Part shown: piece after piece, positions 1 through 64,000 of the stretch
Numbering within the stretch: position 1 is the first letter of the stretch
How the letters are laid out: each line of letters starts with the position of its first letter
Origin: Natrinema salsiterrestre
GTDB lineage: Archaea > Halobacteriota > Halobacteria > Halobacteriales > Natrialbaceae
Direction of reading: 5' to 3'
Assembly: GCF_029502005.1 (NCBI RefSeq)
Contig: NZ_JAMQOT010000001.1
Location: forward strand, 806,001-870,000
Length of the DNA stretch: 64,000 nt
Program-made: the position numbers and the translations under genes
Notes under the pieces: model-generated
Told to the model about the DNA's origin: nothing
Seen by the model: the letters and a program-made list of their open reading frames with translations, nothing else
Database searches by the model: none

Positions 1-1670
1 GGCGACTCGTCGAGCAGGTTGCGCTGGAAGCCCAGCCGGCTCTCCATCGAAGTCACCAGTTCCTCGCGGATGTAGTCCAGCGGCGGGTTGGTGACCTGTG
101 CGAACAGCTGTTTGAAGTAGGAGAACAGCGGTCGGTTGAAATCGGTGAGGACCGACAGCGGCGTGTCGTCGCCCATCGAGCCGACGGGGTCTTTCCCCTT
201 CTGGGTCATCGGCTCGATCAGGTTCTCGAGTTCGTCGTGGGTGTAGCCGAAGGTGGCCTGATAGTCGCGCAGACCGTCGACCGCCCGCCGGGGCGTGCGG
301 TCGTTCGTCGTCTGAATGTCGTCGAGGTGAACCTGTTCCCGTGCGACCCACTCGCCGTAGCGGTCGTCGGTGAGGTCGTCGAAGACTTCCTCGTCGGGAA
401 TGACCCGCCCCTCGTTGGGGTCGGCGAGGAACAGCTGGCCGGGCTGGAGGCGGCCGCGCTCGTCGATGTCTTCGGGGTCGGTCTCGAGCGCGCCGGCCTC
501 GCTGGCCATGATCAGGCGGTTGTCCGTCGTCACGTCGTATCGGCAGGGGCGGAGACCGTTGCGGTCCAGCACTGCGCCGACGCGTTCGCCGTCCGTCGCC
601 GCGACGAGCGCGGGGCCGTCCCACGGCTCGACGAGCGAGGCGTGGAAGTCGTACCAGTCCTTGCGGTCCGCGTCCATCGCGTCGTCGCCGCGCCAGGCCT
701 CGGGAACGAGCATCCGCAGCGCGTGCTCGAGGTCGCGCCCGTCCTGCATGAGGAGTTCGAGCGCGTTATCGACGCTCGCCGTGTCCGATTGGTCTGGGTC
801 GTCGATGATCGGCTTGACCGCCTCGAGGTCCTCCAGGACCTCGCTCTCGATGTCCGTCTCGCGGGCACGCATCCAGTTGATGTTGCCCTGGATGGTGTTG
901 AACTCGCCGTTGTGGATGATGTTCCGGTAGGGATGGGCGAGGTGCCAGGCGCCGAGCGTGTTCGTCGAGAAGCGCTCGTGGACCATCACGAACGTCGATT
1001 CCATGCGCTCGTCGGTGAGATCGGGGTAGTACGCGGGGACCTGAACGCCCTTCAGCAGCCCCTTGTAGACGACCGTCTTCGAGTCGAGAGAGACGACGTA
1101 GAAGCGCTCTCTGTTCTCGATATCGGCGTTCTCGACGGCGTTCTCGAGGGCGCGTCGAGCGACGTAGAGGCGACGGTCGAAGTCGTCGCCGGAAATATCG
1201 TCGTCGGGCGCGACGACGACCTGGTAGACGTCGGGTTCGGAATCGACGGCGGTCTTCCCGAGGTCGTCGTTGTTCGTCGGAACGTCCCGCCACTCGAGGA
1301 CGTCGAGGTCGTAGGTGTCGAACGTCTCCTCGGCCAGCGAGACGAGTTCTTCGCGCGCCTCGGGATCCTGTGGAAGAAAGAGCGAGCCGACGGCATAGGT
1401 TTCGGGGAGATCGGTCTCGAGAACGCTCTCGAAGAACGAGTCGGGCGTCTGCAGCATGATTCCGGCACCGTCGCCGGTGTTCTTTTCGGCTCCGGTCGTC
1501 CCGCGGTGTTCGAGGTTCCGCAGCAGTTCGAGTCCGTCGGCGACGATGTCGTGCCCTCCCACCCCATCGAGGTCCATGACGACACCGACACCACAGTTAG
1601 ACCGCGCGTCCCCGGGGTCGGCGAGCCCCTCGGTCCGCTCGGTTGATGACGCTATATGTGGCTGTGACAT
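1..1670 (-). CDS. gltB: Glutamate synthase large subunit, N-terminal part (cut by left edge)
   Basis: Makes glutamate from glutamine and 2-oxoglutarate in ammonium assimilation. About 556 residues lie in the window. The N-terminus reads MSQPHIASST, a propeptide-like stretch, then SNCGVGVV, placing the likely nucleophile Cys at residue 26 of a class II (Ntn) glutamine amidotransferase. LEHRGTTGAEKNTGDGAGI follows, typical of GltB. The far end in the window, MGDDTPLSVLTDFNRPLF, is typical of the linker/central region. The ATG at 1670 is chosen because a TATA box lies about 25 bases upstream, so the transcript is probably leaderless. The rest of the gene runs off the left edge. Confidence 0.95.
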   Translation of the reverse strand, partial: MSQPHIASSTERTEGLADPGDARSNCGVGVVMDLDGVGGHDIVADGLELLRNLEHRGTTGAEKNTGDGAGIMLQTPDSFFESVLETDLPETYAVGSLFLPQDPEAREELVSLAEETFDTYDLDVLEWRDVPTNNDDLGKTAVDSEPDVYQVVVAPDDDISGDDFDRRLYVARRALENAVENADIENRERFYVVSLDSKTVVYKGLLKGVQVPAYYPDLTDERMESTFVMVHERFSTNTLGAWHLAHPYRNIIHNGEFNTIQGNINWMRARETDIESEVLEDLEAVKPIIDDPDQSDTASVDNALELLMQDGRDLEHALRMLVPEAWRGDDAMDADRKDWYDFHASLVEPWDGPALVAATDGERVGAVLDRNGLRPCRYDVTTDNRLIMASEAGALETDPEDIDERGRLQPGQLFLADPNEGRVIPDEEVFDDLTDDRYGEWVAREQVHLDDIQTTNDRTPRRAVDGLRDYQATFGYTHDELENLIEPMTQKGKDPVGSMGDDTPLSVLTDFNRPLFSYFKQLFAQVTNPPLDYIREELVTSMESRLGFQRNLLDES

Positions 1671-1689
1671 ACACGCACCTAGCCGGAAC

Positions 1690-1699
1690 CAGTATAAGA
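1690..1699 (-). promoter_or_regulatory. TATA box of gltB
   Basis: On the minus strand the sequence reads CTCTTATACT, centred about 25 bases upstream of the gltB ATG. That spacing fits a leaderless haloarchaeal transcript. Confidence 0.5.
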
Positions 1700-1909
1700 G
1701 GCTAATCCATTATGACTAAGCGTATTATTAACACATATATACCAATATAAGGTATATTGAAAACCCTTAATCACGATTGTCTCAGCGGAAGAGATGTCGC
1801 TGGTCTCAATCGGGACCCGTCTCGGAGAAAGACGTCCGTCACTGCTACACGTCGAACCCCGTCCGGAAAGGGGAACTTCCCGGTAGCGGGGAAATGTCAG
1901 AGGCACGTA

Positions 1910-1933
1910 GTGTTCACCCACCAGAGTGAACAC
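1910..1933. promoter_or_regulatory. Perfect dyad, possible operator upstream of gltB
   Basis: GTGTTCAC at 1910-1917 and GTGAACAC at 1926-1933 are exact reverse complements around an 8-base spacer. It lies about 240 bases upstream of gltB. A dimeric regulator site is plausible; no regulator gene is adjacent. Confidence 0.35.
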
Positions 1934-2211
1934 CACATGGTTCTAATGCGTTCCCACAGGTAAACAATCTCGGGCTAAACGATTAGGGTTGTGTGAAACG
2001 GTCACCCGAGATCGATCGGTCGAGACCGGTCGGTCCGGGGGGATTAGTTGATATTTCACTCGGTTCGAAAAAATCGACGGCTCGATCGGATCGCCGTCCT
2101 CCGTCTCGCGTGTCCAGGGCGTTCGTCTCTGACTTCTCGTATCGCCCTGCTGTGTTCTATTTCCGACATCGAACAATGCGTGACCAACTGATTCCACCGT
2201 CATATGGCGAT

Positions 2212-2730
2212 TTACGAGTGCCCTACGATCCGAAGTACTCCGAACTCGAGTCCCGCGAGCAACAGAGTGCCGACGAGAATGACGGGGAGGACGAGGCCGA
2301 AGTGAATGATGAGACTGTTACTCTCGTGGCTGACAGTGAACATCGCCCAGAAGACGTTGTACGTGACGGCGAAGAGCCCGAGCGTTGGACTGACCGACAG
2401 CTCACGGACGAACAACCACAGTGCCGGTAGTGTCATTCCGGCCAACAGTAGCCAAAATACGACGAGTGTCGCGACGAACAGCAGACCATCGAGCGGACCG
2501 GCGAACGCGGACATCAGATCGTTCACATCGGGATCGACAAGCAGCTGTCGTTCGATCCATATCAAAAGAAACAGCGTACCCATGAAGAGACAGCCAGCGA
2601 GAACCGTTCGTCTGGACTCGATCAATCGCGATCGGAAATAGTAGCCGAGGCCCGCTACGAGAATCCCGACGATGCCAGCTATCTCGAGGACCGTTTGGAC
2701 GTCGGAAAACAGCGCTGATGACGCTTCCAT
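2212..2730 (-). CDS. Conserved-looking integral membrane protein, function unknown
   Basis: 172 residues from ATG 2730; an upstream in-frame TTG at 2760 is less likely. About five hydrophobic segments are visible, for example EIAGIVGILVAGLGYYF near the start, VLAGCLFMGTLFLLIWI, LLFVATLVVFWLLLAGMTLPALWL, FAVTYNVFWAMFTV and FGLVLPVILVGTLLLAGL at the end. I recognise no catalytic motif. It stands alone between gltB and proS on the same strand, with long gaps on both sides. Codon use is less GC-rich than its neighbours. Confidence 0.7.
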   Translation of the reverse strand: MEASSALFSDVQTVLEIAGIVGILVAGLGYYFRSRLIESRRTVLAGCLFMGTLFLLIWIERQLLVDPDVNDLMSAFAGPLDGLLFVATLVVFWLLLAGMTLPALWLFVRELSVSPTLGLFAVTYNVFWAMFTVSHESNSLIIHFGLVLPVILVGTLLLAGLEFGVLRIVGHS

Positions 2731-2838
2731 ATGTATAGCTGACAAGATATAGGAGAACAACGGAACCCTTTTGATTCATCCGTTCGACCGGATGCAATCG
2801 ATCGGCCGCGTCGCAAAATCGTTTAGTTCGGGAGAGGC

Positions 2839-4320
2839 TCAGTACGACTTCGCGAAGTACGCGATCTCGTCGGCGGGATCGCCACAGACGCCGCACTCGT
2901 CGTGCTCAGGTTCGGGAACCTCGCCGGCCGTCGAGCCGCCCTCGTCGGCCAGCGGCTGCATGACGATCTCGGCGGCGATCTTTTCCTTGATGACCTCCTC
3001 GCAGGCCTCGTCGCCGCACCACGGCGTCTTCACGTAGCCGCCGTGCTTGCCGATCGTCCCGAGGATCTCCTCCGGACTGTGGGCTTCGCGGACGTTGTCC
3101 TCGAGGGTCTCCTCGGCCGCCTCGTAGAGCTTGTCGAAGATGTCGTCCAGGTGCTCGTCGACCGCGTCGACGATCTCGTCGCGGTCCTCGACGGATTCGG
3201 CGTTGTCCGGCCGGTGGACCAGCGTGACCTCCTCGTCGTCGACCTCGTGGGGACCGATCTCGAGTCGCAGCGGCACCCCGTTGAGCTCGTGTTCGTTGAA
3301 CTTGAAGCCGGGATTGCGCCCGTCGCGGTCGTCGAGTTCGACGCGGACGCCGGCGTCCTCGAGATCCTCGGCGATCTCCTCGGCGTACTCGAGGACGTCG
3401 TCTTTGGTATCCTCCTGCCAGATGGGGACGATCGCGACCTGCGTGGGTGCGACCGTCGGCGGGAGCACGAGTCCCTGATCGTCGGAGTGGGTCATGACGA
3501 GCGCGCCGATCGCACGCCAGGAGAGGCCCCACGAGGTGGTGTAGGCCGTTTGTTCTTCCTCGTCCTCGTCGGCGAAGGTGATGTCGAACGCCTCGGCGAA
3601 GCTCTGCCCGAGGTTGTGGCTGGTTCCTCCCTGTACGGACTTGCCGTCGGGCATCAGCGCCTCGACCGTCGTCGTGGTGTCGGCACCGGGGAACTTGTCG
3701 TGTTCGGGCTTCTTGCCGCGGAGGACCGGAATCGCCAGCACGTCCTCGTAGACGCGCTCGTACTGGCCGAGACGGGTCCAGACCTCCTCCCACGCGCCCT
3801 CGTTACTCGCGTGGGCGGTGTGGCCTTCCTGCCACAGGAACTCCTTCGTCCGGAAGAACGGCTTGGTCTCCGTCGCTTCCCAGCGGACGACCGAACACCA
3901 CTGGTTGAGCCGCATCGGCAGGTCGCGGTGACTTCGCGTCCAGTCGGCCATGAACGGCGCGATGATCGACTCGCTCGTCGGGCGGACGGCCAGCCGTTCC
4001 TCGAGTTCGTCGTGACCGCCCTGGGTCACCCACGCGACCTCCGGATCGAACCCTTCGACGATGTCTTTCTCCCGCTCGAGGTAGCTCTCGGGGATGAACA
4101 TCGGGAAGTAGACGTTGTCGACGCCGGTTTCCTTGAACCAGCCGTCGAGGGCGTCCTGAATGGCCTCCCAGAGGGCGTAGCCGCGCGGTTTCGTGACGAT
4201 GAACCCGCCCATCGGGGCGTAGTCAGCGAGATCCGCCTTCTGGACGACTTCGGCGTACCACTCGCCGGGTTTGTGCGATTTCGACTCGGTGATCCCGAGT
4301 TCTTGACTCTCGTCGCTCAT
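2839..4320 (-). CDS. proS: Prolyl-tRNA synthetase, archaeal/eukaryotic type
   Basis: Charges tRNA-Pro with proline in the cytoplasm. 493 residues, starting at MSDESQELGI; the ORF extends 25 codons upstream but that part is not conserved-looking. Family features: the KADLADYAPMGGFIVTKPRGYALWE opening, class II motifs around FPMFIPESYL and RWEATETKPFFRTKEFLWQEGHTAH, QGGTSHNLGQSFA for substrate binding, and a C-terminal Zn-type region (WCGDEACEE, CGVCG) ending in FAKSY, the classic archaeal-type terminus. There is no bacterial-style editing insertion. Confidence 0.97.
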   Translation of the reverse strand: MSDESQELGITESKSHKPGEWYAEVVQKADLADYAPMGGFIVTKPRGYALWEAIQDALDGWFKETGVDNVYFPMFIPESYLEREKDIVEGFDPEVAWVTQGGHDELEERLAVRPTSESIIAPFMADWTRSHRDLPMRLNQWCSVVRWEATETKPFFRTKEFLWQEGHTAHASNEGAWEEVWTRLGQYERVYEDVLAIPVLRGKKPEHDKFPGADTTTTVEALMPDGKSVQGGTSHNLGQSFAEAFDITFADEDEEEQTAYTTSWGLSWRAIGALVMTHSDDQGLVLPPTVAPTQVAIVPIWQEDTKDDVLEYAEEIAEDLEDAGVRVELDDRDGRNPGFKFNEHELNGVPLRLEIGPHEVDDEEVTLVHRPDNAESVEDRDEIVDAVDEHLDDIFDKLYEAAEETLEDNVREAHSPEEILGTIGKHGGYVKTPWCGDEACEEVIKEKIAAEIVMQPLADEGGSTAGEVPEPEHDECGVCGDPADEIAYFAKSY

Positions 4321-4532
4321 TGTGTCGACATGCAGGCAGCGCGGGCTTAAAGGGCACGAAGGACGGCCGGCTCTCGTGATACTCGAGAACGACACTCGTC
4401 CGGCCGTTCGAACGGCTATCAGCGAGTCTCGAGACCGAATCGGGAACTACTGTCGGCGGCGCTCGCTACTTATTCGCGGATTCTCCGCGAGTAAATTTGA
4501 AACGTTTGTCTGGTTTTCTCCGGTTTTCACAC

Positions 4533-4540
4533 CTTTATAC
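4533..4540 (+). promoter_or_regulatory. TATA box of the MDR gene at 4567
   Basis: CTTTATAC centred about 30 bases before ATG 4567. A second AT-rich run, TTTATATA at 4551, is too close to the start to serve. This fits a leaderless or very short-leader transcript. Confidence 0.5.
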
Positions 4541-4566
4541 GGCTGAGCCATTTATATACGGCCGAT

Positions 4567-5541
4567 ATGAAAGCAATCGAAGTTCAGGCCTACGGCGGGA
4601 GCGACGAGCTATCCGTCGTCGACGTCCCGACGCCGGAGCCAGACGCCGGCGAAGTCCGAATCGACATCGAAGCGGCCGGAATCAACTTCGCGGACATCAT
4701 GCAGCGCGAGGGCCAGTACCCGGGCGGCCCCGAAGCGCCCTACGTCCCCGGCATGGAAGCCGCGGGAACGGTCGAAGCGGTCGGTGACGGCGTCGAGGAC
4801 TTCTCGGAGGGCGACCGCGTCGTCGCGATGCTCGACGGCGGCGGCTACGCGGAGTACGTCACCGCCGACGCCGAGATGCTCTTCCCGATTCCCGACGCGA
4901 TGAGCTTCGAGGAGGCCGCCGGCTTCCCCGTCCAGTTCCTCACCGCCCACGCCTGCCTCTTCGAGTGGGGCGGCCTCGAGGACGACGAGTCCGTCCTGAT
5001 CCAGGCCGCGGCCGGCGGGGTCGGCACCGCCGCCGTCCAGCTGGCGTCGAACGCCGGCGCGGAGGTCTTCGGCACCGCGAGCACGGGAGAGAAGCTCGAC
5101 CTCGCGGCCGAGCTGGGCTGTGACCACCCGATCAACTACACCGAGACGGACTTCCGAGAGACGGTCGACGAGGAAACCGACGGCCAAGGTGTCGACCTCG
5201 TCCTCGAGAGCGTCGGCGACGACGTCTTCGATCGCAGCCTCGACGCGATGGCCCACTTCGGCCGCATGGTGACCTACGGCGTCGCCAGCGGCGTCCCCGC
5301 CGAGGTCAGCAACCGGCGGCTGCTCTTCGAGAACAAGACGATCAAAGGGTTCCACCTCGGGCAGGCCGCCTTCCGAGCACCGAACAAAGTCATGAAGGCC
5401 ATCCCCGAACTGACCGAGGGCTTCGCGAGCGGCGAACTGGAGATCATCCTCGGGCAGTCGTTCGACCTCGAGGACGCGGCCGAGGCCCACCAGTACATCG
5501 AGGATCGGAAAAGCTCCGGGAAGATCGTCCTGAAGCCCTGA
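4567..5541 (+). CDS. Zinc-free MDR oxidoreductase, quinone oxidoreductase-like
   Basis: 324 residues, a medium-chain dehydrogenase/reductase that probably reduces quinones or enones with NADPH. Order: GroES-like domain (MKAIEVQAYGGSDELSVVDVP, then AAGINFADIMQREGQYP), then a Rossmann domain with the nucleotide-binding stretch AAAGGVGTAAVQLASNAGAE. The C-terminus, SGKIVLKP, is typical of quinone reductases. I see no catalytic or structural Zn ligands. It is monocistronic: its own promoter upstream and a T-run just after the stop. The exact substrate cannot be read from sequence. Confidence 0.88.
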   Translation: MKAIEVQAYGGSDELSVVDVPTPEPDAGEVRIDIEAAGINFADIMQREGQYPGGPEAPYVPGMEAAGTVEAVGDGVEDFSEGDRVVAMLDGGGYAEYVTADAEMLFPIPDAMSFEEAAGFPVQFLTAHACLFEWGGLEDDESVLIQAAAGGVGTAAVQLASNAGAEVFGTASTGEKLDLAAELGCDHPINYTETDFRETVDEETDGQGVDLVLESVGDDVFDRSLDAMAHFGRMVTYGVASGVPAEVSNRRLLFENKTIKGFHLGQAAFRAPNKVMKAIPELTEGFASGELEIILGQSFDLEDAAEAHQYIEDRKSSGKIVLKP

Positions 5542-5556
5542 AACAGGTTTAAATTC

Positions 5557-5561
5557 TTTTT
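5557..5561 (+). terminator. T-run terminator after the MDR gene
   Basis: Five T residues about 16 bases after the stop codon at 5541, in an otherwise GC-rich area. Archaeal terminators are commonly simple T-runs. Confidence 0.35.
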
Positions 5562-5610
5562 CCATCCGTCCAGCTTGCACTCTCCCACGAGACTGTCCAC
5601 CGTCCACAAC

Positions 5611-5637
5611 GTTTGTATACAATGCAAACTATGCATA
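5611..5637 (+). promoter_or_regulatory. TATA box and palindromic operator of the toxin-antitoxin operon
   Basis: Just before ATG 5641 lie an inverted repeat GTTTG/CAAAC (5611-5615 and 5625-5629), GTATAC at 5615-5620 at TATA position, and the perfect palindrome TATGCATA at 5630-5637. Nested palindromes over the start are what an autoregulating RHH antitoxin would bind. Confidence 0.5.
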
Positions 5638-5640
5638 CAT

Positions 5641-5931
5641 ATGGGCACGATTTCGGCTCGCGTTCCGGACGATCTCGAGGAGGACCTCGAGGCCTATCTC
5701 GAATCAGAACGGTTGGACCGGAGTACCGGTGTTCGAAAACTCCTTGCAGAGGGACTCGATACGTGGCGTCGTGATCAAGCACTGGAGAGGCTCGAGGCAG
5801 GAGAAATCACGTTCTCGCGGGCGGCCGAACTCGCCGATATGTCCGTCTGGGAGTTTTCGCAGTTGGCGCGCGAGCGAGACATTACATGGGTCGACGATGA
5901 GGGGCTAGAATCGGACCTCCAGGATCTCTAA
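5641..5931 (+). CDS. RHH / UPF0175-like antitoxin
   Basis: 96 residues. The N-terminal 45 (MGTISARVPDDLEEDLEAYL, then STGVRKLLAEGL) look like a ribbon-helix-helix DNA-binding fold; residues 55-85 (GEITFSRAAELADMSVWEFSQLARERDI) resemble the UPF0175 motif. Start set at ATG 5641, which directly follows the promoter; 22 upstream in-frame codons lie in the promoter itself. Its stop TAA shares one base with the ATG of the PIN-domain gene, so translation is probably coupled. Expected role: neutralise the toxin and repress the operon. Confidence 0.85.
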   Translation: MGTISARVPDDLEEDLEAYLESERLDRSTGVRKLLAEGLDTWRRDQALERLEAGEITFSRAAELADMSVWEFSQLARERDITWVDDEGLESDLQDL

Positions 5932-6446
5932 TGTGGGTGTTCGACGCAACGCCACTGATCTATCTCGCGAAGGCGGAACGTCTCTCACATCTATCGGCAC
6001 TCGAAGAACCGCGACTCGTCCCCCAACGCGTCTACGACGAGGTTGTTACCGACGGACTCGAGGAAACGTATCCTGACGCTCGGCGAATTCAACGGCACAT
6101 CGAGGACGGCTTATTCGAGGTAGATCAAATAGAGCCGACTCCGCTCTTCGAACGCCTCGAGACGAATCAGGCGCTGAGCGATGCTGACCGGGCAGTGATC
6201 GCACTCGCTGCGGATCGTGATGCGGTCGCAGTGATGGACGAACAACACGGCCGTGCCGTCGCCCAGGCGGAAGCCGTTTCGACGCGCGGAACGGCCTTTT
6301 TAATTCTGTCACTGGTCAAAGACGGCTACATTTCCACTTCGGAGGCTCGAACGACGCTCGAAACGATGTTGGATAAGGGATGGTACTGCTCACCGGATCT
6401 CTACGCAAAGATTCTCGAAAAATTGGATACTATTCGTTCCGAGTAG
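5931..6446 (+). CDS. PIN-like (DUF3368-type) toxin nuclease
   Basis: 171 residues, probably an Mg-dependent RNase held in check by the upstream antitoxin. PIN acidic positions are visible: Asp4 in VFDATPLIYLAKA, the central SDADRAVIALA, and VAVMDEQHGRAVA near residue 100. The C-terminal part (GTAFLILSLVKDGYIS then EARTTLETMLDKGWYCSPDLYAKIL) matches the usual layout of the DUF3368 group. RNA target unknown. Confidence 0.85.
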   Translation: MWVFDATPLIYLAKAERLSHLSALEEPRLVPQRVYDEVVTDGLEETYPDARRIQRHIEDGLFEVDQIEPTPLFERLETNQALSDADRAVIALAADRDAVAVMDEQHGRAVAQAEAVSTRGTAFLILSLVKDGYISTSEARTTLETMLDKGWYCSPDLYAKILEKLDTIRSE

Positions 6447-6450
6447 CGAT

Positions 6451-6987
6451 TTACGTTGCGGATTTCTCGTCAGGATCGGTCTCGAGCGGGGCCCCCCACT
6501 CGAGGTCGTGATCGACGAAATCCGCTTCGTCGAGCGGCTCCCCGCCCTCGAATCGGAACTCGCCGACCGCGGTGTTCCCCTCGAGGACCCCCGGCAGCCA
6601 CAGCCGGTCGTCCTCCCACATCTGGTCGTAGGGAACGTCCTCGACCGAGACCCACTCGGGGTGGGCTTCCTCGGAGGACGTCGGCTCGCCGGTAAACGAC
6701 CGGGTCCGGTACACGTGACAGAACGTGTGCGTCTCGCCGTCGAGGCGGAACGTGAGTTCGCCCGCTTTCTCGAGGTTCCGGACCTCGAGGCCGACCTCCT
6801 CGCGGGTTTCGCGGACGGCGCATTCGCGCGGCGTCTCGCCGGGTTCGCACTTGCCGCCGGGGCCGTTGTACCAGCCCTCGCCGAGTCCGCGGCGTTTCTC
6901 GATGAGGAGGACCTCGCCATCGGATTCGTTGGTAGTCGTGGGGTCATCATCACCCCGAAGCGGGAAACACAGCGTCGCTTCGATCAT
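6451..6987 (-). CDS. Nudix hydrolase, MTH1/8-oxo-dGTPase-like
   Basis: 178 residues, a cytoplasmic pyrophosphohydrolase probably cleaning oxidised nucleotides. The Nudix box is complete: GKCEPGETPRECAVRETREE followed by VGL. It is preceded by RGLGEGWYNGPGG, the MTH1-like substrate-pocket region. EAHPEWVSVEDVPYDQMWEDD also matches that subfamily. Convergent with the toxin gene, four bases apart. Substrate assignment is by similarity only. Confidence 0.88.
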   Translation of the reverse strand: MIEATLCFPLRGDDDPTTTNESDGEVLLIEKRRGLGEGWYNGPGGKCEPGETPRECAVRETREEVGLEVRNLEKAGELTFRLDGETHTFCHVYRTRSFTGEPTSSEEAHPEWVSVEDVPYDQMWEDDRLWLPGVLEGNTAVGEFRFEGGEPLDEADFVDHDLEWGAPLETDPDEKSAT

Positions 6988-7570
6988 ATTCAGCAGTTCG
7001 TTTGGAGGACAAAAAACGTGGGTTATTGCTCGAATCGAACGGATCTATCTAGTATGCGAGCGTTGGTCTCGAAAGAGCGACCTCAGGGAGCCACAGATTA
7101 GGTCATACATTCCGATTGGACTGAGCAGTACGGGGGAGCGACGTATCGCTACTGATTGAGCAGCCGACACGCGGTAGCGAACCGCGGCCCGAAGCCGTGC
7201 GAGGTCGTCACGAGTACAACGAGCGACGGCTCGGAAGACGCACAGCGTCTTCCGGAGGATAAGCGATCGAAGTGAGCGAATCGGCTGGAGAGGGTGTGGT
7301 AATTCCATACAGCCAGGACAGCAGGCTTGTAAAACCATCATATTATTATAATTACCACATGAGAATGAGACAGCTGGATATGACTCAAAAGAGACGGAGA
7401 CAACGCGTTCTGCTATCGTGGCAACAGGGAATCGCCACGCCCTCCCCAGCCGATTCGCTCGTTCCCGTCGGTCACTCGCTCATCCCTCGCACGGCTTCGG
7501 CGGCCGACCTCACTATCGTTCGGTCGCCCGACAGCGCGCGCCACCGCAGCGTTCGCCCAGAAACAGCGTG
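6988..7570. other. 583-bp gene-free region holding inverted-arm repeat element 1
   Basis: Between the Nudix start and the agmatinase stop. No credible gene. It contains two inverted, mutually homologous arms (about 7171-7300 and 7418-7556) around an AT-rich core, described separately. A 9-bp inverted repeat, GGAAGACGC/GCGTCTTCC at 7233-7254, lies inside the left arm. Confidence 0.65.
7171..7556. repeat. Inverted-arm repeat element 1
   Basis: Left arm about 7171-7300 and right arm about 7418-7556 are inverted copies of each other, most clearly at 7272-7299 against 7435-7460 (AATCGGCTGG ... and its complement) and at GAAGCCGTGCGAGG near 7191. The core between them is AT-rich and unlike that of the sister element at 14.5-15.0 kb. 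The right arms of both elements end in the same GACAGCGCGCGCCACCG. No transposase is present, so this may be a MITE-like element or a relic. Confidence 0.6.
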
Positions 7571-8461
7571 TCACCCGTCGGCGTTCGAAAAGACGAACTC
7601 GCGAACCAGTTTCCCGGCCAGCGCGGCCGCCTGCCCGTCGTCGCGGTCGTTGACTTCGACTACGTCGAACCCGCCTGCGTACGGTGCGACTGCGCGGACC
7701 ACGTCGCGGAGTTCCCGGGGCTCGAGGCCGAACGGCTCCTTCGTTCCGGTCCCCGGCGCGTAGCCGGGATCCGCGGCATCGACGTCGACGCTCAGGTAGA
7801 CATCGCGGTCCGCGAGTCGGTCGCCGGGCGTCCACTCGCTCACCGCCTCGGGCGGGACGACGGTCACGTCGTCGGCGGCCGCTCGCTCCCACTCGGCTTC
7901 GCTGCCGGTGCGGGCGCCGAGGACGATCGCCTCTTCGACGGCGTCGACGTCCTCGAGGATCCGGCGAGTGACGGCGGCGTGGGACAGCCGTTCGCCGTCG
8001 TAGGCGTCGTACAGATCGAGGTGGGCGTCGAGACAGACGAAGACCTCGGGTTCGACCGCCCGGACGCCCGCGAGGGAGACGGTGTGTTCGCCCCCCAACG
8101 TGAGCGGGACGGCATCGTTCCAGACGGCTTCCCGCAGGGTGCTCGTGAGGTACTCGAGGTAGGCCTCGACGTCGGGCCACGCGCGGACGTCGCCCCGATC
8201 GACGACGCCGAGCGTCGAGAAGTGCTGGTCCGTCCGGTGGTCGTAATCGTCGAACGGTTCGGCAAAAGAACGGATCCGCGCGGGACCGAATCGGGTCCCC
8301 GGCTGAAAGGTCGTCGTGGCGTCCAGGGGCGCACCGACGACCACGAAGTTCGCGCCTCCACGGTCGGGCTCGCGCCCTCGCGTGTCGGTGTCGCCTCCAC
8401 GGTCGGGCTCGCATCCTCCCGCGTCGGTCCCCTCGCGTCCGTCGGTCGCCCCGGGAAACAT
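7571..8461 (-). CDS. speB: Agmatinase (ureohydrolase family)
   Basis: 296 residues; hydrolyses agmatine to putrescine and urea with two Mn ions. Motifs in order: LTLGGEHTVSLAG, DAHLDLYD, and SVDVDAADPGYAPGTG, all metal-site signatures. Its ATG shares one base with the stop of the aIF5A gene (TGATG), so the two are co-transcribed. Work in Haloferax volcanii ties agmatinase to aIF5A hypusination, which explains the pairing. Oddity: residues about 10-36 contain a repeated EPDRGG unit encoded by two near-identical DNA copies (about 8340-8430), an apparent in-frame duplication. Confidence 0.93.
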   Translation of the reverse strand: MFPGATDGREGTDAGGCEPDRGGDTDTRGREPDRGGANFVVVGAPLDATTTFQPGTRFGPARIRSFAEPFDDYDHRTDQHFSTLGVVDRGDVRAWPDVEAYLEYLTSTLREAVWNDAVPLTLGGEHTVSLAGVRAVEPEVFVCLDAHLDLYDAYDGERLSHAAVTRRILEDVDAVEEAIVLGARTGSEAEWERAAADDVTVVPPEAVSEWTPGDRLADRDVYLSVDVDAADPGYAPGTGTKEPFGLEPRELRDVVRAVAPYAGGFDVVEVNDRDDGQAAALAGKLVREFVFSNADG

Positions 8462-8835
8462 CAGACGATCTTTCGCTGGTCTTCCATCTCGAGGTACTCG
8501 ATGTTCTCGTCGGGGGAGACGTCTTTGTCCTCGGGAACGCGCATCGTGATCGTTTCGTAGGTCTCGAGGTCCATGACCTGCATGTCGTCGCCGTCGACGG
8601 AGACGACCTGGCCCTGTTTGCGCTCGATGATCGGGACCCAGATCTTCGCGTCGACCGGCTGGGAGAGGGACCGTTTCCGGCCGTCGAAGACGCCCTCGGC
8701 CTCGACGCGGGCCTTCGCGCTGCCGTGTTTGCCCGGCTTCGCCGTCGAGTAGGAGTTGATCTTACACGGCGTGTCGTCGATCATTACGTAGCTTCCTTCC
8801 TGGAGCTCGCGAACTTCGGTCTGCTGTTTCGCCAT
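8461..8835 (-). CDS. eif5A: Translation factor aIF5A
   Basis: 124 residues; relieves ribosome stalling and carries the hypusine modification. The loop is intact: [20 protein letters not shown], with the modified Lys expected in PGKHG. Two beta-barrel domains of normal length follow, ending MEDQRKIV. The gene heads an operon with agmatinase (one-base overlap), a functional link because polyamine metabolism supplies the modification. Confidence 0.97.
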
Positions 8836-9029
8836 GTCCCGGGGTAATCAATCGACGTGCATAAACCGTTTGGAATGCGCGCTCCGGCGAGTTCAGGCCG
8901 ATTGCGGGTTCGCTCGGCCGGCGTCGCGGAGAGATCGGTAGTTACCCGTCGATCGGTGGCCGGATCGTCACCCGAGCGCAAGCGGTCCCGGACGGACGGA
9001 TCACGGCGGTGAGGCATGCCGTCACCGTG

Positions 9030-11021
9030 TTATCGATGCTGACCGGACCCGTCGGGGATGGTCTCAGTGCTCAGTCCATCGAGTCGGGAGCCGTTCCAGT
9101 CGTCGAGGGTCGCCTCGACCGCCTCGGCCTCGTCGACGAGGCGGTCGGTGGTGATCTGTTCCTCGTGACGGACGGCCTCGCGGCCGACCCGGCCCGCGAG
9201 GTGACGAACGTCCCGAATGCTGAACCCCTCCGTCGCGTCGGCCACCGCATCGAGATCGACGTCTTCCGCGACGATCCCGTCCGGGAGCGCGTCGGCCAGG
9301 ATCGCAGCGCGGGTCCTGCCGTCCGGCGGCGGAACCTCGATCCGCTCGTCGAAGGTCCCCGCGTGGAGCACGTCGACGTTCACCCGCTCGACCGCCCGCG
9401 CGGTCCCGATGACGAGCACGTCGTCCTCGAGCGTCGGCAGGAGCGTCGCCAGCCGCGTGGCGACGCGTCGGATCGCTCTCGACCCGCCCGACGCGGGTGC
9501 GAGTTCGTCGAGATCGTCCAGAATCAGCACGCTCGGTGCGATCGAACGCGCGTCTTCGATGATCTCCGCGACGCGGTCGGCCGGGTCGTCGACGCCCTCC
9601 CGGCGGAACCGATCCGGACTGATCTCGACGATCGGCCGATCGAGTTCCGCGGCGATGGACCGGGCGAGCGTCGTCTTCCCCGCGTCCGGCGGACCGTACA
9701 GTAACGCACCGTCGACGGGCGCGATGCCGTAGCGTTCGTACCCGTCGGCGTTGTGAATCGGATCGAAGAGCCGCCGCTCGATCGCGGCCGTGAGATCGTC
9801 CATCCCCGGCAGGTCGTCGAAAGAGACCGGGTCCTCGGTCGACGACCGGCCGAGATCCTCGTCGAACCGATCTTCGTAGCGGTCGAGCCAGCCCGGAATA
9901 CTGGTGTCGATCTCGTCGACCGCCTGCCGGAGATGCGACTGCCTGACCGACGTCTCGGCGGCGATGGCGTGGCGGATCGCGACGTCGGCGAGCATCGTCA
10001 CGTCGCTCGAGGCGTAGCCGGCGGTCGCGTCCGCGATCGCCTCGAGGCTCACGTTGTCGGCGACCGGCGCGTCGGCCAGCTCGAGTCGGAGGATCTCCAG
10101 GCGGGCCTGCCGGTCCGGCGGCGGCACCTCGACCCGCTCGTCGAACCGGCCCGACCGCAGGATGGCGTCGTCGACGTCGTCGAGGTAGTTCGTCGCCGCG
10201 AAGACGACGATCTCCGAGTCGTCCTGACTCTCGAGTTCGGTCAGGAGCTGGTTGACCATCTGCTGTTCGCTCGTGGCCATTCGGCCCGATCGATCGCTGG
10301 CGATCGCGTCGATCTCGTCGATGAACACCAGACAGGGCTCGTTCTCGCGAGCGGCGTCGAACACTTCTGCGACGTTGTCGGCGGCCTCGCCGATGTACTT
10401 GCTCGTGATGTCGGCGGGCGTGACCTCGATGTAATTGTAGTCGGTTTCGGCCGCGACCGCGCTCGCGACGAACGTCTTCCCGCAGCCGGGCGGCCCGTGA
10501 AACAGGACGCCGTTGACCGCACCGATTCCGTAGCGGTCGTAGACGTCACGGCGAGTCAGCGGGTCGATCACCCGATCGCGTAACGTGTCCGTGAGGTCGT
10601 CCATCCCGCCGACGTCCGAGAAGTCGTGTCCCGGCGGGTCCGTATTGAGGTCGTCCGCGTCGAGGGCAGTGTCGTCGCCCTCCCCCTCGCTTCCCCCCGA
10701 TTCGTTCCCGGCTCCGTCGCCCGGGGACTGGCTGCGAACGCCCGCGATACCGCTCCGATTCCCGACGAACAGCCAGGCCAGCGTCGCCGTCGGCGGTGCG
10801 AACGCGAGCGCGAGATCGCCGGTCGCGACGACGCCGACGACGCCGACGACGTACGCCGAGCCGAGCAACAGACGATCGATCTGGGTGGTCGCCACCCAGG
10901 ATACCGTTCGGAGAACGACCGCGAGCGTCCCGAAAGCGAGTACGACGGCCAGAAGCGCGTCCGGTCCCGGAACGACCCCGCTCCACCCTCCAGTCTGTGC
11001 GACAGTCAGTAATGCAACCAT
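9030..11021 (-). CDS. Membrane-anchored double-AAA ATPase, Cdc48/VCP-like
   Basis: 663 residues. Two or three hydrophobic segments lie at about 22-87, then an acidic linker, then two AAA modules. Module 1 is complete: Walker A GPPGCGKT (176-183), Walker B FIDE (233-236), and the arginine-finger region RSGRFDER (289-296). Module 2 keeps Walker A GPPDAGKT (443-450) but has LDD instead of DE in Walker B (501-503) and HAGTFDER where module 1 has RSGRFDER, so the first two arginines are lost. The usual Cdc48 N-domain is absent. Likely a membrane-tethered unfoldase with a weak second ring. Confidence 0.85.
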   Translation of the reverse strand: MVALLTVAQTGGWSGVVPGPDALLAVVLAFGTLAVVLRTVSWVATTQIDRLLLGSAYVVGVVGVVATGDLALAFAPPTATLAWLFVGNRSGIAGVRSQSPGDGAGNESGGSEGEGDDTALDADDLNTDPPGHDFSDVGGMDDLTDTLRDRVIDPLTRRDVYDRYGIGAVNGVLFHGPPGCGKTFVASAVAAETDYNYIEVTPADITSKYIGEAADNVAEVFDAARENEPCLVFIDEIDAIASDRSGRMATSEQQMVNQLLTELESQDDSEIVVFAATNYLDDVDDAILRSGRFDERVEVPPPDRQARLEILRLELADAPVADNVSLEAIADATAGYASSDVTMLADVAIRHAIAAETSVRQSHLRQAVDEIDTSIPGWLDRYEDRFDEDLGRSSTEDPVSFDDLPGMDDLTAAIERRLFDPIHNADGYERYGIAPVDGALLYGPPDAGKTTLARSIAAELDRPIVEISPDRFRREGVDDPADRVAEIIEDARSIAPSVLILDDLDELAPASGGSRAIRRVATRLATLLPTLEDDVLVIGTARAVERVNVDVLHAGTFDERIEVPPPDGRTRAAILADALPDGIVAEDVDLDAVADATEGFSIRDVRHLAGRVGREAVRHEEQITTDRLVDEAEAVEATLDDWNGSRLDGLSTETIPDGSGQHR

Positions 11022-11084
11022 TACACAGCACGTGATACGAATCCGACAAAACGATTCTGGTCTCGGTCGCGATCCCGACTCCCG

Positions 11085-12161
11085 TTACGACCACCGAAAC
11101 CCGTCCCGCGCGGCCGGCGGCTCGAGCGGGCTCTCCGGCAGCCCGCCCCCGACCGCGGGATCGTTGTAGGCCCGCGGTGCGACGTCGTTCGGGCCGTCGG
11201 GATAGCACAGCGACGCCAGCAGCTGGATCTGCCCGCGCCCGACGCCGAGTTCGAACTGGCCGCCGCCGTACAGGCGGATGTCACGCTCGTCGCAGTAGGC
11301 GAGCGTCTCGAGAAGGGACTCGAGCGAGCCGAACCGCGAGGGTTTGATATTGAGCCAATCGGGCTCCCACGGCAGCGTCTCGACGTCCGCGACCCCGTGG
11401 ATCGGGGCGTCCCAGGAGACGCGGGACCGAACGGCCGGATCGTCGAACAGCGGCCGCGTCTCGTCGGTCAGCGCCGGATCCTCGACGACGGCTTCGGGAA
11501 ACGCCCCGAGGACCCGTTCGTAGAGCGCCGGATCCGCCGGCACGTCGACGTCCGTGCCCTCGTACTGCCCTTTCAGATCGAGGATTCGGACCGTCTCCGC
11601 CCCCACTGTATCGTCGATAGCTGCGACGAGATCGTCGTCCCACGCCGGGATCGGGTCGAGCTTGAACTCGAGGTCGGAGACCGTTCCGCGAAGGGACTCG
11701 AGCCGGTCGGTCGTCGGCGGCTCGCCGAGCCGGGTGCTGGCGACGAACCGGACGGGGTCGGCGGATCGACCGAGTGCGCTCCCGAGATCGGTGGCGGACT
11801 GCCGGAGCGCCAGGTCCAGCGCGGCGCTCTCGAGGCCCCAGCGGCGATAATTTCGAAAGACCTCGCGCTCCGGGGGCTTCGACGGGAAGCAATCGACCGA
11901 CTCGAGGTTGGCCGAGAACGAGTCAATCGTGTACTCGCCGGTGAGATCCGGAAGGCCCGACTCGACAAGCGCATCGTGATCGGCGGCCTCGTAGGTGACG
12001 TCCTCGCCGCGGCCGACGACCCGCTCGCCGTCCGGACCGGGACCGGACAGCGCGAACTCGGTCGTGACGCGCGTGAACTCGCTCGAGGTCTCGCGCTCGA
12101 GGCGTTCGGTCGACACCTCGTCGATCGCTACCGGCAGCTCCGCGATCCGATCGTACTCCAT
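11085..12161 (-). CDS. Enolase-superfamily protein, OSBS/MLE-like
   Basis: 358 residues from ATG 12161 (MEYDRIAELPV); nine upstream codons are possible but unlikely. Metal-ligand and base candidates run in the right order for the superfamily: Lys in EFKLDP, Asp in ILDLKG, Glu in VVEDPA, Asp in SWDAPI, Lys in NIKPSR, then LYGGGQFELGVGRGQ near the end. The reaction cannot be named: it could be o-succinylbenzoate synthase-like or a racemase. It sits in a minus-strand run with the AAA ATPase and UbiB genes. Confidence 0.75.
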   Translation of the reverse strand: MEYDRIAELPVAIDEVSTERLERETSSEFTRVTTEFALSGPGPDGERVVGRGEDVTYEAADHDALVESGLPDLTGEYTIDSFSANLESVDCFPSKPPEREVFRNYRRWGLESAALDLALRQSATDLGSALGRSADPVRFVASTRLGEPPTTDRLESLRGTVSDLEFKLDPIPAWDDDLVAAIDDTVGAETVRILDLKGQYEGTDVDVPADPALYERVLGAFPEAVVEDPALTDETRPLFDDPAVRSRVSWDAPIHGVADVETLPWEPDWLNIKPSRFGSLESLLETLAYCDERDIRLYGGGQFELGVGRGQIQLLASLCYPDGPNDVAPRAYNDPAVGGGLPESPLEPPAARDGFRWS

Positions 12162-12282
12162 ACCGGTCGGTTCGGGTCCGGGATGCAAAGAGGCTTGGAG
12201 GCTACCGTTGGCCGTCCGCTATCGACGGCCCGAGAGATATCCCTCCGTTCGATCGATCTTCGGCTGCAACGAGCGGTCGTCG

Positions 12283-13989
12283 CTACTCCTCGCCGCGACG
12301 CTGTCGGAGGTTCTGTCGCGTGAACTGGGGCTTCGCACCGATCGATTTCGGGGAGCGGAAGGATCGGTAGAGCTGAATCAGCACGATCACCGCGATGACC
12401 GCCGCGACGATCGATCCCCGAGGCGCCTCAAGGGCGTACAGGACGCCTGTCGAGAACAGGGACATGGTGAGCAACATCCCGTAGACCAGTCGCTTCGCGA
12501 GTTTGTCGAAGACGTTCTCCTCGTCCTCGAGGCCGATGCGGACGTAGAGGTCGTCGCGGTCGAGCCGGTCGAGCGCGCGTTCGGCCTTGGGCGCGATTCG
12601 AGTCAGGGACTCGCCCGTCCGACGGAGTTGTTTTCCCGTCTCGTCGACGTACTGGCGGACGGTCTCCTCGCGATAGCCCCGCTCGGTCAGGAAGCCGGTC
12701 GCGGTCGAGATGAAATCGAAGTCCTCGTCGAGTGTGACGCAGACGCCCTCGACGACGGTGGCGACGCGGAGGACGAGCGCGAGGTTCTTGGGGAGGCGAA
12801 GCGGGAACTCGTAGATCGAGTCCTCGATCTGTCCGACGATCTGGTTGACCCGGTACTGTTCGATGTCCTCGCCGCGGGCGTCCTGGATGGCGATCTCCAT
12901 CACCTCGGCCATCACGCCTCGATCCGCGTCGGGGCTCAGGGTCCCGATCTCGACGAGCGCGTCGAGGATGCCGTCGATGTCCTGATTGGCGACGGCGATG
13001 TAGAAGTCGACGATCTTGTCCTGCACGAAGGAGTCGACCCGTCCGGACATCCCGAAGTCGTAGAAGACGATCTTCCCGTCGTCGGTCACCGCGAGGTTTC
13101 CCGGGTGCGGATCGGCGTGGAAGACGCCGTCCTCGATGATCATCTGCAGGTACGATCGCTCGAGGTTCTCCGCGATCTCCGTTCGATCGATCCCCTTGCG
13201 CTCGAGTTCCTCGACGTCGTTGATCTTCGTCCCCTCGATGTACTCCATCGTGAGCACCCGCGGCCCGGAGTGGCTCTCGATCACGGTGGGGATGCGAAAC
13301 CGATCGTCGTCCGCGAAGTTCGATTTGATCTCGGTGAGCATCGCCGCCTCCCGCTCGTAGTCCATCTCCTCGCGGATCGTCTTCGAGAACTCGTCGGCCA
13401 GGTTCTCGAGCGAGAACGAGCGGGCCTCGTCGACGAAGTACAACAGGATCGGAAGCGACCACTTGATGACTCGCAGATCGGCCCGGACGAGGTCCTCGAT
13501 ACCCGGTCGACGGATCTTCACGGCGACGTCGTGACCGCCCGCCCGACCCGTATCGGCGCGTGTCGCCTCGGTCTCGGCGTCGACGCGGGCTCGATAGACC
13601 TGCCCCAAGCTCGCACCGCTGATCGGTTCGGTGTCGAACTCCGCGAACCGCTCCTCTACCGGTCCGAGTTCCTCCTCGAGCACTGCTTTCGCGCCGGGCC
13701 AGGCCGCCGGCGGCACGTCGTCTTGCAGCGACGAGAGGACCTCGATGTAGGCCGGCGGGAGCACGTCCGGCCGGGTCGAGAGCAACTGACCGAGTTTGAT
13801 GAACGTCGGCCCGAGCGTCAACAGCGACTCGAGCAACAGTTCGGCCCGACGGCGGTGGGTCTCGGGATCGACTCGCCGGGGACGGCCGAATAGGAGGAAC
13901 CGGCGGCGATCACGGGCGAACGCGAGCAATAGCGGGAGGAAGTGCCACGCGACGATGGCGAATCGCTTATAGGCGCGGAGTGAAGCCAG
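12283..13989 (-). CDS. ABC1/UbiB-family atypical kinase, apparent CTG start
   Basis: About 568 residues. Kinase signatures: TFIKLGQLLSTRPD (KxGQ motif), SGASLGQVYRA nucleotide loop, VAVKIRRPGI, EDGVFHADPHPGNLAV and VFYDFGMSGR. The C-terminus has a hydrophobic pair (LLTMSLFSTGVLYAL, GSIVAAVIAVIVLIQLY). Probably an ATPase acting on quinone/isoprenoid lipid metabolism at the membrane. A TTG exists at 13929, but the reading frame continues upstream with LRAYKRFAIVAWHFLPL, which looks coding; the only candidate start there is CTG 13987-13989, 16 bases after the hsp20 stop. Confidence 0.88.
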   Translation of the reverse strand: MASLRAYKRFAIVAWHFLPLLLAFARDRRRFLLFGRPRRVDPETHRRRAELLLESLLTLGPTFIKLGQLLSTRPDVLPPAYIEVLSSLQDDVPPAAWPGAKAVLEEELGPVEERFAEFDTEPISGASLGQVYRARVDAETEATRADTGRAGGHDVAVKIRRPGIEDLVRADLRVIKWSLPILLYFVDEARSFSLENLADEFSKTIREEMDYEREAAMLTEIKSNFADDDRFRIPTVIESHSGPRVLTMEYIEGTKINDVEELERKGIDRTEIAENLERSYLQMIIEDGVFHADPHPGNLAVTDDGKIVFYDFGMSGRVDSFVQDKIVDFYIAVANQDIDGILDALVEIGTLSPDADRGVMAEVMEIAIQDARGEDIEQYRVNQIVGQIEDSIYEFPLRLPKNLALVLRVATVVEGVCVTLDEDFDFISTATGFLTERGYREETVRQYVDETGKQLRRTGESLTRIAPKAERALDRLDRDDLYVRIGLEDEENVFDKLAKRLVYGMLLTMSLFSTGVLYALEAPRGSIVAAVIAVIVLIQLYRSFRSPKSIGAKPQFTRQNLRQRRGEE

Positions 13990-14005
13990 TCTCGGTCACC
14001 CCGTG

Positions 14006-14368
14006 TTAGCCGTCCTCGTCGACGATATCGATCGTCGTCTCCCCGCCGGCACCGCGTTTCGGGAGCCGCAACTCGAGGACGCCGCGGGTGACCGTCGCCT
14101 CGGCGCTCGCGTCGGATGCGTCCTCGGGGAGCGGGAGGTCGACGTCGCGGAACAGCGACCGATTCTCCTCGACGTACTGGTAGTCGCCGGTGGGCTCTTT
14201 CTCGCGGTGGGCGTCGATGAAGATCCGTCCGTCCTCGATCGCGAGGTCAAGCGACTCGGCGGAGACGCCGGGGACGTCGAGTACGAGCAAATAGGCGTCC
14301 TCGCTCTCGAGCAGATCGAAGAAGACGTCCTCGGAGAGGTCCCGCAACGCGTCGCGGAGCGCTGACAT
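14006..14368 (-). CDS. hsp20: Hsp20-family small heat-shock protein
   Basis: 120 residues from MSALRDALRD at 14368; the longer ORF adds 37 unconserved codons. An alpha-crystallin domain spans about 30-118: LLVLDVPGVSAESLDLAIEDGRIFIDA, NRSLFRDVDLPLPEDAS, and GVLELRLPK as the conserved C-terminal strand. Role: ATP-independent holding of unfolded proteins. It is upstream of ubiB on the same strand, 16 bases apart. Confidence 0.9.
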   Translation of the reverse strand: MSALRDALRDLSEDVFFDLLESEDAYLLVLDVPGVSAESLDLAIEDGRIFIDAHREKEPTGDYQYVEENRSLFRDVDLPLPEDASDASAEATVTRGVLELRLPKRGAGGETTIDIVDEDG

Positions 14369-15045
14369 GGATACGGGTTCGAACGCCGATACGAAAAACC
14401 CCGCGGTCGCGGCGATCCGTCGACGGCCTGCGAGCGATCCGTGGCTCTCACCGGCTGCCTCGCAGAGCGGGAATTCCATATCACGTCGAGCCGACCGGCC
14501 ACTGTTGAGTGGCGCGCGCTGTCAGGTGGCCGAGCGAGGCCACCTGACGATGCTGCGCGAGGGATGAGCGAATGAACGAAGTGAATGAGTGAATCGGCTG
14601 GGGAGGGCGTGGAAATTCCGTGTTGCCGCGATAGTTGGACGCTTTCGTTGCCATCACTCTCGAGCCGAATCCGTCCTCGAGTACAACGATCTATTTTGGA
14701 CAACCGAGTAATAAACCACCCCAGAAGAAAGTAGACAGGTCCGCCATCGTGGCACCAGGGGGTCACCACGCCCTCCCCAGCCGATTCGCTCACTCCGTTC
14801 GCTCATCCCTCGCGCAGTGTCATCGGCCGCCTTCGCTGTACTCGCGGTTCCCGTCGGTCACCGCTCGTTTCCGAGGCGCTCAGACGGCCTGCTCACGGAT
14901 CGCTTCGCTCTCCGTTCGCTTCCGAGGCGCGACCATCGGAAGCGCCTCGCCGACAGCGCGCGCCACCGCAAGCTGCCCCCTCGAGTCGGACGGTCGAACC
15001 GCGGGTTCCCCCACGTTTTTGCCGTCCGGCGACTCGCATCCTCGT
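14369..15045. other. 677-bp gene-free region holding inverted-arm repeat element 2
   Basis: Between the divergent hsp20 and moeA genes. Holds element 2 (about 14510-14970), plus a nested perfect inverted repeat GTCAGGTGGC ... GCCACCTGAC (14521-14530 and 14538-14547). No supported gene. Confidence 0.65.
14510..14970. repeat. Inverted-arm repeat element 2
   Basis: A 22-base sequence at 14591-14612 (starting GAATCGGCTGGGGAGGG) recurs exactly inverted at 14766-14787, and the right-hand copy is identical to 7435-7456 in element 1. Both arms also share GCGCGAGGGATGAGCGA (left) and its complement (about 14798-14814), and GGCGCGCGCTGTC at the outer ends. The core (about 14635-14742) is unlike that of element 1. 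No transposase is visible. Confidence 0.65.
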
Positions 15046-16368
15046 ATGGAAGGAGCCGACCGCGAGCGCACGGAGGCCGGGTTCAAGGTACGGACGCCGG
15101 TGGACGAGGCGCGCCGCATTCTCAGGGAGACTGTCGAGGGGACCGGGGACGGTGATTCGGACGTGCCCTGCGGGACCGAAACCGTCGACGTCGACCGCGC
15201 GGACGGCCGCGTCCTCGCAGCGCCGGTCGCGTCCGCTCGAGACGTGCCCCACTACCGGCGGGCGGCGATGGACGGCTACGCCGTTCGGGCCGCGGACACG
15301 TTCGGGGCCAGCGATCGATCGCCCGAAGTGCTGCGGATCACCGAACCCGCGGGCGGTTTCGACGGGGACGAGCACGCCACCGCCGACCGCATCGATCCCG
15401 GAACGGCCGCGCGGGTCCACACCGGCAGCGCGCTCCCCGAGGGAGCCGACGCGGTCGTCATGATCGAACGAGTCACCGAAGTCGACTCGGTCGGCGAGCT
15501 CGAGGTCGAGGACGCGGTCGCGGAGGGGGAAAACGTCGCACCGGTGGGAGAGGACATCGAGGAGGGCCAGCACCTCTACGAGGCGGGCCACCGACTTCGC
15601 CCGTCGGATCTCGGACTCCTGCGCTCGGCCGGCTACGGGCGCGTCGCGGTGGCCCAACAGCCGAAAGTAGGGGTGATCCCGACGGGCGAGGAACTCGTCG
15701 ACGGGGATCCCGACCCCGGCGAAGTCGTCGAGACCAACGGGCTCACCGTCTCGCGGCTGGCCCAGCGCTGGGGCGCTCGCGCGACCTACCGCGACGTCGT
15801 CACCGACGATCCCGAGTCGCTTCGGGTCGCCATCCAGCGCGACCTGACGAAAGACGTCGTCGTCACGACAGGGGGCTCCTCGGTGGGCGAACGCGACCTC
15901 CTGCCGGAGGTGATCGACGAGCTGGGCGAAGTCGTCGTCCACGGCGTCGGGCTCAAGCCCGGCCATCCCGTCTGTCTCGGAGTCGTTCAGGACACCCCGG
16001 TGCTCGCACTACCGGGCTATCCCGTCGCCTGCATCGTCAACGCCGTCCAGTTCCTCCGGCCGGTCCTGCGCTGGCTCGAGGGAACCACGCCCGATCCACA
16101 CCCCACCACGCGGGCCCGACTCGAGCGCAAGATTCCGAGCGAACCCGGGACGCGAACGTTCGCGCGGGTACAACTCGAGGCGCGCGACGAGAGGGACGGA
16201 GACGATCACAGCGAACCGGGATACGCCGCGATTCCGACGCGAGCGAGCGGCTCGGGCGTGCTCTCGAGCGTCGCGCTGGCCGACGGCTGGGTGGTCGTCG
16301 ACGACGACCGGGAGGGGATTCCGGCCGGCGAGACGGTTAACGTCGAGGACTGGGAACCGAACGGCTGA
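15046..16368 (+). CDS. moeA: Molybdopterin molybdenumtransferase MoeA, paralogue 1
   Basis: 440 residues from ATG 15046; the ORF reads upstream through the repeat element, which is not coding. Inserts molybdate (or tungstate) into adenylylated molybdopterin. Family motifs: DVPHYRRAAMDGYAVRA, GADAVVMIERV, IPTGEELVDGDPDPGEVVETNG, TTGGSSVGERDLL, and ALPGYPVACIVN with Tyr in the usual PGNP/PGYP site. Domains IV at the C-terminus are present (RLERKIPSEPGTRTFARVQ). Pairs with a second MoeA at 17790. Confidence 0.93.
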   Translation: MEGADRERTEAGFKVRTPVDEARRILRETVEGTGDGDSDVPCGTETVDVDRADGRVLAAPVASARDVPHYRRAAMDGYAVRAADTFGASDRSPEVLRITEPAGGFDGDEHATADRIDPGTAARVHTGSALPEGADAVVMIERVTEVDSVGELEVEDAVAEGENVAPVGEDIEEGQHLYEAGHRLRPSDLGLLRSAGYGRVAVAQQPKVGVIPTGEELVDGDPDPGEVVETNGLTVSRLAQRWGARATYRDVVTDDPESLRVAIQRDLTKDVVVTTGGSSVGERDLLPEVIDELGEVVVHGVGLKPGHPVCLGVVQDTPVLALPGYPVACIVNAVQFLRPVLRWLEGTTPDPHPTTRARLERKIPSEPGTRTFARVQLEARDERDGDDHSEPGYAAIPTRASGSGVLSSVALADGWVVVDDDREGIPAGETVNVEDWEPNG

Positions 16369-16452
16369 CCGTGACGAGCGTCGTGTTTTCCTCGCGACCT
16401 CGTGACGCGCAGAATGGAGAGCCGCGACTACGGTCCGGTGATCGAACCCGGA

Positions 16453-17580
16453 CTACCGAAGCGCCTGCCGAACCGCGTCCGCCAGCCCGTTCACGCGGGC
16501 GACGTGTTCGTAGGACCCCTCGCGAACCCCGTTCGTCACGTACGAGAAGCCGATATTTTCCTCGGGGTCGGCCCAGCCGACGCTACTCCCCAGACCGGCG
16601 TGCCCGAACACGTGATCGGGCGAGAGCGAGCCGTACGGCGCGACCGTCGTGCCGCCCTTCCAGAAGCCGAGCGCGAATCGCCCCTCGCGACCGATCGTGC
16701 CGTCCGCGTCCGTCTCGGCCTGTACTTGCGCCAGCTGCTCGACGGTCTCGGGTTCGAGAACCCGAGTGCCCTCGAGTTCGCCGCCGTTGGCGAGGCAGGC
16801 GTAGAACCGGGCCATGTCGCCGGCGGTGCCGATCCCGTTGGCGGCGGGGATCACGGCGCGGTGGATCTCCTCCGCGTTGAACGGGGCCGCGACCTCGGCG
16901 TTCTCGCCGAGTCCCTCCCCGGGATCGCGACAGCGGTCGAACGCTTCGAAGCCGACCAGCGTCGCCACGTCGTCGTCCTCGTCCTCCCGGAGCCCGATCC
17001 CGGTGTCGTCCAGCCCGAGCGGGTCGAACACGCGCTCTTCGGCGGCTTCTTCGATCGGCGTGCCCGAAACCCGACGGACGAGCTCGCCGACGAGCCAGCC
17101 GAACGTGAGGGCGTGGTAGGCCGGCACCTCACCGGGCGGGTAGTTGGGCTCCATCTCCTCGAGTTTCTCCACCGCGGCGTCCCAGTCGCCCCAGAGGTCG
17201 GGTCGGTCGTCGATCTCGCCCTGATTGAGCCCCGCGGTGTGGCTGAGCACCTGTCGAACGGTGATCTCGGCCTTTTCCGTCCCGTCGTCGGCGAACTCGG
17301 GCCAGTGGTCGACCACTCGGTCGTCGTAGTCGAGCTTCCCCTCCTCGACGAGCGAGTGCAGGGTCACCGCGGCGTAGGGTTTCGTACTCGAGAAGAGGAT
17401 GTGACGCGTCTCGCGAGTCTCATCCGGGCCGTCCGGCGATTCGACGCCGCCCGCGAGGTCGATCACGGGCTCGCCGTCGACGTAGACGGCCAGCTGCGCC
17501 CCGTGGTGAAGCCCGACCTCGAGGTGGCGATCGAAGAGGGCGGCGATGCGCTCGCGGTCCGTTTCGGAAATTCGTGACAT
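16453..17580 (-). CDS. Serine hydrolase of the beta-lactamase class C / EstB family
   Basis: 375 residues from MSRISETDRE at 17580. The active-site set is complete: SxxK as SSTK in HILFSSTKPYAAV, a Tyr in VPAYHALTFGW, and HxG-type FGHAGLGSS near the end. GLNQG and LSHTAG are also typical. No signal peptide, so probably a cytoplasmic esterase or amidase rather than a beta-lactamase. It lies between the two moeA genes, opposite strand, with no obvious functional link. Confidence 0.88.
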   Translation of the reverse strand: MSRISETDRERIAALFDRHLEVGLHHGAQLAVYVDGEPVIDLAGGVESPDGPDETRETRHILFSSTKPYAAVTLHSLVEEGKLDYDDRVVDHWPEFADDGTEKAEITVRQVLSHTAGLNQGEIDDRPDLWGDWDAAVEKLEEMEPNYPPGEVPAYHALTFGWLVGELVRRVSGTPIEEAAEERVFDPLGLDDTGIGLREDEDDDVATLVGFEAFDRCRDPGEGLGENAEVAAPFNAEEIHRAVIPAANGIGTAGDMARFYACLANGGELEGTRVLEPETVEQLAQVQAETDADGTIGREGRFALGFWKGGTTVAPYGSLSPDHVFGHAGLGSSVGWADPEENIGFSYVTNGVREGSYEHVARVNGLADAVRQALR

Positions 17581-17759
17581 GGGTCGGTACTCTTCGGGCT
17601 GGTGCTTAATGGTTGCCGTACGAGAACATATCACAGCCACGACGCGGCGAGTTTCTCGAGTAGTCGTCGAACGTCATCGCACTCCCGCTCGCGAATCAGC
17701 GGCCAGTACCGTTCGCGCTGGCCGCTCGAGTGGGAGCGGTGAGTGATCGTTTCAACGAC

Positions 17760-17767
17760 TACTATAG
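17760..17767 (+). promoter_or_regulatory. TATA box of the moeA-fusion gene
   Basis: TACTATAG centred about 26 bases before ATG 17790; no Shine-Dalgarno-like sequence is needed. Confidence 0.45.
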
Positions 17768-17789
17768 CCCCGGCGTCCGAAGGTCCGCT

Positions 17790-19706
17790 ATGAACCGCAA
17801 GGAGTTTCGCGATCTCGCGTCCCCCGACGAGGCGCGCGAGGCGATCGACTCGCTCTCGCTCGAGGGGGGTATCGAGCGCGTGTCCCTCGAGGACGCGCGC
17901 GGTCGGGTGCTCGTGGCACGACTCGACGCCGAGCTCGACGTCCCCGGCTTCGACCGGGCGAGTATGGACGGCTACGCCCTCCGGGCGCGGGACACGTTCG
18001 GCGCGGACGAGGCCGATCCCGCTCGCCTCGAGATCGTCGGCGAGGTCCACGCCGGTGCGGAGCCGGACGTCGCGCTCGAGGCGGGCGAGGCGGCGGAGAT
18101 TTCGACCGGCGCGGTGATGCCCGACGGCGCCGATGCGATGGTTCCGGTGGAGCGAACCGATACCGACGCTGGCGGCGATGCGGTCCTGATTCGGACGTCA
18201 GTCGCACCCGGCGACAACGTCATGTTCGCGGGCGCGGACGTCGCCGCCGGCGAGCGCGCGCTCGGTCCCGGCACGACGATCACGCCCCGCGACATCGGTC
18301 TGCTGTCGGCGCTGGGGGTCGACGAGGTCCCGGTTCGAGCGAAACCGCGCGTCGGCATCGTCTCGACGGGGGACGAACTCGTCCGGCCGGGCGACGACCT
18401 CCACAGCGAGCGCGGGGAGATCTACGACGTCAACAGCTATACGATCGCAGCGAGCGTCGAGGACGCCGGCGGCGAGGCGGTCCTCTACCCCCACGCCGGC
18501 GACGATCGGGACGAGATGGAGCGAATCCTCCGCGAGGCCGCCGCGGAGTGCGACCTCGTGCTCTCCTCGGGCTCGACCAGCGCGAGCGCGGTCGACGTCA
18601 TCTACCGCGTCATCGAGGAGCAGGGGGAGCTACTGTTACACGGCGTGAGCATCAAGCCGGGAAAACCGATGCTGATCGGGCGGCTGGACGACAGCGCGTA
18701 CGTCGGCCTGCCGGGCTACCCCGTCTCCGCGATGATGGTCTTCCGGACCTTCGTCGCGCCGGCGATCCGCGAGGCCGCCGGACGTCCCGAACCCGCGGCC
18801 GCGACCGTCACGGGACGCCTGGCTCGAGAGGAGCGCCACGACCAGGGTCGCCACCGGCTCATGCCCGTCGGGCTGGTCGAGAGCGGGCCGTCGGAGACGG
18901 CCCGAAACGGAGGCGGAGAATCCGCCGAAGGGGACGGCGACGGCGAGACGCTCGTCTACCCCGTCGACAAGGGCAGCGGCGCGACGACGAGCCTCGCCGA
19001 CGCCGACGGCGTCGTGGAAATCGGCCCGGAAACGGACTACCTCGAGGAAGGCGAGTCCGTCACGGTCACCCTGTTTTCGCCCGACGTCCGGCCGCCGACG
19101 CTGTTCGGCGTCGGCGAGGACGACCCCGCGTTTTCGCGAGTCCTCGACGGCCTCGAGAACCCGCGCTACCTCGCGGTCGGCAGCCGACCCGGCCTGCGAC
19201 GGCTCCGCGAGGGCGTCCCCGACGTGGCGGTGGTCGCGGGCCCGCTTGACAGAGACGTCCAGGCGGACAATATCGGCCAATGGGACCGCGAGTGGGGCCT
19301 CGTCGTCCGGGCCGGCAATCCCGACGAGATCGAGGGGCTCGCGGACCTGGTCGATCGCGACCTCCGCTTCGTCAATCGGACGACCGACTCCGGGCTGCGC
19401 TCGAGCCTCGGCGGTGCGGTCGCCGACCTCGCCGAGGAACGGGGAACGGACCGCCGCGAGATCGTCGACGCGATCGACGGCTTCGACCTCGGGCTCCGCG
19501 CCCACGAGAGCCCCGCCCGAAAGGTCATCGCGGGCGATGCCGACGCCGGCCTGGGGCTGCGCGAGACCGCCGACCGCCTCGATCTCGGCTTCGTCTCCCT
19601 CGGCGAGCAGCCGGTGCGCGCCCTCGCGAACCCCGATCGGACGGGGAAGGAGGGGGTGCGGGAGCTCGAGCGAGCGCTCGAGGACGAGTCGTCCGTACAG
19701 CGATAA
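17790..19706 (+). CDS. MoeA paralogue 2 fused to a periplasmic-binding-like domain
   Basis: 638 residues from ATG 17790. Residues about 1-400 are MoeA (SMDGYALRARDTFGA, GADAMVPVERT, VSTGDELVRPGDDLHSERGE, LPGYPVSAMM), but the usual GGSSVG is SSGSTSASAVD. Residues about 430-630 form a LysR/ModA-type binding fold (RYLAVGSRPGLRRLREGVPD, WGLVVRAGNPDEIEGL, RTTDSGLRSSLG, GDADAGLGLRETADRLDLGF). Such fusions are known in archaea; the extra domain may sense molybdate, tungstate or the cofactor. Leaderless promoter. Confidence 0.9.
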   Translation: MNRKEFRDLASPDEAREAIDSLSLEGGIERVSLEDARGRVLVARLDAELDVPGFDRASMDGYALRARDTFGADEADPARLEIVGEVHAGAEPDVALEAGEAAEISTGAVMPDGADAMVPVERTDTDAGGDAVLIRTSVAPGDNVMFAGADVAAGERALGPGTTITPRDIGLLSALGVDEVPVRAKPRVGIVSTGDELVRPGDDLHSERGEIYDVNSYTIAASVEDAGGEAVLYPHAGDDRDEMERILREAAAECDLVLSSGSTSASAVDVIYRVIEEQGELLLHGVSIKPGKPMLIGRLDDSAYVGLPGYPVSAMMVFRTFVAPAIREAAGRPEPAAATVTGRLAREERHDQGRHRLMPVGLVESGPSETARNGGGESAEGDGDGETLVYPVDKGSGATTSLADADGVVEIGPETDYLEEGESVTVTLFSPDVRPPTLFGVGEDDPAFSRVLDGLENPRYLAVGSRPGLRRLREGVPDVAVVAGPLDRDVQADNIGQWDREWGLVVRAGNPDEIEGLADLVDRDLRFVNRTTDSGLRSSLGGAVADLAEERGTDRREIVDAIDGFDLGLRAHESPARKVIAGDADAGLGLRETADRLDLGFVSLGEQPVRALANPDRTGKEGVRELERALEDESSVQR

Positions 19707-19746
19707 CGGTGAAGAACATCGTTCGATGATCCTACCTTTGTGGTGT

Positions 19747-19831
19747 TATAGTCGTCATTGCAAGTCATTGCACACCCGATCGCACGATAGCTGTGCGATC
19801 AGTGTGTAAATAGTTGCGGGGACTACTATAG
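19747..19831. repeat. 85-bp imperfect palindrome (hairpin repeat)
   Basis: The centre is a perfect stem GATCGCAC (19778-19785) and GTGCGATC (19793-19800) around a 7-base loop, flanked by CACAC and GTGTG. The ends read TTATAGTCGTC and GACTACTATAG, close to inverted repeats of each other. I recall similar sequences scattered in haloarchaeal genomes but could not check. It lies between moeA2 and the HTH gene, which converge, so it may also end transcription on both strands. Confidence 0.55.
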
Positions 19832-19882
19832 CCGAAGTTCCGTGAGAACGGCGGAGATGTATGAAAAGGGAGGCTGCGTCTC

Positions 19883-20212
19883 TCAGAGAAGGGGTTCGAC
19901 AACTACGGTCTGGTGTTTCGCTTTGGGAACCTTTCGTTTGCCGTTGCGCTCGAACGTGACGAGATCGTGTCCGGCGAGGAGTTCCAGATCGTGGCTTACG
20001 GCACCCTTGTCGCGATCCACGTCCTCGGCGAGTGAACGAACGGACCGAACGTCGTCGTCCTCGATGAGACGGCTGAGGAGTTCGCGCCGCTTCGGTGTTA
20101 AAACCTCAGTGGCACTCTCTGCGTCGAGGATGTAGACGTCCTCGAATCCCTCTTTTGCAAGCGCTCGTGCCATGCGAGCGCGTTTTTCTTCCGTGGAACG
20201 GTGAACAGACAT
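19883..20212 (-). CDS. Winged-helix DNA-binding protein (HVO_A0114-like)
   Basis: 109 residues from MSVHRSTEEK at 20212. FEDVYILDAESATEVLTPKRRELLSRLI is followed by a helix-turn-helix region DDVRSVRSLAEDVDRDKGAVSHDLELLAGHDLVTFERNGK, recalling the putative DNA-binding family named for HVO_A0114, often found beside small toxin-like genes. Here the small ORF at 20430 lies divergently upstream, so the pair might form a control unit; that is inference. Confidence 0.75.
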   Translation of the reverse strand: MSVHRSTEEKRARMARALAKEGFEDVYILDAESATEVLTPKRRELLSRLIEDDDVRSVRSLAEDVDRDKGAVSHDLELLAGHDLVTFERNGKRKVPKAKHQTVVVEPLL

Positions 20213-20429
20213 TGTGGAAGCTATCGGATGTGATACCGTTGTACTGAACCTCAATACATGTTTGCCCTTGTATGATTCTCTGCGGCTCTCACCTCATCCT
20301 ATTACTCCCCGATAAATATCCTTTGGGGCTAAGATTAAGTATCCACATCGCACTTGCTTATTTAAAGAAACGGCGCAAGAGTACGGATACAAGCTCGCCT
20401 CATTTCAAGGCCATGAGTTTTCTCTCCGT

Positions 20430-20678
20430 GTGTCCGCATCTCCCTCACTGGACGACGTCGAGGCGTTCGCAGTCACGGTCTACTACAGTCTCTCTACGAG
20501 AGAAAACGTCGAGATCGCGCGCGTCGATACAGCACATGGATTCACGCACTTCGATCGACTCTACCGCCGTGACCAACCGAAAGAGCCAGTCGAATGGGAT
20601 TGGCAAAAAGCCGAAGAAGAACTTCGTGAGAACTGGCGGCGCTACGCGAAAAGCTACGACGATGCTTACGGCCTGTGA
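20430..20678 (+). CDS. Small hypothetical protein, possible toxin-like partner of the HTH gene
   Basis: 82 residues from GTG 20430. VEIARVDTAHGFTHFDRLYRRD and EEELRENWRRYAKSYDDAYGL recall a small haloarchaeal family with a D-T-A-H-G signature (DUF7718-like, from memory). The frame stays open upstream to 20316 and reads plausibly (LFKETAQEYGYKLASFQGHEFSLRV) but holds no ATG, GTG or TTG there, so the true start is uncertain. A TATA-like TTATTTAAAG lies near 20358. It may pair with the divergent HTH gene. Confidence 0.55.
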   Translation: MSASPSLDDVEAFAVTVYYSLSTRENVEIARVDTAHGFTHFDRLYRRDQPKEPVEWDWQKAEEELRENWRRYAKSYDDAYGL

Positions 20679-20770
20679 CTCCGTGAGGATAGATAGAACG
20701 GTTAATTAGCCGAAACTCTTTCAAAGGATCGAGGCCGCTGTTTTTGGTCGCTCGCCTCCTACGAGCAGTC

Positions 20771-21751
20771 ATGCGAATCGTCACGACGCTTCCCTCGGCG
20801 ACCGAGACCGTCGCCGCACTCGGTTGCGAGCCGGTCGGCGTCTCCCACGAGTGCGATTATCCGCCGAGCGCCGCATCGGTGCCCGCCGTCACCAGCTCGC
20901 GAATCGACGCGTCGGGCTCGAGCGGCGAGATCGACCAGCAGGTCCTCGAGACCGCCGACACCGAGGACGGCGTCTACGACGTGGATATCGAGACGCTCGA
21001 GGAACTCGACCCGGACGTGATCGTCACGCAGGGGATGTGCGACGTCTGTGCGGTCGACGTGGCGGTCATCGAGGACGCCGTCGACCGAATTCGGGCGGAT
21101 CCCGAGATCGTGCCGACCGATCCCCACAGCGTCGGCGACGTGCTGGACGATCTCGAGCGGATCGGCCGCGCAGTCGACCGCGAGGAACGCGCCCGCGAGG
21201 TGCGCCGGGAGCTCGAGTCGCGGATCGATGCGGTTCGGAACCGAACTGCGGACGTCCCCGCCGAGGACCGACCCCGCATCGCGATCTTCGACTGGACGGA
21301 TCCCGCGATGATCGCGGGTCACTGGACTGCCGAACTCGTCGACTGGGCCGGCGGCGAGTACGGGCTGGCCGACGTCGGCGATCGCTCGCGCCCCCGCGAG
21401 TGGGACGATATTCGGACGTACGATCCCGAGGTCGTGATCGTCGCGCCCTGTGGGTTCGACCTCGAGCAGATCGCGGAGAACCGAACGGATCTCACCGAGC
21501 GCGAGGGGTGGGACGACCTCACCGCGGTTCAAGACGGCCGCGTCTGGGCGATGGACGGCGACCACTACCTCAACCGGCCCGGCCCGCGGCTCGTCGACAC
21601 GCTCGAGGCGCTCGCACCGATCGTCCGGCCGGAGCTGTTCGACGGACCGGCCGCGGACGTCGCAGTGCCGTTCGAGGCGCTCGAGGGGGTCGAGTCGGAC
21701 CGCGACCCCGCCGACACCGAGTCCCGAGCCGAGGTCGACTCGAGCCCGTGA
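20771..21751 (+). CDS. Cobalamin-binding protein, BtuF-like but without signal peptide
   Basis: 326 residues from ATG 20771. The opening MRIVTTLPSATETVAALGCE and GVSHECDYPP are the helical-backbone substrate-binding signature of B12-binding proteins; CGFDLEQIAENR and AVQDGRVWAMDGDHYLNRPGPR follow. There is no signal peptide or lipobox, so it should be cytoplasmic, unlike ABC-transporter BtuF. It overlaps the downstream JAMM gene by four bases (GTGA), implying co-translation. Confidence 0.85.
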   Translation: MRIVTTLPSATETVAALGCEPVGVSHECDYPPSAASVPAVTSSRIDASGSSGEIDQQVLETADTEDGVYDVDIETLEELDPDVIVTQGMCDVCAVDVAVIEDAVDRIRADPEIVPTDPHSVGDVLDDLERIGRAVDREERAREVRRELESRIDAVRNRTADVPAEDRPRIAIFDWTDPAMIAGHWTAELVDWAGGEYGLADVGDRSRPREWDDIRTYDPEVVIVAPCGFDLEQIAENRTDLTEREGWDDLTAVQDGRVWAMDGDHYLNRPGPRLVDTLEALAPIVRPELFDGPAADVAVPFEALEGVESDRDPADTESRAEVDSSP

Positions 21752-22167
21752 TCGTCCTGCCGACCGCCGTTCGAGAGACGATCCTCGAGCGCGCTCGCGA
21801 GGGCGACCCCGACGAGATCTGTGGCGTCCTCGGCGGGGAGTACGAACCGGACGGCGAGAGCCGCGTCCGCTCGCAGTATCCGGCCGAAAACGTCGCCGCA
21901 ACGCCGCGGACGCGGTACGAAATCGATCCCGAGGACCAGCTGGCGATCTTCGACCGGCTCGAGGACCGCGGCGAGGAGATCGTCGGTTTCTACCACTCCC
22001 ACCCTCGTGGCCCGCCCCGTCCGAGCGCGACCGACGCCGCGCAGGCCGCGTGGCCGGATCGGTCGTACGTGATCGTCTCGCTCGAGCCGTTCGAGGTGGG
22101 ATCGTGGCGGTGGCAGGCGGACGGTACTGACGGAGAGTTCGAGCGGGAACGGGTCGTCGTCGACTGA
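21748..22167 (+). CDS. JAMM/MPN+ metalloprotease, desampylase (HvJAMM1-like)
   Basis: 139 residues from GTG 21748, overlapping the previous stop. Removes ubiquitin-like SAMP proteins from targets. JAMM zinc site: Glu in EICGVLGGEY, then YHSHPRGPPRPSATDAAQAAW, an intact HxH-x7-S-x2-D motif. Length fits the archaeal single-domain desampylases. The coupling with a cobalamin-binding protein is not explained by known biology. Confidence 0.9.
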   Translation: MIVLPTAVRETILERAREGDPDEICGVLGGEYEPDGESRVRSQYPAENVAATPRTRYEIDPEDQLAIFDRLEDRGEEIVGFYHSHPRGPPRPSATDAAQAAWPDRSYVIVSLEPFEVGSWRWQADGTDGEFERERVVVD

Positions 22168-22399
22168 TCGGAGACCGGTCTCGCAGGACGACATCCACTA
22201 GCAAAAGCGCGTCGTACCGGGTGCCCCCGCTCCCGGCGACGCGGACGGTTGCCGGCTCCCGTCACTCGACGGTTGGCACTCGTCGAATGTCATTCTTTCG
22301 CAGGTCGCGAGTGACAGTCGCGACGGAGTGACAGTGTGACTGGACTCCGTTCGGTCGTCGTTCGAACGGATACCGAAGCGACTCCCGCAGCAGTCGGTG

Positions 22400-22840
22400 T
22401 CACTCGTCGTCGGCGTCCTCGAGTTCGTCCGCCCTCGCTCTCGCGTCCGCAGCCTCTTCCCGGAACTCCTCGATCCGCTTTTGCAGCTCCTTGCCGGCGG
22501 TGTACGTGAACTCGTCGGGCATCATTCCGTACTCGATGTCGAGCGTGATCATCGTGTCACAGCCCTCGACGATCTCCGGCGCCCAGCTCCCTCGCGCCAG
22601 CTTGGACTCGTCCGTGATCATCGCCTCGCCGTCCTCGACGTCGATGAACGCGCTCACGATGTTCCAGATGTTCGGGTCGCTCGAGCTGACCTCGTCGAAC
22701 AGTCCCTCGAGTCGCGAGTCTTTGATTTCCTCGTCGCGCAGTTCCGCGAGCAGGTCCTCGAGCGCGTCCGCGATTTCCTCGTACTCGGCGGCCTCTTCGC
22801 GGAGATCGGCCGGTGATTCGTCCGAATCGGTCCCCGTCAT
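22400..22840 (-). CDS. Conserved-looking acidic protein with coiled-coil ends, function unknown
   Basis: 146 residues from MTGTDSDESP at 22840. The ends are charged helices (LREEAAEYEEIADALEDLLAE and ELQKRIEEFREEAADARARA) around a central SDPNIWNIVSAFIDVEDGEA. No recognised motif and no cysteine cluster. A TATA-like GGTATATG lies about 35 bases upstream. The JAMM gene lies beyond on the opposite strand (convergent), so it is probably monocistronic. Confidence 0.7.
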   Translation of the reverse strand: MTGTDSDESPADLREEAAEYEEIADALEDLLAELRDEEIKDSRLEGLFDEVSSSDPNIWNIVSAFIDVEDGEAMITDESKLARGSWAPEIVEGCDTMITLDIEYGMMPDEFTYTAGKELQKRIEEFREEAADARARADELEDADDE

Positions 22841-22992
22841 CGCGACTCCCCCGTTTCGTCGGCGTCGGCGATCATATACCGAACGGTAACGGCTTGGAGA
22901 CCGTAAACGTACGCTTCCGGTCCGCGATCCGACGGAGAATCGTCGTCCGCGCCTCACCGGTTTCGATCGGGTCGCGAGACGGATCCGTCTCT

Positions 22993-24069
22993 TCAACCGT
23001 CGTCGCTTCCCTCTCTATCGTACGCCGTTTCTCGAGTCGCGTCCAGCACGAACGGCCCTTCCTCGGGCGTGCGTTTCGTTACGTTCGCGGCCCGGAGGAC
23101 GTAGGACGTGAGGACGGCGTAGGGCGCGAGCGCGATCGTGTAGGCGAAACTGATGAAGACGGTTAGCGGCGTGTAGCCGAGGACGGTGACGTCCGGAAAC
23201 AGCCCCGAATCGAGCGCGAGCAGGACGTAGGTAATGAAGACGATCGTCGGCAGCGAGACGGTCAGCAGCGTCGTCGAGAGGTCCGAGAGCTCGAGCTTGT
23301 AGTACAGCGTCTTGAAGTACTCCCGACAGACCATGAGCGTGTGCAGCGTGTCCATGATGTCCTCGATAACTCGCTTCTCGGCGGCGGTGAGCTCCTCGCC
23401 GTACTTCGCGAGGATCCGCCGCGCCTGGTAGAGCTGCCACGACGAGTCGTAGTTCAGTCCCGTGAGGAGTTCGTCGGTCGAGCCGTTCGGGACTCGAGCG
23501 AGGGTCGTCAAGACTTCCTCCGTGTTCGCGTGGATATCGGCCTGTAGCCGATCTACCTCTTCGCGGTACTCCCGGCCCGCCGCCCCCTCGAGGCGCTGTA
23601 ACTCGTCCGCTCGCTCCTTGATCGACCGGAGAACGACCGCGGTGAACTGGCCCGGCCGCGCCGGGCTCACGTCCACGATGTCCCGGGCCTCGAGCTGGCC
23701 CTGGAAGTCGATCGTCGTGTCGACGCGCTCGGACTGATCGCCCAGCGAGGTGAGTTCCTGCGAGATGCCGACCGCGGCGATCGAGACGACGATCGAAACG
23801 AGCAGGATCGTGCCCGAAAGCAACGTGTTGAACACCGTCTGGACCATCGTCGTCTCGCTGAGGAGGTCCTGATACTCGAGCGGCCAGAGCCCGCTCATGA
23901 CGAGCAACACGGTGAAGACGGCCGCGAGCAACGCGGCCGCGACCCGCTCGCGGTTCCCGTCGAACAGGACCCACCGCTTGACTCTGTTCTCGCTCGAGCG
24001 GTCGATTCGCCGGCTCGAGGGGCCGACGCGATCCCGGGCGGAGCGGAGCAGTGACTCGCCGTCGGTCAT
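22993..24069 (-). CDS. Four-TM membrane protein with cytoplasmic helical domain
   Basis: 358 residues from MTDGESLLRS at 24069. Transmembrane segments: AALLAAVFTVLLVMSGLWPL, VFNTLLSGTILLVSIVVSIAAVG, LLTVSLPTIVFITYVLLAL and FISFAYTIALAPYAVLTSYVL. Between TM2 and TM3 is a charged, helical region of about 150 residues (IKERADELQRLEG, EKRVIEDIMDTLHTLM). I recognise no enzyme motif; possible channel- or sensor-like architecture. Monocistronic with its own AT-rich promoter near 24105. Confidence 0.75.
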   Translation of the reverse strand: MTDGESLLRSARDRVGPSSRRIDRSSENRVKRWVLFDGNRERVAAALLAAVFTVLLVMSGLWPLEYQDLLSETTMVQTVFNTLLSGTILLVSIVVSIAAVGISQELTSLGDQSERVDTTIDFQGQLEARDIVDVSPARPGQFTAVVLRSIKERADELQRLEGAAGREYREEVDRLQADIHANTEEVLTTLARVPNGSTDELLTGLNYDSSWQLYQARRILAKYGEELTAAEKRVIEDIMDTLHTLMVCREYFKTLYYKLELSDLSTTLLTVSLPTIVFITYVLLALDSGLFPDVTVLGYTPLTVFISFAYTIALAPYAVLTSYVLRAANVTKRTPEEGPFVLDATRETAYDREGSDDG

Positions 24070-24313
24070 CGGTAGATGGCCGACAGTCTCGACGGGTAAA
24101 TAGCTACTACCGGGTGTCGCTCGCCGTACTTTCCGGACCGGACTCGCCGCGAGAGGAGGAAGGCCCGCCGTTCCGGGAGAGATGTCCGGCCGGCCGTCGC
24201 TTCGGGACTGTAGCGACCGCTCGCGGACGATACCGGTTGTCGGGAGCTCGTTTCGAGCGGTCCAGAATTCGGCCCGAAAGACCGCGACGACCGACGAGCG
24301 ATGCCTCCCGGCG

Positions 24314-24568
24314 CTACCGATCGTCGTCCGGCTCGGACTCGGGCTCTTCGGCGACCGTTCTGACGACCCGCTTGGCGAGGAGTTCCGGGACATCGGTCGG
24401 CATCGTCAGGAAGTGTTGAATCGCGACGAGCCCGATCGCGAGCCCGATGAGCGCCGCGCCGACCGCCGTCTCTCCGCGAACGAACAGGAAATCGAGCCCG
24501 GCGAGCGCGGCGGGGATGGCGAAGACCAGGGTACCCGCGAGTTTGATCGTATCGATGATGCCGGTCAT
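24314..24568 (-). CDS. Small membrane protein, DUF7533-like
   Basis: 84 residues from MTGIIDTIKL at 24568: two or three hydrophobic stretches (LAGTLVFAIPAALAGLDFL and TAVGAALIGLAIGLVAIQHFL) and an acidic tail. It recalls a small haloarchaeal family annotated DUF7533 (from memory). Divergent from riboflavin synthase, sharing the intergenic promoter region. Confidence 0.7.
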   Translation of the reverse strand: MTGIIDTIKLAGTLVFAIPAALAGLDFLFVRGETAVGAALIGLAIGLVAIQHFLTMPTDVPELLAKRVVRTVAEEPESEPDDDR

Positions 24569-24704
24569 ACGGTGGAGTAGCACCGGGATTGTCAAAAGGA
24601 CGACGACTGCCAGCGATCGCCCGCGGCTCGAGGGCGCTACGTCACGGAACTGGAACGCGTCCCGGATTCGGAGCGCCTTTATTCGTCGGCCGGTATGTCG
24701 AGGT

Positions 24705-25310
24705 ATGTTCACGGGAATCGTCGAGGAGACCGGCGAGATCGTCGCTCGAGAGCGGACCGACGACGGCCTCCGGCTGGAGATCGCCGCCGACGAGGTCGCG
24801 ACGGGACTCGAGCACGGCCAGAGCATCAGCGTCAGCGGCGCGTGTCTCACGGTCGAGGCGTTCGTCGAGGGCGAGCGGTTCGAGGTCTTCCTCGCGACGG
24901 AGACCGTCGATCGAACCTATCTCGGCGACCTCGCGGCGGGCGACGCCGTCAACCTCGAGCGGGCGATGCCGGCGGACGGCCGATTCGACGGCCACGTCGT
25001 GCAGGGCCACGTCGACGCGGTCGCGACCGTTCGGAACGTCGAATCGGTGGACGAAGACTGGTTCTTCGAATTCGACCTGCCGGAGGGGTACGACCGCTAC
25101 GTCGTTGAGAAGGGTTCGATCACGCTCGACGGCATCAGCCTGACGGTCGCGAATCTGGACGCCGAACACGGGCGGGTGACCGTCGCGATCATTCCGACGA
25201 CCTACGACCTGACCACTCTCTCGGAGAAAGAGCCCGGCGATCCGATCCACCTCGAGGTCGACGTCCTCGCCAAGTACGTCGAACGGCTGCTCGAGGCGCG
25301 CTTCGACTGA
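24705..25310 (+). CDS. ribE: Riboflavin synthase, alpha-chain type
   Basis: 201 residues; makes riboflavin from two lumazine molecules. It has the canonical opening MFTGIVEETGEI and the internal duplication of two lumazine-binding barrels: GQSISVSGACLTVEAF and FLATETVDRTYLGDL in the first, GSITLDGISLTVANL and IIPTTYDLTTL in the second, with GHVVQGHVDAV between them. TATA-like CCTTTATTC lies about 27 bases upstream, so leaderless. Confidence 0.97.
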   Translation: MFTGIVEETGEIVARERTDDGLRLEIAADEVATGLEHGQSISVSGACLTVEAFVEGERFEVFLATETVDRTYLGDLAAGDAVNLERAMPADGRFDGHVVQGHVDAVATVRNVESVDEDWFFEFDLPEGYDRYVVEKGSITLDGISLTVANLDAEHGRVTVAIIPTTYDLTTLSEKEPGDPIHLEVDVLAKYVERLLEARFD

Positions 25311-25385
25311 TGACCCGTTTGCGGCTGCGTTTCGGCGAACGGTGTTCGGAACCACTGTTTAGTGGATAGACGTTGGATCGCCGCT

Positions 25386-26309
25386 ATGTCCCAATCACGG
25401 ACGCCCGAGTTCGACCACGACGTAGACACCGCGATCGTCACGGGCGCGACCGGCGACGTCGGCTCGTGGGTCGTCGATCGACTGGCGGATCGGGGCGTCC
25501 ACGTCGTCGGGCTGGACCTCGAGCGGCCGGACGGCGTGCGGGCGAACGCCGAGTTCCGGGCCGTCGATCTGACCGAACAGGGGCCGACCTGGGAGACGAT
25601 CGACGAGGTCGATCCCGACGCGGTCGTCCACCTCGCTGCGATGTCCGATCCTCGCGCTACGCCCGGGACGCGGCTCTTCGAGAACAACGTGACGAGCACG
25701 TACAACGTGCTGGTCGCGGCCGGCCGAGCGGAGACGGACGTCGTCTGGACGTCCTCGCAAGCGACGTACGGGGCGCTGTTTTCCGAGACCGAGTGGACGC
25801 CCGACTCCCTGCCGATCGACGAGACTCACGACCGGCGTCCCGAGGATCCCTACGGGCTCTCGAAGGTCTGCGGCGAGGAGACCGCACGGGCGACCGCGCG
25901 CCGGTACGGGATCTCGGTGACGACGATTCGGCCGGCGACGATCTTCTCGCCGGACGGGGATCGAGCGCGGCCGTCCGAGGACGGCGCGGACCTCTCCGAG
26001 GAGGCGACGGGCGGCAACTTCGGTTCTTACGTCGACGTCCGCGACGTGGCCCGCACGGTGGAGGCAGCGCTCGCGAGCGATCACGAGGGTCACGAAGCGG
26101 TGCTGGCGGTCGCCGACGAGAACTACCTCGGGCGGCCCACGGCGGAACTCGTCGAGGCGGTCTGCGGCGAGCTGCCGGCCGACTGCGACCTCGAGGGCAG
26201 GGAGTCGGCCCTCTCGAACGCGAAGGCCGCCGCGCTGCTCGACTGGACGCCGGCCTATTCGTGGCACGACGGCGGTACGGACGAGTCGTCGGGACCGATC
26301 TGGGTGTGA
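25386..26309 (+). CDS. NAD-dependent epimerase/dehydratase family protein
   Basis: 307 residues, an extended short-chain dehydrogenase. Rossmann motif TGATGDVGSWVVDRLADRG, VVHLAAMSDP, and the catalytic YGLSKVCGEE (YxxxK). Likely acts on a nucleotide sugar or related substrate, but there is no sugar-gene cluster around it, so the substrate is unknown. Follows ribE by 75 bases on the same strand; the next gene is convergent. Confidence 0.87.
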   Translation: MSQSRTPEFDHDVDTAIVTGATGDVGSWVVDRLADRGVHVVGLDLERPDGVRANAEFRAVDLTEQGPTWETIDEVDPDAVVHLAAMSDPRATPGTRLFENNVTSTYNVLVAAGRAETDVVWTSSQATYGALFSETEWTPDSLPIDETHDRRPEDPYGLSKVCGEETARATARRYGISVTTIRPATIFSPDGDRARPSEDGADLSEEATGGNFGSYVDVRDVARTVEAALASDHEGHEAVLAVADENYLGRPTAELVEAVCGELPADCDLEGRESALSNAKAAALLDWTPAYSWHDGGTDESSGPIWV

Positions 26310-26355
26310 GACCACGTCGCTTCGAACAGGGGACGATCGGTATCGAGACCGACGG

Positions 26356-27378
26356 TCAGCGCTGTGGCGGCTCGAACTCCGTCAGCTCCGGCCGGGAATC
26401 GCCGTCCACGTCGCTCGTGGCGGTCTGATACCGCCGGCGGTAGCGGGAGATCTTGCGGTAGAGATAGAAGCCGATCGCTGCGTCGTAGAGGACGACGTAG
26501 CAGACGAACGCGATGCCGTATCCGACGGGAAGGACCTCGGTAAGGATACCGGGGGCGATCCCGACGGTGACGTTGTAGGTGCCGTGGACGAAGGCAGCGA
26601 CGAGCAGCCCCTTGATGACGATCGGGCCGGCGTACTCGCGGTTGAATTTGGCGAGTCCGAGGTAGTAGCCCGCGATCGCCGAGTAGATCACGTGACCGGG
26701 TCCGGCCAGCGCTCGGACCGTCGCGATCCCGCCGGCGGTGACGAACACGCCCGCTTCCGGATCCGCCTCGCCGACGACCCGGCTGATGTAGATCGCGTTC
26801 TCGATGGCGGCGAACCCGAGCCCGGCGACGGCCCCGTAGACCGCGCCGTCGATGACGGCGTTGAAGCTCGTGCTCCGGTAGGCGAATACCCGGACGGCGA
26901 GCAGCTTCACCGTCTCCTCGACGGGGCCCACGATGAGGTAGAAAAAGAGGAGACTCCCGACGAATCCGGCACCGAATATCGGCCGCGTCACGGAATTGAC
27001 GACCGCGGCGAACGTCGCGAACAGGATCGCCAGCAGGAAGGTCGCGACGAGCAACCGAAGCGGCTCGCTCGTCGTGATATCGGCGTACCAGATGTACGCC
27101 GCGAGCAATCCCGCGGGAACCACCGAGAGCGCGAAGAAGACGGCGAGGAACGGATCCTCGCGGACGAGTGTCGCGGGCGAGATCAGCAACGAGAGCGTGA
27201 TCGCGATCGTAATCAACAGGACGATCCCCCGAAAGCCGTAGCTCGCGGCGTTGTAGATCGTGTACGCGAACAGATCCACGATCGATCGGGGTTCCCACGT
27301 CGAGACGTCGTAGAGGTCAGTCGACCCATCGCCGGTTCGCTCCTCGGCCCGTTCGACCGGGTCGCGCCTTCGCTGCAT
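26356..27378 (-). CDS. PrsW-family intramembrane metalloprotease
   Basis: 340 residues from MQRRRDPVER at 27378, with about eight membrane segments. The protease motifs are all present: GPVEETVKLLAV, GFAAIENAIYIS, GPGHVIYSAIAGYYLG and VHGTYN. Such proteins cleave membrane-bound regulators; in haloarchaea the targets are unknown. A basic soluble tail ends the protein (SRYRRRYQTATSD). Divergent from the FNT gene. Confidence 0.9.
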   Translation of the reverse strand: MQRRRDPVERAEERTGDGSTDLYDVSTWEPRSIVDLFAYTIYNAASYGFRGIVLLITIAITLSLLISPATLVREDPFLAVFFALSVVPAGLLAAYIWYADITTSEPLRLLVATFLLAILFATFAAVVNSVTRPIFGAGFVGSLLFFYLIVGPVEETVKLLAVRVFAYRSTSFNAVIDGAVYGAVAGLGFAAIENAIYISRVVGEADPEAGVFVTAGGIATVRALAGPGHVIYSAIAGYYLGLAKFNREYAGPIVIKGLLVAAFVHGTYNVTVGIAPGILTEVLPVGYGIAFVCYVVLYDAAIGFYLYRKISRYRRRYQTATSDVDGDSRPELTEFEPPQR

Positions 27379-27547
27379 GGTCACATGTATACGCGCCCGC
27401 CCGGTATAGGTTCCCCATCCGGCGACTCGGTCGGGCCGTTCGTGCCGGTCGAGCGCAACACGTTTTTTCCACCCTTGCTCCGTAGGTCCCGTATGATCGG
27501 GTCCGAGAACCGAACGCTCGAGATCGCGGACGACGGACAAACGTAAC

Positions 27548-28357
27548 ATGGGCGAATCAGATCCAAAACCACCGATTTCCGGCGATCAGACCCCCGCGCC
27601 GGACATCCTCGAGTCGCTCATCGAATCCGGGCTCCACGAGATAGAACGGGAACCGACCGGGCTCTTGCTATCGGGATTTTCGGCGGGTCTCGACATCGGC
27701 TTCGGGCCGCTACTGATGGCAGTGTTGCTCACGCTCTCGGAGGGCGGCTACGGTGACCTCGGCACGGAGCTGTTACTGGCGAGCGCCTACGCCGTGGGAT
27801 TCATCTTCGTCATCATCGCGCGCTCGGAGCTGTTCACCGAACACACGACCCTCGCCGTGATGCCGGTACTCGACGGCCGCGCGTCCGCGAGCAACCTGGT
27901 TCGCGTCTGGGGGCTGGTCTGGATCAGTAACATCGTCGGCGGTGCCGTGTTCACCGCGTTCATCGTGACGCTGATGCCCAATCTCGGGGTCGCCGCGCCG
28001 GAGGCGTTCGGGACGATCGCCCACAAGCTGGTCGATCACGACCTCAGGTGGCTGTTCGTCGCCGCCATCCTCGCGGGGTGGCTCATGGGGCTGTTGGCGT
28101 GGCTGATCACCGCGGCACAGGAGACGACGAGCCGGTTGCTCATCATCTGGCTCGTGACCGCCTCGATCGGCATCCTCCACCTGCCACACTCGATCGCGGG
28201 GAACGTCGAGGTACTGTTCGGCGTGTTCGTCTCGCCTACCGTGTCGGTACTCGATTACGTGAAATTCCTCACGCTGGCGACCGCCGGCAACGCCGTCGGT
28301 GGCGTCGTCTTCGTCGGCCTGCTGAAATACGGACACGTCGTTCGCGGCGGCGGCTGA
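27548..28357 (+). CDS. Formate/nitrite-transporter (FNT) family channel
   Basis: 269 residues with the six-helix FNT layout: GLLLSGFSAGLDIGFGPLLMAV, LLLASAYAVGFIFVIIARSELFTEHTTLAVMPVL, VRVWGLVWISNIVGGAVFTAFIV, WLMGLLAWLITAA, LLIIWLVTASIGILHLPHSIAG and TLATAGNAVGGVVFVGLLKYG. ARSELFTEHT and AGNAVGG are hallmarks. Substrate is probably a small anion, not resolved by sequence. Confidence 0.92.
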   Translation: MGESDPKPPISGDQTPAPDILESLIESGLHEIEREPTGLLLSGFSAGLDIGFGPLLMAVLLTLSEGGYGDLGTELLLASAYAVGFIFVIIARSELFTEHTTLAVMPVLDGRASASNLVRVWGLVWISNIVGGAVFTAFIVTLMPNLGVAAPEAFGTIAHKLVDHDLRWLFVAAILAGWLMGLLAWLITAAQETTSRLLIIWLVTASIGILHLPHSIAGNVEVLFGVFVSPTVSVLDYVKFLTLATAGNAVGGVVFVGLLKYGHVVRGGG

Positions 28358-28430
28358 CTGCGAGTCGACTGCCCGGAGCGGCCAGCGGGAACTCGGAATT
28401 ATCAAACGTCTCCCGGCCCAACCGGCGCGT

Positions 28431-28808
28431 ATGCACTTCGACCAGCGAACCCAGCGGGCGCTTCGCGACGTCGGCCTCGAGACCGACGACCTCCGGGCAG
28501 CCTCGGACGCAGTCGTCGAGGCCGTCGCCGAGGACGCGGCGGCGCTCGAGGCCTTCTTCGACGAGCACGACACCGTCTACTCCGACATGGACATGGCACA
28601 TTCGAGTTCGGAGTACCCGGAACACGACGTCGACTACGCCGATCTCACGACCCACGCCGACGAGATGCGAGGATGGCTGCGCTTCGAGACGTGGGGCGTC
28701 TACGTCGAGGATGGCCGCATTCTCGACGAAGGACACGTCGAACTGACGCTCGGGCCGACGATCGACGACCGGGTGCGCTTCGCCGCCGACCGCGAAGTCC
28801 TGCGATGA
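28431..28808 (+). CDS. Hypothetical protein in an operon with the FAU-1 homologue
   Basis: 125 residues from ATG 28431; MHFDQRTQRALRDVGLETDDLRAA, then DEHDTVYSDMDMAHSSSEYPEHDVDYADLTTHADEMRGWLRFETWGVYVEDGRIL. Short, acidic, no transmembrane part. Its stop TGA overlaps the ATG of the next gene (ATGA), so it is co-translated with the RNA-binding protein. Function unknown; an accessory RNA role is only inferred from context. Confidence 0.8.
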   Translation: MHFDQRTQRALRDVGLETDDLRAASDAVVEAVAEDAAALEAFFDEHDTVYSDMDMAHSSSEYPEHDVDYADLTTHADEMRGWLRFETWGVYVEDGRILDEGHVELTLGPTIDDRVRFAADREVLR

Positions 28809-30244
28809 CGACGGCTCGAGTCCGCGGCATCTACACGACGGCACTCACGCAGCTACTGAGCGAGGCCGGCTGCGAGATCGTGCAGGCCTCCGAGCCGATC
28901 CGGGAGCGCTTCGAGCAATCGTTCGACGCCGCGCCGGCCGACGTGACGCTGGAGACGACCCGCGACCGGCAGGGGGTCGAACTCTCGGGCGACGGAGACG
29001 CGGTCGAGACGGTCGCCGGCGAACTCGCCGGCCTCGCGATCGATAGCTTCCGCTGGGCGGACGACGTTCCTCGCGGCGCGGTCTTCGACGCGGACGTTCT
29101 CGAGGCGGGCGGCGGCAGCGGCGCGGTCGTCGACCTCGGCGACGGACGGCGCGGGTACCTCAACTACGACGACGCCGACGGGTACGTCGACGCCGGCGAC
29201 CGGTACCGAGTACAGGTCCACGAACCCGCCCCGTCGTGGGACGACGACCGGCCGCGCGTCCGGCCGACGATCGAGATCCAGGGCGGGCTCTGTACGCTCT
29301 CGCAGGACCGGACCGGCGTCTCCGCGGCGCTTCGCGGTACGCGGGGCGAGGAACTGGTCGGCATGACCGACCTGCTCTCCGTCGAGGCACCCGACGGGTG
29401 GGGCGTTCGGTGGCAGCACGCGGCCGCCGACGCCGACCTCGAGGCGATGGGCGCGGCGCTCGAGGCCGCCGTCGATCGAGCGCGGGCGCTCGAGGACGCC
29501 CTCGCCGACGCGCCGGACGACCCCGGCGAACCGGGGCTGCTCGCCGCGCCCCGGCGAACCGAGTGGTGCTGGTTCGGCCGCGAGACCCGGTTCGCGCTGG
29601 ACGGCGTTCGACGGCGCGTGGAGACGACGATGCCGGGCCACCACCGGACGAAGGCGGCCGATCGGGCCGCGAGCCCGGCGGTCGACTTCGCCGAGGCCGT
29701 CTACGGCTCGGTCGGTGCGGGTGCCGACAGCGACGACGGCGCGTTTCCCTTCGCCGCAGTCGCACACCAGTTCGGCCCCACCAGCGGCGACCGCCTCGAG
29801 ATCGGCCACGGCAAACCCGACGGGCGACTCGTCTCGCTCGGTCGCGGTGAGATCACCGACTGGGACCCCGAGGGGAAGGTCACCCTCGAGCGCTCGATGA
29901 GCGCCGGCGGGAGCTACGACGCGCTCGGCGCGCCGAAGGAGTCCGGTGACGTCGCCGTGACGAAGTTCCGCGAGGGGCGCTGGTGGTATCCGACGACGTA
30001 CAAGGACGCGAGCGGCGCGGCGAAGGGAACGTACGTCAACGTCTGTACGCCGGTCGAACTCTTCCCGGACACTGCGCGCTACGTCGACCTCTACGTCGAC
30101 GTCATCCGGCGGGGCGACGGAACGGTAGAGATCGTCGACGCGGACGAACTCGAGGACGCCGTCGACGACGGGCTGGTCGCCGAGGACCTGGCCGAGAAAG
30201 CGATGGACGTTGCGGAGGCCGTCGAGCGCGCCCTCTCGAAGTAG
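28805..30244 (+). CDS. FAU-1/AU-1-like RNA-binding protein, RNase E/G-related, DUF402 domain
   Basis: 479 residues. MTTARVRGIYTTALTQLL opens an RNase E/G-like N-terminal part with an S1-type stretch (RGAVFDADVLEAGGGSGAVVDLGDGRRGYLNY). The C-terminal DUF402 portion holds GGSYDALGAPKESGDVAVTKFREGRWWYPTTYKD and CTPVELFPDTARYVDLYVDVIRR. Archaeal AU-1 proteins bind AU-rich RNA and have reported nuclease activity. Co-translated with the small gene before it. Confidence 0.9.
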   Translation: MTTARVRGIYTTALTQLLSEAGCEIVQASEPIRERFEQSFDAAPADVTLETTRDRQGVELSGDGDAVETVAGELAGLAIDSFRWADDVPRGAVFDADVLEAGGGSGAVVDLGDGRRGYLNYDDADGYVDAGDRYRVQVHEPAPSWDDDRPRVRPTIEIQGGLCTLSQDRTGVSAALRGTRGEELVGMTDLLSVEAPDGWGVRWQHAAADADLEAMGAALEAAVDRARALEDALADAPDDPGEPGLLAAPRRTEWCWFGRETRFALDGVRRRVETTMPGHHRTKAADRAASPAVDFAEAVYGSVGAGADSDDGAFPFAAVAHQFGPTSGDRLEIGHGKPDGRLVSLGRGEITDWDPEGKVTLERSMSAGGSYDALGAPKESGDVAVTKFREGRWWYPTTYKDASGAAKGTYVNVCTPVELFPDTARYVDLYVDVIRRGDGTVEIVDADELEDAVDDGLVAEDLAEKAMDVAEAVERALSK

Positions 30245-30253
30245 AGTGGGTCG

Positions 30254-30448
30254 CTACGAGCGCTCGTCTTCGAGTTCCTCGACGCGTCGCTCGAGTTCCC
30301 TCACCCGCTCATCGTCACCGCTTCCAGCGAACAGTTCGTATATGCTGACGATAATCGCTATCGGAACCGCGAAAAAAACGGCGAGTATGACGAAGAATAC
30401 GAGCAGTTCGGGAGGACCCATTCCGCCGGGAACGAACAAGTAGCTCAC
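30254..30448 (-). CDS. Small single-TM protein with charged helical tail
   Basis: 64 residues from GTG 30448, or 55 from ATG 30421. One membrane helix (PPELLVFFVILAVFFAVPIAIIVSIYELF) followed by DDERVRELERRVEELEDERS, a likely coiled coil. The opening LFVPGGMGPPELL is shared by many small haloarchaeal TatA-like membrane proteins as I remember them. Two TATA-like sequences upstream could serve either start. Confidence 0.65.
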   Translation of the reverse strand: MSYLFVPGGMGPPELLVFFVILAVFFAVPIAIIVSIYELFAGSGDDERVRELERRVEELEDERS

Positions 30449-30628
30449 GAATATTATACTGTATTGTATCTATATGTATTTTACCGATTCCTCGTTCGAA
30501 TATTCGTCCGTGTCTACTCACTCTCTCTACCGGACGACAGATGAACGAACCGACTGCATCCTCTATCATTCGTGAATAGCGTGATCGAACAGCACCGGAC
30601 GGACAGACGAGCGTCGGCAGTTGTGATC

Positions 30629-30883
30629 TCACTCCGACCGGTTATCCGGCGTGTGGACCTCGTCGTCGAGAACGACCTCGAGACGCCCGTCGTCGATCAG
30701 TCGCTCGATCTGGCCGTGCGTGAAGGTACCGTCGCAGTCCGTTCCGATGAACGCGACGTGGCGGTCGGTTCGCTCGACGACGGTAGCCAGCGAGGTCCCG
30801 GTTCGATAGTGGTAGCGAACGGTCGTCCCGGGATGGAGCGCCGCCGCAGTGACGGTGAGACGGGTCCGGCGGTGAAGGGTCAT
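30629..30883 (-). CDS. Small hypothetical basic/acidic protein
   Basis: 84 residues: MTLHRRTRLTVTAAALHPGT then VRYHYRTGTSLATVVERTDRHVAFIGTDCDGTFTHGQIERLIDDGRL. Mixed charge, probably a small beta-rich fold; no family recognised. It is the best minus-strand ORF here but could be spurious. Confidence 0.5.
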   Translation of the reverse strand: MTLHRRTRLTVTAAALHPGTTVRYHYRTGTSLATVVERTDRHVAFIGTDCDGTFTHGQIERLIDDGRLEVVLDDEVHTPDNRSE

Positions 30884-31095
30884 ACCCGGAGACGCGCTGA
30901 CCGTCGCATAGCTCTTCTGGCCGACGGCTCGCGCTGTGTGCTGGTCTCAGCTGTGCCCCGTATCCGGGGTCGAGTCGCTGCTCGAGACTCGAGAGCGCGA
31001 CTGGTCGTCGCCACGATACACGAACCGGTGGATAGCCGTATCAGAAGCGCCGGTAGGTGCGAGATCGGTCGGGAAACGCACTGCCGTCGGCTCCG

Positions 31096-31263
31096 CTATA
31101 CGGGATCTGCGTGTTCCGCCTGCGATGGAGCGCTCGTGAAGTGGTCCTCGGCTACCGACCGTCCGCAAACGGGACAGCCGTTCGCCAGCGTCGCCTCGCG
31201 CATCGGTTCGGTTACCGTGATCTCTCGACGACAGTCCGGGCAGGTGAATTCGTACGGTTTCAT
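31096..31263 (-). CDS. Small zinc-ribbon protein, DUF7560-like
   Basis: 55 residues from MKPYEFTCPDCRREITVTEP; the longer ORF upstream is not coding-like. Two CxxC knuckles (CPDC and CPVC) about 20 residues apart make a zinc ribbon. It closely recalls a small haloarchaeal family (YEFTCPEC ... MREAxLANGCPVC). Likely a nucleic-acid or protein-binding micro-protein. Confidence 0.8.
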   Translation of the reverse strand: MKPYEFTCPDCRREITVTEPMREATLANGCPVCGRSVAEDHFTSAPSQAEHADPV

Positions 31264-31533
31264 GGTGGGGTTCGGGTTCGTTCGGGTGCTCGCCGGCTCA
31301 CTGTCGTCCTCCGTCGGCGCGGTGAACTCGCCGAACAGTCTCGGCGAATTCCGCGACGGGATCCAGCCGACGATAGAACCGTTCGGTCCGCTTCCCGTTA
31401 GGGGGACGACCCAGATATAGAGGACGTATATATAGGCGACCATCGCGCTCGTCCGGCTCACTCCCCCGCAGTGCTCTCGCAGGTTGCGAAATACAGGTCA
31501 ATCGTTAAGCAGTGGTAACTGCTAGCAATACAA

Positions 31534-31803
31534 ATGAGCACGTTAAACGACGAGATGTCCGACGTTCAGTCGGAGGTCGAAGACGTGCGAGCGCGACTCA
31601 GGGACGAGGTTCCGGAGTTCTTCGAGTTCGACGTCACCGTCGGAAACATCACGTACAACGCCGACAGCAACAGCGTCTCCGTCACCGTCGAACCGAGCTC
31701 CGGAGCGCGCGAACAGCTCTCGGACCGGCTCGGCGGCGTGAACGTGAAGACGGACGGGAAACTGGGGTTCGAGTTCAGGTTCGCGGACTCCGAAGCGGAG
31801 TGA
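31534..31803 (+). CDS. Small acidic hypothetical protein
   Basis: 89 residues from ATG 31534: MSTLNDEMSDVQSEVEDVRA, a likely coiled coil, then FFEFDVTVGNITYNADSNSVSVTVEPSSGAREQLSDRLGGV. Looks like a helix plus beta-sheet unit of unknown function; strongly haloarchaeal codon use and composition. Confidence 0.65.
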   Translation: MSTLNDEMSDVQSEVEDVRARLRDEVPEFFEFDVTVGNITYNADSNSVSVTVEPSSGAREQLSDRLGGVNVKTDGKLGFEFRFADSEAE

Positions 31804-31837
31804 GCCGCTCACCTCGGTCTGCTCGAGCCCGGTCCGA

Positions 31838-32944
31838 TCAGTCCGCGGCGAGCTTGTCGAGTCCGGCCGATTCGATGTCGTCGCCGTCGACGGACGAGCG
31901 CAGCGCGTCCATCCCGTCGTCGCGGTCGATGCCGAAATTGGTCTCGTAGAGCTCCGCAACGCGGGTCATCTCCTCGTCGGAGAGCTTCGGGACGTCGCTG
32001 GCGGCCGTCCACTCGTCGATGTCGCCTTTCGTGCGGAAGGTCGGCGTCACGGTCGCGACGGACTCGTGGCTCAGGAGCCACGCGATCGACGCCTGTCCCA
32101 TCGTACGCTCGCCGTCTCGCTCTCGCGAGCCTCGCTCGCTCGAGGTAGCCGCGGAGCGTGGCTCCGCGCGCTCCAAAAAGCGCAATTTTTCGAGTTTCTC
32201 CCAGCCGGTCTCGTACCACTCTTCGGGACGGAACCCGCGGTGGTCGCCCTCCCCGAGTTCGGTGTCGGGGGTGACTTGCTCGTTGAGGATTCCCGAGGAG
32301 TGCGGGACGCGGGGAATGAGGCTGGTCGACGAACCCGTTCGCTCGATCGTCTCGAGGAAGTGGTTCCCGACCTCCTGCTCGAGCATGTTCCAGACCAGTT
32401 GCACGGAGTCGAACTCCTCCTCGATCGCGAGGTCGCCCTCTGCGAGCCAGCCGATCGACGGACCGAGCGCGAGGCCGGTCGCGTCGATCGTCCCCTCCTC
32501 CTCGAGCTCGTCCAGCAACTCGAGCACGTCGGGAGTGATCTCGTCGACGTCGGCGTTATGAAGCTGCAGGACGTCGATCGAGTCGACGTCGAGGCGCTCG
32601 AGGCTCTTCTCGACGGCGTCTCGGAGATATTCCGGGTCCATCTCCTTGGGGAGTTCGCCGTGGCCGGCCTGCGGGTTGTTGTAGAAATCGTAGCCGACCT
32701 TGGTCGCGATGGTGACTTCGTCGCGGACGTCGGCCAGCGCCCGCCCGAGCAGTTCTTCGCTGTCGCCGTGACCGTAGACGTCGCCCGTGTCGAAGTAGGT
32801 GATCCCCTGATCGACGGCGTACTGGACCATCTCGATGGCGTCGTCCGCCGACCGGTCGCCCCACCAGTCGGTGCCGACGACCCACGCGCCGAAGCCGACC
32901 TCGCTGACCTCGACGCCCGAGTCGCCCAGTTCGCTGTGTTGCAT
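31838..32944 (-). CDS. Aldo/keto reductase with an in-frame low-complexity insertion
   Basis: 368 residues from MQHSELGDSG at 32944. Catalytic residues are present: Asp and Tyr in YFDTGDVYGHGDSEE, Lys in IATKVGYD, His in VLQLHNAD. NADP reductase of unknown substrate. Between WEKLEKLRFLERAE and TMGQASIAWLL about 20 extra residues (PRSAATSSERGSRERDGER) are encoded by palindromic DNA (GGAGCGTGGCTCC near 32154). The insertion does not break the frame. Confidence 0.88.
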   Translation of the reverse strand: MQHSELGDSGVEVSEVGFGAWVVGTDWWGDRSADDAIEMVQYAVDQGITYFDTGDVYGHGDSEELLGRALADVRDEVTIATKVGYDFYNNPQAGHGELPKEMDPEYLRDAVEKSLERLDVDSIDVLQLHNADVDEITPDVLELLDELEEEGTIDATGLALGPSIGWLAEGDLAIEEEFDSVQLVWNMLEQEVGNHFLETIERTGSSTSLIPRVPHSSGILNEQVTPDTELGEGDHRGFRPEEWYETGWEKLEKLRFLERAEPRSAATSSERGSRERDGERTMGQASIAWLLSHESVATVTPTFRTKGDIDEWTAASDVPKLSDEEMTRVAELYETNFGIDRDDGMDALRSSVDGDDIESAGLDKLAAD

Positions 32945-33072
32945 ATCGACCCCTTCGTAGCGGGGGAACTTATGGCGTGCGGAACGCTCGAGCGGCCGGT
33001 CCGAACGAGTTCGGGATCGCGCCGACCGGTCCGAGTCGAACCGTTCTTGGGGTGTGGCTGACACGTATCCGT

Positions 33073-33282
33073 ATGGCGGATCCCCGTTCCCGAAACCACA
33101 GCCGGTTCCTGCTGGTCGTCCTCCTCGCCGTCGTCGTGCTCGGGGCCTGGGCGACGCGGTTCCTCGAGACGCCCGTCAACCGCGTCACGGTCGGAACCGT
33201 CGTCGCCGGCGCGCTGCTCGTAGTCGGCGCACTCGCGTTGCCCGCACTCATTCTCTCGACCTGGCAGTCCGAGCGCGAGTGA
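33073..33282 (+). CDS. Small two-TM membrane protein
   Basis: 69 residues from ATG 33073: FLLVVLLAVVVLGAWATRFL and VGTVVAGALLVVGALALPALIL are membrane helices. No motif. Divergent from the aldo/keto reductase. Confidence 0.65.
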   Translation: MADPRSRNHSRFLLVVLLAVVVLGAWATRFLETPVNRVTVGTVVAGALLVVGALALPALILSTWQSERE

Positions 33283-33396
33283 GCCGATACCGCGGGTTCG
33301 CCCTCTGGAACCAGGGGTAACCCGCGTGCGAGCGGGTCCGGCAACCCGGAACGCACAACCGAACCCCTATCAACTCGGCGGGCAATACCTCGGGGT

Positions 33397-34293
33397 ATGA
33401 CAAAGCGGTACGTGTCGCTCCCCGAGGAGGCCGAATCGGGGATGCGCGAGTTCATCGACGAGGTCGATCGACGGCTCTCGAGCGACGAGGACACCTGCTC
33501 GGTCGTCGAAGACGTCCTGATCGATCTCTCGGGAGACCGCGAGGCGTACGAACGCTGGCAGAGCGGCGAGTCCGTCTCGCCGGCCGAACGCGTCCGTCTG
33601 CAGAGTTACGATCCCTGCAACACGACCCTCGAGAGCGAATACTACGCCGAGAAAGACGAGGAGAAGTTCCGCCGCTCGAAACACATCCAGTGGCTCTGGC
33701 GGCAGTTCGACAGCCTCCCGATCGCGGACAACGTCGAATTCGCGCTCCGGTTCCGCCGCATGCTCGCGGACCACCTGTTCGAGGACTGCGGGGACGACTG
33801 CCGCTTCTTCAAGGGCATCTCGTTCACCTACGGCCACAACATCACGGTCGGCGACAACACGATCATCCACGACGACGTCCATCTCGACGACCGCGGGAAA
33901 CTCACGATCGGCGACCGGGTCTCGATCTCCGACGGCGTTCACATCTACAGCCACGACCACGACGTCGTCGACCAGACCGAAGTCCGCAACTACCACACCG
34001 TCGTCGAGGACGACGTCCGCCTCACCTACGACGCGATGGTCCGCGCCGGCTGCAAGGTCGGCGAAAACGCCATCGTCGGCGCGCGCGGCATCGTCCAGCA
34101 CGACGTCCCCGCCCACCACATCGCCATCGGGATGCCCGCCAAGAGCGTCAAGATCAAACCCGGCTGGGAAGACGTCGCCACGCCCGTCGACGACGCCGGC
34201 ACCAACCGACAGGACGAGCGCCGTCTCGAGTACGACCTCCCCGACGACCTCGAGGTCTTCGACGAGTTCCAGCGCGATCTCGAGCGGGAGTAA
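33397..34293 (+). CDS. Hexapeptide-repeat acyltransferase, maltose O-acetyltransferase-like
   Basis: 298 residues. About 130 leading residues are helical (a MSxYxx-type adaptor), then a left-handed beta-helix: FTYGHNITVGDNTIIHDDVHLDDRGKLTIGDRVSISDGVHIYSHDHDV, YHTVVEDDVRLTYDAMV, KVGENAIVGARGIVQHDVPAHHIAIGMPAK. His in YSHDHDV and the DVPAHHIAIGMPAK end fit trimeric acyltransferases. Acceptor unknown; no cell-surface sugar genes adjoin it. Confidence 0.85.
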   Translation: MTKRYVSLPEEAESGMREFIDEVDRRLSSDEDTCSVVEDVLIDLSGDREAYERWQSGESVSPAERVRLQSYDPCNTTLESEYYAEKDEEKFRRSKHIQWLWRQFDSLPIADNVEFALRFRRMLADHLFEDCGDDCRFFKGISFTYGHNITVGDNTIIHDDVHLDDRGKLTIGDRVSISDGVHIYSHDHDVVDQTEVRNYHTVVEDDVRLTYDAMVRAGCKVGENAIVGARGIVQHDVPAHHIAIGMPAKSVKIKPGWEDVATPVDDAGTNRQDERRLEYDLPDDLEVFDEFQRDLERE

Positions 34294-34434
34294 CATCGCG
34301 GCGGGCCGCTGCCGATACCGGGTAGCCGGCTACCTGTAACCGTCAGACGGACTGGGTCAGGGCCTCGAGCGACGGCTGCGATCGCAGGCTGTTCGCTATT
34401 TACCGTCCACCGAGTGCGTTGCCGTGGTGAGTGT

Positions 34435-34542
34435 ATGCCGCGTTGTACTACCTGTGAGAGCGCCGTGTCGTACGATTTCGTCCGGGCACACGGTGAGAAC
34501 GGAACCGTAGACTGGTGTCCGCGGTGTCGGAACGACCGATAA
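34435..34542 (+). CDS. 35-residue zinc-finger micro-protein
   Basis: Reads MPRCTTCESAVSYDFVRAHG then ENGTVDWCPRCRNDR, with cysteines 4, 7, 28 and 31 in two CxxC knuckles. Such tiny zinc-finger proteins (DUF7563-like, from memory) are frequent in haloarchaea and often missed. TATA-like CTATTTACC lies about 35 bases upstream. It is convergent with secD, whose stop is 20 bases beyond. Confidence 0.7.
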   Translation: MPRCTTCESAVSYDFVRAHGENGTVDWCPRCRNDR

Positions 34543-34563
34543 AATACTGCTCGGAGCCGCCGG

Positions 34564-36195
34564 TTACTGATCTGTCAGCAGCCGTCGCAGGATGTCACCG
34601 TAGGCCGGTCGGGTGATGAGCACCCCGATGAGCACGCCGAGGATCGTGATGATGGCGAACCCTTGGAGGTCGCCCAGACTCAGCACCGCGAGCGGCGAGA
34701 GGGCGACGATCGTCGTCGCCGCGGCGGCACCGATGACCCAGAACGCCTTGCGGAACCGCGACTGGAAGACCCGCTCCGAGCTGACGTCGCCTTCGTCCAT
34801 CACCTCGTCGGCGATGATCACGAGGTCGTCGACCCCGGTCCCCACGACGGCGATGAACCCGGCGACGTGGGAGAGATCCAGCGGCATGCGTATCACCGCC
34901 GCGAACCCGAGCAGGACCACCACCTCCGCGACGGCGGTGAGGATCATCGGGAGGGCGACGCGCGTGTCGGTGTATCGGCCGTAGACGACGCCGCTGACGG
35001 TGACGACCGAGAGCAGCCCGATCAGCAGCGAGTACTGCTTGAACTGGTCGGCGTGGGCCGCTTCGATCGAGTAGACCTGACTCTCGCTGAAGTCGAGCGG
35101 CGCGCGCAGGCTCCCGGCGCGGAGGTTGACCGAGAGCGACTGGGCGTCCTGCTGGTTCTGTGCGCCCATCTGGAACGTCGGATCGTCTGCCCAGGTCCCC
35201 TGTCTCATATTGGTCGCGAGTCCGTTGCCGCCCCGGTCGCCCATACTGTGAGCATCGACGACCTCGCCATCGGCGACGGTCAGGAGACAGTATTGTTCAC
35301 CCTCGTGATCGAAACTGATGGATTCGCCGTCACCACGGAGGTTACACATCCCGACCCCGTCGCTGGTGAATCCGATGTCGTTCATTCGCCCCTGGAACTG
35401 TTGTGCGGACTCTTCCCGGACCTGTATCGGGACCACGTATCCGTCTCCCTGCTCGCGCTGTTGTGGCGGGTCGACGGTGGCGATGTCGTCGCCCGTCAGC
35501 ACCGTCTCGTTGGTCTGATTCCCGTTCTCCCCGGGATAGTACGCGACGACCTCGACGACCCCGCGTTCGGAGAGGATGTTCCGGAGTTCGTTGGCGCCCA
35601 TGTTGGGCACCTCGACGACGATGTAGTGCTCGCCGGTCGCCGTCGTCTGCTCGTAGGCCGTCCCGCCGGAGAGCCCCGCCGCGTTGATCTTCGTCTGGAT
35701 CGTCTCGATCATCTGATCGCGGGTCGACTGCGTGACGCCGTCACGGATATCGTCCTCCGACGCGTCGACGTTCGCCGACTGCAACGCTGCAGCGAACTCC
35801 GCCTGCGTCACGCTGCCGGTGAACACCTCGGCGGTGACGGTCCCGTCCTCCTGGACGTCCACGCTCGCGTTGGCCGGATCGAGATCGAGTTCCTGCTCCA
35901 CCGTCCCCTCGATCTCCTCGAGTCGCTCCTGATCGACCTGCCCCTCCTCGCTGACCGCGTCGGACGCGATGTCCTCGGCGGTCATCCCGGTGACCGGCAC
36001 CCTGATCCGGGTGCCGCCCTCGAGTCCGAGCCCGAACTCGAGGTTCGTGGGGCTTTCCTGGACGCTCTCGTTTCCGCCGAGACTGTCGTCGGCCATGATA
36101 CCGCCGGGGACGAACAGGGCGACGACGGCGAAGCTGACGAACACCACGAGCAGGAGGATCCGCCAGTTCGATTTGACCGCGGCGATCGGGTTCAT
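34564..36195 (-). CDS. secD: Protein translocase subunit SecD
   Basis: 543 residues from MNPIAAVKSNWRILLLVVFV at 36195. Helps Sec export at the membrane. One N-terminal TM, a large extracytoplasmic region (GTRIRVPVTGMTAEDI, IVVEVPNMG), LSVNLRAGSLRAPLDF, and five C-terminal helices with HVAGFIAVVGTGVDDLVIIADEVMDEG and FAIITILGVLIGVLITRPAYG. The ATG overlaps the secF stop by four bases (ATGA), so the pair is translated as a unit. Confidence 0.95.
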   Translation of the reverse strand: MNPIAAVKSNWRILLLVVFVSFAVVALFVPGGIMADDSLGGNESVQESPTNLEFGLGLEGGTRIRVPVTGMTAEDIASDAVSEEGQVDQERLEEIEGTVEQELDLDPANASVDVQEDGTVTAEVFTGSVTQAEFAAALQSANVDASEDDIRDGVTQSTRDQMIETIQTKINAAGLSGGTAYEQTTATGEHYIVVEVPNMGANELRNILSERGVVEVVAYYPGENGNQTNETVLTGDDIATVDPPQQREQGDGYVVPIQVREESAQQFQGRMNDIGFTSDGVGMCNLRGDGESISFDHEGEQYCLLTVADGEVVDAHSMGDRGGNGLATNMRQGTWADDPTFQMGAQNQQDAQSLSVNLRAGSLRAPLDFSESQVYSIEAAHADQFKQYSLLIGLLSVVTVSGVVYGRYTDTRVALPMILTAVAEVVVLLGFAAVIRMPLDLSHVAGFIAVVGTGVDDLVIIADEVMDEGDVSSERVFQSRFRKAFWVIGAAAATTIVALSPLAVLSLGDLQGFAIITILGVLIGVLITRPAYGDILRRLLTDQ

Positions 36196-37076
36196 CGTCG
36201 CACCCCCTCGAACTTGTACCAGCGAAGCAGGCACAGGTTCAACATGTAGGTGTTCATCAGGTCCGCCGCGAGGCCGACGAAGAGAATGATACCGATCGAG
36301 GCGAGCAGGCCGATGCCGAAGACGTATGCCGAGACCGCCATGACGAGCATCGCGGCCATCGACGTGACGGTCATCGTGACGCCGGTCCGCATCGCGCGAT
36401 ACGTGCTCTCGTAGAAGTCACCGCTCCGTCGCAGGACGTGGTTGTTCAACAGGATGTCCGAGTCCACCGAGTATCCGATCAGCATCAGCAAACCGGCGAC
36501 CGTCCCAAGCGAGAGCGGGATATCGACGAGGCGCATGAACGCCAGCGGGATCACGAGGTCGGAGAACGCCGAGATGACGATCGCGATCGACGGGACGAAC
36601 GTCCGAAAGAGCAGGAACGCGATGGCGCTCATCCCGACGAAGGCGACGACCAATCCGAGCATCGCCGTCTGCTGGCTCCCCGCACCGAAACTCGCCGACG
36701 TCGACGAGACCGATTGGACGATTTCGGCGTCACCGTCCGGCTCTAGTCCGGTGTCCGAATCCGTGGCCTGATCGGTCAGCGCCGCGGAGTCCGTCGAGGA
36801 GAACCGGACGATATACTGGTTTTCGGTCCCCGTCCCGGTCACCGATTCGGGAGTCTGATCGAACGACGCCGCGATCTCGCCTTCCGGCGTCGTCGTCTGG
36901 ACGGTCAGTTCCGTCCCGCCGGCGAAGTCCATTCCCAGCGGGACCGGCGTGCCGTACACGAGAAACGAACCGCTGAGAACGAGCAATGCTACCGCGAGGA
37001 CCGCCAGCGGAACCGCCGCGAGCTGGCGGTTACTGTACCGGGTGTACTCGATCTCCGGTACGTCGAAATACGCCAT
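36192..37076 (-). CDS. secF: Protein translocase subunit SecF
   Basis: 294 residues from MAYFDVPEIEYTRYSNRQL at 37076. SecF features: TM1, then GMDFAGGTELTVQT, IVRFSS, and the C-terminal six-TM region with VGMSAIAFLLFRTFVPSIAIVISAFSDLVIPLAFM, LIGYSVDSDILLNNHVLRR, and LFVGLAADLMNTYMLNLCLLRWY. Upstream of secD, with a four-base overlap; the DUF5812-like gene precedes it on the same strand 110 bases away. Confidence 0.95.
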   Translation of the reverse strand: MAYFDVPEIEYTRYSNRQLAAVPLAVLAVALLVLSGSFLVYGTPVPLGMDFAGGTELTVQTTTPEGEIAASFDQTPESVTGTGTENQYIVRFSSTDSAALTDQATDSDTGLEPDGDAEIVQSVSSTSASFGAGSQQTAMLGLVVAFVGMSAIAFLLFRTFVPSIAIVISAFSDLVIPLAFMRLVDIPLSLGTVAGLLMLIGYSVDSDILLNNHVLRRSGDFYESTYRAMRTGVTMTVTSMAAMLVMAVSAYVFGIGLLASIGIILFVGLAADLMNTYMLNLCLLRWYKFEGVRR

Positions 37077-37186
37077 ATATCGGACCACTCGGAGTCCCCC
37101 GAAGTAAGCCTTCTCAATTCGACCAATACGAGTCAGTGTCCCACGATCGCGGGGCGACAGCACGTCCGTCTCGTAATCGATACCGT

Positions 37187-37660
37187 TCAATCCGGCAGGT
37201 AGCGAACGCTCAACACGCCGTCGTCGGCCGAGCGCCGTACTTCCACGCGGACCGCCTCGAGCCGGGCCGCGCGAGCGAGCGTCTCCTCGTCGTCGAGGAC
37301 GTCCCGGGCCGCGGGTTCGGCCTCTCCCTCCGGGAGGCGGAACACGTGGATCTCGCCGGTTCCGGCACGCTCCTCCTGGACGAGGTCGCCGACGTCGCTC
37401 TCGGCCGCCAGTTCTTTCTCGTGCGTGGTCGGCTCGAGGTCGCTGTCGACCAGTTCGATCGCGCGTCTGTCGTCGACGTCGATCACCTCCCAGGTGACCT
37501 CCATCGGCGGCTCGGGTGCGACGGTCGCCTCGAGGACGTCGTGGACCTCGAGGCCGGGGTTCGACCCGAGGGTGTGGACCTGTGCTGTCTCGACGTCGCG
37601 GACGACGGCCGACTCCGCTTCGGCGTGGGTGACGACGAAGGTGCCCGTCTTTTCGGTCAT
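37187..37660 (-). CDS. DUF5812-like haloarchaeal protein
   Basis: 157 residues: MTEKTGTFVVTHAEAESAVV, RDVETAQVHTLGSNPGLEVHDVLEATV, EPPMEVTWEVIDVDDRRAI, ending RRSADDGVLSVRYLPD. It matches a conserved haloarchaeal family (DUF5812, recalled) usually found near secF. Acidic, no membrane segments. Function unknown; conserved position suggests a role linked to secretion or just operon inheritance. Confidence 0.8.
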   Translation of the reverse strand: MTEKTGTFVVTHAEAESAVVRDVETAQVHTLGSNPGLEVHDVLEATVAPEPPMEVTWEVIDVDDRRAIELVDSDLEPTTHEKELAAESDVGDLVQEERAGTGEIHVFRLPEGEAEPAARDVLDDEETLARAARLEAVRVEVRRSADDGVLSVRYLPD

Positions 37661-37727
37661 GGGCGATCGTAGCGGGCGGATCGGTTTCCGGGTTTCGGCT
37701 TTCGCCCGACACCGTCTCCGGCGGGCG

Positions 37728-38180
37728 TTACGACGGGGCGGGCGGGTGGTGGGCCGACTCGATCCAGAAGTCCTCGATCGCGTGCGCCAGGTCGTCGAAC
37801 TCGTCGGGGCCGTCGGGTTTCGTGAGGTAGGCGTTGGCAGCGCGGTCGTAGCTCCTGCGGACGTCCTCGTCCGCGCTCGAACTCGAGAGGACGAGGATCG
37901 GCGGTGGCGGGTAGTCGAGTTCGTTCTGGAGGAGCTCCAGAACCCTGATCCCGTCGACTCGCGGGAGGTTCAGATCGAGGAGCACGAGGTCCGGATCGGT
38001 GCTCGCGGTGTCCGTCTCGCAGACGTCGAAGTACGTCGTCGCCTCTCTGCCGTCGGTCACGGTGTGGAACTCGATCTCGCTGTCGACCGCTTTGAACGCT
38101 TCCCGCGTCAAACGAACGTCGCCCGGATTGTCTTCGACGAGCAAGACGTCGATCGGTTCGGACGGCGTATGACTGGACAT
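37728..38180 (-). CDS. Single-domain response regulator (Rcp1-like receiver)
   Basis: 150 residues from MSSHTPSEPI at 38180. Receiver-domain signatures: VLLVEDNPGDVRLTREAFK (acidic pair), phosphoacceptor Asp in VLLDLNLPRVDG, PILVLSSSSADEDV (Ser switch residue) and ANAYLTKPDG (Lys). No output domain, so it passes signals to a partner. No histidine kinase lies in the window. Confidence 0.92.
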   Translation of the reverse strand: MSSHTPSEPIDVLLVEDNPGDVRLTREAFKAVDSEIEFHTVTDGREATTYFDVCETDTASTDPDLVLLDLNLPRVDGIRVLELLQNELDYPPPPILVLSSSSADEDVRRSYDRAANAYLTKPDGPDEFDDLAHAIEDFWIESAHHPPAPS

Positions 38181-38338
38181 GCGTTCCACGGTAGGCGAAA
38201 CGGGCGCGTAAGGCTGATCCCTACACACGTGGTGGGTCGGGGGAGACTCCGCCGAACGCGGGAGGGTTCGTACGGATTACAGGTGAATTCGGGACGGATC
38301 ACGGAACGCATTTACCCCGGGCGGTCGCGTGCTCCCGT

Positions 38339-39634
38339 ATGAACGTCGACATCGGGAACGCGCTGGCGTCCGTCGCGTCGCCGGGCGTCTCGAGGGAGTC
38401 CCTCGAACGGCTGGACGAGCAGGTCGCGGCCGCCCACGAGCGAATCGAGGCGGGAATGGCGAACGAGGAACACGGCTACGAGGCGCTGAACCTCCCCCAG
38501 CGGACCGATCCCGACGAGATTCGAGCGGCCGTCGAGCCGGTCGCGGACGCCGATGCCCTGATCACCGTGGGAATCGGCGGCAGCTCGCTCGGCGCGGCGA
38601 CGATCGCGAACGCCCTGGAGTCGGACACCGAGACGGTCTTCCTCGACAACGTCGATCCCGAGTGGGTCTCGAGCCACCTCGAGCGACTCCCCCTCCAAAA
38701 GACGGCGATCAACGTGGTTTCGCGGTCGGGCACGACGGCGGAGACGCTGGCGAACTTCCTCGTCGTCCGCGAGGCCTTCGAGGACGCGGGCGTCGACTGG
38801 ACCGAGCGGACGATCGTCACGACCGGCGAGGCCGGCCCCCTCCGCGACCTCGCGAACCGTCACGATCTGCCGTCGCTGAAGGTTCCCGACGGCGTCCCCG
38901 GACGATTCTCCGCCCTGTCGGCGGTCGGCATGGTCGCCGCCGCGGTCTGCGGGCACGACCTCGAGGCGCTGCTCGCGGGCGCGGCCGCCGAGCGCGAGAC
39001 GCTGTCGGGCTCGCTGTTCGACTGCCCGGCCTACGCCTACGGCGCGACGACCTACGCGCTGGACGAGCGCGGAGCCGGGATCAACGCCGTGATGCCCTAC
39101 GCGGAGTCGCTGGAGACGTCCGCGGAGTGGTTCGCCCAGCTGTGGGCGGAGAGCCTGGGCAAAGACGACCTCGGGCAGACCCCGGTACGGGCGCTCGGCG
39201 TCACCGACCAGCACTCGCAACTGCAACTCTACCGAGCGGGCCCGCGGGACAAGCTCGTCACCTTCGTCACCACGCAGGAGGGCACGGATCGATCGATTCC
39301 GGCCACCGACGTCGAGGATCTCGCCTATCTGGGCGACGCGACGCTCGGCGAGCTGCTCGAGGCCGAGTTCGAAGCCACGGAGGCCAGCCTCGCGGCGGCC
39401 GGTCGGCCGAACGTCCGCGTCGAACTCGAGCGCGTCGACGAGTACGAACTCGGCGGGCTCCTGTACGGGATGGAAGCGGCCTGCGTGCTCGCGGGCGAAC
39501 TCTACGGCGTGAACACGTTCGAGCAGCCGGCCGTCGAGTGGGCGAAGAACGCGACCCGCGGGCTCCTCGGCGGCGGCGAGTTCGAGGAGGCCGAGGCGGT
39601 CGCGGACAAGACGGAGCTCCGCATCGAACGGTAG
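38339..39634 (+). CDS. pgi: Glucose-6-phosphate isomerase
   Basis: 431 residues from ATG 38339; interconverts glucose-6-phosphate and fructose-6-phosphate. PGI motifs: ITVGIGGSSLGAATIANAL, FLDNVDPEWVSSHLERL, INVVSRSGTTAETLANFLVVR, RFSALSAVGMVAAA, GVTDQHSQLQLYRAGPRDKLVTFV and GVNTFEQPAVEWAKNATRGLL. Single gene with a TATA-like CATTTACC about 27 bases upstream. Confidence 0.97.
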   Translation: MNVDIGNALASVASPGVSRESLERLDEQVAAAHERIEAGMANEEHGYEALNLPQRTDPDEIRAAVEPVADADALITVGIGGSSLGAATIANALESDTETVFLDNVDPEWVSSHLERLPLQKTAINVVSRSGTTAETLANFLVVREAFEDAGVDWTERTIVTTGEAGPLRDLANRHDLPSLKVPDGVPGRFSALSAVGMVAAAVCGHDLEALLAGAAAERETLSGSLFDCPAYAYGATTYALDERGAGINAVMPYAESLETSAEWFAQLWAESLGKDDLGQTPVRALGVTDQHSQLQLYRAGPRDKLVTFVTTQEGTDRSIPATDVEDLAYLGDATLGELLEAEFEATEASLAAAGRPNVRVELERVDEYELGGLLYGMEAACVLAGELYGVNTFEQPAVEWAKNATRGLLGGGEFEEAEAVADKTELRIER

Positions 39635-39698
39635 TCGTCCGCGAGTCCCGGTCGTCCGGTTGCGGTGCGCATATGCGTCCTCAGACGAACACACACGT

Positions 39699-40820
39699 AT
39701 GACCGAGACTGCACGGGCCGACGACGCCGGCCCGGTCGCGTCCGACGCGGTTCCCGGAATCGGGACCGTGCTCGCCGGAATCACGATGGTGGCCATGCTC
39801 GTCCCCGTCCGACGCGGCGTCGACGACCCGATCGTCCTCGCCGGAGCGGCGTTCGCCCTCGCGGCCGTGTTCACCTTTCTGGTCCGACGCCACGGCGGTC
39901 TCGAGCGCCGGATCGGCGGCGCGGTCGCCGCCGGCTCGAGCGTTGCCGTCGTCCTGCTCGCCGGCTACGCGTTGAATCAGGGAATCACCGCACCCGCGGC
40001 CGTCCCGACCGTATCGGTGTCGGTTCCGATCGTGTTCGTCGCCTTCGTCGCGGCGGGGTTTACCGCCGCGATCGGGGTCGCGGACTACTTCGGGATCGAC
40101 AGCGCCGGGTTGAAACGCCGGAGTCTGCAGGCGCTCATGCTGTCTGCAGTCGGTCTCGCGGGGCTCCTCGCCACGCCGATCGTGGTCGTCGTCCTCGCGA
40201 TTCCGGTCGTGCCGCTCCTCGAGCCGCTCTCGCAGATCGAAAACACCGTCTTCACCCAGGTCTGCATGGCTATCGGAACGGTGCTCGTCACCGCGGGCTA
40301 CCTCGCATTAACCGATCGCGATCTGTCGTTTATCGACGTTCGCCGGCCGACGTTGCGGGACGTCGCCTGGACCGTCGGGGGACTGCTCGTGCTCTTCGGG
40401 ACGCTGTTCGTGATCTCCACGCTGATGCAGTCGACCGGCGTGGAGAGCGCGGAGCACTCGACGACCCAGCGGGCACAGGACAACCCCGAGCTCATGCTGG
40501 TGCTGGTCCCGCTCGCGATCCTGATCATCGGTCCGTTCGAGGAGCTGCTCTACCGGAACGTGATCCAGAAATCGCTGTACGAGACGTTCTCGCGGCCCGG
40601 TGCCGTCGCCGTGGCCAGCGTCATCTTCGCGGCGGTCCACGTGCTCGCGTACGCCACCGCCGGGCTGGGCGCGGTGATCGCCAGCCTCGGCACCATCTTC
40701 GGACTCGCGCTCGTCCTCGGTACGATCTACGAGCGGACCGACAACCTCCTCGTCCCGGCCCTGATCCACGGCGTGTACAACGCGCTCCTCTTCGCGAACC
40801 TCTACTTTACGTACGGCTGA
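39699..40820 (+). CDS. CPBP-family intramembrane glutamic endopeptidase
   Basis: 373 residues from MTETARADDA at 39699. About nine membrane segments; the C-terminal third has the CPBP set: PFEELLYRNVIQKSLYETF (EExxxR), VIFAAVHVLAY (FxxxH) and LIHGVYNALLF (HxxxN). Possible membrane protease, target unknown; in archaea such proteins are often of unproven function. Confidence 0.88.
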   Translation: MTETARADDAGPVASDAVPGIGTVLAGITMVAMLVPVRRGVDDPIVLAGAAFALAAVFTFLVRRHGGLERRIGGAVAAGSSVAVVLLAGYALNQGITAPAAVPTVSVSVPIVFVAFVAAGFTAAIGVADYFGIDSAGLKRRSLQALMLSAVGLAGLLATPIVVVVLAIPVVPLLEPLSQIENTVFTQVCMAIGTVLVTAGYLALTDRDLSFIDVRRPTLRDVAWTVGGLLVLFGTLFVISTLMQSTGVESAEHSTTQRAQDNPELMLVLVPLAILIIGPFEELLYRNVIQKSLYETFSRPGAVAVASVIFAAVHVLAYATAGLGAVIASLGTIFGLALVLGTIYERTDNLLVPALIHGVYNALLFANLYFTYG

Positions 40821-40886
40821 CTGATCGATCGACTGTCGCAACGGTATTCGACTAAACGACCACCCGCGATCGAACGCGACCGCGGG

Positions 40887-41345
40887 CTACGAGGGGTTCT
40901 TCCGCGCCAGTTCGGAGCCGCAGATCGGACACCGATCCTTCTCCTCGTCGAACTCCCGCCCGCAGCCCTGACACTGGTACTGCCAGTGGCGCTGTTCGTC
41001 GATTCCCTCCCGAGCGATCACCTCGACCGCGACGTTGAGCTTCTCCGCGACGTTTTGCATCGCGTAGTCGTCGGTCACCAGGGTGGCGTCGAGTTCGAAA
41101 CTCGCCGCGACGAGCCGAACGTCGGTCTCCGAGAGGACGTCGAGATCGCCGGACTCGCGAGCCGCGCGCTCGACCTTCTCGGTGGTGTCGTCGTTCGGAA
41201 TGTGGATGTGCATCCCGGAGCCCTCCATCGCGTCATAGCGATAGGCGCTCTCGTCCTCGAGTTCCTCGCGGACGAGCGGGATGGTCGCAGTCTGTTCTGT
41301 CGTGTGAAAGTCGTGGATAAAAGCGGAGGAGTCGAGAACGTACAT
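40887..41345 (-). CDS. nob1: Nob1-type endoribonuclease (PIN plus zinc ribbon)
   Basis: 152 residues; cleaves the 3' end of 16S rRNA precursor in small-subunit maturation. PIN-domain acidic positions: Asp5 in YVLDSSAFIHDF, Glu in LVREELEDE, Asp in SETDVRLVAASFELDATLVTDDYAMQNVA. C-terminal zinc ribbon CQGCGREF ... CPICGS. Four bases from the PRC-barrel gene upstream, same strand. Confidence 0.93.
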   Translation of the reverse strand: MYVLDSSAFIHDFHTTEQTATIPLVREELEDESAYRYDAMEGSGMHIHIPNDDTTEKVERAARESGDLDVLSETDVRLVAASFELDATLVTDDYAMQNVAEKLNVAVEVIAREGIDEQRHWQYQCQGCGREFDEEKDRCPICGSELARKNPS

Positions 41346-41349
41346 ACCG

Positions 41350-41595
41350 TTAGCGCTGGACGACGATGTAGTCTTTCACCGCTTGGACGCGGTTGACGGG
41401 AACGAGAAAGCGACCGCCGTCGTTGCGGTCGAAATCGACGGCGCGCCGGGACAGTTCCTCGTCGGGCTCGATGACGAGATCGTGGAGTTTGCCGGATTTC
41501 AGATCCATGGTGATGTTGTAGAGCAGTCCGAGCTCGGTGCCGTCGGACCCCATGACGGACTTCCCCGAGAGGTTTTCAGCGAGTATATCACTCAT
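41350..41595 (-). CDS. PRC-barrel domain protein
   Basis: 81 residues: MSDILAENLSGKSVMGSDGT, LGLLYNITMDLKSGKLHDLVIEPDEE, ending RFLVPVNRVQAVKDYIVVQR. This is a complete PRC-barrel. Together with nob1 it forms a conserved unit upstream of, and divergent from, the aIF5B gene in many haloarchaea; a role in ribosome or RNA maturation is likely. Confidence 0.9.
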   Translation of the reverse strand: MSDILAENLSGKSVMGSDGTELGLLYNITMDLKSGKLHDLVIEPDEELSRRAVDFDRNDGGRFLVPVNRVQAVKDYIVVQR

Positions 41596-41875
41596 GCATA
41601 CCCGTTCTTACTAATCGGTATTAAAAACCACGGGGATCTCGCGCACGGCCGGCGAAACCCGGCCGGTATCGACCGGTCGGAATACGGGTCGTGGTGAAAG
41701 GAACGTCACACGATGAGTTAAAATGAATTCGTCTCCTCCAACAACGGCCGCTCGAGGCGACCGATCCGCCGCCGTCTCGATCGCCGGCTTCGCCTCTGCT
41801 CCCGAACGCGGATGACGATGGGTTTAACTACGGCGCTACGGACGATTTAGGTAAGACCTTCTCGGGTGGTTCATC

Positions 41876-43675
41876 ATGTCGGACACGGATACACGCGACC
41901 CCACATCCCTCAGAACGCCGATCGTCGCCGTCCTCGGACACGTCGATCACGGCAAGACAAGTCTCCTCGATAAGATCCGCGGCTCCGCGGTCATCGAGGG
42001 CGAAGCAGGCGCGATCACCCAGCACATCGGCGCGACCGCCGTGCCGCTGGACATCATCTCCACGATCGCGGGCGATCTCGTCGACCCGGACGATTTCGAC
42101 CTCCCCGGCCTCCTCTTCATCGACACCCCGGGTCACCACTCCTTTACGACGCTCCGGTCCCGCGGGGGCGCGCTGGCCGACATCGCCATCCTCGTCGTGG
42201 ACGTCAACGACGGCTTCCAGCCCCAGACCCTCGAGGCCCTGGACATTCTCCGGCGCTCGGAGACCCCCTTCATCGTCGCGGCGAACAAGATCGACACCGT
42301 CCCCGGGTGGAACCCAAACGAGGACGCGCCGATCAACGACACCTACGAGTCCCAGTCCGACCGCGTGCGCGAGCGCCTCGACGAGAGCCTCTACGAGATC
42401 ATCGGCAACCTCTCCGACGAGGGGTTCTCCGCCGACCTCTACTGGCGGGTCCAGAACTTCCAGCGCAACGTCGGCGTCGTCCCCGTCTCGGCGATGACCG
42501 GCGAAGGCGTGCCGGACCTCCTGACCGTCATGATGGGGCTCTCCCAGCGCTACATGAAAGAGGAGATGGAGATCGACGTCGCCGGCCCCGGCGTGGGCAC
42601 CGTCCTCGAGGTCAAAGAGGAGAAAGGGTTCGGAACGACGATCGATACGGTGCTGTACGACGGGACGATCCGCTCGGACGATCGGATCGTCGTCGGCGGC
42701 CAGAACGAACCCATCGTCACCGACGTCCGCGCGCTGCTCCAGCCGCGGCCGCTGGCCGAGATCCGGACCGAGAGCCGGTTCGAAAAGGTCGACGAGGTGT
42801 CGGCCGCGACCGGGATCAAGGTCGCCGCGCCCGAGCTCGCCGACGCGATGGCCGGCGCGCCGGTCCGTGTCGTTCGCGACCGCGACGTCGACGAGGTCAT
42901 CGAGGAAGTCCGGGCCGAACTCGCGAGTATCGCCGTCGACACCGCCGAAGAAGGGGTCGTCGTCAAGGCCGACACCCTCGGCAGCCTCGAGGCGATGGCC
43001 GACGCCTTGGATGACGCGGAGGTTCCGATCGTCCGTGCGGAGGTCGGCGACGTCGCCCCGCGCGACGTCTCCGTCGCCTCGACCGCCGAGGACGGGAAAC
43101 AGAAGGCCATCCTCGGGTTCAACGTCGACACCCTCGAGGACGCCCACCAGCGCGCGGAGATCGAGGACGTCGAGATCTTCACCGATGAGGTCATCTACCA
43201 GCTCATCGAGGAGTACGAGGAGTACGTCGAGGGGATCGAGCAGGCCCAGCAGGACACCATCCTCGACAACATCACCCGGCCCGCCCGGTTCCGGATCCTC
43301 CCGGATCACACCTTCCGCCAGAACGACCCCGCGGTCGTCGGCGTCGAGGTGAATTCGGGAACGATCCAGAACAACGCGAACGTCGTCAAATTCGCGGGGA
43401 ACGAGCCCGACCGCGTCGGCCAGGTCAAGGGCATTCAGGAACAGGGCGAGGACGTCGACGAGGCCCGGGCGGGCAACCGCGTCTCCGTCGCCATCGACGG
43501 CCCCACCGTCGGCCGCCAGATCGAGGAGGACGACGAACTCTGGATCGAGATCCCCGAGAAACACGCGAAGATCCTCGAGCAGGAACTGGCGAGCGAGATC
43601 CCCGGCGACGAGCTCGAGGCGCTGAACATGTACCTCGACAAGCAGCGCAGTCGGGACCCCTTCTGGGGGAAGTAG
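41876..43675 (+). CDS. infB: Translation initiation factor aIF5B
   Basis: 599 residues. GTPase that joins ribosomal subunits. G-domain: VLGHVDHGKTSLLDKI (G1), IDTPGHHSFTTLR (G3), AANKIDTV (G4) and VPVSAMTGEGV (G5); then the domain II and III barrels with GTVLEVKEEKGFGTTIDTVLYDG, domain IV ending GDELEALNMYLDKQRSRDPFW. A start at ATG 41876 (MSDTDTRDPTSLRTPIV) gives the normal archaeal length. Confidence 0.97.
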   Translation: MSDTDTRDPTSLRTPIVAVLGHVDHGKTSLLDKIRGSAVIEGEAGAITQHIGATAVPLDIISTIAGDLVDPDDFDLPGLLFIDTPGHHSFTTLRSRGGALADIAILVVDVNDGFQPQTLEALDILRRSETPFIVAANKIDTVPGWNPNEDAPINDTYESQSDRVRERLDESLYEIIGNLSDEGFSADLYWRVQNFQRNVGVVPVSAMTGEGVPDLLTVMMGLSQRYMKEEMEIDVAGPGVGTVLEVKEEKGFGTTIDTVLYDGTIRSDDRIVVGGQNEPIVTDVRALLQPRPLAEIRTESRFEKVDEVSAATGIKVAAPELADAMAGAPVRVVRDRDVDEVIEEVRAELASIAVDTAEEGVVVKADTLGSLEAMADALDDAEVPIVRAEVGDVAPRDVSVASTAEDGKQKAILGFNVDTLEDAHQRAEIEDVEIFTDEVIYQLIEEYEEYVEGIEQAQQDTILDNITRPARFRILPDHTFRQNDPAVVGVEVNSGTIQNNANVVKFAGNEPDRVGQVKGIQEQGEDVDEARAGNRVSVAIDGPTVGRQIEEDDELWIEIPEKHAKILEQELASEIPGDELEALNMYLDKQRSRDPFWGK

Positions 43676-43726
43676 GCCCGTAATCTACCCAGAATCTATA
43701 TCCGCCTTCCCGATTCGAATTCGTTT

Positions 43727-43858
43727 ATGACTGATGATCGGGACGAAGCGCCCGACAGGATACACCGCTTGACGCCATCCCGTCGGCAGGCGCTCGCTCT
43801 TAGTACAGGAGCGATAAGCGGTCTCGCAGGGTGTTCGGAACTCTCGGAGATGTTCTAG
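43727..43858 (+). CDS. 43-residue Tat-lipoprotein-like mini ORF
   Basis: Reads MTDDRDEAPDRIHRLTPSRR then QALALSTGAISGLAGCSELSEMF. A twin-arginine followed by a hydrophobic stretch and the lipobox LAGC is a complete Tat-lipoprotein signal peptide; almost nothing follows. Either a tiny lipoprotein or the truncated remnant of a longer one. Its stop is five bases from the convergent lipoprotein gene at 43864. Confidence 0.55.
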   Translation: MTDDRDEAPDRIHRLTPSRRQALALSTGAISGLAGCSELSEMF

Positions 43859-43863
43859 TATAT

Positions 43864-44406
43864 TTAGTTATTCCGCCAGTACTCAATCATCACATTCTCG
43901 ACATAGATGACGGGCGTTTTCTGAAGGTCTTCAATCTTCTCAACAGTCCCCGAGAACTCGATTTGTGCAGTATCCATAAAGTCATCATCGTCAGTCTTCA
44001 GCATAAACGGACGAGTTCCCTCTTCGAACAGCGCACGGAACGCCGAGTAATCCTCGCCGTACTCATTGTAGTACCGCAGGTCGCCATCGAGTCCGTCACA
44101 GCTAATCTCCGTCCCAACGAACTCATCTGGGCGCTTTGCAACATACTCATAGTCAGCAAGCGTCTCAATCACGCCGTCAGCAACTTCGTCGTCAGGCTCG
44201 CCAGTTGCCGTCGGACTGTCTTCCTCTGTCGTCGTCTCCGCCGTAGTTTCAGTTTCATTTTCAGTTGCTGTTTCCGTGTCGGTCGGAGTGCTCTCGTCGG
44301 TTGGGGTTCCCGTCCCGTCGTTGTCAGATGTAGAACCACCTGAGCAACCTGCAACAGCGATTGTACTGGATGAGGCAGTAATGGCAAGGAATTGGCGTCT
44401 ATTCAC
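43864..44406 (-). CDS. Tat-exported lipoprotein with Thr/Glu-rich linker
   Basis: 180 residues: MNRRQFLAITASSSTIAVAG then CSGG, a twin-arginine signal with lipobox ending at Cys21. A low-complexity linker of Thr, Glu and Asp (about 22-75) follows, then a globular part: DYEYVAKRPDEFVGTEISCDGLDGDLRYYNEYG, FRALFEEGTRPFMLKTD, IEFSGTVEKIEDLQKTPVIYVENVMIEY, an OB-like fold. Lower-GC codon use than neighbours hints at lateral gain. Function unknown. Confidence 0.8.
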   Translation of the reverse strand: MNRRQFLAITASSSTIAVAGCSGGSTSDNDGTGTPTDESTPTDTETATENETETTAETTTEEDSPTATGEPDDEVADGVIETLADYEYVAKRPDEFVGTEISCDGLDGDLRYYNEYGEDYSAFRALFEEGTRPFMLKTDDDDFMDTAQIEFSGTVEKIEDLQKTPVIYVENVMIEYWRNN

Positions 44407-44577
44407 AGTAGCTCGTTATGGTATAGTTTCATAAGTGCTCCCATACTGTCTCGGTTCTGTCAAACACAAAAGACGAAAATGAAGCTGGGCGAGAAGTCGG
44501 GTTGTAACACAAGTCGGTTAGAATCCGCCCCAAACCCCCTACTTTTCCACTCTAAACCTCACCTGACCGCAGCTCCT

Positions 44578-44739
44578 CTAACCGCTTAGTTCTGATAATC
44601 CGTGTATGGTAACCGAGGACGAACTGTCAGCAGTCGACTGATCGTCTCCACCGCCGGTGCAACCAGCGAGACCTGCGATTCCGCCACTTCCGATAGCGGC
44701 CGTGAATTCACGCCGACTGATCGGTTTCGGCTCCGTCAT
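44578..44739 (-). CDS. 53-residue Tat-lipoprotein-like mini ORF
   Basis: Reads MTEPKPISRREFTAAIGSGG then IAGLAGCTGGGDDQSTADSSSSVT, ending IHGLSELSG. Again twin-arginine, hydrophobic stretch and lipobox LAGC with a short Ser-rich tail and an early stop. It resembles the N-terminus of a larger Tat lipoprotein cut short. Confidence 0.5.
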   Translation of the reverse strand: MTEPKPISRREFTAAIGSGGIAGLAGCTGGGDDQSTADSSSSVTIHGLSELSG

Positions 44740-44977
44740 AGTCTCACGCCGTCGACGCTCTCGCCATCGCTGTGACCGTTCGCCTCGAGAGCACGCGTCT
44801 CGCTACCACTGCACTCGACCCGTCGAGTACCACTCGTGAGATCCATGCTGAACTGTGAAGACCGGGTGCTTATCAAACTAATTGCAGAACTCGGGATAGC
44901 CGGAAACCGAAGGGCAGAGCGGACCGATCAGTGATGATCGCCTGCCTCGCTGTTCTCTCGAGTGAACCGGATTGACA

Positions 44978-45892
44978 CTAGACCGATCGGTGTCCGACAG
45001 CGGTATTCCCGGTTCGACACCGAACCCGCTCGAGATCCGCCAGCACGCCCTCGGGGTCGTCGATCCCCGACCGGTCACAGCGGATGTCGAACCATCGAGA
45101 ATGGCGGCCGAACCGGCGTCGTTCAAGGACGAGTTCGTCGTCGGTCAATCGAACGTCGTCGATCGCGTTCCACGGGACGAACGACTTCCGGTACGATTTG
45201 TCGATGCGGAGGCCGGCCTCGTGGGCGCGTATTTCCGGCGGGTTCCACCGGTCGTTCGGGTCGAAATCGTACCAATCACCGCCGAAGTCGGAATGTGCCG
45301 AGAGCAGGAAAATAGTTCCGTACACCACCCAAACCAGTCCGACCACGCTGCCGGTCACCGCCATCCCGAGTCCGATGATGATCGTGGCGATCATGAACGC
45401 GCTCATCACGCGTTCGTCGTTCCGGATGCCGGTCTTGTACCACGTCCAAGTCGCGGCCGGATTGTCCGCCGTGATCGCATCGAGGTAGCGGTTCTTGGCC
45501 ATCTGCTCGAGTCCGAACCCCGAAACGGCGGTCAGGAGGGCGAAGACGATCGTGGCGGTGACGAGTGGAGCAGAGGTATCGATCGAAGAGATAAACAACG
45601 GGGCTACGAACGCCACCGCCGGCGCGTAACAGGCCAGCCGTCGCCACCGGCTCCCCCCGATCGCTTCGGGGAGACCGTACGCGCGTTTCGCGTAGATGTG
45701 GCCGACGATCGCGACGGCCGTTACGGTACTCGGCAGCACCCCGAGCAGCGTCGCGGTGGACGCGTCGGCGACTACCCCCGCGACCGCTACGATCCCGGTG
45801 ACGACGATCCCGAGGTAGAACCCGAAGCCGGCCTGAAAGCCGATATCGGGCTCGCCGATCTCGATGCGCGTGCGTCGTTCGTGCGATGCCAC
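44978..45892 (-). CDS. Membrane protein with C-terminal PH-like domain
   Basis: 304 residues from GTG 45892; the frame is open far upstream (to about 47.0 kb) but that part is the antisense shadow of the next genes. A TATA box (45918-45925, TTTTATAC on the minus strand) is about 29 bases before GTG. Eight or so TM helices (GFYLGIVVTGIVAVAGVVA, ACYAPAVAFVAPLFIS, FMIATIIIGLGMAVTGSVVGLVWVVYGTIFLL) precede a soluble end, RWNPPEIRAHEAGLRIDKSYRKSFVPWNAIDDVRLTDDEL, like a bacterial PH domain. Confidence 0.75.
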   Translation of the reverse strand: MASHERRTRIEIGEPDIGFQAGFGFYLGIVVTGIVAVAGVVADASTATLLGVLPSTVTAVAIVGHIYAKRAYGLPEAIGGSRWRRLACYAPAVAFVAPLFISSIDTSAPLVTATIVFALLTAVSGFGLEQMAKNRYLDAITADNPAATWTWYKTGIRNDERVMSAFMIATIIIGLGMAVTGSVVGLVWVVYGTIFLLSAHSDFGGDWYDFDPNDRWNPPEIRAHEAGLRIDKSYRKSFVPWNAIDDVRLTDDELVLERRRFGRHSRWFDIRCDRSGIDDPEGVLADLERVRCRTGNTAVGHRSV

Positions 45893-45917
45893 TGTGTTCG
45901 CGACTTCGGTTTCTGCG

Positions 45918-45925
45918 TATAAAAT
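45918..45925 (-). promoter_or_regulatory. TATA box fixing the GTG start of the PH-domain membrane protein
   Basis: TTTTATAC on the minus strand, centred about 29 bases before GTG 45892. Confidence 0.45.
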
Positions 45926-46027
45926 AAATCCGGTGTTGTTACTCCCTAAACAGTCACGGAACTCGAGACTCGGTGGTCCTGCCGGGTACCTGTAAGCATT
46001 AACACGCTGCTCGTGGTGGGTTCCGCG

Positions 46028-46453
46028 ATGCTCGTACAGCTCCGGCAGTACAAACACGAGGAGGTACAGTTCGACGATAACAGGACGACCGGCGAGTCCC
46101 AGACCGAAGACACGGTCAACCCGGACGCAGACGATTACTTCGGCGAGGAGATGGCGGACCTCGACGTCGAGACGTGGGACACCGTCGAGCACGAGGACGA
46201 TCCGATTCAGCGCCGGTCGCTCACGATCGACGGGGTCACGGCCGTCTCCGTCCCGAAGGAGCCGACCGACGCTGACGACCCGGACCTCCCCGGGCAGACG
46301 ATCCAGCTGCGCATGGGCGGCGGCATCGAGAACGTCGCGCAGGCCGAGATCGTCGAGGTGCAGGACCTCGAGGTCGAGGAAGGGGAAGCCGAGGGAAAGG
46401 CGTCTCAGGACGACGAAGGCTACGGCAAGGAATCGATGGACGAGGAGCCCTGA
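46028..46453 (+). CDS. Acidic hypothetical protein
   Basis: 141 residues from ATG 46028; a GTG five codons upstream is possible. MLVQLRQYKHEEVQFDDNRT, then VETWDTVEHEDDPIQRRSLTIDGVTAVSVPKEPTDADDPDLPGQTIQLRMGGGIENVAQAEIVEVQDLEVEEG. Very acidic, no motif known. AT-rich ATTAAC about 28 bases upstream supports the ATG as a leaderless start. Confidence 0.7.
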   Translation: MLVQLRQYKHEEVQFDDNRTTGESQTEDTVNPDADDYFGEEMADLDVETWDTVEHEDDPIQRRSLTIDGVTAVSVPKEPTDADDPDLPGQTIQLRMGGGIENVAQAEIVEVQDLEVEEGEAEGKASQDDEGYGKESMDEEP

Positions 46454-46609
46454 CCGGCGCACGCTTCGGCGGACACCGCCTCCGATCGGACGAGCGTGTT
46501 CCCGGAGCGGGAGACGGCAGGCGGCGACCCCACCGACGGGGAATGACAACCGCTGTCGGTGGCAGTGCGGTCCCGAAATCGTTTTCAAGCGGTCGCGCGC
46601 ACACTCGGT

Positions 46610-48289
46610 ATGCCGACGGAATCGGACACTCATTATGACCCCTCGCTGGGGAACAAGTTCATCTTCGTCACCGGCGGCGTCATGTCGGGGCTCGGGAAGG
46701 GGATCACGGCCGCGAGCACCGGCCGGCTCCTCAAAAACGCCGGGTTCGACGTCACCGCGGTGAAGATCGATCCGTACCTGAACGTCGACGCGGGGACGAT
46801 GAACCCCTACCAGCACGGGGAGGTGTACGTCCTCGAGGACGGCGGCGAGGTCGATCTCGATCTCGGGAACTACGAACGGTTCCTCGACATCGACATGACC
46901 TCGGACCACAACATCACGACGGGGAAGACCTACCAGCACGTCATCGAGAAGGAACGGGCGGGCGACTACCTGGGTAAGACGGTCCAGATCATTCCCCACA
47001 TCACCGACGACATCAAGCGCCGGATCCGCGAGGCCGCCGAGGGTACCGACGTCTGTATCATCGAAGTCGGCGGCACCGTCGGCGACATCGAGGGGATGCC
47101 CTACCTCGAGGCGCTACGCCAGTTCGCCCACGAGGAACCCGAGGAGAACGTCCTCTTCACACACGTCACCCTCGTTCCCTACTCGAAGAACGGCGAGCAG
47201 AAGACCAAACCGACCCAGCACTCGGTCAAGGAGGTCCGCTCGATCGGGCTCCAGCCCGACGTGATCGTCGGCCGCTGCGAGGATCGGCTGGATCCCCAGA
47301 CCAAGGAGAAGATCGCGCTGTTCTGTGACATTCCCACCGAAGCGGTGTTCTCGAACCCGGACGTCGAGGACGTCTATCACGTCCCGCTGATGGTCGAGGA
47401 CGAGGGGCTCGACCAGTACGTCCTCGAGCACTTCGGGCTCGCCGATGAGGCGCTCCCCGAGGGTCAACGAACGAACGAGTGGCGCGACATCGTCACCACC
47501 GAGAAGACCGGCGAGATCGACATCGCGCTGGTCGGCAAGTACGACCTCGAGGACGCGTACATGTCGATCCACGAGTCGCTGAAGCACGCCGGCTTCGAGG
47601 TCGGCAGCGACGTCACCGTCCACTGGGTGGCGGCCGACGAACTGAGCGAAGGCTACGACGGCCAACTCGAGGGGATGGACGGCGTCATCGTCCCCGGCGG
47701 GTTCGGGATGCGCGGCTCCGAGGGCAAGATCCGAGCGGTCCAGTACGCCCGCGAGAACGGCGTTCCGTTCCTCGGGCTCTGTCTGGGCTTCCAGATGGCC
47801 GTCGTCGAGTACGCCCGGAACGTGCTGGAACTCGAGGGCGCTCACTCCGCGGAGATGGAGGAAGACACGCCCCACCCCGTCATCGACATCCTGCCCGAAC
47901 AATACGAGGTCGAGGACATGGGCGGGACGATGCGGCTGGGCGAGCACACGACCGTGATCGAGCCCGAGACGCTGGCCTACGAGCTCTACGGCGACACGTC
48001 CTGTTCCGAACGCCACCGCCACCGATACGAGGTCAACCCCGAATACTTCGACGCCTTCGAGGACGAACCGCTCGTCTTCTCCGGCACCGCGGGTAACCGA
48101 ATGGAGATCCTCGAACTCGAGGACCACCCGTTCTTCGTCGGGACGCAGTTCCACCCCGAGTACACGTCCCGACCCGGGCAACCGAGCCCGCCGTTCCTCG
48201 GGCTCGTCGAAGCCGTCCTCGAGCAATCCGCCGACGAGGACGAGGCCGCGGATGCAGACGCTGACACCGAAACCGAGGTAACTCACTGA
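46610..48289 (+). CDS. pyrG: CTP synthase
   Basis: 559 residues from [10 protein letters not shown] at 46610. Converts UTP to CTP with glutamine. Synthase part: [18 protein letters not shown] (P-loop), [48 protein letters not shown]. Glutaminase part: [28 protein letters not shown] (nucleophile Cys), FHPEYTSRP (His/Glu). TGATG overlap with guaAb begins a three-gene operon for nucleotide synthesis. Confidence 0.97.
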
Positions 48290-49206
48290 TGGTAGACACA
48301 GACACGTTCGTTCCGGACGCAGTTGCAGAGATCGGCGACGAAATCGGCGACGCGAACGCCGTCATCGCCCTGTCGGGGGGCGTCGACTCCTCGGTCGCCG
48401 CCGCCCTGGCCTACGAGGCCATCGGCGACCGACTCACGCCCGTCTACGTCGACACCGGGTTGATGCGGAAGGGCGAGACCGACCAGATCCGCGAGACGTT
48501 CGACTACATGGACTCGCTGCGGATCGTCGACGCGAAAGACCGGTTCCTCGAGGCGCTCGGCGGAACCACCGATCCCGAAGAGAAGCGCGAGATCATCGGC
48601 GAGCAGTTCATCCGGGAGTTCGAGCGCGAAGCCAAAGACGCGGACGCGGACTACCTCGTCCAGGGGACGATCTACCCCGACCGCATCGAGAGCGAGGGCG
48701 GGATCAAATCCCACCACAACGTCGGCGGCCTCCCCGAGATCGTCGACTTCGAGGGCATCGTCGAACCGGTTCGCGACCTCTACAAGGACGAGGTCCGCGA
48801 GGTCGCGCGCCACCTCGGACTCGACGAACTCGTCGCAGAACGGATGCCGTTCCCCGGCCCCGGGCTGGCCGTGCGGATCATCGGCGAGATCACTGAGGAG
48901 AAACTCGAGGTCGCTCGCGAGGCCAACCACGTCGTCGAAGAGGAACTCGAGGAGTACGAGCCCTGGCAGGCGCTCGCGGCCGTCATCGGCAAGGCGACGG
49001 GCGTCAAGGGCGATAACCGCGTCCACGGCTGGGTCGTCTCCGTGCGCTCGGTCGAATCGCGCGACGGCATGACCGCCCGCGCCCAGGAGATCGACTGGGA
49101 CACCCTCCAGCGCATCCAGTCCCGAATCACGGGGTCCCACGAGAACGTCGCCCGCGTCGTCTACGACGTGACCCACAAACCGCCCGCGACCATCGAGTAC
49201 GAATGA
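48289..49206 (+). CDS. guaAb: GMP synthase ATP-pyrophosphatase subunit
   Basis: 305 residues; completes GMP from XMP using ammonia from a separate glutaminase subunit (not in the window). PP-loop [50 protein letters not shown], and the dimerisation end [21 protein letters not shown]. Shares one base with pyrG and four with the next gene. Confidence 0.96.
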
Positions 49207-49535
49207 GTGTGCACACGACCGCAGTCGTCGCCGGCCCCGACGAGGACGGCATCGCGGTAGCACTCGAGGACGAGGGCGTCGACGTGAGCCGGATCGACGG
49301 CGTCATCTCCCGCCCGCAACTCGAGGAAGCGGGCGTCGTCGAGGCAGACCTGTACGTCCTGACCGACGTCGGGCAGGCGACGACGATTCCGATCGTCTGC
49401 GACCTGAACGAGGACGTACGGACCGTCGTCTACGCCCGGCGGACCGTCCCCGAGTTCGTCAAAGGGCAACTCGATATCGCGATCGATCCGCAGTTGATGG
49501 ACGCGACCGTCGTCGCCGACGAACTCGTCGACTGA
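49203..49535 (+). CDS. Small protein of the pyrG-guaAb operon (DUF7126-like)
   Basis: 110 residues: [96 protein letters not shown] small Rossmann-like fold without clear nucleotide motif. ATGA overlap with guaAb. Conserved in haloarchaeal nucleotide-biosynthesis operons as I recall (DUF7126); possibly a regulator. Confidence 0.8.
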
Positions 49536-50009
49536 CGGACCCGGCCCGTGGACGGGACAGCAGTGACCCGAGTCCCCGGACGGCGTCTCCGACCTGATTC
49601 CCGTTTCGAGCACCATACAGCCGGTATAAACGTTCTCGGGCGGTTTTTCGGCCAAATAAAATCGGATTGAATTCGGTGGAATTCGGCGTAAGGCACGTAT
49701 ACCATCACCCGCGTTCAAGTGGGATCGGCGGGTACTGGCTACTGGAGGTCGGCGGGCAGACCCCACCAACGGCATCCACCACCACCACCTGCTCCCGCGA
49801 CTTCCAGCAACCCACCACAGCACCCTTCCCCACCACTGCCAACCGATTTGCCTCGACGCGGGCGTTCCCACCCGCTCGCGTCGCACCCTGCAATCTGGCA
49901 TTCGGCACGCGGCGGAACTCGCCGCGTGCCGGGGATGGACCCCTTTCTGTCGAGCGCTCCCGCATCGCGAGTTCGACCGCCGACACTGTGAGTCGCGAGC
50001 GAACCGCAG
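49536..50009. other. 474-bp convergent intergenic region with structured element
   Basis: No credible gene; minus-strand ORFs here lack haloarchaeal character. From about 49700 to 49990 it holds a G-poor plus-strand stretch and three hairpins, described separately. Confidence 0.65.
49700..49990. other. Structured intergenic element: G-poor run plus three hairpins
   Basis: About 49750-49852 is C-rich and almost free of G on the plus strand (CCACCACCACCACC). Then come stems CGACGCG/CGCGTCG (49854-49860 and 49877-49883), CGGCACGCGGCG/CGCCGCGTGCCG (49903-49914 and 49920-49931, perfect 12 bp, 5-base loop) and GGGG/CCCC (about 49931-49943) followed by TTT. Could be a structured RNA, a terminator cluster or a relic mobile element. 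I recall similar sequence elsewhere in haloarchaea but cannot verify it. Confidence 0.55.
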
Positions 50010-50762
50010 CTATCGGTCTCGAAGCGCCCGGAGTACTGGAATCTCCTCGAGTCGCTCGGCCGTGAGCAGGCGCCAGTCGATCCCGGACGGCTGGTCGCTG
50101 TCGTCGTGGCGTCTCACCCGCTCGGGCGTGACGACGAGATCCATCGCGACGTCGTGGCGCCCGATCGCGACCGGCTCGTCGATCAGCTGGCGCTCGTGGA
50201 CCGTCGTCGCGACCGGCGTCGCGTCGTCGACGAGTCCGAGTTCCCTGAGCACGGCGTACTCGAGGTCGCTGTACCCCTCTCCCTTGCCGATCCGACCGCC
50301 GTCGTCGGTGATCGCGACGCTGCCGGAGACGATCATGTCGACGCGGTCGATCTCGTCGGGTCCGACCTGTTCGCCGTGTTTCGACGAGCCGGAGACGGTC
50401 GTCGCCGCGTCGTAGTCCTCGAGTTCCTCGGGATCGAGTTTCAGGAAGCACTTCTCGTCTCGCAGCCGCGGCACGGCCATGTAGACCGTCTTTCCCTCGC
50501 GGAGGGCTCGCCGCCGGACGGGGAGCTGCGGCGCGTCGGGATTCGCTTTGATCGCCGTCGCCGCCTCCCACTCGGCTTGCTCGGCCAGCCGGTCGGCGGC
50601 CTCGCTCGCCCCGGCGAAGTTCGGAATTCGGCCGTGGGGCGGAAACGGAAACCGGGCGACGCCGCTCTCCTCGAGGTCGTCCCAGACGCGCTCGCGGAGA
50701 GACTGCTTGTCGGTGCCGTCGGTTTCGTCAGGATCGTCGTCGACGGGCCCCACGTCACACAC
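50010..50762 (-). CDS. 5-formyltetrahydrofolate cyclo-ligase family protein
   Basis: 250 residues from GTG 50762 (GTG 50753 is an alternative). SLRERVWDDLEESGVARFPFP, then IPNFAGASEAADRLAE, VYMAVPRLRDEKCFLKLDPEEL, IVSGSVAITDDGGRIGKGEGYSDLEYAVLRELG with the glycine-rich GKGEGYSD nucleotide/folate loop. Returns 5-formyl-THF to the folate pool. It overlaps the moaB stop by 8 bases, so it is co-translated with moaB. Confidence 0.85.
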   Translation of the reverse strand: MCDVGPVDDDPDETDGTDKQSLRERVWDDLEESGVARFPFPPHGRIPNFAGASEAADRLAEQAEWEAATAIKANPDAPQLPVRRRALREGKTVYMAVPRLRDEKCFLKLDPEELEDYDAATTVSGSSKHGEQVGPDEIDRVDMIVSGSVAITDDGGRIGKGEGYSDLEYAVLRELGLVDDATPVATTVHERQLIDEPVAIGRHDVAMDLVVTPERVRRHDDSDQPSGIDWRLLTAERLEEIPVLRALRDR

Positions 50763-51363
50763 CTCCGTCGGCCGCGTCGGTTTCGGTCGGGTTCGCGTCA
50801 CCGTCCTCGCTGTCTTCCCCGCCCTGGCCGACCTCGACGTCCGGCTCGTCCCCCCGTGCGAGTTCGATCAGTTCGGGGGCTTCCGACAGGATGATCTCCT
50901 CGAGGGCGAGCCGAACGGCGTCGGCCCGGCCCGGCAGACAGAAGACCAGCGTTCCGTCGGTGATCCCGGCGAGCGTTCGGGTGGTGAGAGCGCTCGTTCC
51001 CACTTGCTCGTGGGACAACACGGTGAACAGCTCGCTGAAGGTGTCGAGATCCTTTTCGAGCAAGGGGTCGACGGCCTCGATAGTGATGTCGGTCGGTTCG
51101 ACCCCCGTCGCGCCGGCGGTGATCACGACGTCGACGTCGGTCCGATCGATCAGTCGCGAGACGATCGACTGGACGTTGTCGTGATCCGGGACCACGTGTT
51201 CTCGCACCGTGATCTCGTGGCCGCCGGCCTCGAGTGCGCTCGTGATTTCCGCGCCGGAATCGTCGGTCTCGAGGCTCCGATCCGACGCGATCGTGACGAC
51301 GCCGGTACAGAGTGTCTCGCTCGCGCTGGCGGTCGTCTCATCGCCCGCGTCCGTTTCGTTCAT
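50755..51363 (-). CDS. moaB: MoaB/MogA-family molybdopterin adenylyltransferase
   Basis: 202 residues from MNETDAGDET at 51363. Adenylylates molybdopterin before MoeA inserts the metal. VVTIASDRSLETDDSGAEI, then VDVVITAGATGVEPTDITIEAVDPLLEKDLDTFSELF, and LPGRADAVRLALEEIIL. An acidic tail of about 30 residues is extra. Functionally ties to the moeA genes at 15 and 17.8 kb. Confidence 0.9.
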   Translation of the reverse strand: MNETDAGDETTASASETLCTGVVTIASDRSLETDDSGAEITSALEAGGHEITVREHVVPDHDNVQSIVSRLIDRTDVDVVITAGATGVEPTDITIEAVDPLLEKDLDTFSELFTVLSHEQVGTSALTTRTLAGITDGTLVFCLPGRADAVRLALEEIILSEAPELIELARGDEPDVEVGQGGEDSEDGDANPTETDAADGGV

Positions 51364-51604
51364 ACCTCTCGTTCGAGGCGCCGGCGGGAAAACGGTCCGG
51401 CATCGAGTGGCACCGCTATCGTCGCTCCCGATTCGCGTCGGATGCAGCGTCGTCTCTCGTTCGACCTCGCTTGCAGGCGCTTCGGTCGCTCTCACGGTGC
51501 CGGGACGAGTCGATAGCCGCGAGTGCGGAGCGAAGCGGACCGCGATAGCGGTGGTACGATCCGTCTCACCAACTGTTATCAGCGGGTCTCTCCTTCGTCT
51601 ACGC

Positions 51605-52630
51605 ATGGACGCGGTCAAGATCACCGAGCACGGCGACACGGACGTCATCGAGTACGGCGAGTATCCCGACCCCGAGATCGAGCGGGACGAGGTACTGGTC
51701 GACATCAAAGCGGCCGCACTCAATCATCTCGACATCTGGACGCGGCGGGGGATGCCGGGAATCGACCTCGAAATGCCCCACATTCCGGGCAGCGACGGGG
51801 CCGGCGTCGTCGAGGACGTCGGCGAGGACGTCACCCGCTTCGAGGAGGGCGATCACGTCGCAGTCTCGGCCGGCGTCGGCGATCTCCGGATGGACGACCC
51901 GACGCTCGACCCGCGCTTTCACATCATCGGCGAACACGTCACGGGCGTCCACTCCGAGTACGCCGCGGTCCCCGAGGACAACCTGATTCCCGTCCCCGAT
52001 CACGTCGACTGGTCGGTCGCCGGCTCGAGCTGTCTGGTCTTCCAGACCGCCTGGCGGATGCTCATCGAGCGCGCGGAGCTCGAGGCCGGCGAGGACGTGC
52101 TCGTGCTGGGCGCGAGCGGCGGGGTCGGCCACGCGGCGCTCCAGATCGCCGACTACGCCGGCGCGGAGGTCTACGCGACCGGCAGCACGGCTGAGAAGCT
52201 CGACTACGCCCGCGAGCACGGCGCGGACCACGTCTGTAACTACGAGGAAGAGGACTTCGCGGACTGGGTCCTCGAGGAGACGGACGGCCGCGGCGTCGAC
52301 GTCGTCGTCGAGCACGTCGGCGCGCCCACCTGGCAGAACTCGCTCAAGAGCCTCACCAAGGGCGGCCGCCTCGTGACCTGCGGCGGGACCGGCGGCGGCA
52401 ACCCCGAGACGGACATTCCGCGCATCTTCTGGAACCAGCTCCAGATCATCGGCTCGACGATGGCCACGCCCGGCCAGGTCGACGACGTCATGGAACTCGT
52501 CTGGGACGGCACCTTCGAGCCGGCGATCCGCGAGGAGCTGCCGATGAGCGAGACCGCGCGTGCGCACGAAATCATCGAAAATCGCGAAGGGTTCGGGAAG
52601 GTCGTCGTCCGGCCGGACAGCGAACTCTAG
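51605..52630 (+). CDS. Zinc-binding alcohol-dehydrogenase (MDR) family oxidoreductase
   Basis: 341 residues from ATG 51605. ALNHLDIWTRRGMPGIDLEMPHIPGSDGAGVV (GroES-like), then VLVLGASGGVGHAALQIADYAGAEVYATG (Rossmann). Region EHVGAPTWQNSLKSLTKGGRLVTCGGTGG and GFGKVVVRPDSEL ends. The usual first zinc Cys is absent (LNHLD), so catalysis may resemble quinone or crotonyl reductases. Substrate unknown; monocistronic. Confidence 0.88.
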   Translation: MDAVKITEHGDTDVIEYGEYPDPEIERDEVLVDIKAAALNHLDIWTRRGMPGIDLEMPHIPGSDGAGVVEDVGEDVTRFEEGDHVAVSAGVGDLRMDDPTLDPRFHIIGEHVTGVHSEYAAVPEDNLIPVPDHVDWSVAGSSCLVFQTAWRMLIERAELEAGEDVLVLGASGGVGHAALQIADYAGAEVYATGSTAEKLDYAREHGADHVCNYEEEDFADWVLEETDGRGVDVVVEHVGAPTWQNSLKSLTKGGRLVTCGGTGGGNPETDIPRIFWNQLQIIGSTMATPGQVDDVMELVWDGTFEPAIREELPMSETARAHEIIENREGFGKVVVRPDSEL

Positions 52631-52741
52631 TCGGGCCGATCGACGGCCGGCCCGCGAACCGACCGACGACCGAGCCGATCGGCGGCAGTCAGGGGTTGGC
52701 CAACCGTGAGGGCTTTTACTGTGCGCTCGAACGATCCGACT

Positions 52742-53062
52742 GTGAGCTCGAGCGACGACGGCGGGTACGTCCACGATCCATCGGCCTTCGACGCCGATTC
52801 GGGCGGTGAACGGGGGGACGAGGAGCCGGCCGACGGCAGCGAGGGTGGCGGACCGGCCCATCCCGCGACGGTCGACCGCGAGTTCGACTGGCGGGGCTGG
52901 ATCCTCGTCGGCGTCCTGTTTTTCGCCTTTATCGTCGCCCCGATCGCGATCTATCTCGTTCCGCCGGGCGCGGAGGGCTATCGCTTCGCGCTGTTGATTC
53001 TCCCGCTGGCACCCGCACTCTTGCTGGCGATTACGGCCGTCTGGGCGACGACGCGGCCCTGA
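52742..53062 (+). CDS. Small two-TM membrane protein
   Basis: 106 residues from GTG 52742; a TATA-like CTTTTACTG about 26 bases before it favours this over GTG 52706. Acidic N-terminus, then ILVGVLFFAFIVAPIAIYLV and ALLILPLAPALLLAITAVWA. No known domain. Confidence 0.65.
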   Translation: MSSSDDGGYVHDPSAFDADSGGERGDEEPADGSEGGGPAHPATVDREFDWRGWILVGVLFFAFIVAPIAIYLVPPGAEGYRFALLILPLAPALLLAITAVWATTRP

Positions 53063-53134
53063 CCGGCGAGTGACGTTCGGACTCGAGGCCGACGCTACGG
53101 CAGCGAACGGATCGGAAAAAATCGAACCGGCGAG

Positions 53135-53452
53135 CTACGCCTCGGCGTTGCGAACGCGTTCGAGCTGGTCGAGCACGGACGAGCCGGGAGCGACGTCCCG
53201 GTCGGGTGTCTCCTCCCGGTCGACGTACGCGGCTACCACGTCGTAGATGCGGTCGGCCTGCGGGGCAGTGAGTCGGTCCGTGTCGCCGTCGGTCTCGAGC
53301 GTCTCGACTCCCTCGAGTACCCACTCCGGCGGTGTTTCGTCCGCGTCGAGCGCCTCGTCGAGGCGGTTCGACAGGACGTGGTGAACGACCCACTGCTCGT
53401 CTCTGGAGAGCGTGACTTCGTACGTCTCGGTTTCCGGTGGTGAGGAGCTCAT
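53135..53452 (-). CDS. Small haloarchaeal protein, DUF7853-like
   Basis: 105 residues: MSSSPPETETYEVTLSRDEQ, WVVHHVLSNRLDEALDADETPPEWVLEGVETLETD, ending VLDQLERVRNAEA. Helical and acidic, resembling a small haloarchaeal family (DUF7853, recalled). Function unknown; standalone. Confidence 0.7.
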   Translation of the reverse strand: MSSSPPETETYEVTLSRDEQWVVHHVLSNRLDEALDADETPPEWVLEGVETLETDGDTDRLTAPQADRIYDVVAAYVDREETPDRDVAPGSSVLDQLERVRNAEA

Positions 53453-53681
53453 TTCGTCAGTCTGGACCTGTTTCGTCGGTCCTCAACCAACGCTACGAAC
53501 AGCTGCATAATAAGCCTTGTTACCGCATGTCATACTTGCGGTGGTCGGTCGGAGACGCCGGCGGGGCGATACGGGAACCGCGTCGGGGACGGCGCTTCGT
53601 TTCGCGCCGGTGGACAGTTCGCCCGGCGATCAAAAGCTACTAACAGAATCGCGCCCAGTGGGCTGACAGGAGCCGACGCTG

Positions 53682-54752
53682 ATGGATTTCGCGACGTTAT
53701 CCGGGAAGATCGCGACCGGACGCATCGGACACGCGCTCTCACGACTCGTCCCCGCCACGTCGATCTGGGAGCGCGAGTGGGACGTCTGCTGCGTGCTTGA
53801 CGGCTGCCGCCTCGATCTCATGCGCGAGGTCGCGGCGGCCGGCCACGACGCGCTGCCCGGCCCCGAGGGCGTGGACTCGCTGTGGTCGGTCGGCTCGCAG
53901 TCCGCCGAGTGGATGGACCGGACCTTCGCGCCCGAGTACCGCGAGGAGATGGCTCGCACCGCCTACGTCACCGGCAACCCCTTTTCCTCACAGTCCTGCG
54001 AACACATTCTGATCACCTCCGACGACGTGCTCCCGCTCGAGGCCGACGACTTCGGCGTCTTCCACGAGGCCTGGCGCGACGAGTGGGTCGACGACGACAT
54101 CTCGACGATCCCGCCCGACTCGCTGACCGACGCCGCGATCGCGATCTGGCGGGCGCGAGCGGAGCTGGGCATCGACCGCGTGCTCGTCCACTACATGCAA
54201 CCCCACGCCCCGTTCCGATCGCAGCCGGGGTGGTTCTTCGGCTCGGCCGACATCGAACACTGGGGGCAGTTCACCGACGGGGACGACGAGGAGGAAATCG
54301 ACCTCGAGGACCTCGAGCCGGCGGAACGCGAGGCGCTCGAGGCGTTAGCGGAGGCCGAAGCCAAGGAAGACGACGATACGGACTCGATGAACGACCCCTG
54401 GATCAAACTGCGGAACGGCGAGCTCGCCCCCGACGCGGTCTGGGCTGCCTACCGGGACAACCTCGAGTGGGTGCTCGACGACGTCGCGCGACTCCTCGCG
54501 AACTGCGACGGACGGGTCGCGATGACCAGCGATCACGGCAACGCGATCGGGGAGTACGGCGTCTGGTCGCACCCGCCCGGAACGCCGGTCCCCTCGCTCC
54601 GGCGGGTCCCATGGGTGGTCCGCAAGGGGCGGGATCGGGGGACCTGCGAGCCCCCCCTTCCCGAGGGCGTTCGCGAGACCGGCACCGACGACGGGACCGC
54701 GACGGACGGCACCGAAATCGAATCGCGCCTCGAGGCGCTGGGGTATCGGTGA
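53682..54752 (+). CDS. Alkaline-phosphatase-superfamily protein (sulfatase-like)
   Basis: 356 residues from ATG 53682. N-terminal metal Asp in DVCCVLDGCRLDLMREV, then RVLVHYMQPHAPFRSQPGWFFGS, and C-terminal ligands in VAMTSDHGNAIGEYG. The nucleophile residue is in CRLD-like context, so catalysis may differ from true sulfatases. No signal peptide. Overlaps the methyltransferase gene (GTGA), suggesting a joint role in modifying a glycan or lipid; speculative. Confidence 0.8.
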   Translation: MDFATLSGKIATGRIGHALSRLVPATSIWEREWDVCCVLDGCRLDLMREVAAAGHDALPGPEGVDSLWSVGSQSAEWMDRTFAPEYREEMARTAYVTGNPFSSQSCEHILITSDDVLPLEADDFGVFHEAWRDEWVDDDISTIPPDSLTDAAIAIWRARAELGIDRVLVHYMQPHAPFRSQPGWFFGSADIEHWGQFTDGDDEEEIDLEDLEPAEREALEALAEAEAKEDDDTDSMNDPWIKLRNGELAPDAVWAAYRDNLEWVLDDVARLLANCDGRVAMTSDHGNAIGEYGVWSHPPGTPVPSLRRVPWVVRKGRDRGTCEPPLPEGVRETGTDDGTATDGTEIESRLEALGYR

Positions 54753-55477
54753 CGAGTTCGTTCCGGGACGCGATCTACGCCGTTCGGAAGGCCCGCCTGG
54801 GGCTCGAGCGCCGCCGGCTCGATTACGGCCGGGAGACGCGCGAGCGGGCCGACCGGCTGGCCGAGGTGCTCCCGGCGTCGGCCGCCGAACTGCGAGGGTA
54901 CGAGCGGGAGTACGACGACCTCGAGTGGTTCCACGACGGCTACGCCGACCGGGTCGACGAGATCCACGCGGCCGGCGTCGCGGCCGACACGACCCACTGG
55001 CGCGACGGGGTAACGCTCTACGTCGTCTGTCGCGCGCTGGGAATCGAGACCGTCGTGGAGACCGGCGTGTTGTTCGGCTCGTTCGACGCGCACATCCTCG
55101 CCGCGCTGTGCGAGAACGGCGGCGGGACGCTGCACGCGGTTGATCTACCGGGCGGGCCGCCGGGGCCGTTCGCGTACGGCCACCTGATTCCTGATCGGTG
55201 TCGCGACCGATGGGACCTGCATCGGGGCGACGCGCGGGAGGTTCTGCCGGAGCTGCTCGAGGAGGTCGGCCCCGTCGACCTCTTCTTGCACGATTCGGAC
55301 CATCGGCTGCCGCACATGCGCTTCGAGTACGAGACGGCGCTGTCGCATCTGGCCTCCGGCGGGGTGCTCGCGAGTCACGACGTGCGGCTCTCGAGGCTGT
55401 TCGATCAGTTTGCGGAAACGAACGGGCTTCGGTCGTGCGTGGTCTGCGATACGGGGATCGCGCGGCGACCGCGCTAG
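54749..55477 (+). CDS. Class I SAM-dependent methyltransferase
   Basis: 242 residues from GTG 54749. VVETGVLFGSFDAHILAALCENGGGTLHAVDLPGG is the SAM-binding first strand and loop; VDLFLHDSDHRLPHMRFEYETALSHLASGGVLASHDV fits macrocin-O-methyltransferase-like proteins. Coupled to the AlkP-like gene. Its stop codon lies within a CTAG palindrome shared with the stop of the convergent next gene. Confidence 0.85.
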   Translation: MTSSFRDAIYAVRKARLGLERRRLDYGRETRERADRLAEVLPASAAELRGYEREYDDLEWFHDGYADRVDEIHAAGVAADTTHWRDGVTLYVVCRALGIETVVETGVLFGSFDAHILAALCENGGGTLHAVDLPGGPPGPFAYGHLIPDRCRDRWDLHRGDAREVLPELLEEVGPVDLFLHDSDHRLPHMRFEYETALSHLASGGVLASHDVRLSRLFDQFAETNGLRSCVVCDTGIARRPR

Positions 55478-55932
55478 GGGTCGTCTCGAGTTTCGGTCGG
55501 TCGATCCATCTGCTTCTCTCGAGCGCCCCCCTCCTCCATCGCGTCGTCGCCCTCGGCTTGAGCGCCACGGAAGACGGCGAGCCGGTCGGCCTGCCGACCG
55601 AGCAGCGCGCGCCCGGCATCGGTGAGGCGATAGGCGGGGACGCCGCCGCTCTGGTCGTCCCGCGGTGCGACGAGGCCGCGGCCGACGAGCGCACGCAGGT
55701 TCGGCTCGAGCCGGGCGCGGCCCACTGCCGGATACCAGCGCTCGAGGGCCCACTTGATCCCCGAGGGGTACCCGGCGTAGCCGTCGCGCTCGCGGCGGGC
55801 GACGGCCTCGAGACAGTCGCGCTGGAAGCCGGTGAGTTCGATCCAGGTGTGGCGGTCAGGTGGGTGTTCGTCGTGGGGTGATTCGGCTGCTCGAGCGGGG
55901 GGTTCAAGGCTCCGCGAATCGTCGTCTGACAT
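55474..55932 (-). CDS. Winged-helix (PadR-like) regulator
   Basis: 152 residues from MSDDDSRSLE at 55932. TWIELTGFQRDCLEAVARRERDGYAGYPSGIKWALERWYPAVGRARLEPNLRALVGRGLVAPRDDQSGGVPAYRLTDAGRALLG is a PadR/winged-helix domain; a short C-terminal extension follows. Convergent with the methyltransferase, sharing the CTAG stop region. It stands at the edge of the AT-rich island. Confidence 0.8.
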   Translation of the reverse strand: MSDDDSRSLEPPARAAESPHDEHPPDRHTWIELTGFQRDCLEAVARRERDGYAGYPSGIKWALERWYPAVGRARLEPNLRALVGRGLVAPRDDQSGGVPAYRLTDAGRALLGRQADRLAVFRGAQAEGDDAMEEGGAREKQMDRPTETRDDP

Positions 55933-56133
55933 GGCTTTCTGTGGGTAACGGAAGCCACGCGGGCCGGTGGTTGGGACACCGGGTCCGCGTCTTCGAGGAC
56001 CGATTCGGGTAGCTGTGGGTCCGTTCGGCTTCCGTTGGTTCAGATAATGAGTGGACACCACTTAGAACTAGTGCATCAAACACAGTACTAGAAGACGGTA
56101 AACAGCGTACAAATACTATCGAATCGAGCGTTC

Positions 56134-56145
56134 TAACACGGTGTT
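56134..56145. promoter_or_regulatory. Small palindrome before the first tandem winged-helix gene
   Basis: AACAC-G-GTGTT (56135-56145) is a perfect 5-bp inverted repeat about 20 bases before ATG 56164, in the position of an operator for autoregulation. Confidence 0.35.
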
Positions 56146-56163
56146 TCGTGTGTTCACGATCGA

Positions 56164-56445
56164 ATGCGACGGCCACGGGTGGACTGGATGACGCGGGCCG
56201 ACGACGCGATCCTCGAGTTCCTTCTCAACGAGGGAAACCGACCTCTCATCGCGAATCCATCCACTGTCGAGGCCAACATCGATTACAAGATCTCGCACGT
56301 ACGGCGCAGACTGCGGGCGTTGCAGGATGGTGGACTGGTCGAGTATTATGATGAAGACCGGGGCCTGTATCGGATCAGTGAGCAGGGTCAGAAGTATCTC
56401 GAAGGCGAACTCGACGCTGAGGAACTAGAACTGAACGAGGAATGA
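56164..56445 (+). CDS. Winged-helix regulator, phiH1-repressor-like (copy 1)
   Basis: 93 residues: MRRPRVDWMTRADDAILEFL, LNEGNRPLIANPSTVEANIDYKISHVRRRLRALQDGGLVEYYDEDRGLYRISEQGQKYLEGELD. Helix-turn-helix of the type found in haloarchaeal phage PhiH1-like repressors. It is tandem with a paralogue 79 bases on, and both lie in AT-rich DNA. Confidence 0.85.
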   Translation: MRRPRVDWMTRADDAILEFLLNEGNRPLIANPSTVEANIDYKISHVRRRLRALQDGGLVEYYDEDRGLYRISEQGQKYLEGELDAEELELNEE

Positions 56446-56523
56446 CAGCGCGTCGTCCAGAGAAATGGATGCAGTTGCCGAGCGACGATCGGATTCTCGA
56501 GCCAAACCAGAGTTGACCGCTAA

Positions 56524-56790
56524 ATGCGCCCGCTGGTATCGTGGATGACGAAATCCGATCCCGCCCTGCTCGAGTTCTTCGAGGAAACGGGGATAGCAAT
56601 GCCACCAGCGGTGGTCTCGTACAACATCGACGGCGTCTCCCATCCGACAGTGAAACGCCGTCTTCCCGTCTTAGAAGATCACGGACTCCTCCGAAAAGTC
56701 GACGACGACCGGGGTTATTACAGAATTACGGATCAGGGTCGTGCTTATCTCGAGGGCGAGTTAGAGAGTGACGAACTCGAATCACCGTAA
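56524..56790 (+). CDS. Winged-helix regulator, phiH1-repressor-like (copy 2)
   Basis: 88 residues: MRPLVSWMTKSDPALLEFFE, ETGIAMPPAVVSYNIDGVSHPTVKRRLPVLEDHGLLRKVDDDRGYYRITDQGRAYLEGELES. Clearly paralogous to the gene at 56164 (shared WMT, RRL, DRG-YRI, YLEGEL), but diverged in the recognition helix, so target sites likely differ. Confidence 0.85.
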   Translation: MRPLVSWMTKSDPALLEFFEETGIAMPPAVVSYNIDGVSHPTVKRRLPVLEDHGLLRKVDDDRGYYRITDQGRAYLEGELESDELESP

Positions 56791-57451
56791 CGAATTCGGA
56801 CCCACGACCCTCGGAATACTATTTTTCGGCTTGCCGAACGGTATATTTCGTACTTGGCCCAGCGAAACGTACTGGCTGCCCGAGAAGCACTACTTCGGTA
56901 ATCGGAGGACCATCTTATCGACCGTGATGATGACGAAGCATACGAAGACTGATTTATTTGACTGAATATATGTGAACTCATTTTTCTCGGTATTTTATCT
57001 ATTACCTGTTAAAATAGTATTTCTCTACTCTCCTGTACCGCATGACGGTAGACAGTTTCGTGATTAATATCCCAATTTTATATCGTATGTGCTAAACCGT
57101 TGGAGGGTAGTTTGATACTGTTTCGCCCATTACATTACCAATAGTTATTTCTTTGGACATCATATTCCCAGGTCTTAATATATCGGTCGCTATTCGATTC
57201 GTAGATCAAAAATCACCGTTCTACAGTGTTTGCTGTATCTGTGTATTAGATTCGGCTTCAGTCGTCGTTTATATCAGAAACGTACTGTAGGTCGCGAAAC
57301 GATGGTTTCCGACTAATACGTCCCCTGTCGGGACTCTCATCCGGGTAACGTACACGGAGGACGGTGATCGCGTCCCAATAATGGGGCGTCCCACAGCGGT
57401 CCAATCTGGTGGTGACGCCGTCTTCTTGGTACGTTCCCGGTGCATAAAAGT
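56791..57451. other. 661-bp AT-rich region without a supported gene
   Basis: Much lower GC than the rest of the window, with T-rich runs. A plus-strand frame near 56833-56945 reads RYISYLAQRNVLAAREALLR then a stop, possibly a decayed gene fragment. Otherwise no gene, and I see no repeats or tRNA. Confidence 0.6.
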
Positions 57452-57946
57452 ATGAAACGTACAATCGCAACGCTGTTAACCGTGGCACTAATAGGCAGTC
57501 TGGTACTCGCCGGGAGTGCAGCTGCCCTTGACGAGGCCGATCAGGAGGTTAAGCAAGAGGACGACATCACTCAGGACGCGGACTGGAATTCTTGGGATGT
57601 CGATCAGAGTGCAGACCAATACTTAGGCGCAGGACAGGAAGCAGATGAGGACGATGTCTACCAGGACATCTATCAAAAAGGCACGGTCGAACAGCACGGT
57701 GATTCGTTCGACGACGTGAACCAGAACAGCGATCAGGATGCTGAAGCATACCAGTCCGCCGAGGACGCATATGACGTTGATCAGGATAGTGACCAGATCC
57801 TGAAAACTACACAGACGGCGGATTCATGGGACGATACGCATCAGACGGCAACCCAGTCGACCAGTACTACGCAGAAAGCAGACGACAGTAAGTACGTCGA
57901 CCAGAATACAGAACAGACGAACATCGTCTACCAGTCTGCAGAGTGA
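57452..57946 (+). CDS. Secreted protein of seven Q-x3-Q-x5-Q repeats, curlin-like
   Basis: 164 residues. Residues 1-25 form a Sec signal peptide (MKRTIATLLTVALIGSLVLA, cleavage near GSAAA-LDE). The remainder is seven repeats of 19-21 residues with glutamines at exact spacing: 31/35/41, 52/56/62, 71/75/81, 91/95/101, 111/115/121, 131/135/141 and 151/155/161; repeats also begin with D/S-x2-D and end with x-A-D/E. Asp/Gln/Ser/Thr-rich, no Cys. Spacing recalls curlin S-x5-Q-x4-N-x5-Q but is not the same. Starts at ATG 57452; an upstream GTG 57440 is less likely. It lies in the AT-rich island. Confidence 0.85.
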   Translation: MKRTIATLLTVALIGSLVLAGSAAALDEADQEVKQEDDITQDADWNSWDVDQSADQYLGAGQEADEDDVYQDIYQKGTVEQHGDSFDDVNQNSDQDAEAYQSAEDAYDVDQDSDQILKTTQTADSWDDTHQTATQSTSTTQKADDSKYVDQNTEQTNIVYQSAE

Positions 57947-58404
57947 CCGGCGTAACCACGTTACTGGATTAGGAGCAATCCTGATCCAGTTACCTTGGAT
58001 TATTTCTGGCACCGACACTGACGGCAGGTGGTCCTCGGACTGGGTGCACGTGACCATTACGTGCTCCCACGGGGGTAGCGGGACGCGTTGCCCACACTTC
58101 TCGTCCCCCGCTACCGCCTCCGGTTTCACTACCTGATCGCTGACTTACTGGATTCTAAGCGGATAGACGGTTCTGATAAATAGAGTTCCAGCATCGAATA
58201 CTGACTGAGATATTGAATTATGAGTTACTCGAACCCTCGATTCATGTGGTTCAGCTGGATATTTTCGCACGGAGGTGAGGGTTGGCCGCTGTAATTATTT
58301 GGCGACACAGACGTGAGTCGGGAAACGATCAGTGATCAGTTCCAGATTCCCCTGTCGCAATTCTATTCCTTCAGGCACATCAGGACACACCCGCTCGAAT
58401 CAGT
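57947..58404. other. 458-bp gene-free region after the repeat protein, with a hairpin
   Basis: No supported gene. A stem GGTAGCGGGACG (58074-58085) against CGTCCCCCGCTACC (58102-58115) has one two-base bulge and a 16-base loop. The minus-strand ORF at 57824-58129 looks spurious. An imperfect inverted repeat around ACTGGAT...ATCCAGT near 57961-58000 could terminate transcription of the repeat protein. Confidence 0.55.
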
Positions 58405-59460
58405 TCATTCGAACACCGGCTCAGTAAACAGCCCCGCAGCCCCCGACAGTCCCGACAACGCATCTGCAGCCAACACCGCCGCCCCGCCGGTCCACGTCGG
58501 CCGGTCGCCCGGCCAGAACTCCTCGTCCTCGAACTGGTAGCCCGTCCAGAAGACGCCCTCGTCGTCGGTCCACTGGAAGAGCCACTCGTAGATCTCGCGC
58601 GCCCGCTCGAGCTCCCCGACCGCGGCCAACGAGAGTACGAGCTCGCAGGACTCGGCGACGGTCACCCACGGCTCGTCCGCGACGCAGCGACAGCCCAGCC
58701 CGTCCTCGAGGTACCGATCGAACCCGGCCTCGAGGCGCTGTCGTGCCGGCTCGCCGGTCAGCACGCCGCAGAGAACGGGATAGAACCAGTCCATCGCGTA
58801 GCGGGACTTGCTCTCCCACGTGCGGTCGAACCGATCGGGCCGCTCGCGGATCGCCGCGCCGAGGTCGGCGCGAGCCTCGAGCCAGCGCTCGCGCTCGTCC
58901 CCGTGGCCGAGTTCGGCCGCGATCGCCGCCCCGCAGGCCAGGCTCTTGTAGAGCGAGGCGCAGCCGGCGACGAGCGCGTCCTCGTACACCTCGCCGTCCG
59001 CGCCGACGGCCCAGTAGATTTCACCGGTCGCGGCCTGCCGAACGCACGCGAACTCGAGGGCGTCGCGAACGGTCGGCCACAGGGCCTCGAGAAACGCCCG
59101 GTCGCCGGTACAGCGGTAGTGGTGCCAGACGCCGACGGCGACGTAGGCGCTGCGGTGGGTCTCCTTGCGCGGCTCGTCGCCGGCGTGGGCACCGTCGCCC
59201 GGCTCGGCCTCGCCGTAGGTCGCCCACAGCCCGCCGTCGTCGTGCTGGGCGTCGGCGAGCCAATCGTACGCGCGGCGGGCGGCCGTCTCGCGGCCCGCGA
59301 CCGACAGCCCCATCGCGCTCTCGACGTGATCCCACGGGTCCGCCGGGCCGTCGGGGTACCACGGAATCAGGCCGTCCGAGCGCTGCACGCGCTCGATGTA
59401 GTTCACTGCGGGCTCGAGCCCCCAGTCGGAAAGCGACCGTCCCGACGAGACGTTGCTCAC
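58405..59460 (-). CDS. Alpha/alpha-toroid protein (GH15- or prenyltransferase-like)
   Basis: 351 residues from GTG 59460. EPAVNYIERVQRSDGLIPWYPDGPADPWDHVESAMGLSVAGRETAARRAYDWLADAQHDDGGLWATY, then ETHRSAYVAVGVWHHYRCTGDRAFLEALWPTVRDALEFA: repeated helical units of a six-hairpin toroid. Overlaps the upstream methyltransferase by four bases (GTGA), last of a three-gene operon with the glycosyltransferase. Sugar-hydrolase or lyase activity is plausible; not proven. Confidence 0.82.
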   Translation of the reverse strand: MSNVSSGRSLSDWGLEPAVNYIERVQRSDGLIPWYPDGPADPWDHVESAMGLSVAGRETAARRAYDWLADAQHDDGGLWATYGEAEPGDGAHAGDEPRKETHRSAYVAVGVWHHYRCTGDRAFLEALWPTVRDALEFACVRQAATGEIYWAVGADGEVYEDALVAGCASLYKSLACGAAIAAELGHGDERERWLEARADLGAAIRERPDRFDRTWESKSRYAMDWFYPVLCGVLTGEPARQRLEAGFDRYLEDGLGCRCVADEPWVTVAESCELVLSLAAVGELERAREIYEWLFQWTDDEGVFWTGYQFEDEEFWPGDRPTWTGGAAVLAADALSGLSGAAGLFTEPVFE

Positions 59461-60179
59461 GCTCGCCCCTCCAGTTCGAAGTAGTAGACGACGCTCTTGC
59501 CGACCACTGGGTCCAGCGCCCGCTCGAGCAGTCGGACGGGGCGGGGCGATTCCAGCACGTCCCACTCCAAAAAGCGGTCGTAGGCCCGCAAGGGCAGCGG
59601 CGACTCTCCCCGCTCGTCGCGGTCCCACCAGAGACACTTCAGCCACCAGTAGGGCGCGTGCAGGGCGTGGGCGAAGTGCCCGTCGACCCGCCGGAACCCG
59701 CGCCGCTCGATGGCGGCCCGCAACTCCTCGCGGTCGAAGATGCGGACGTGGCCGCCCTCCACCTCGTGGTACTCGTCGGAGAGCGCCCAGCAGATCCGCT
59801 CGGGGCCTGCTCGAGGCACGCTCACCGCGAGCGTGCCACCCGGCGCACAGACCCGCCGAAGCTCGTCGATGGCCGACTCGTAGTCGGGCAGGTGCTCGAG
59901 GACCTCGGTACAGCAGACGACGTCGAACGCGCCGTCCTCGAAGGGAAGGCGCAACGCGTCCCCGGAGAGAAAGGTCACCGGGACGTCGGACTCCGGCGCG
60001 ATGTACTGCTCGTGGTCCTCGCGGGCCGCGACCAGGTTCTCCCGCCCGAGATCGAGCCCGACGACTTCGGCGACGTTCTCGAGTGCCGCGGCGTGGACGT
60101 GGCGGCCCTCGCCGCAGCCGACGTCGAGGACGCGCACGTCCGGGGTCAGCGGCAGCCGGTCGAAATCGATCGTCTCCAT
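59457..60179 (-). CDS. Class I SAM-dependent methyltransferase
   Basis: 240 residues from METIDFDRLP at 60179. VRVLDVGCGEGRHVHAAALENVAEVVGLDLG (motif I), FDVVCCTEVLEHLPDY (motif II/III) and FYTEL-like ends. One base separates its ATG from the stop of the glycosyltransferase. Likely methylates the lipid-linked sugar made by its operon partners; inference. Confidence 0.9.
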   Translation of the reverse strand: METIDFDRLPLTPDVRVLDVGCGEGRHVHAAALENVAEVVGLDLGRENLVAAREDHEQYIAPESDVPVTFLSGDALRLPFEDGAFDVVCCTEVLEHLPDYESAIDELRRVCAPGGTLAVSVPRAGPERICWALSDEYHEVEGGHVRIFDREELRAAIERRGFRRVDGHFAHALHAPYWWLKCLWWDRDERGESPLPLRAYDRFLEWDVLESPRPVRLLERALDPVVGKSVVYYFELEGRA

Positions 60180-60180
60180 C

Positions 60181-61551
60181 TCAGCCCTCCCCCGCGCGCG
60201 TTTCGATGGCGTTCCGGTACTCCCGAACCGTCTCGCGGGCGGCCCGCTCCCAGTCGAACTCCTCGACGATGCGTTCCCGTCCCCGCTCACCGAGTCGGCG
60301 GCGGCGCTCGTCGTCCTCGAGCAGGTCCCGAACCGCCTCGGCCAGCGCGTCGGCGTCGCCCGGCTCGACGAGGACGCCGGCGTCGCCGACCACCTCGGGA
60401 AGCCCGCCGCCGGTGGTCGCCACCACCGGAACGCCGCAGGCGAGCGCCTCGCCGGCGGGCAGCCCGAACCCTTCGTACAGCGACGGGACGACTGCCACGT
60501 CCGCGGTGCCGTAGAGCTCGACCATTCGCTCGTAGCTGATCTCGCTGTGCGTCTCGATCGCGTCCGCGATGCCCAGCGTCGAGATCAGCCGGTCGCACTC
60601 GCCGCCCTCGTCGAACTCCCCGACGACGACCAGCTCGGCGTCGATCTCCTCGCGGACGGCCGCGAAGGCCTCGAGCAGGTGTCGAGCACCCTTCAGCGGG
60701 ACGTCGGCGCTGACGGTCGTCATCACGCGCGGGCGGTCGGTGGTTCGCTCGACGGGCTCGAACAGGTCCGTGTCGATCCCGTTGTGGACGACGCGGATCG
60801 ACTCCGGATCGGCCCCGAAGTCAGTGACGGTGCGGTGCTTGGCCGACTCGGAGACGGTGAGGATGTGGGGGAGGTCCCGGACGACCTCGCGTTGCATCCG
60901 GAGGAAGCGATACCACCGGCGGATCAGCAGTCGCTCCCCCCGGCCGCCGGCCGCCTCGAGCGCGGCGTCGCGGTCGACCGTGATCGGATGGTGGACGGTC
61001 GCCACGACCGGGTGGCCCCGCTCGCGGAGGGTTCTGAGGCCGTGACAGAGCGACTGGTTGTCGTGGACGATGTCGTACTCGGGTTCATGTTCCTCGAAGT
61101 AGTCGACGACCTGCCGGCCGAAGACGTAGGGGTCGGGAAAGCCGCCGGTGAGCGCGCTCAGCCACTCGTAGAGCGCGAGGGGATCTCGGAGGTAGGCGGG
61201 CTCGAACTGGCCCAGCCGGTCCAGTTCGTCGACGACGTTCTCGCCCGGCAGCTTCACCAGTCCGACGTCGTCGTCGAGCTCGGGGTAGGGCTTCCCCGAG
61301 ATGACGTCGACGGAGTGGCCGAGGTCGGTCAGGGCACGGCTCAGATACTTCACATAGACGCCCTGTCCCCCCGAATACGGGTTCGATCGATAGCTCAAGA
61401 GGCAGACGTCGAGCGGCTCGTCGGGGAGTCCCTCGGCCTCCGCCGACGGCTTCGACTCCGCCGTCGCTCCCGTGGCGGTCGAGCCACCTGCCGACGCGGA
61501 CGAGGTGAGCAGGCTCCCCCGGAGAAGACGTCTGAGCGTACCAGTGACCAT
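60181..61551 (-). CDS. Glycosyltransferase family 4 protein
   Basis: 456 residues from MVTGTLRRLLRGSLLTSSAS. VCLLSYRSNPYSGGQGVYVKYLSRAL (donor-site start), DIVHDNQSLCHG, LTVSESAKHRTVTDFGADPESIRVVHNGIDTDLFEPV, PLKGARHLLEAFAAVREE, VVPSLYEGFGLPAGEALACGVPVVATTGGGLPEVVGDAGVLVEPGDADALAEAV (GT-B donor-binding EX7E region). Low-complexity N-terminal linker (GGSTATGATAESKPSAEAE). First gene of the three-gene operon. Confidence 0.92.
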   Translation of the reverse strand: MVTGTLRRLLRGSLLTSSASAGGSTATGATAESKPSAEAEGLPDEPLDVCLLSYRSNPYSGGQGVYVKYLSRALTDLGHSVDVISGKPYPELDDDVGLVKLPGENVVDELDRLGQFEPAYLRDPLALYEWLSALTGGFPDPYVFGRQVVDYFEEHEPEYDIVHDNQSLCHGLRTLRERGHPVVATVHHPITVDRDAALEAAGGRGERLLIRRWYRFLRMQREVVRDLPHILTVSESAKHRTVTDFGADPESIRVVHNGIDTDLFEPVERTTDRPRVMTTVSADVPLKGARHLLEAFAAVREEIDAELVVVGEFDEGGECDRLISTLGIADAIETHSEISYERMVELYGTADVAVVPSLYEGFGLPAGEALACGVPVVATTGGGLPEVVGDAGVLVEPGDADALAEAVRDLLEDDERRRRLGERGRERIVEEFDWERAARETVREYRNAIETRAGEG

Positions 61552-61804
61552 CGCAGTCTATCCTGCATGTGTGAGCACTCCCTCATAAACCTCCCGTTCG
61601 TGTACTGTTGTTAGATACCGTTCGGTCTCGAAAAACGATCGGAATCGGCGTCGGCTCCGGGACCGAAAGTCACCGTCTCAGCGCCCAGAACCGCGTTTCG
61701 AGTGGAACGTGAGCCGACGGCCGGACGTCGGGTCCGTACTGTCTCGTCGGACGTGGTGTCGGCAAAAATATATTTCGGTATCGGGTTCCAGTTCGCGTCG
61801 CTCG

Positions 61805-62365
61805 CTATCGGACGTCCCGCCGCATGGCGATCTCGAACCACGGGCAGAGTCGGAGCTGGCGGTACCACTCGGGGTTGGCGTGGAGCCGCTCGTAGGGGAC
61901 CCACATCAGCCCGGCGACCTCCTCCTCGTTGGGATCGAGGCTGCGGTCCGTCAGCGTCACCTGCAGGACGGCACAGACCTCGTGTTCGACGCCCGCGTTC
62001 TCGAAGTAGCGCTTGTACTCGAAGCGGTCGGTCACTTCCAGATCGTCGTACTGGTCGGGCGTAATCCCGAGTTCCTCCTCGAGTCGCTCGCGGGTCGCTT
62101 CCTCCTGACTCTGGCCCTCGACGGGGTGGGAGGCGACGGTGCCGTCCCAGAAGGTCCCCCAGAGGCGCTTGTCGGGCGCGCGCTGGGCGAGCAACACGTT
62201 CCCCTCGCCGTCGAAGACGATCGAGGTGAAGGCCCGGTGGCGAATCCCGTCGCCAGTGTGGGCGTCGAGCCGATTGACCAGTTCGAGTTCGTTGTCGTCG
62301 GCGTCGACGGCGATTACGTCCTGTCCGGCGTTCTCGTGTTGGAGGTCCTCCTCCGGCGTGCTCAT
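61805..62365 (-). CDS. Nudix protein, isopentenyl-diphosphate isomerase (IDI-1)-like, catalytic Cys missing
   Basis: 186 residues from MSTPEEDLQH at 62365. RHRAFTSIVFDGEGNVLLAQRAPDKRLWGTFWDGTVASHPVEG matches the type I IDI core, but the catalytic Cys of the VCGHP motif is Ala here (VASHP). The metal-site region REATRERLEEELGI and the Glu in GVEHEVCAVL are kept. May have another Nudix activity or be a Cys-independent isomerase variant. Not part of an operon. Confidence 0.8.
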   Translation of the reverse strand: MSTPEEDLQHENAGQDVIAVDADDNELELVNRLDAHTGDGIRHRAFTSIVFDGEGNVLLAQRAPDKRLWGTFWDGTVASHPVEGQSQEEATRERLEEELGITPDQYDDLEVTDRFEYKRYFENAGVEHEVCAVLQVTLTDRSLDPNEEEVAGLMWVPYERLHANPEWYRQLRLCPWFEIAMRRDVR

Positions 62366-62448
62366 ACCACCACAATTACGGTGACTCTTGAAACCAGTAT
62401 CGTCTCGTCCCGACCGTTTCGAATCGATACTGACGGCGGGTTGACGAC

Positions 62449-63408
62449 CTACTGGTCCGCGGGCGTCTCGAGAGGCCACAGCTCCCCATCGTCCGGATCC
62501 GCTCGATAGTCCTCGCCGACCGCGATTTCGAGGGCGTTCGGGGTCGTCTCGAGATGGAGCGTCTCGGTCTCCAGCATCTCCCCGTCAAGACTGTACGCGA
62601 CCGACTCCTCGCGGCTCTCGATCGCCAGCGACGGGGTCCGCCGGCGGACGATGTGCGTGCTCTCCTGTCCGAACAGCCCCTCGAGCGCCGCGCCGCCGAC
62701 CAGGTTCGCGGTCGCGGCGTCCTCGACGATCGTGACCTCGAGCAGGCCGTCCTCGACGTGGGCCTGCGCGGTTCGCGCGCCGGTGAATCGCCGACAGTTC
62801 CCGATGAGGACGAACAGCGCCTCGCCCTCCCAGGCCCGCGCCCGCTCGCCGTTCGGCCGCGGGGCCGTCTCCACCCGCAACGGGAGCGAGTCGAACTCGC
62901 CGAGGGTCTCGACGGTGTTTTTCACGTACGCGAGCACGCCGAGTTCCGCCTTGCTCTCCGTCGTCGTCTCGCTGCTCGCCTCGGCGGTGATCCCGCCGAC
63001 GCAGGAGTTGACGAACACCCGACCGTTCGCCGTGCCGATATCGATCTCCCGTCGGCGGCCGTCTTCGATGACGGTAAAAGCGTGCTCGAGCCCCTGAACC
63101 CCGATATTCGTCGCGAAATTATTGCCCGTGCCCGCGGGGACCACGGCGACGGTCGTCGTCTCGAGTGCATCCGCCCCTGCGACCCCGTTGACGACGGCGT
63201 TGAGCGTGCCGTCGCCGCCGGCCGCGGCGATCAGGTCGGCCTCGGGTGCGGCCTCGCGGGCGAACCGCTTCGCGTCGCCGCCCTGCTCGGTCGTTCGAAC
63301 CTCGAACCCGTGGTCGGCCGCGAGCGCGGTGACGTCGTCGACGTGGTCCCCGCTCCCGCTGACGGGGTTGCAGACGAGAACGCGATCGCTCGCCTCGGGG
63401 GGTGACAT
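62449..63408 (-). CDS. Diacylglycerol-kinase-family lipid kinase (YegS/LCB5-like)
   Basis: 319 residues from MSPPEASDRV at 63408; an extra MGC-codon start 4 residues earlier is possible, while the longer frame to 63942 is antisense to the next gene. DLIAAAGGDGTLNAVVNGV is the family GGDGT signature; VPAGTGNNFATNIGV and NSCVGGITAEA follow. The C-terminal part (LEIAVGEDYRADPDDGELWPLE) is a typical second domain. Phosphorylates a membrane lipid; identity unknown. Confidence 0.9.
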   Translation of the reverse strand: MSPPEASDRVLVCNPVSGSGDHVDDVTALAADHGFEVRTTEQGGDAKRFAREAAPEADLIAAAGGDGTLNAVVNGVAGADALETTTVAVVPAGTGNNFATNIGVQGLEHAFTVIEDGRRREIDIGTANGRVFVNSCVGGITAEASSETTTESKAELGVLAYVKNTVETLGEFDSLPLRVETAPRPNGERARAWEGEALFVLIGNCRRFTGARTAQAHVEDGLLEVTIVEDAATANLVGGAALEGLFGQESTHIVRRRTPSLAIESREESVAYSLDGEMLETETLHLETTPNALEIAVGEDYRADPDDGELWPLETPADQ

Positions 63409-63462
63409 ACTACAGCCCATGCCGGCCGCATCCAAAAGGGTCTGGCCGGCGTTTGCCCCGGT

Positions 63463-64000
63463 ATGTACCGAGTCGATCTCCACGCGCACACGCGATTCTT
63501 CCACGGCCGGCGCTCGCTCGGCGATCGGTACGACCCGCTGGGCGTTCGGCTGCTCACCGCGATGGCCGAGCGGCGAAACCTCGACGGCGTCGCGACGACC
63601 AACCACGACTACTACACCGCGTTCGACCCGTCTCCGGACGTCGAGACGCTGCCGGGGATCGAGATCACGACCGACCGCGGCCACGTCCTCGTCGTCGGCC
63701 CCGACCCGCCCGCGGCGACGAAACCCGGCGCGCTCTCCCCCGAAGAGGCGGTCGCACTGGCACACGACCGCGACTGCGCCGCCATCGTCGCCCACCCGTT
63801 CCGGAACAGCACGGTGCGGGAACTCGAGGACGTCCCCTTCGACGCGATCGAGGTCAACGGCAAGCACCCGCGCTCCCAGCCCCTCGTCGAGGAGTTGGCG
63901 AAGCAACGGGACCTGCCGCTGACCGGCGGCAGCGACGCCCACTACCCCTTCGAGGTGGGCCGGGCGTACACGGTCGTCGAGGCGGACCGGCTCACCCCCG
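63463..64000 (+). CDS. PHP-domain phosphoesterase, N-terminal part (cut by right edge)
   Basis: The first 179 codons are in the window. MYRVDLHAHTRFFHGRRSLG opens with the HAH metal motif; VATTNHDYYTAF, GIEITTDRGHVLVVG, AIVAHPFRN and GGSDAHYP supply the other PHP ligands. Probably a phosphatase of the histidinol-phosphatase/YciV kind. Divergent from the lipid kinase gene. Confidence 0.9.
   Translation, partial: MYRVDLHAHTRFFHGRRSLGDRYDPLGVRLLTAMAERRNLDGVATTNHDYYTAFDPSPDVETLPGIEITTDRGHVLVVGPDPPAATKPGALSPEEAVALAHDRDCAAIVAHPFRNSTVRELEDVPFDAIEVNGKHPRSQPLVEELAKQRDLPLTGGSDAHYPFEVGRAYTVVEADRLTP

What the first reader, a model, noticed from the sequence alone, without database searches (positions are those of the whole stretch)
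57452..57946. Secreted haloarchaeal protein built of seven curlin-like Gln repeats
Directly seen: after the signal peptide, seven repeats of 19-21 residues each carry glutamines at exact spacing Q-x3-Q-x5-Q (positions listed in the feature). The last five repeats have a strict period of 20. The periodicity and Gln ladder resemble CsgA/CsgB amyloid beta-arch repeats (S-x5-Q-x4-N-x5-Q), but the pattern is different, Asp is abundant and no Cys or curli machinery (CsgE/F/G-like) is nearby. If secreted and amyloid-forming, it would be a new matrix or biofilm protein in an archaeon; its AT-rich island and two winged-helix neighbours suggest regulated, laterally acquired expression.
Basis: partly seen in the sequence, partly recalled or inferred. 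Interest (0 to 1): 0.78.

Follow-up and report, generated by a model that had tools for sequence, protein, structure and literature searches.

The report
Haloarchaeal secreted glutamine-ladder repeat protein
A salt-loving archaeon encodes a small exported protein made of seven 20-residue units with glutamines at fixed places; it carries the signal peptide and glutamine spacing of a widespread, so far unnamed family of haloarchaeal secreted proteins, probably building blocks of the cell surface or biofilm matrix, but it is not curli.

Summary
ORF 57452-57946 (+) encodes 164 aa: a Sec-type signal peptide, then seven Q-x3-Q-x5-Q units, the last five exactly 20 residues apart; no shuffle in 20,000 matched it. 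The curlin reading is only partly supported. There is no Pfam, NCBIfam or PHROG match, no curlin (PF07012) hit and no CsgG in the genome, and the geometry differs: acidic residues and glutamines occupy opposite strand faces over 17 positions, without the parity flip of curlin's strand-arc-strand. AlphaFold gives no confident fold. Following the signal peptide led to a larger unannotated system. About 80 Natrialbaceae genomes carry a roughly 500-aa secreted protein with ten Q-x3-Q-x5-Q motifs, almost invariant across 38 orthologues, usually divergent from small secreted Q-repeat proteins. The window genome has this large protein elsewhere. The window protein shares signal peptide and motif, but its repeats are an orphan: no orthologue in 391 genomes, and family profiles do not detect it. 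It sits in an insertion hotspot whose content differs between congeners. Best reading: an accessory, strain-specific member of a haloarchaeal Q-ladder surface or matrix family. Amyloid formation is untested.

The parts
57452..57946 (+). Gene of the 164-aa Q-ladder repeat protein (P0001); an in-frame GTG start at 57440 is possible
57452..57526 (+). Predicted Sec signal peptide MKRTIATLLTVALIGSLVLAGSAAA (AxA-type site, no lipobox, no twin Arg; judged by eye)
   Evidence: the same type of signal peptide heads small Q-repeat proteins: 25 of 29 hit ORFs
57533..57595 (+). Unit 1, EADQEVKQEDDITQDADWNSW
57596..57652 (+). Unit 2, DVDQSADQYLGAGQEADED (19 residues)
57653..57712 (+). Unit 3, DVYQDIYQKGTVEQHGDSFD
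57713..57772 (+). Unit 4, DVNQNSDQDAEAYQSAEDAY
57773..57832 (+). Unit 5, DVDQDSDQILKTTQTADSWD
57833..57892 (+). Unit 6, DTHQTATQSTSTTQKADDSK
57893..57943 (+). Unit 7, YVDQNTEQTNIVYQSAE (C-terminal)
56791..58404 (.). AT-rich variable site between the winged-helix gene and the gene at 58405; no Q-ladder gene was found here in the congeners that keep the flank gene and could be read

Best explanation
P0001 is an exported structural repeat protein, a strain-specific accessory member of a haloarchaeal Q-ladder family. Shown: signal-peptide-like N-terminus; seven Q-x3-Q-x5-Q units; strict alternation of Gln plus small residues with acidic residues over about 17 positions per unit; the same Gln spacing almost invariant in a widespread secreted protein of the same lineage. 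Inferred: each 20-residue unit is one long beta-strand plus a short acidic turn. The Gln face packs inward or against another sheet, where side-chain amides form hydrogen-bond ladders, and the acidic face points to the brine. The protein leaves the cell by Sec and packs with copies of itself or with other Q-ladder proteins into a cell-surface or matrix assembly. Having no orthologue and lying in an insertion hotspot, it would vary the surface between strains.
For: Periodicity beyond chance. Acidic residues 1 of 56 at Gln-face positions against 31 of 63 at the other face, p = 8e-7 even with Gln excluded (units are related, so p is optimistic). The signal peptide alone hits 81 of 125 family genomes; 25 of 29 inspected hit ORFs are Q-repeat proteins against 1 of 33 background ORFs, that one being P0001. 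Ten Q-x3-Q-x5-Q motifs conserved in 38 orthologues of the large protein at 41-85% identity, 0.49 expected by shuffle. The small relatives show 59 such motifs against 5.5 expected; even Gln spacings up to 2.9-fold enriched, odd ones at 0.22-0.49 of expectation. The large-protein profile hits small proteins by sequence. The large gene is divergent from a small Q-repeat gene in 35 of 42 loci. Hotspot.
Against: The mature repeats of P0001 are not found by the family profiles: E = 4.2, second of 501 with shuffles, for the small family; no signal for the large one. No orthologue in 391 class genomes. Its model has low confidence. It lacks the N-x-N between the Gln of the large family and the upstream motif seen before part of the small genes. 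Secretion, expression and assembly are untested.
Confidence: 0.55

Rival explanations
1. A true curlin or CsgA-like amyloid: each 20-residue unit is a strand-arc-strand of a parallel beta-solenoid with inward Gln ladders, polymerising into fibres.
For: Similar unit length and a half-period of 10, with identity peaks at lags 10 and 20; psi-x-Q occurs twice per unit; Gln inward and polar outward as in curlin (PMC10192328). Real PF07012 repeats exist in four family genomes of another genus.
Against: PF07012 does not hit the own genome or the protein. Curlin has Q-x10-Q and an N/G pattern; true haloarchaeal curlin repeats show 11 and 8 spacing with period 19, whereas here it is 4, 6, 10 with parity kept. 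CsgG is absent, though an archaeon without an outer membrane would not need it.
Confidence: 0.17
2. A secreted, intrinsically disordered acidic, Gln-rich protein acting as a hydrated spacer or cation binder; the repeats are a composition pattern without a fold.
For: 28% acidic residues; low-confidence model over the N-terminal two thirds.
Against: Gln positions are exact over seven units whose DNA has diverged to 32-56% identity; strict face alternation; the same spacing almost invariant in relatives.
Confidence: 0.2
3. A secreted competition factor, such as a halocin-like peptide precursor or its protective partner, carried in a strain-variable island.
For: Insertion hotspot with different orphan genes in each congener; orphan gene, GC3 0.59 against 0.85 for the genome's large Q-ladder gene.
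Against: Repeat architecture and signal peptide point to the structural Q-ladder proteins; no toxin or processing features seen; no partner gene in the island.
Confidence: 0.06

Closest known systems
Curlin repeat proteins CsgA/CsgB (PF07012)
   Same: Secreted, about 20-residue repeats, regularly spaced Gln on one face, no large hydrophobic core.
   Different: Gln spacing 4/6 instead of 11; no Q-x-G-x2-N; parity kept through the unit; no PF07012 hit; no CsgG. Dueholm 2012 (PMC3521004) mentions a single archaeal protein with curli-like repeats; that description fits L042-L045 better than this protein.
FapC/FapB of Pseudomonas
   Same: Imperfect repeats with conserved Asn/Gln ladders separated by linkers, as in the large haloarchaeal protein (PMC12392863).
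   Different: FapC has three repeats with a Greek-key core and Gly/Asn motifs; P0001 has seven contiguous 20-residue units with acidic faces. A direct sequence comparison was not made.
Unnamed Natrialbaceae large and small Q-ladder proteins
   Same: Signal peptide type of the small proteins, Q-x3-Q-x5-Q spacing, even Gln spacing, secreted.
   Different: The large protein has five double modules with linkers and Q-x3-Q-x-N-x-N-x-Q; P0001 has a tandem 20-residue period and no N-x-N, sits alone, and family profiles do not detect it.
Sheath protein of Methanospirillum hungatei (PMC10593813)
   Same: Archaeal extracellular beta protein with amyloid-like assembly.
   Different: No sequence relation known to me or tested.

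Membership tests
Curlin (CsgA/CsgB) | PF07012 match | tested here: not met
   No hit in P0001 or in the own genome; the control E. coli rings
Curlin (CsgA/CsgB) | Two psi-x-psi-x-Q motifs 11 residues apart with N/G arc (Q-x10-Q) | tested here: not met
   Gln spacings are 4, 6 and 10; definition from PMC10192328
Curlin (CsgA/CsgB) | Csg export and nucleation genes | tested here: not met
   No CsgG in the genome; CsgE and CsgF were not searched
Curlin (CsgA/CsgB) | Amyloid fibres | not testable with these tools
   needs experiment
Haloarchaeal Q-ladder family (defined here) | MKRT..LTVALIGSL-type signal peptide | tested here: met
Haloarchaeal Q-ladder family (defined here) | Q-x3-Q-x5-Q motifs with even Gln spacing | tested here: met
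Haloarchaeal Q-ladder family (defined here) | Mature part recognised by the family profile | tested here: not met
   E = 4.2, second of 501 with shuffles; hhalign against A4 gives no match
Haloarchaeal Q-ladder family (defined here) | Gene next to the large Q-ladder gene | tested here: not met
   The large gene lies about 530 kb away on the same contig
Fap functional amyloid (FapC/FapB) | Three imperfect repeats with G/N/Q consensus | tested here: not met
   Seven 20-residue units without that consensus (consensus read in PMC12392863)

The most novel reading that the evidence does not exclude
Natrialbaceae build an extracellular polymer from a previously undescribed two-component Q-ladder system (a large five-module protein plus small repeat subunits) whose long-strand geometry differs from curli and Fap; strains add orphan subunits such as P0001 from a variable island. 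This would be a new class of archaeal functional amyloid or surface fibre.
Probability: 0.25. Interest if true: 0.85.

Novelty: new variant of a known kind. Interest (0 to 1): 0.55.

Why it matters
Haloarchaeal biofilms stain with Congo red and thioflavin T, but the protein responsible is not established (PMC4180959, Haloferax). A secreted Gln-ladder family with almost invariant motifs in about 80 Natrialbaceae genomes, absent from Pfam and NCBIfam, gives concrete genes to test. P0001, with seven near-perfect contiguous units, is a compact model for asking whether the ladder folds as long strands or as curlin-like arches.

Tried and rejected
Pfam, NCBIfam and PHROGs: only chance hits such as BsuBI_PstI_RE_N, below cut-off. 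PDB by sequence: nothing. Foldseek: no match with E <= 0.001; a CsgA entry tops the list for the large model at E = 3, which is meaningless. Viral contigs, plasmids, phages: nothing. Genome contigs with P0001 alone: nothing. The alignment of overlapping repeat triplets (A2) was shifted by MAFFT and not used; A3 replaced it and found no convincing relative. The alignment of P0001 with small relatives (A5) has no support in its C-terminal half, so it was not used for folding. Papers: no description of these proteins in eight searches. The idea that the winged-helix genes regulate this gene was dropped.

Full report
Observation. The ORF at 57452-57946 encodes 164 residues. A signal-peptide-like N-terminus (MKRTIATLLTVALIGSLVLAGSAAA) is followed by Q-x3-Q-x5-Q at residues 31, 52, 71, 91, 111, 131 and 151. 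Seven such motifs, and the period of 20, were never reached in 20,000 shuffles; the best count for any Gln triplet or any period was never reached in 2,000. The units differ at the DNA level (32-56% identity), so the spacing has outlasted most other sequence similarity.

Geometry. Written in register, Gln and small or hydrophobic residues (V, A, S, T, L) take the even positions and Asp/Glu the odd ones, from -3 to +13: 1 of 56 against 31 of 63 acidic, Fisher p = 7e-10, or 8e-7 with Gln left out. The units are related to each other, so these p-values are optimistic. The pattern is that of one long strand with a short acidic turn (DSWDD, EDAYD, DDSKY). Two strands joined by an even-length arc are not excluded. 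Curlin has two motifs with Gln 11 apart, which changes parity (PMC10192328); four haloarchaeal proteins of another genus that do match PF07012 have an odd spacing of 11 in a period of 19. P0001 does not. AlphaFold on the single sequence gives pLDDT 58, with three strands of 13-15 residues at about 80 in the last 45 residues; this is suggestive of the long-strand reading, not proof.

Relatives. P0001 as a whole finds weak relatives in genomes of its family (32 of 125 have a match at E <= 0.01, the own genome included; best other hit E = 8.5e-8), mostly through the signal peptide and first mature residues. The mature part alone finds none in 391 class genomes except one doubtful hit at E = 0.004; a repeat profile does no better. 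The signal peptide alone finds 81 of 125 family genomes, and 25 of 29 inspected ORFs behind it are small Q-repeat proteins, against a background of 1 in 33, that one being P0001 itself.

The larger system. Next to many of these small genes lies a gene for a secreted protein of about 500-650 residues. The own genome has it at G000:C11:333001-334533. In 38 orthologues at 41-85% identity, ten Q-x3-Q-x5-Q motifs (usually Q-x3-Q-x-N-x-N-x-Q) are almost invariant: 8-11 per protein, 0.49 expected by shuffle; Gln is the most conserved residue type. 84 of 391 class genomes have it, 79 of them in the window's family. Forty-two named loci are Natrialbaceae almost throughout, with Halegenticoccus outside; in 35 a small Q-repeat secreted gene lies divergent upstream. 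The profile of the large protein recognises many small ones, down to E about 1e-12, so the two are related by sequence. Across 53 small proteins even Gln spacings are enriched and odd ones depleted. The AlphaFold model of the large protein gives five modules, mostly pairs of strands of about 27-31 residues, pLDDT 70-88, with low-confidence linkers; Foldseek finds no counterpart. No Pfam or NCBIfam family covers it.

Is P0001 a member? Signal peptide and motif spacing say yes; profile detection, N-x-N, neighbourhood and upstream motif say no. I call it a likely divergent or independently expanded accessory member, not a proven one.

Context. 24 of 29 genomes of the genus (own included) keep the flank gene at 58405. 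Next to it the congeners have differing content where the site could be read (six loci were not resolved by the script), and none shows the Q-ladder gene; the winged-helix genes or their kin persist without it in L135 and L138. The site is thus an insertion hotspot, and the gene has lower GC3 than the large gene (0.59 against 0.85). No phage or plasmid match was found.

Mechanism, with status. Sec export: inferred from sequence. Folding outside the cell into Gln-faced sheets: inferred from alternation and conservation. Assembly with itself or with the large protein: inferred by analogy with curli and FapC, where Gln/Asn ladders hold the fibre (PMC10192328, PMC12392863). Role in surface or biofilm: inferred. 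Putative amyloid in haloarchaeal biofilms has been reported by staining without an established gene (PMC4180959).

Novelty. Proteins built of Gln/Asn-ladder repeats are a known kind (curli, Fap). This spacing, its haloarchaeal setting and the large-plus-small gene pair were not found described in the library searched, which holds open-licence papers only. The family as a whole is of more interest than the single orphan gene in the window.

Noticed in passing
   Followed up: partly
L034:6993-8549 (-), upstream to 10222: In the window's own genome the large Q-ladder gene lacks the usual divergent small partner; a small relative sits elsewhere (L052:1501-1914).
   Followed up: partly
L040:5331-7283 (-): Some large Q-ladder proteins end in a PGF-CTERM-like tail (PGFGVAVALVALLAAGLLAAREEN), which suggests archaeosortase anchoring to the cell surface.
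   Followed up: no
L087-L128, 20-40 bases upstream of small Q-repeat genes: A GTG-n-TGCCC-like motif precedes 19 of 55 small genes against about 1% of random stretches; chosen after seeing the data; absent before P0001.
   Followed up: partly
L068, L077, L085: Proteins with the same signal peptide but a different domain (SITFYNDDGDLEQ...VEVEWTYEG), some in the same gene clusters.
   Followed up: no
L058-L086 signal peptides: The signal peptide is more conserved between these small proteins than the mature part, unusual for secreted proteins; it may have a role of its own.
   Followed up: no
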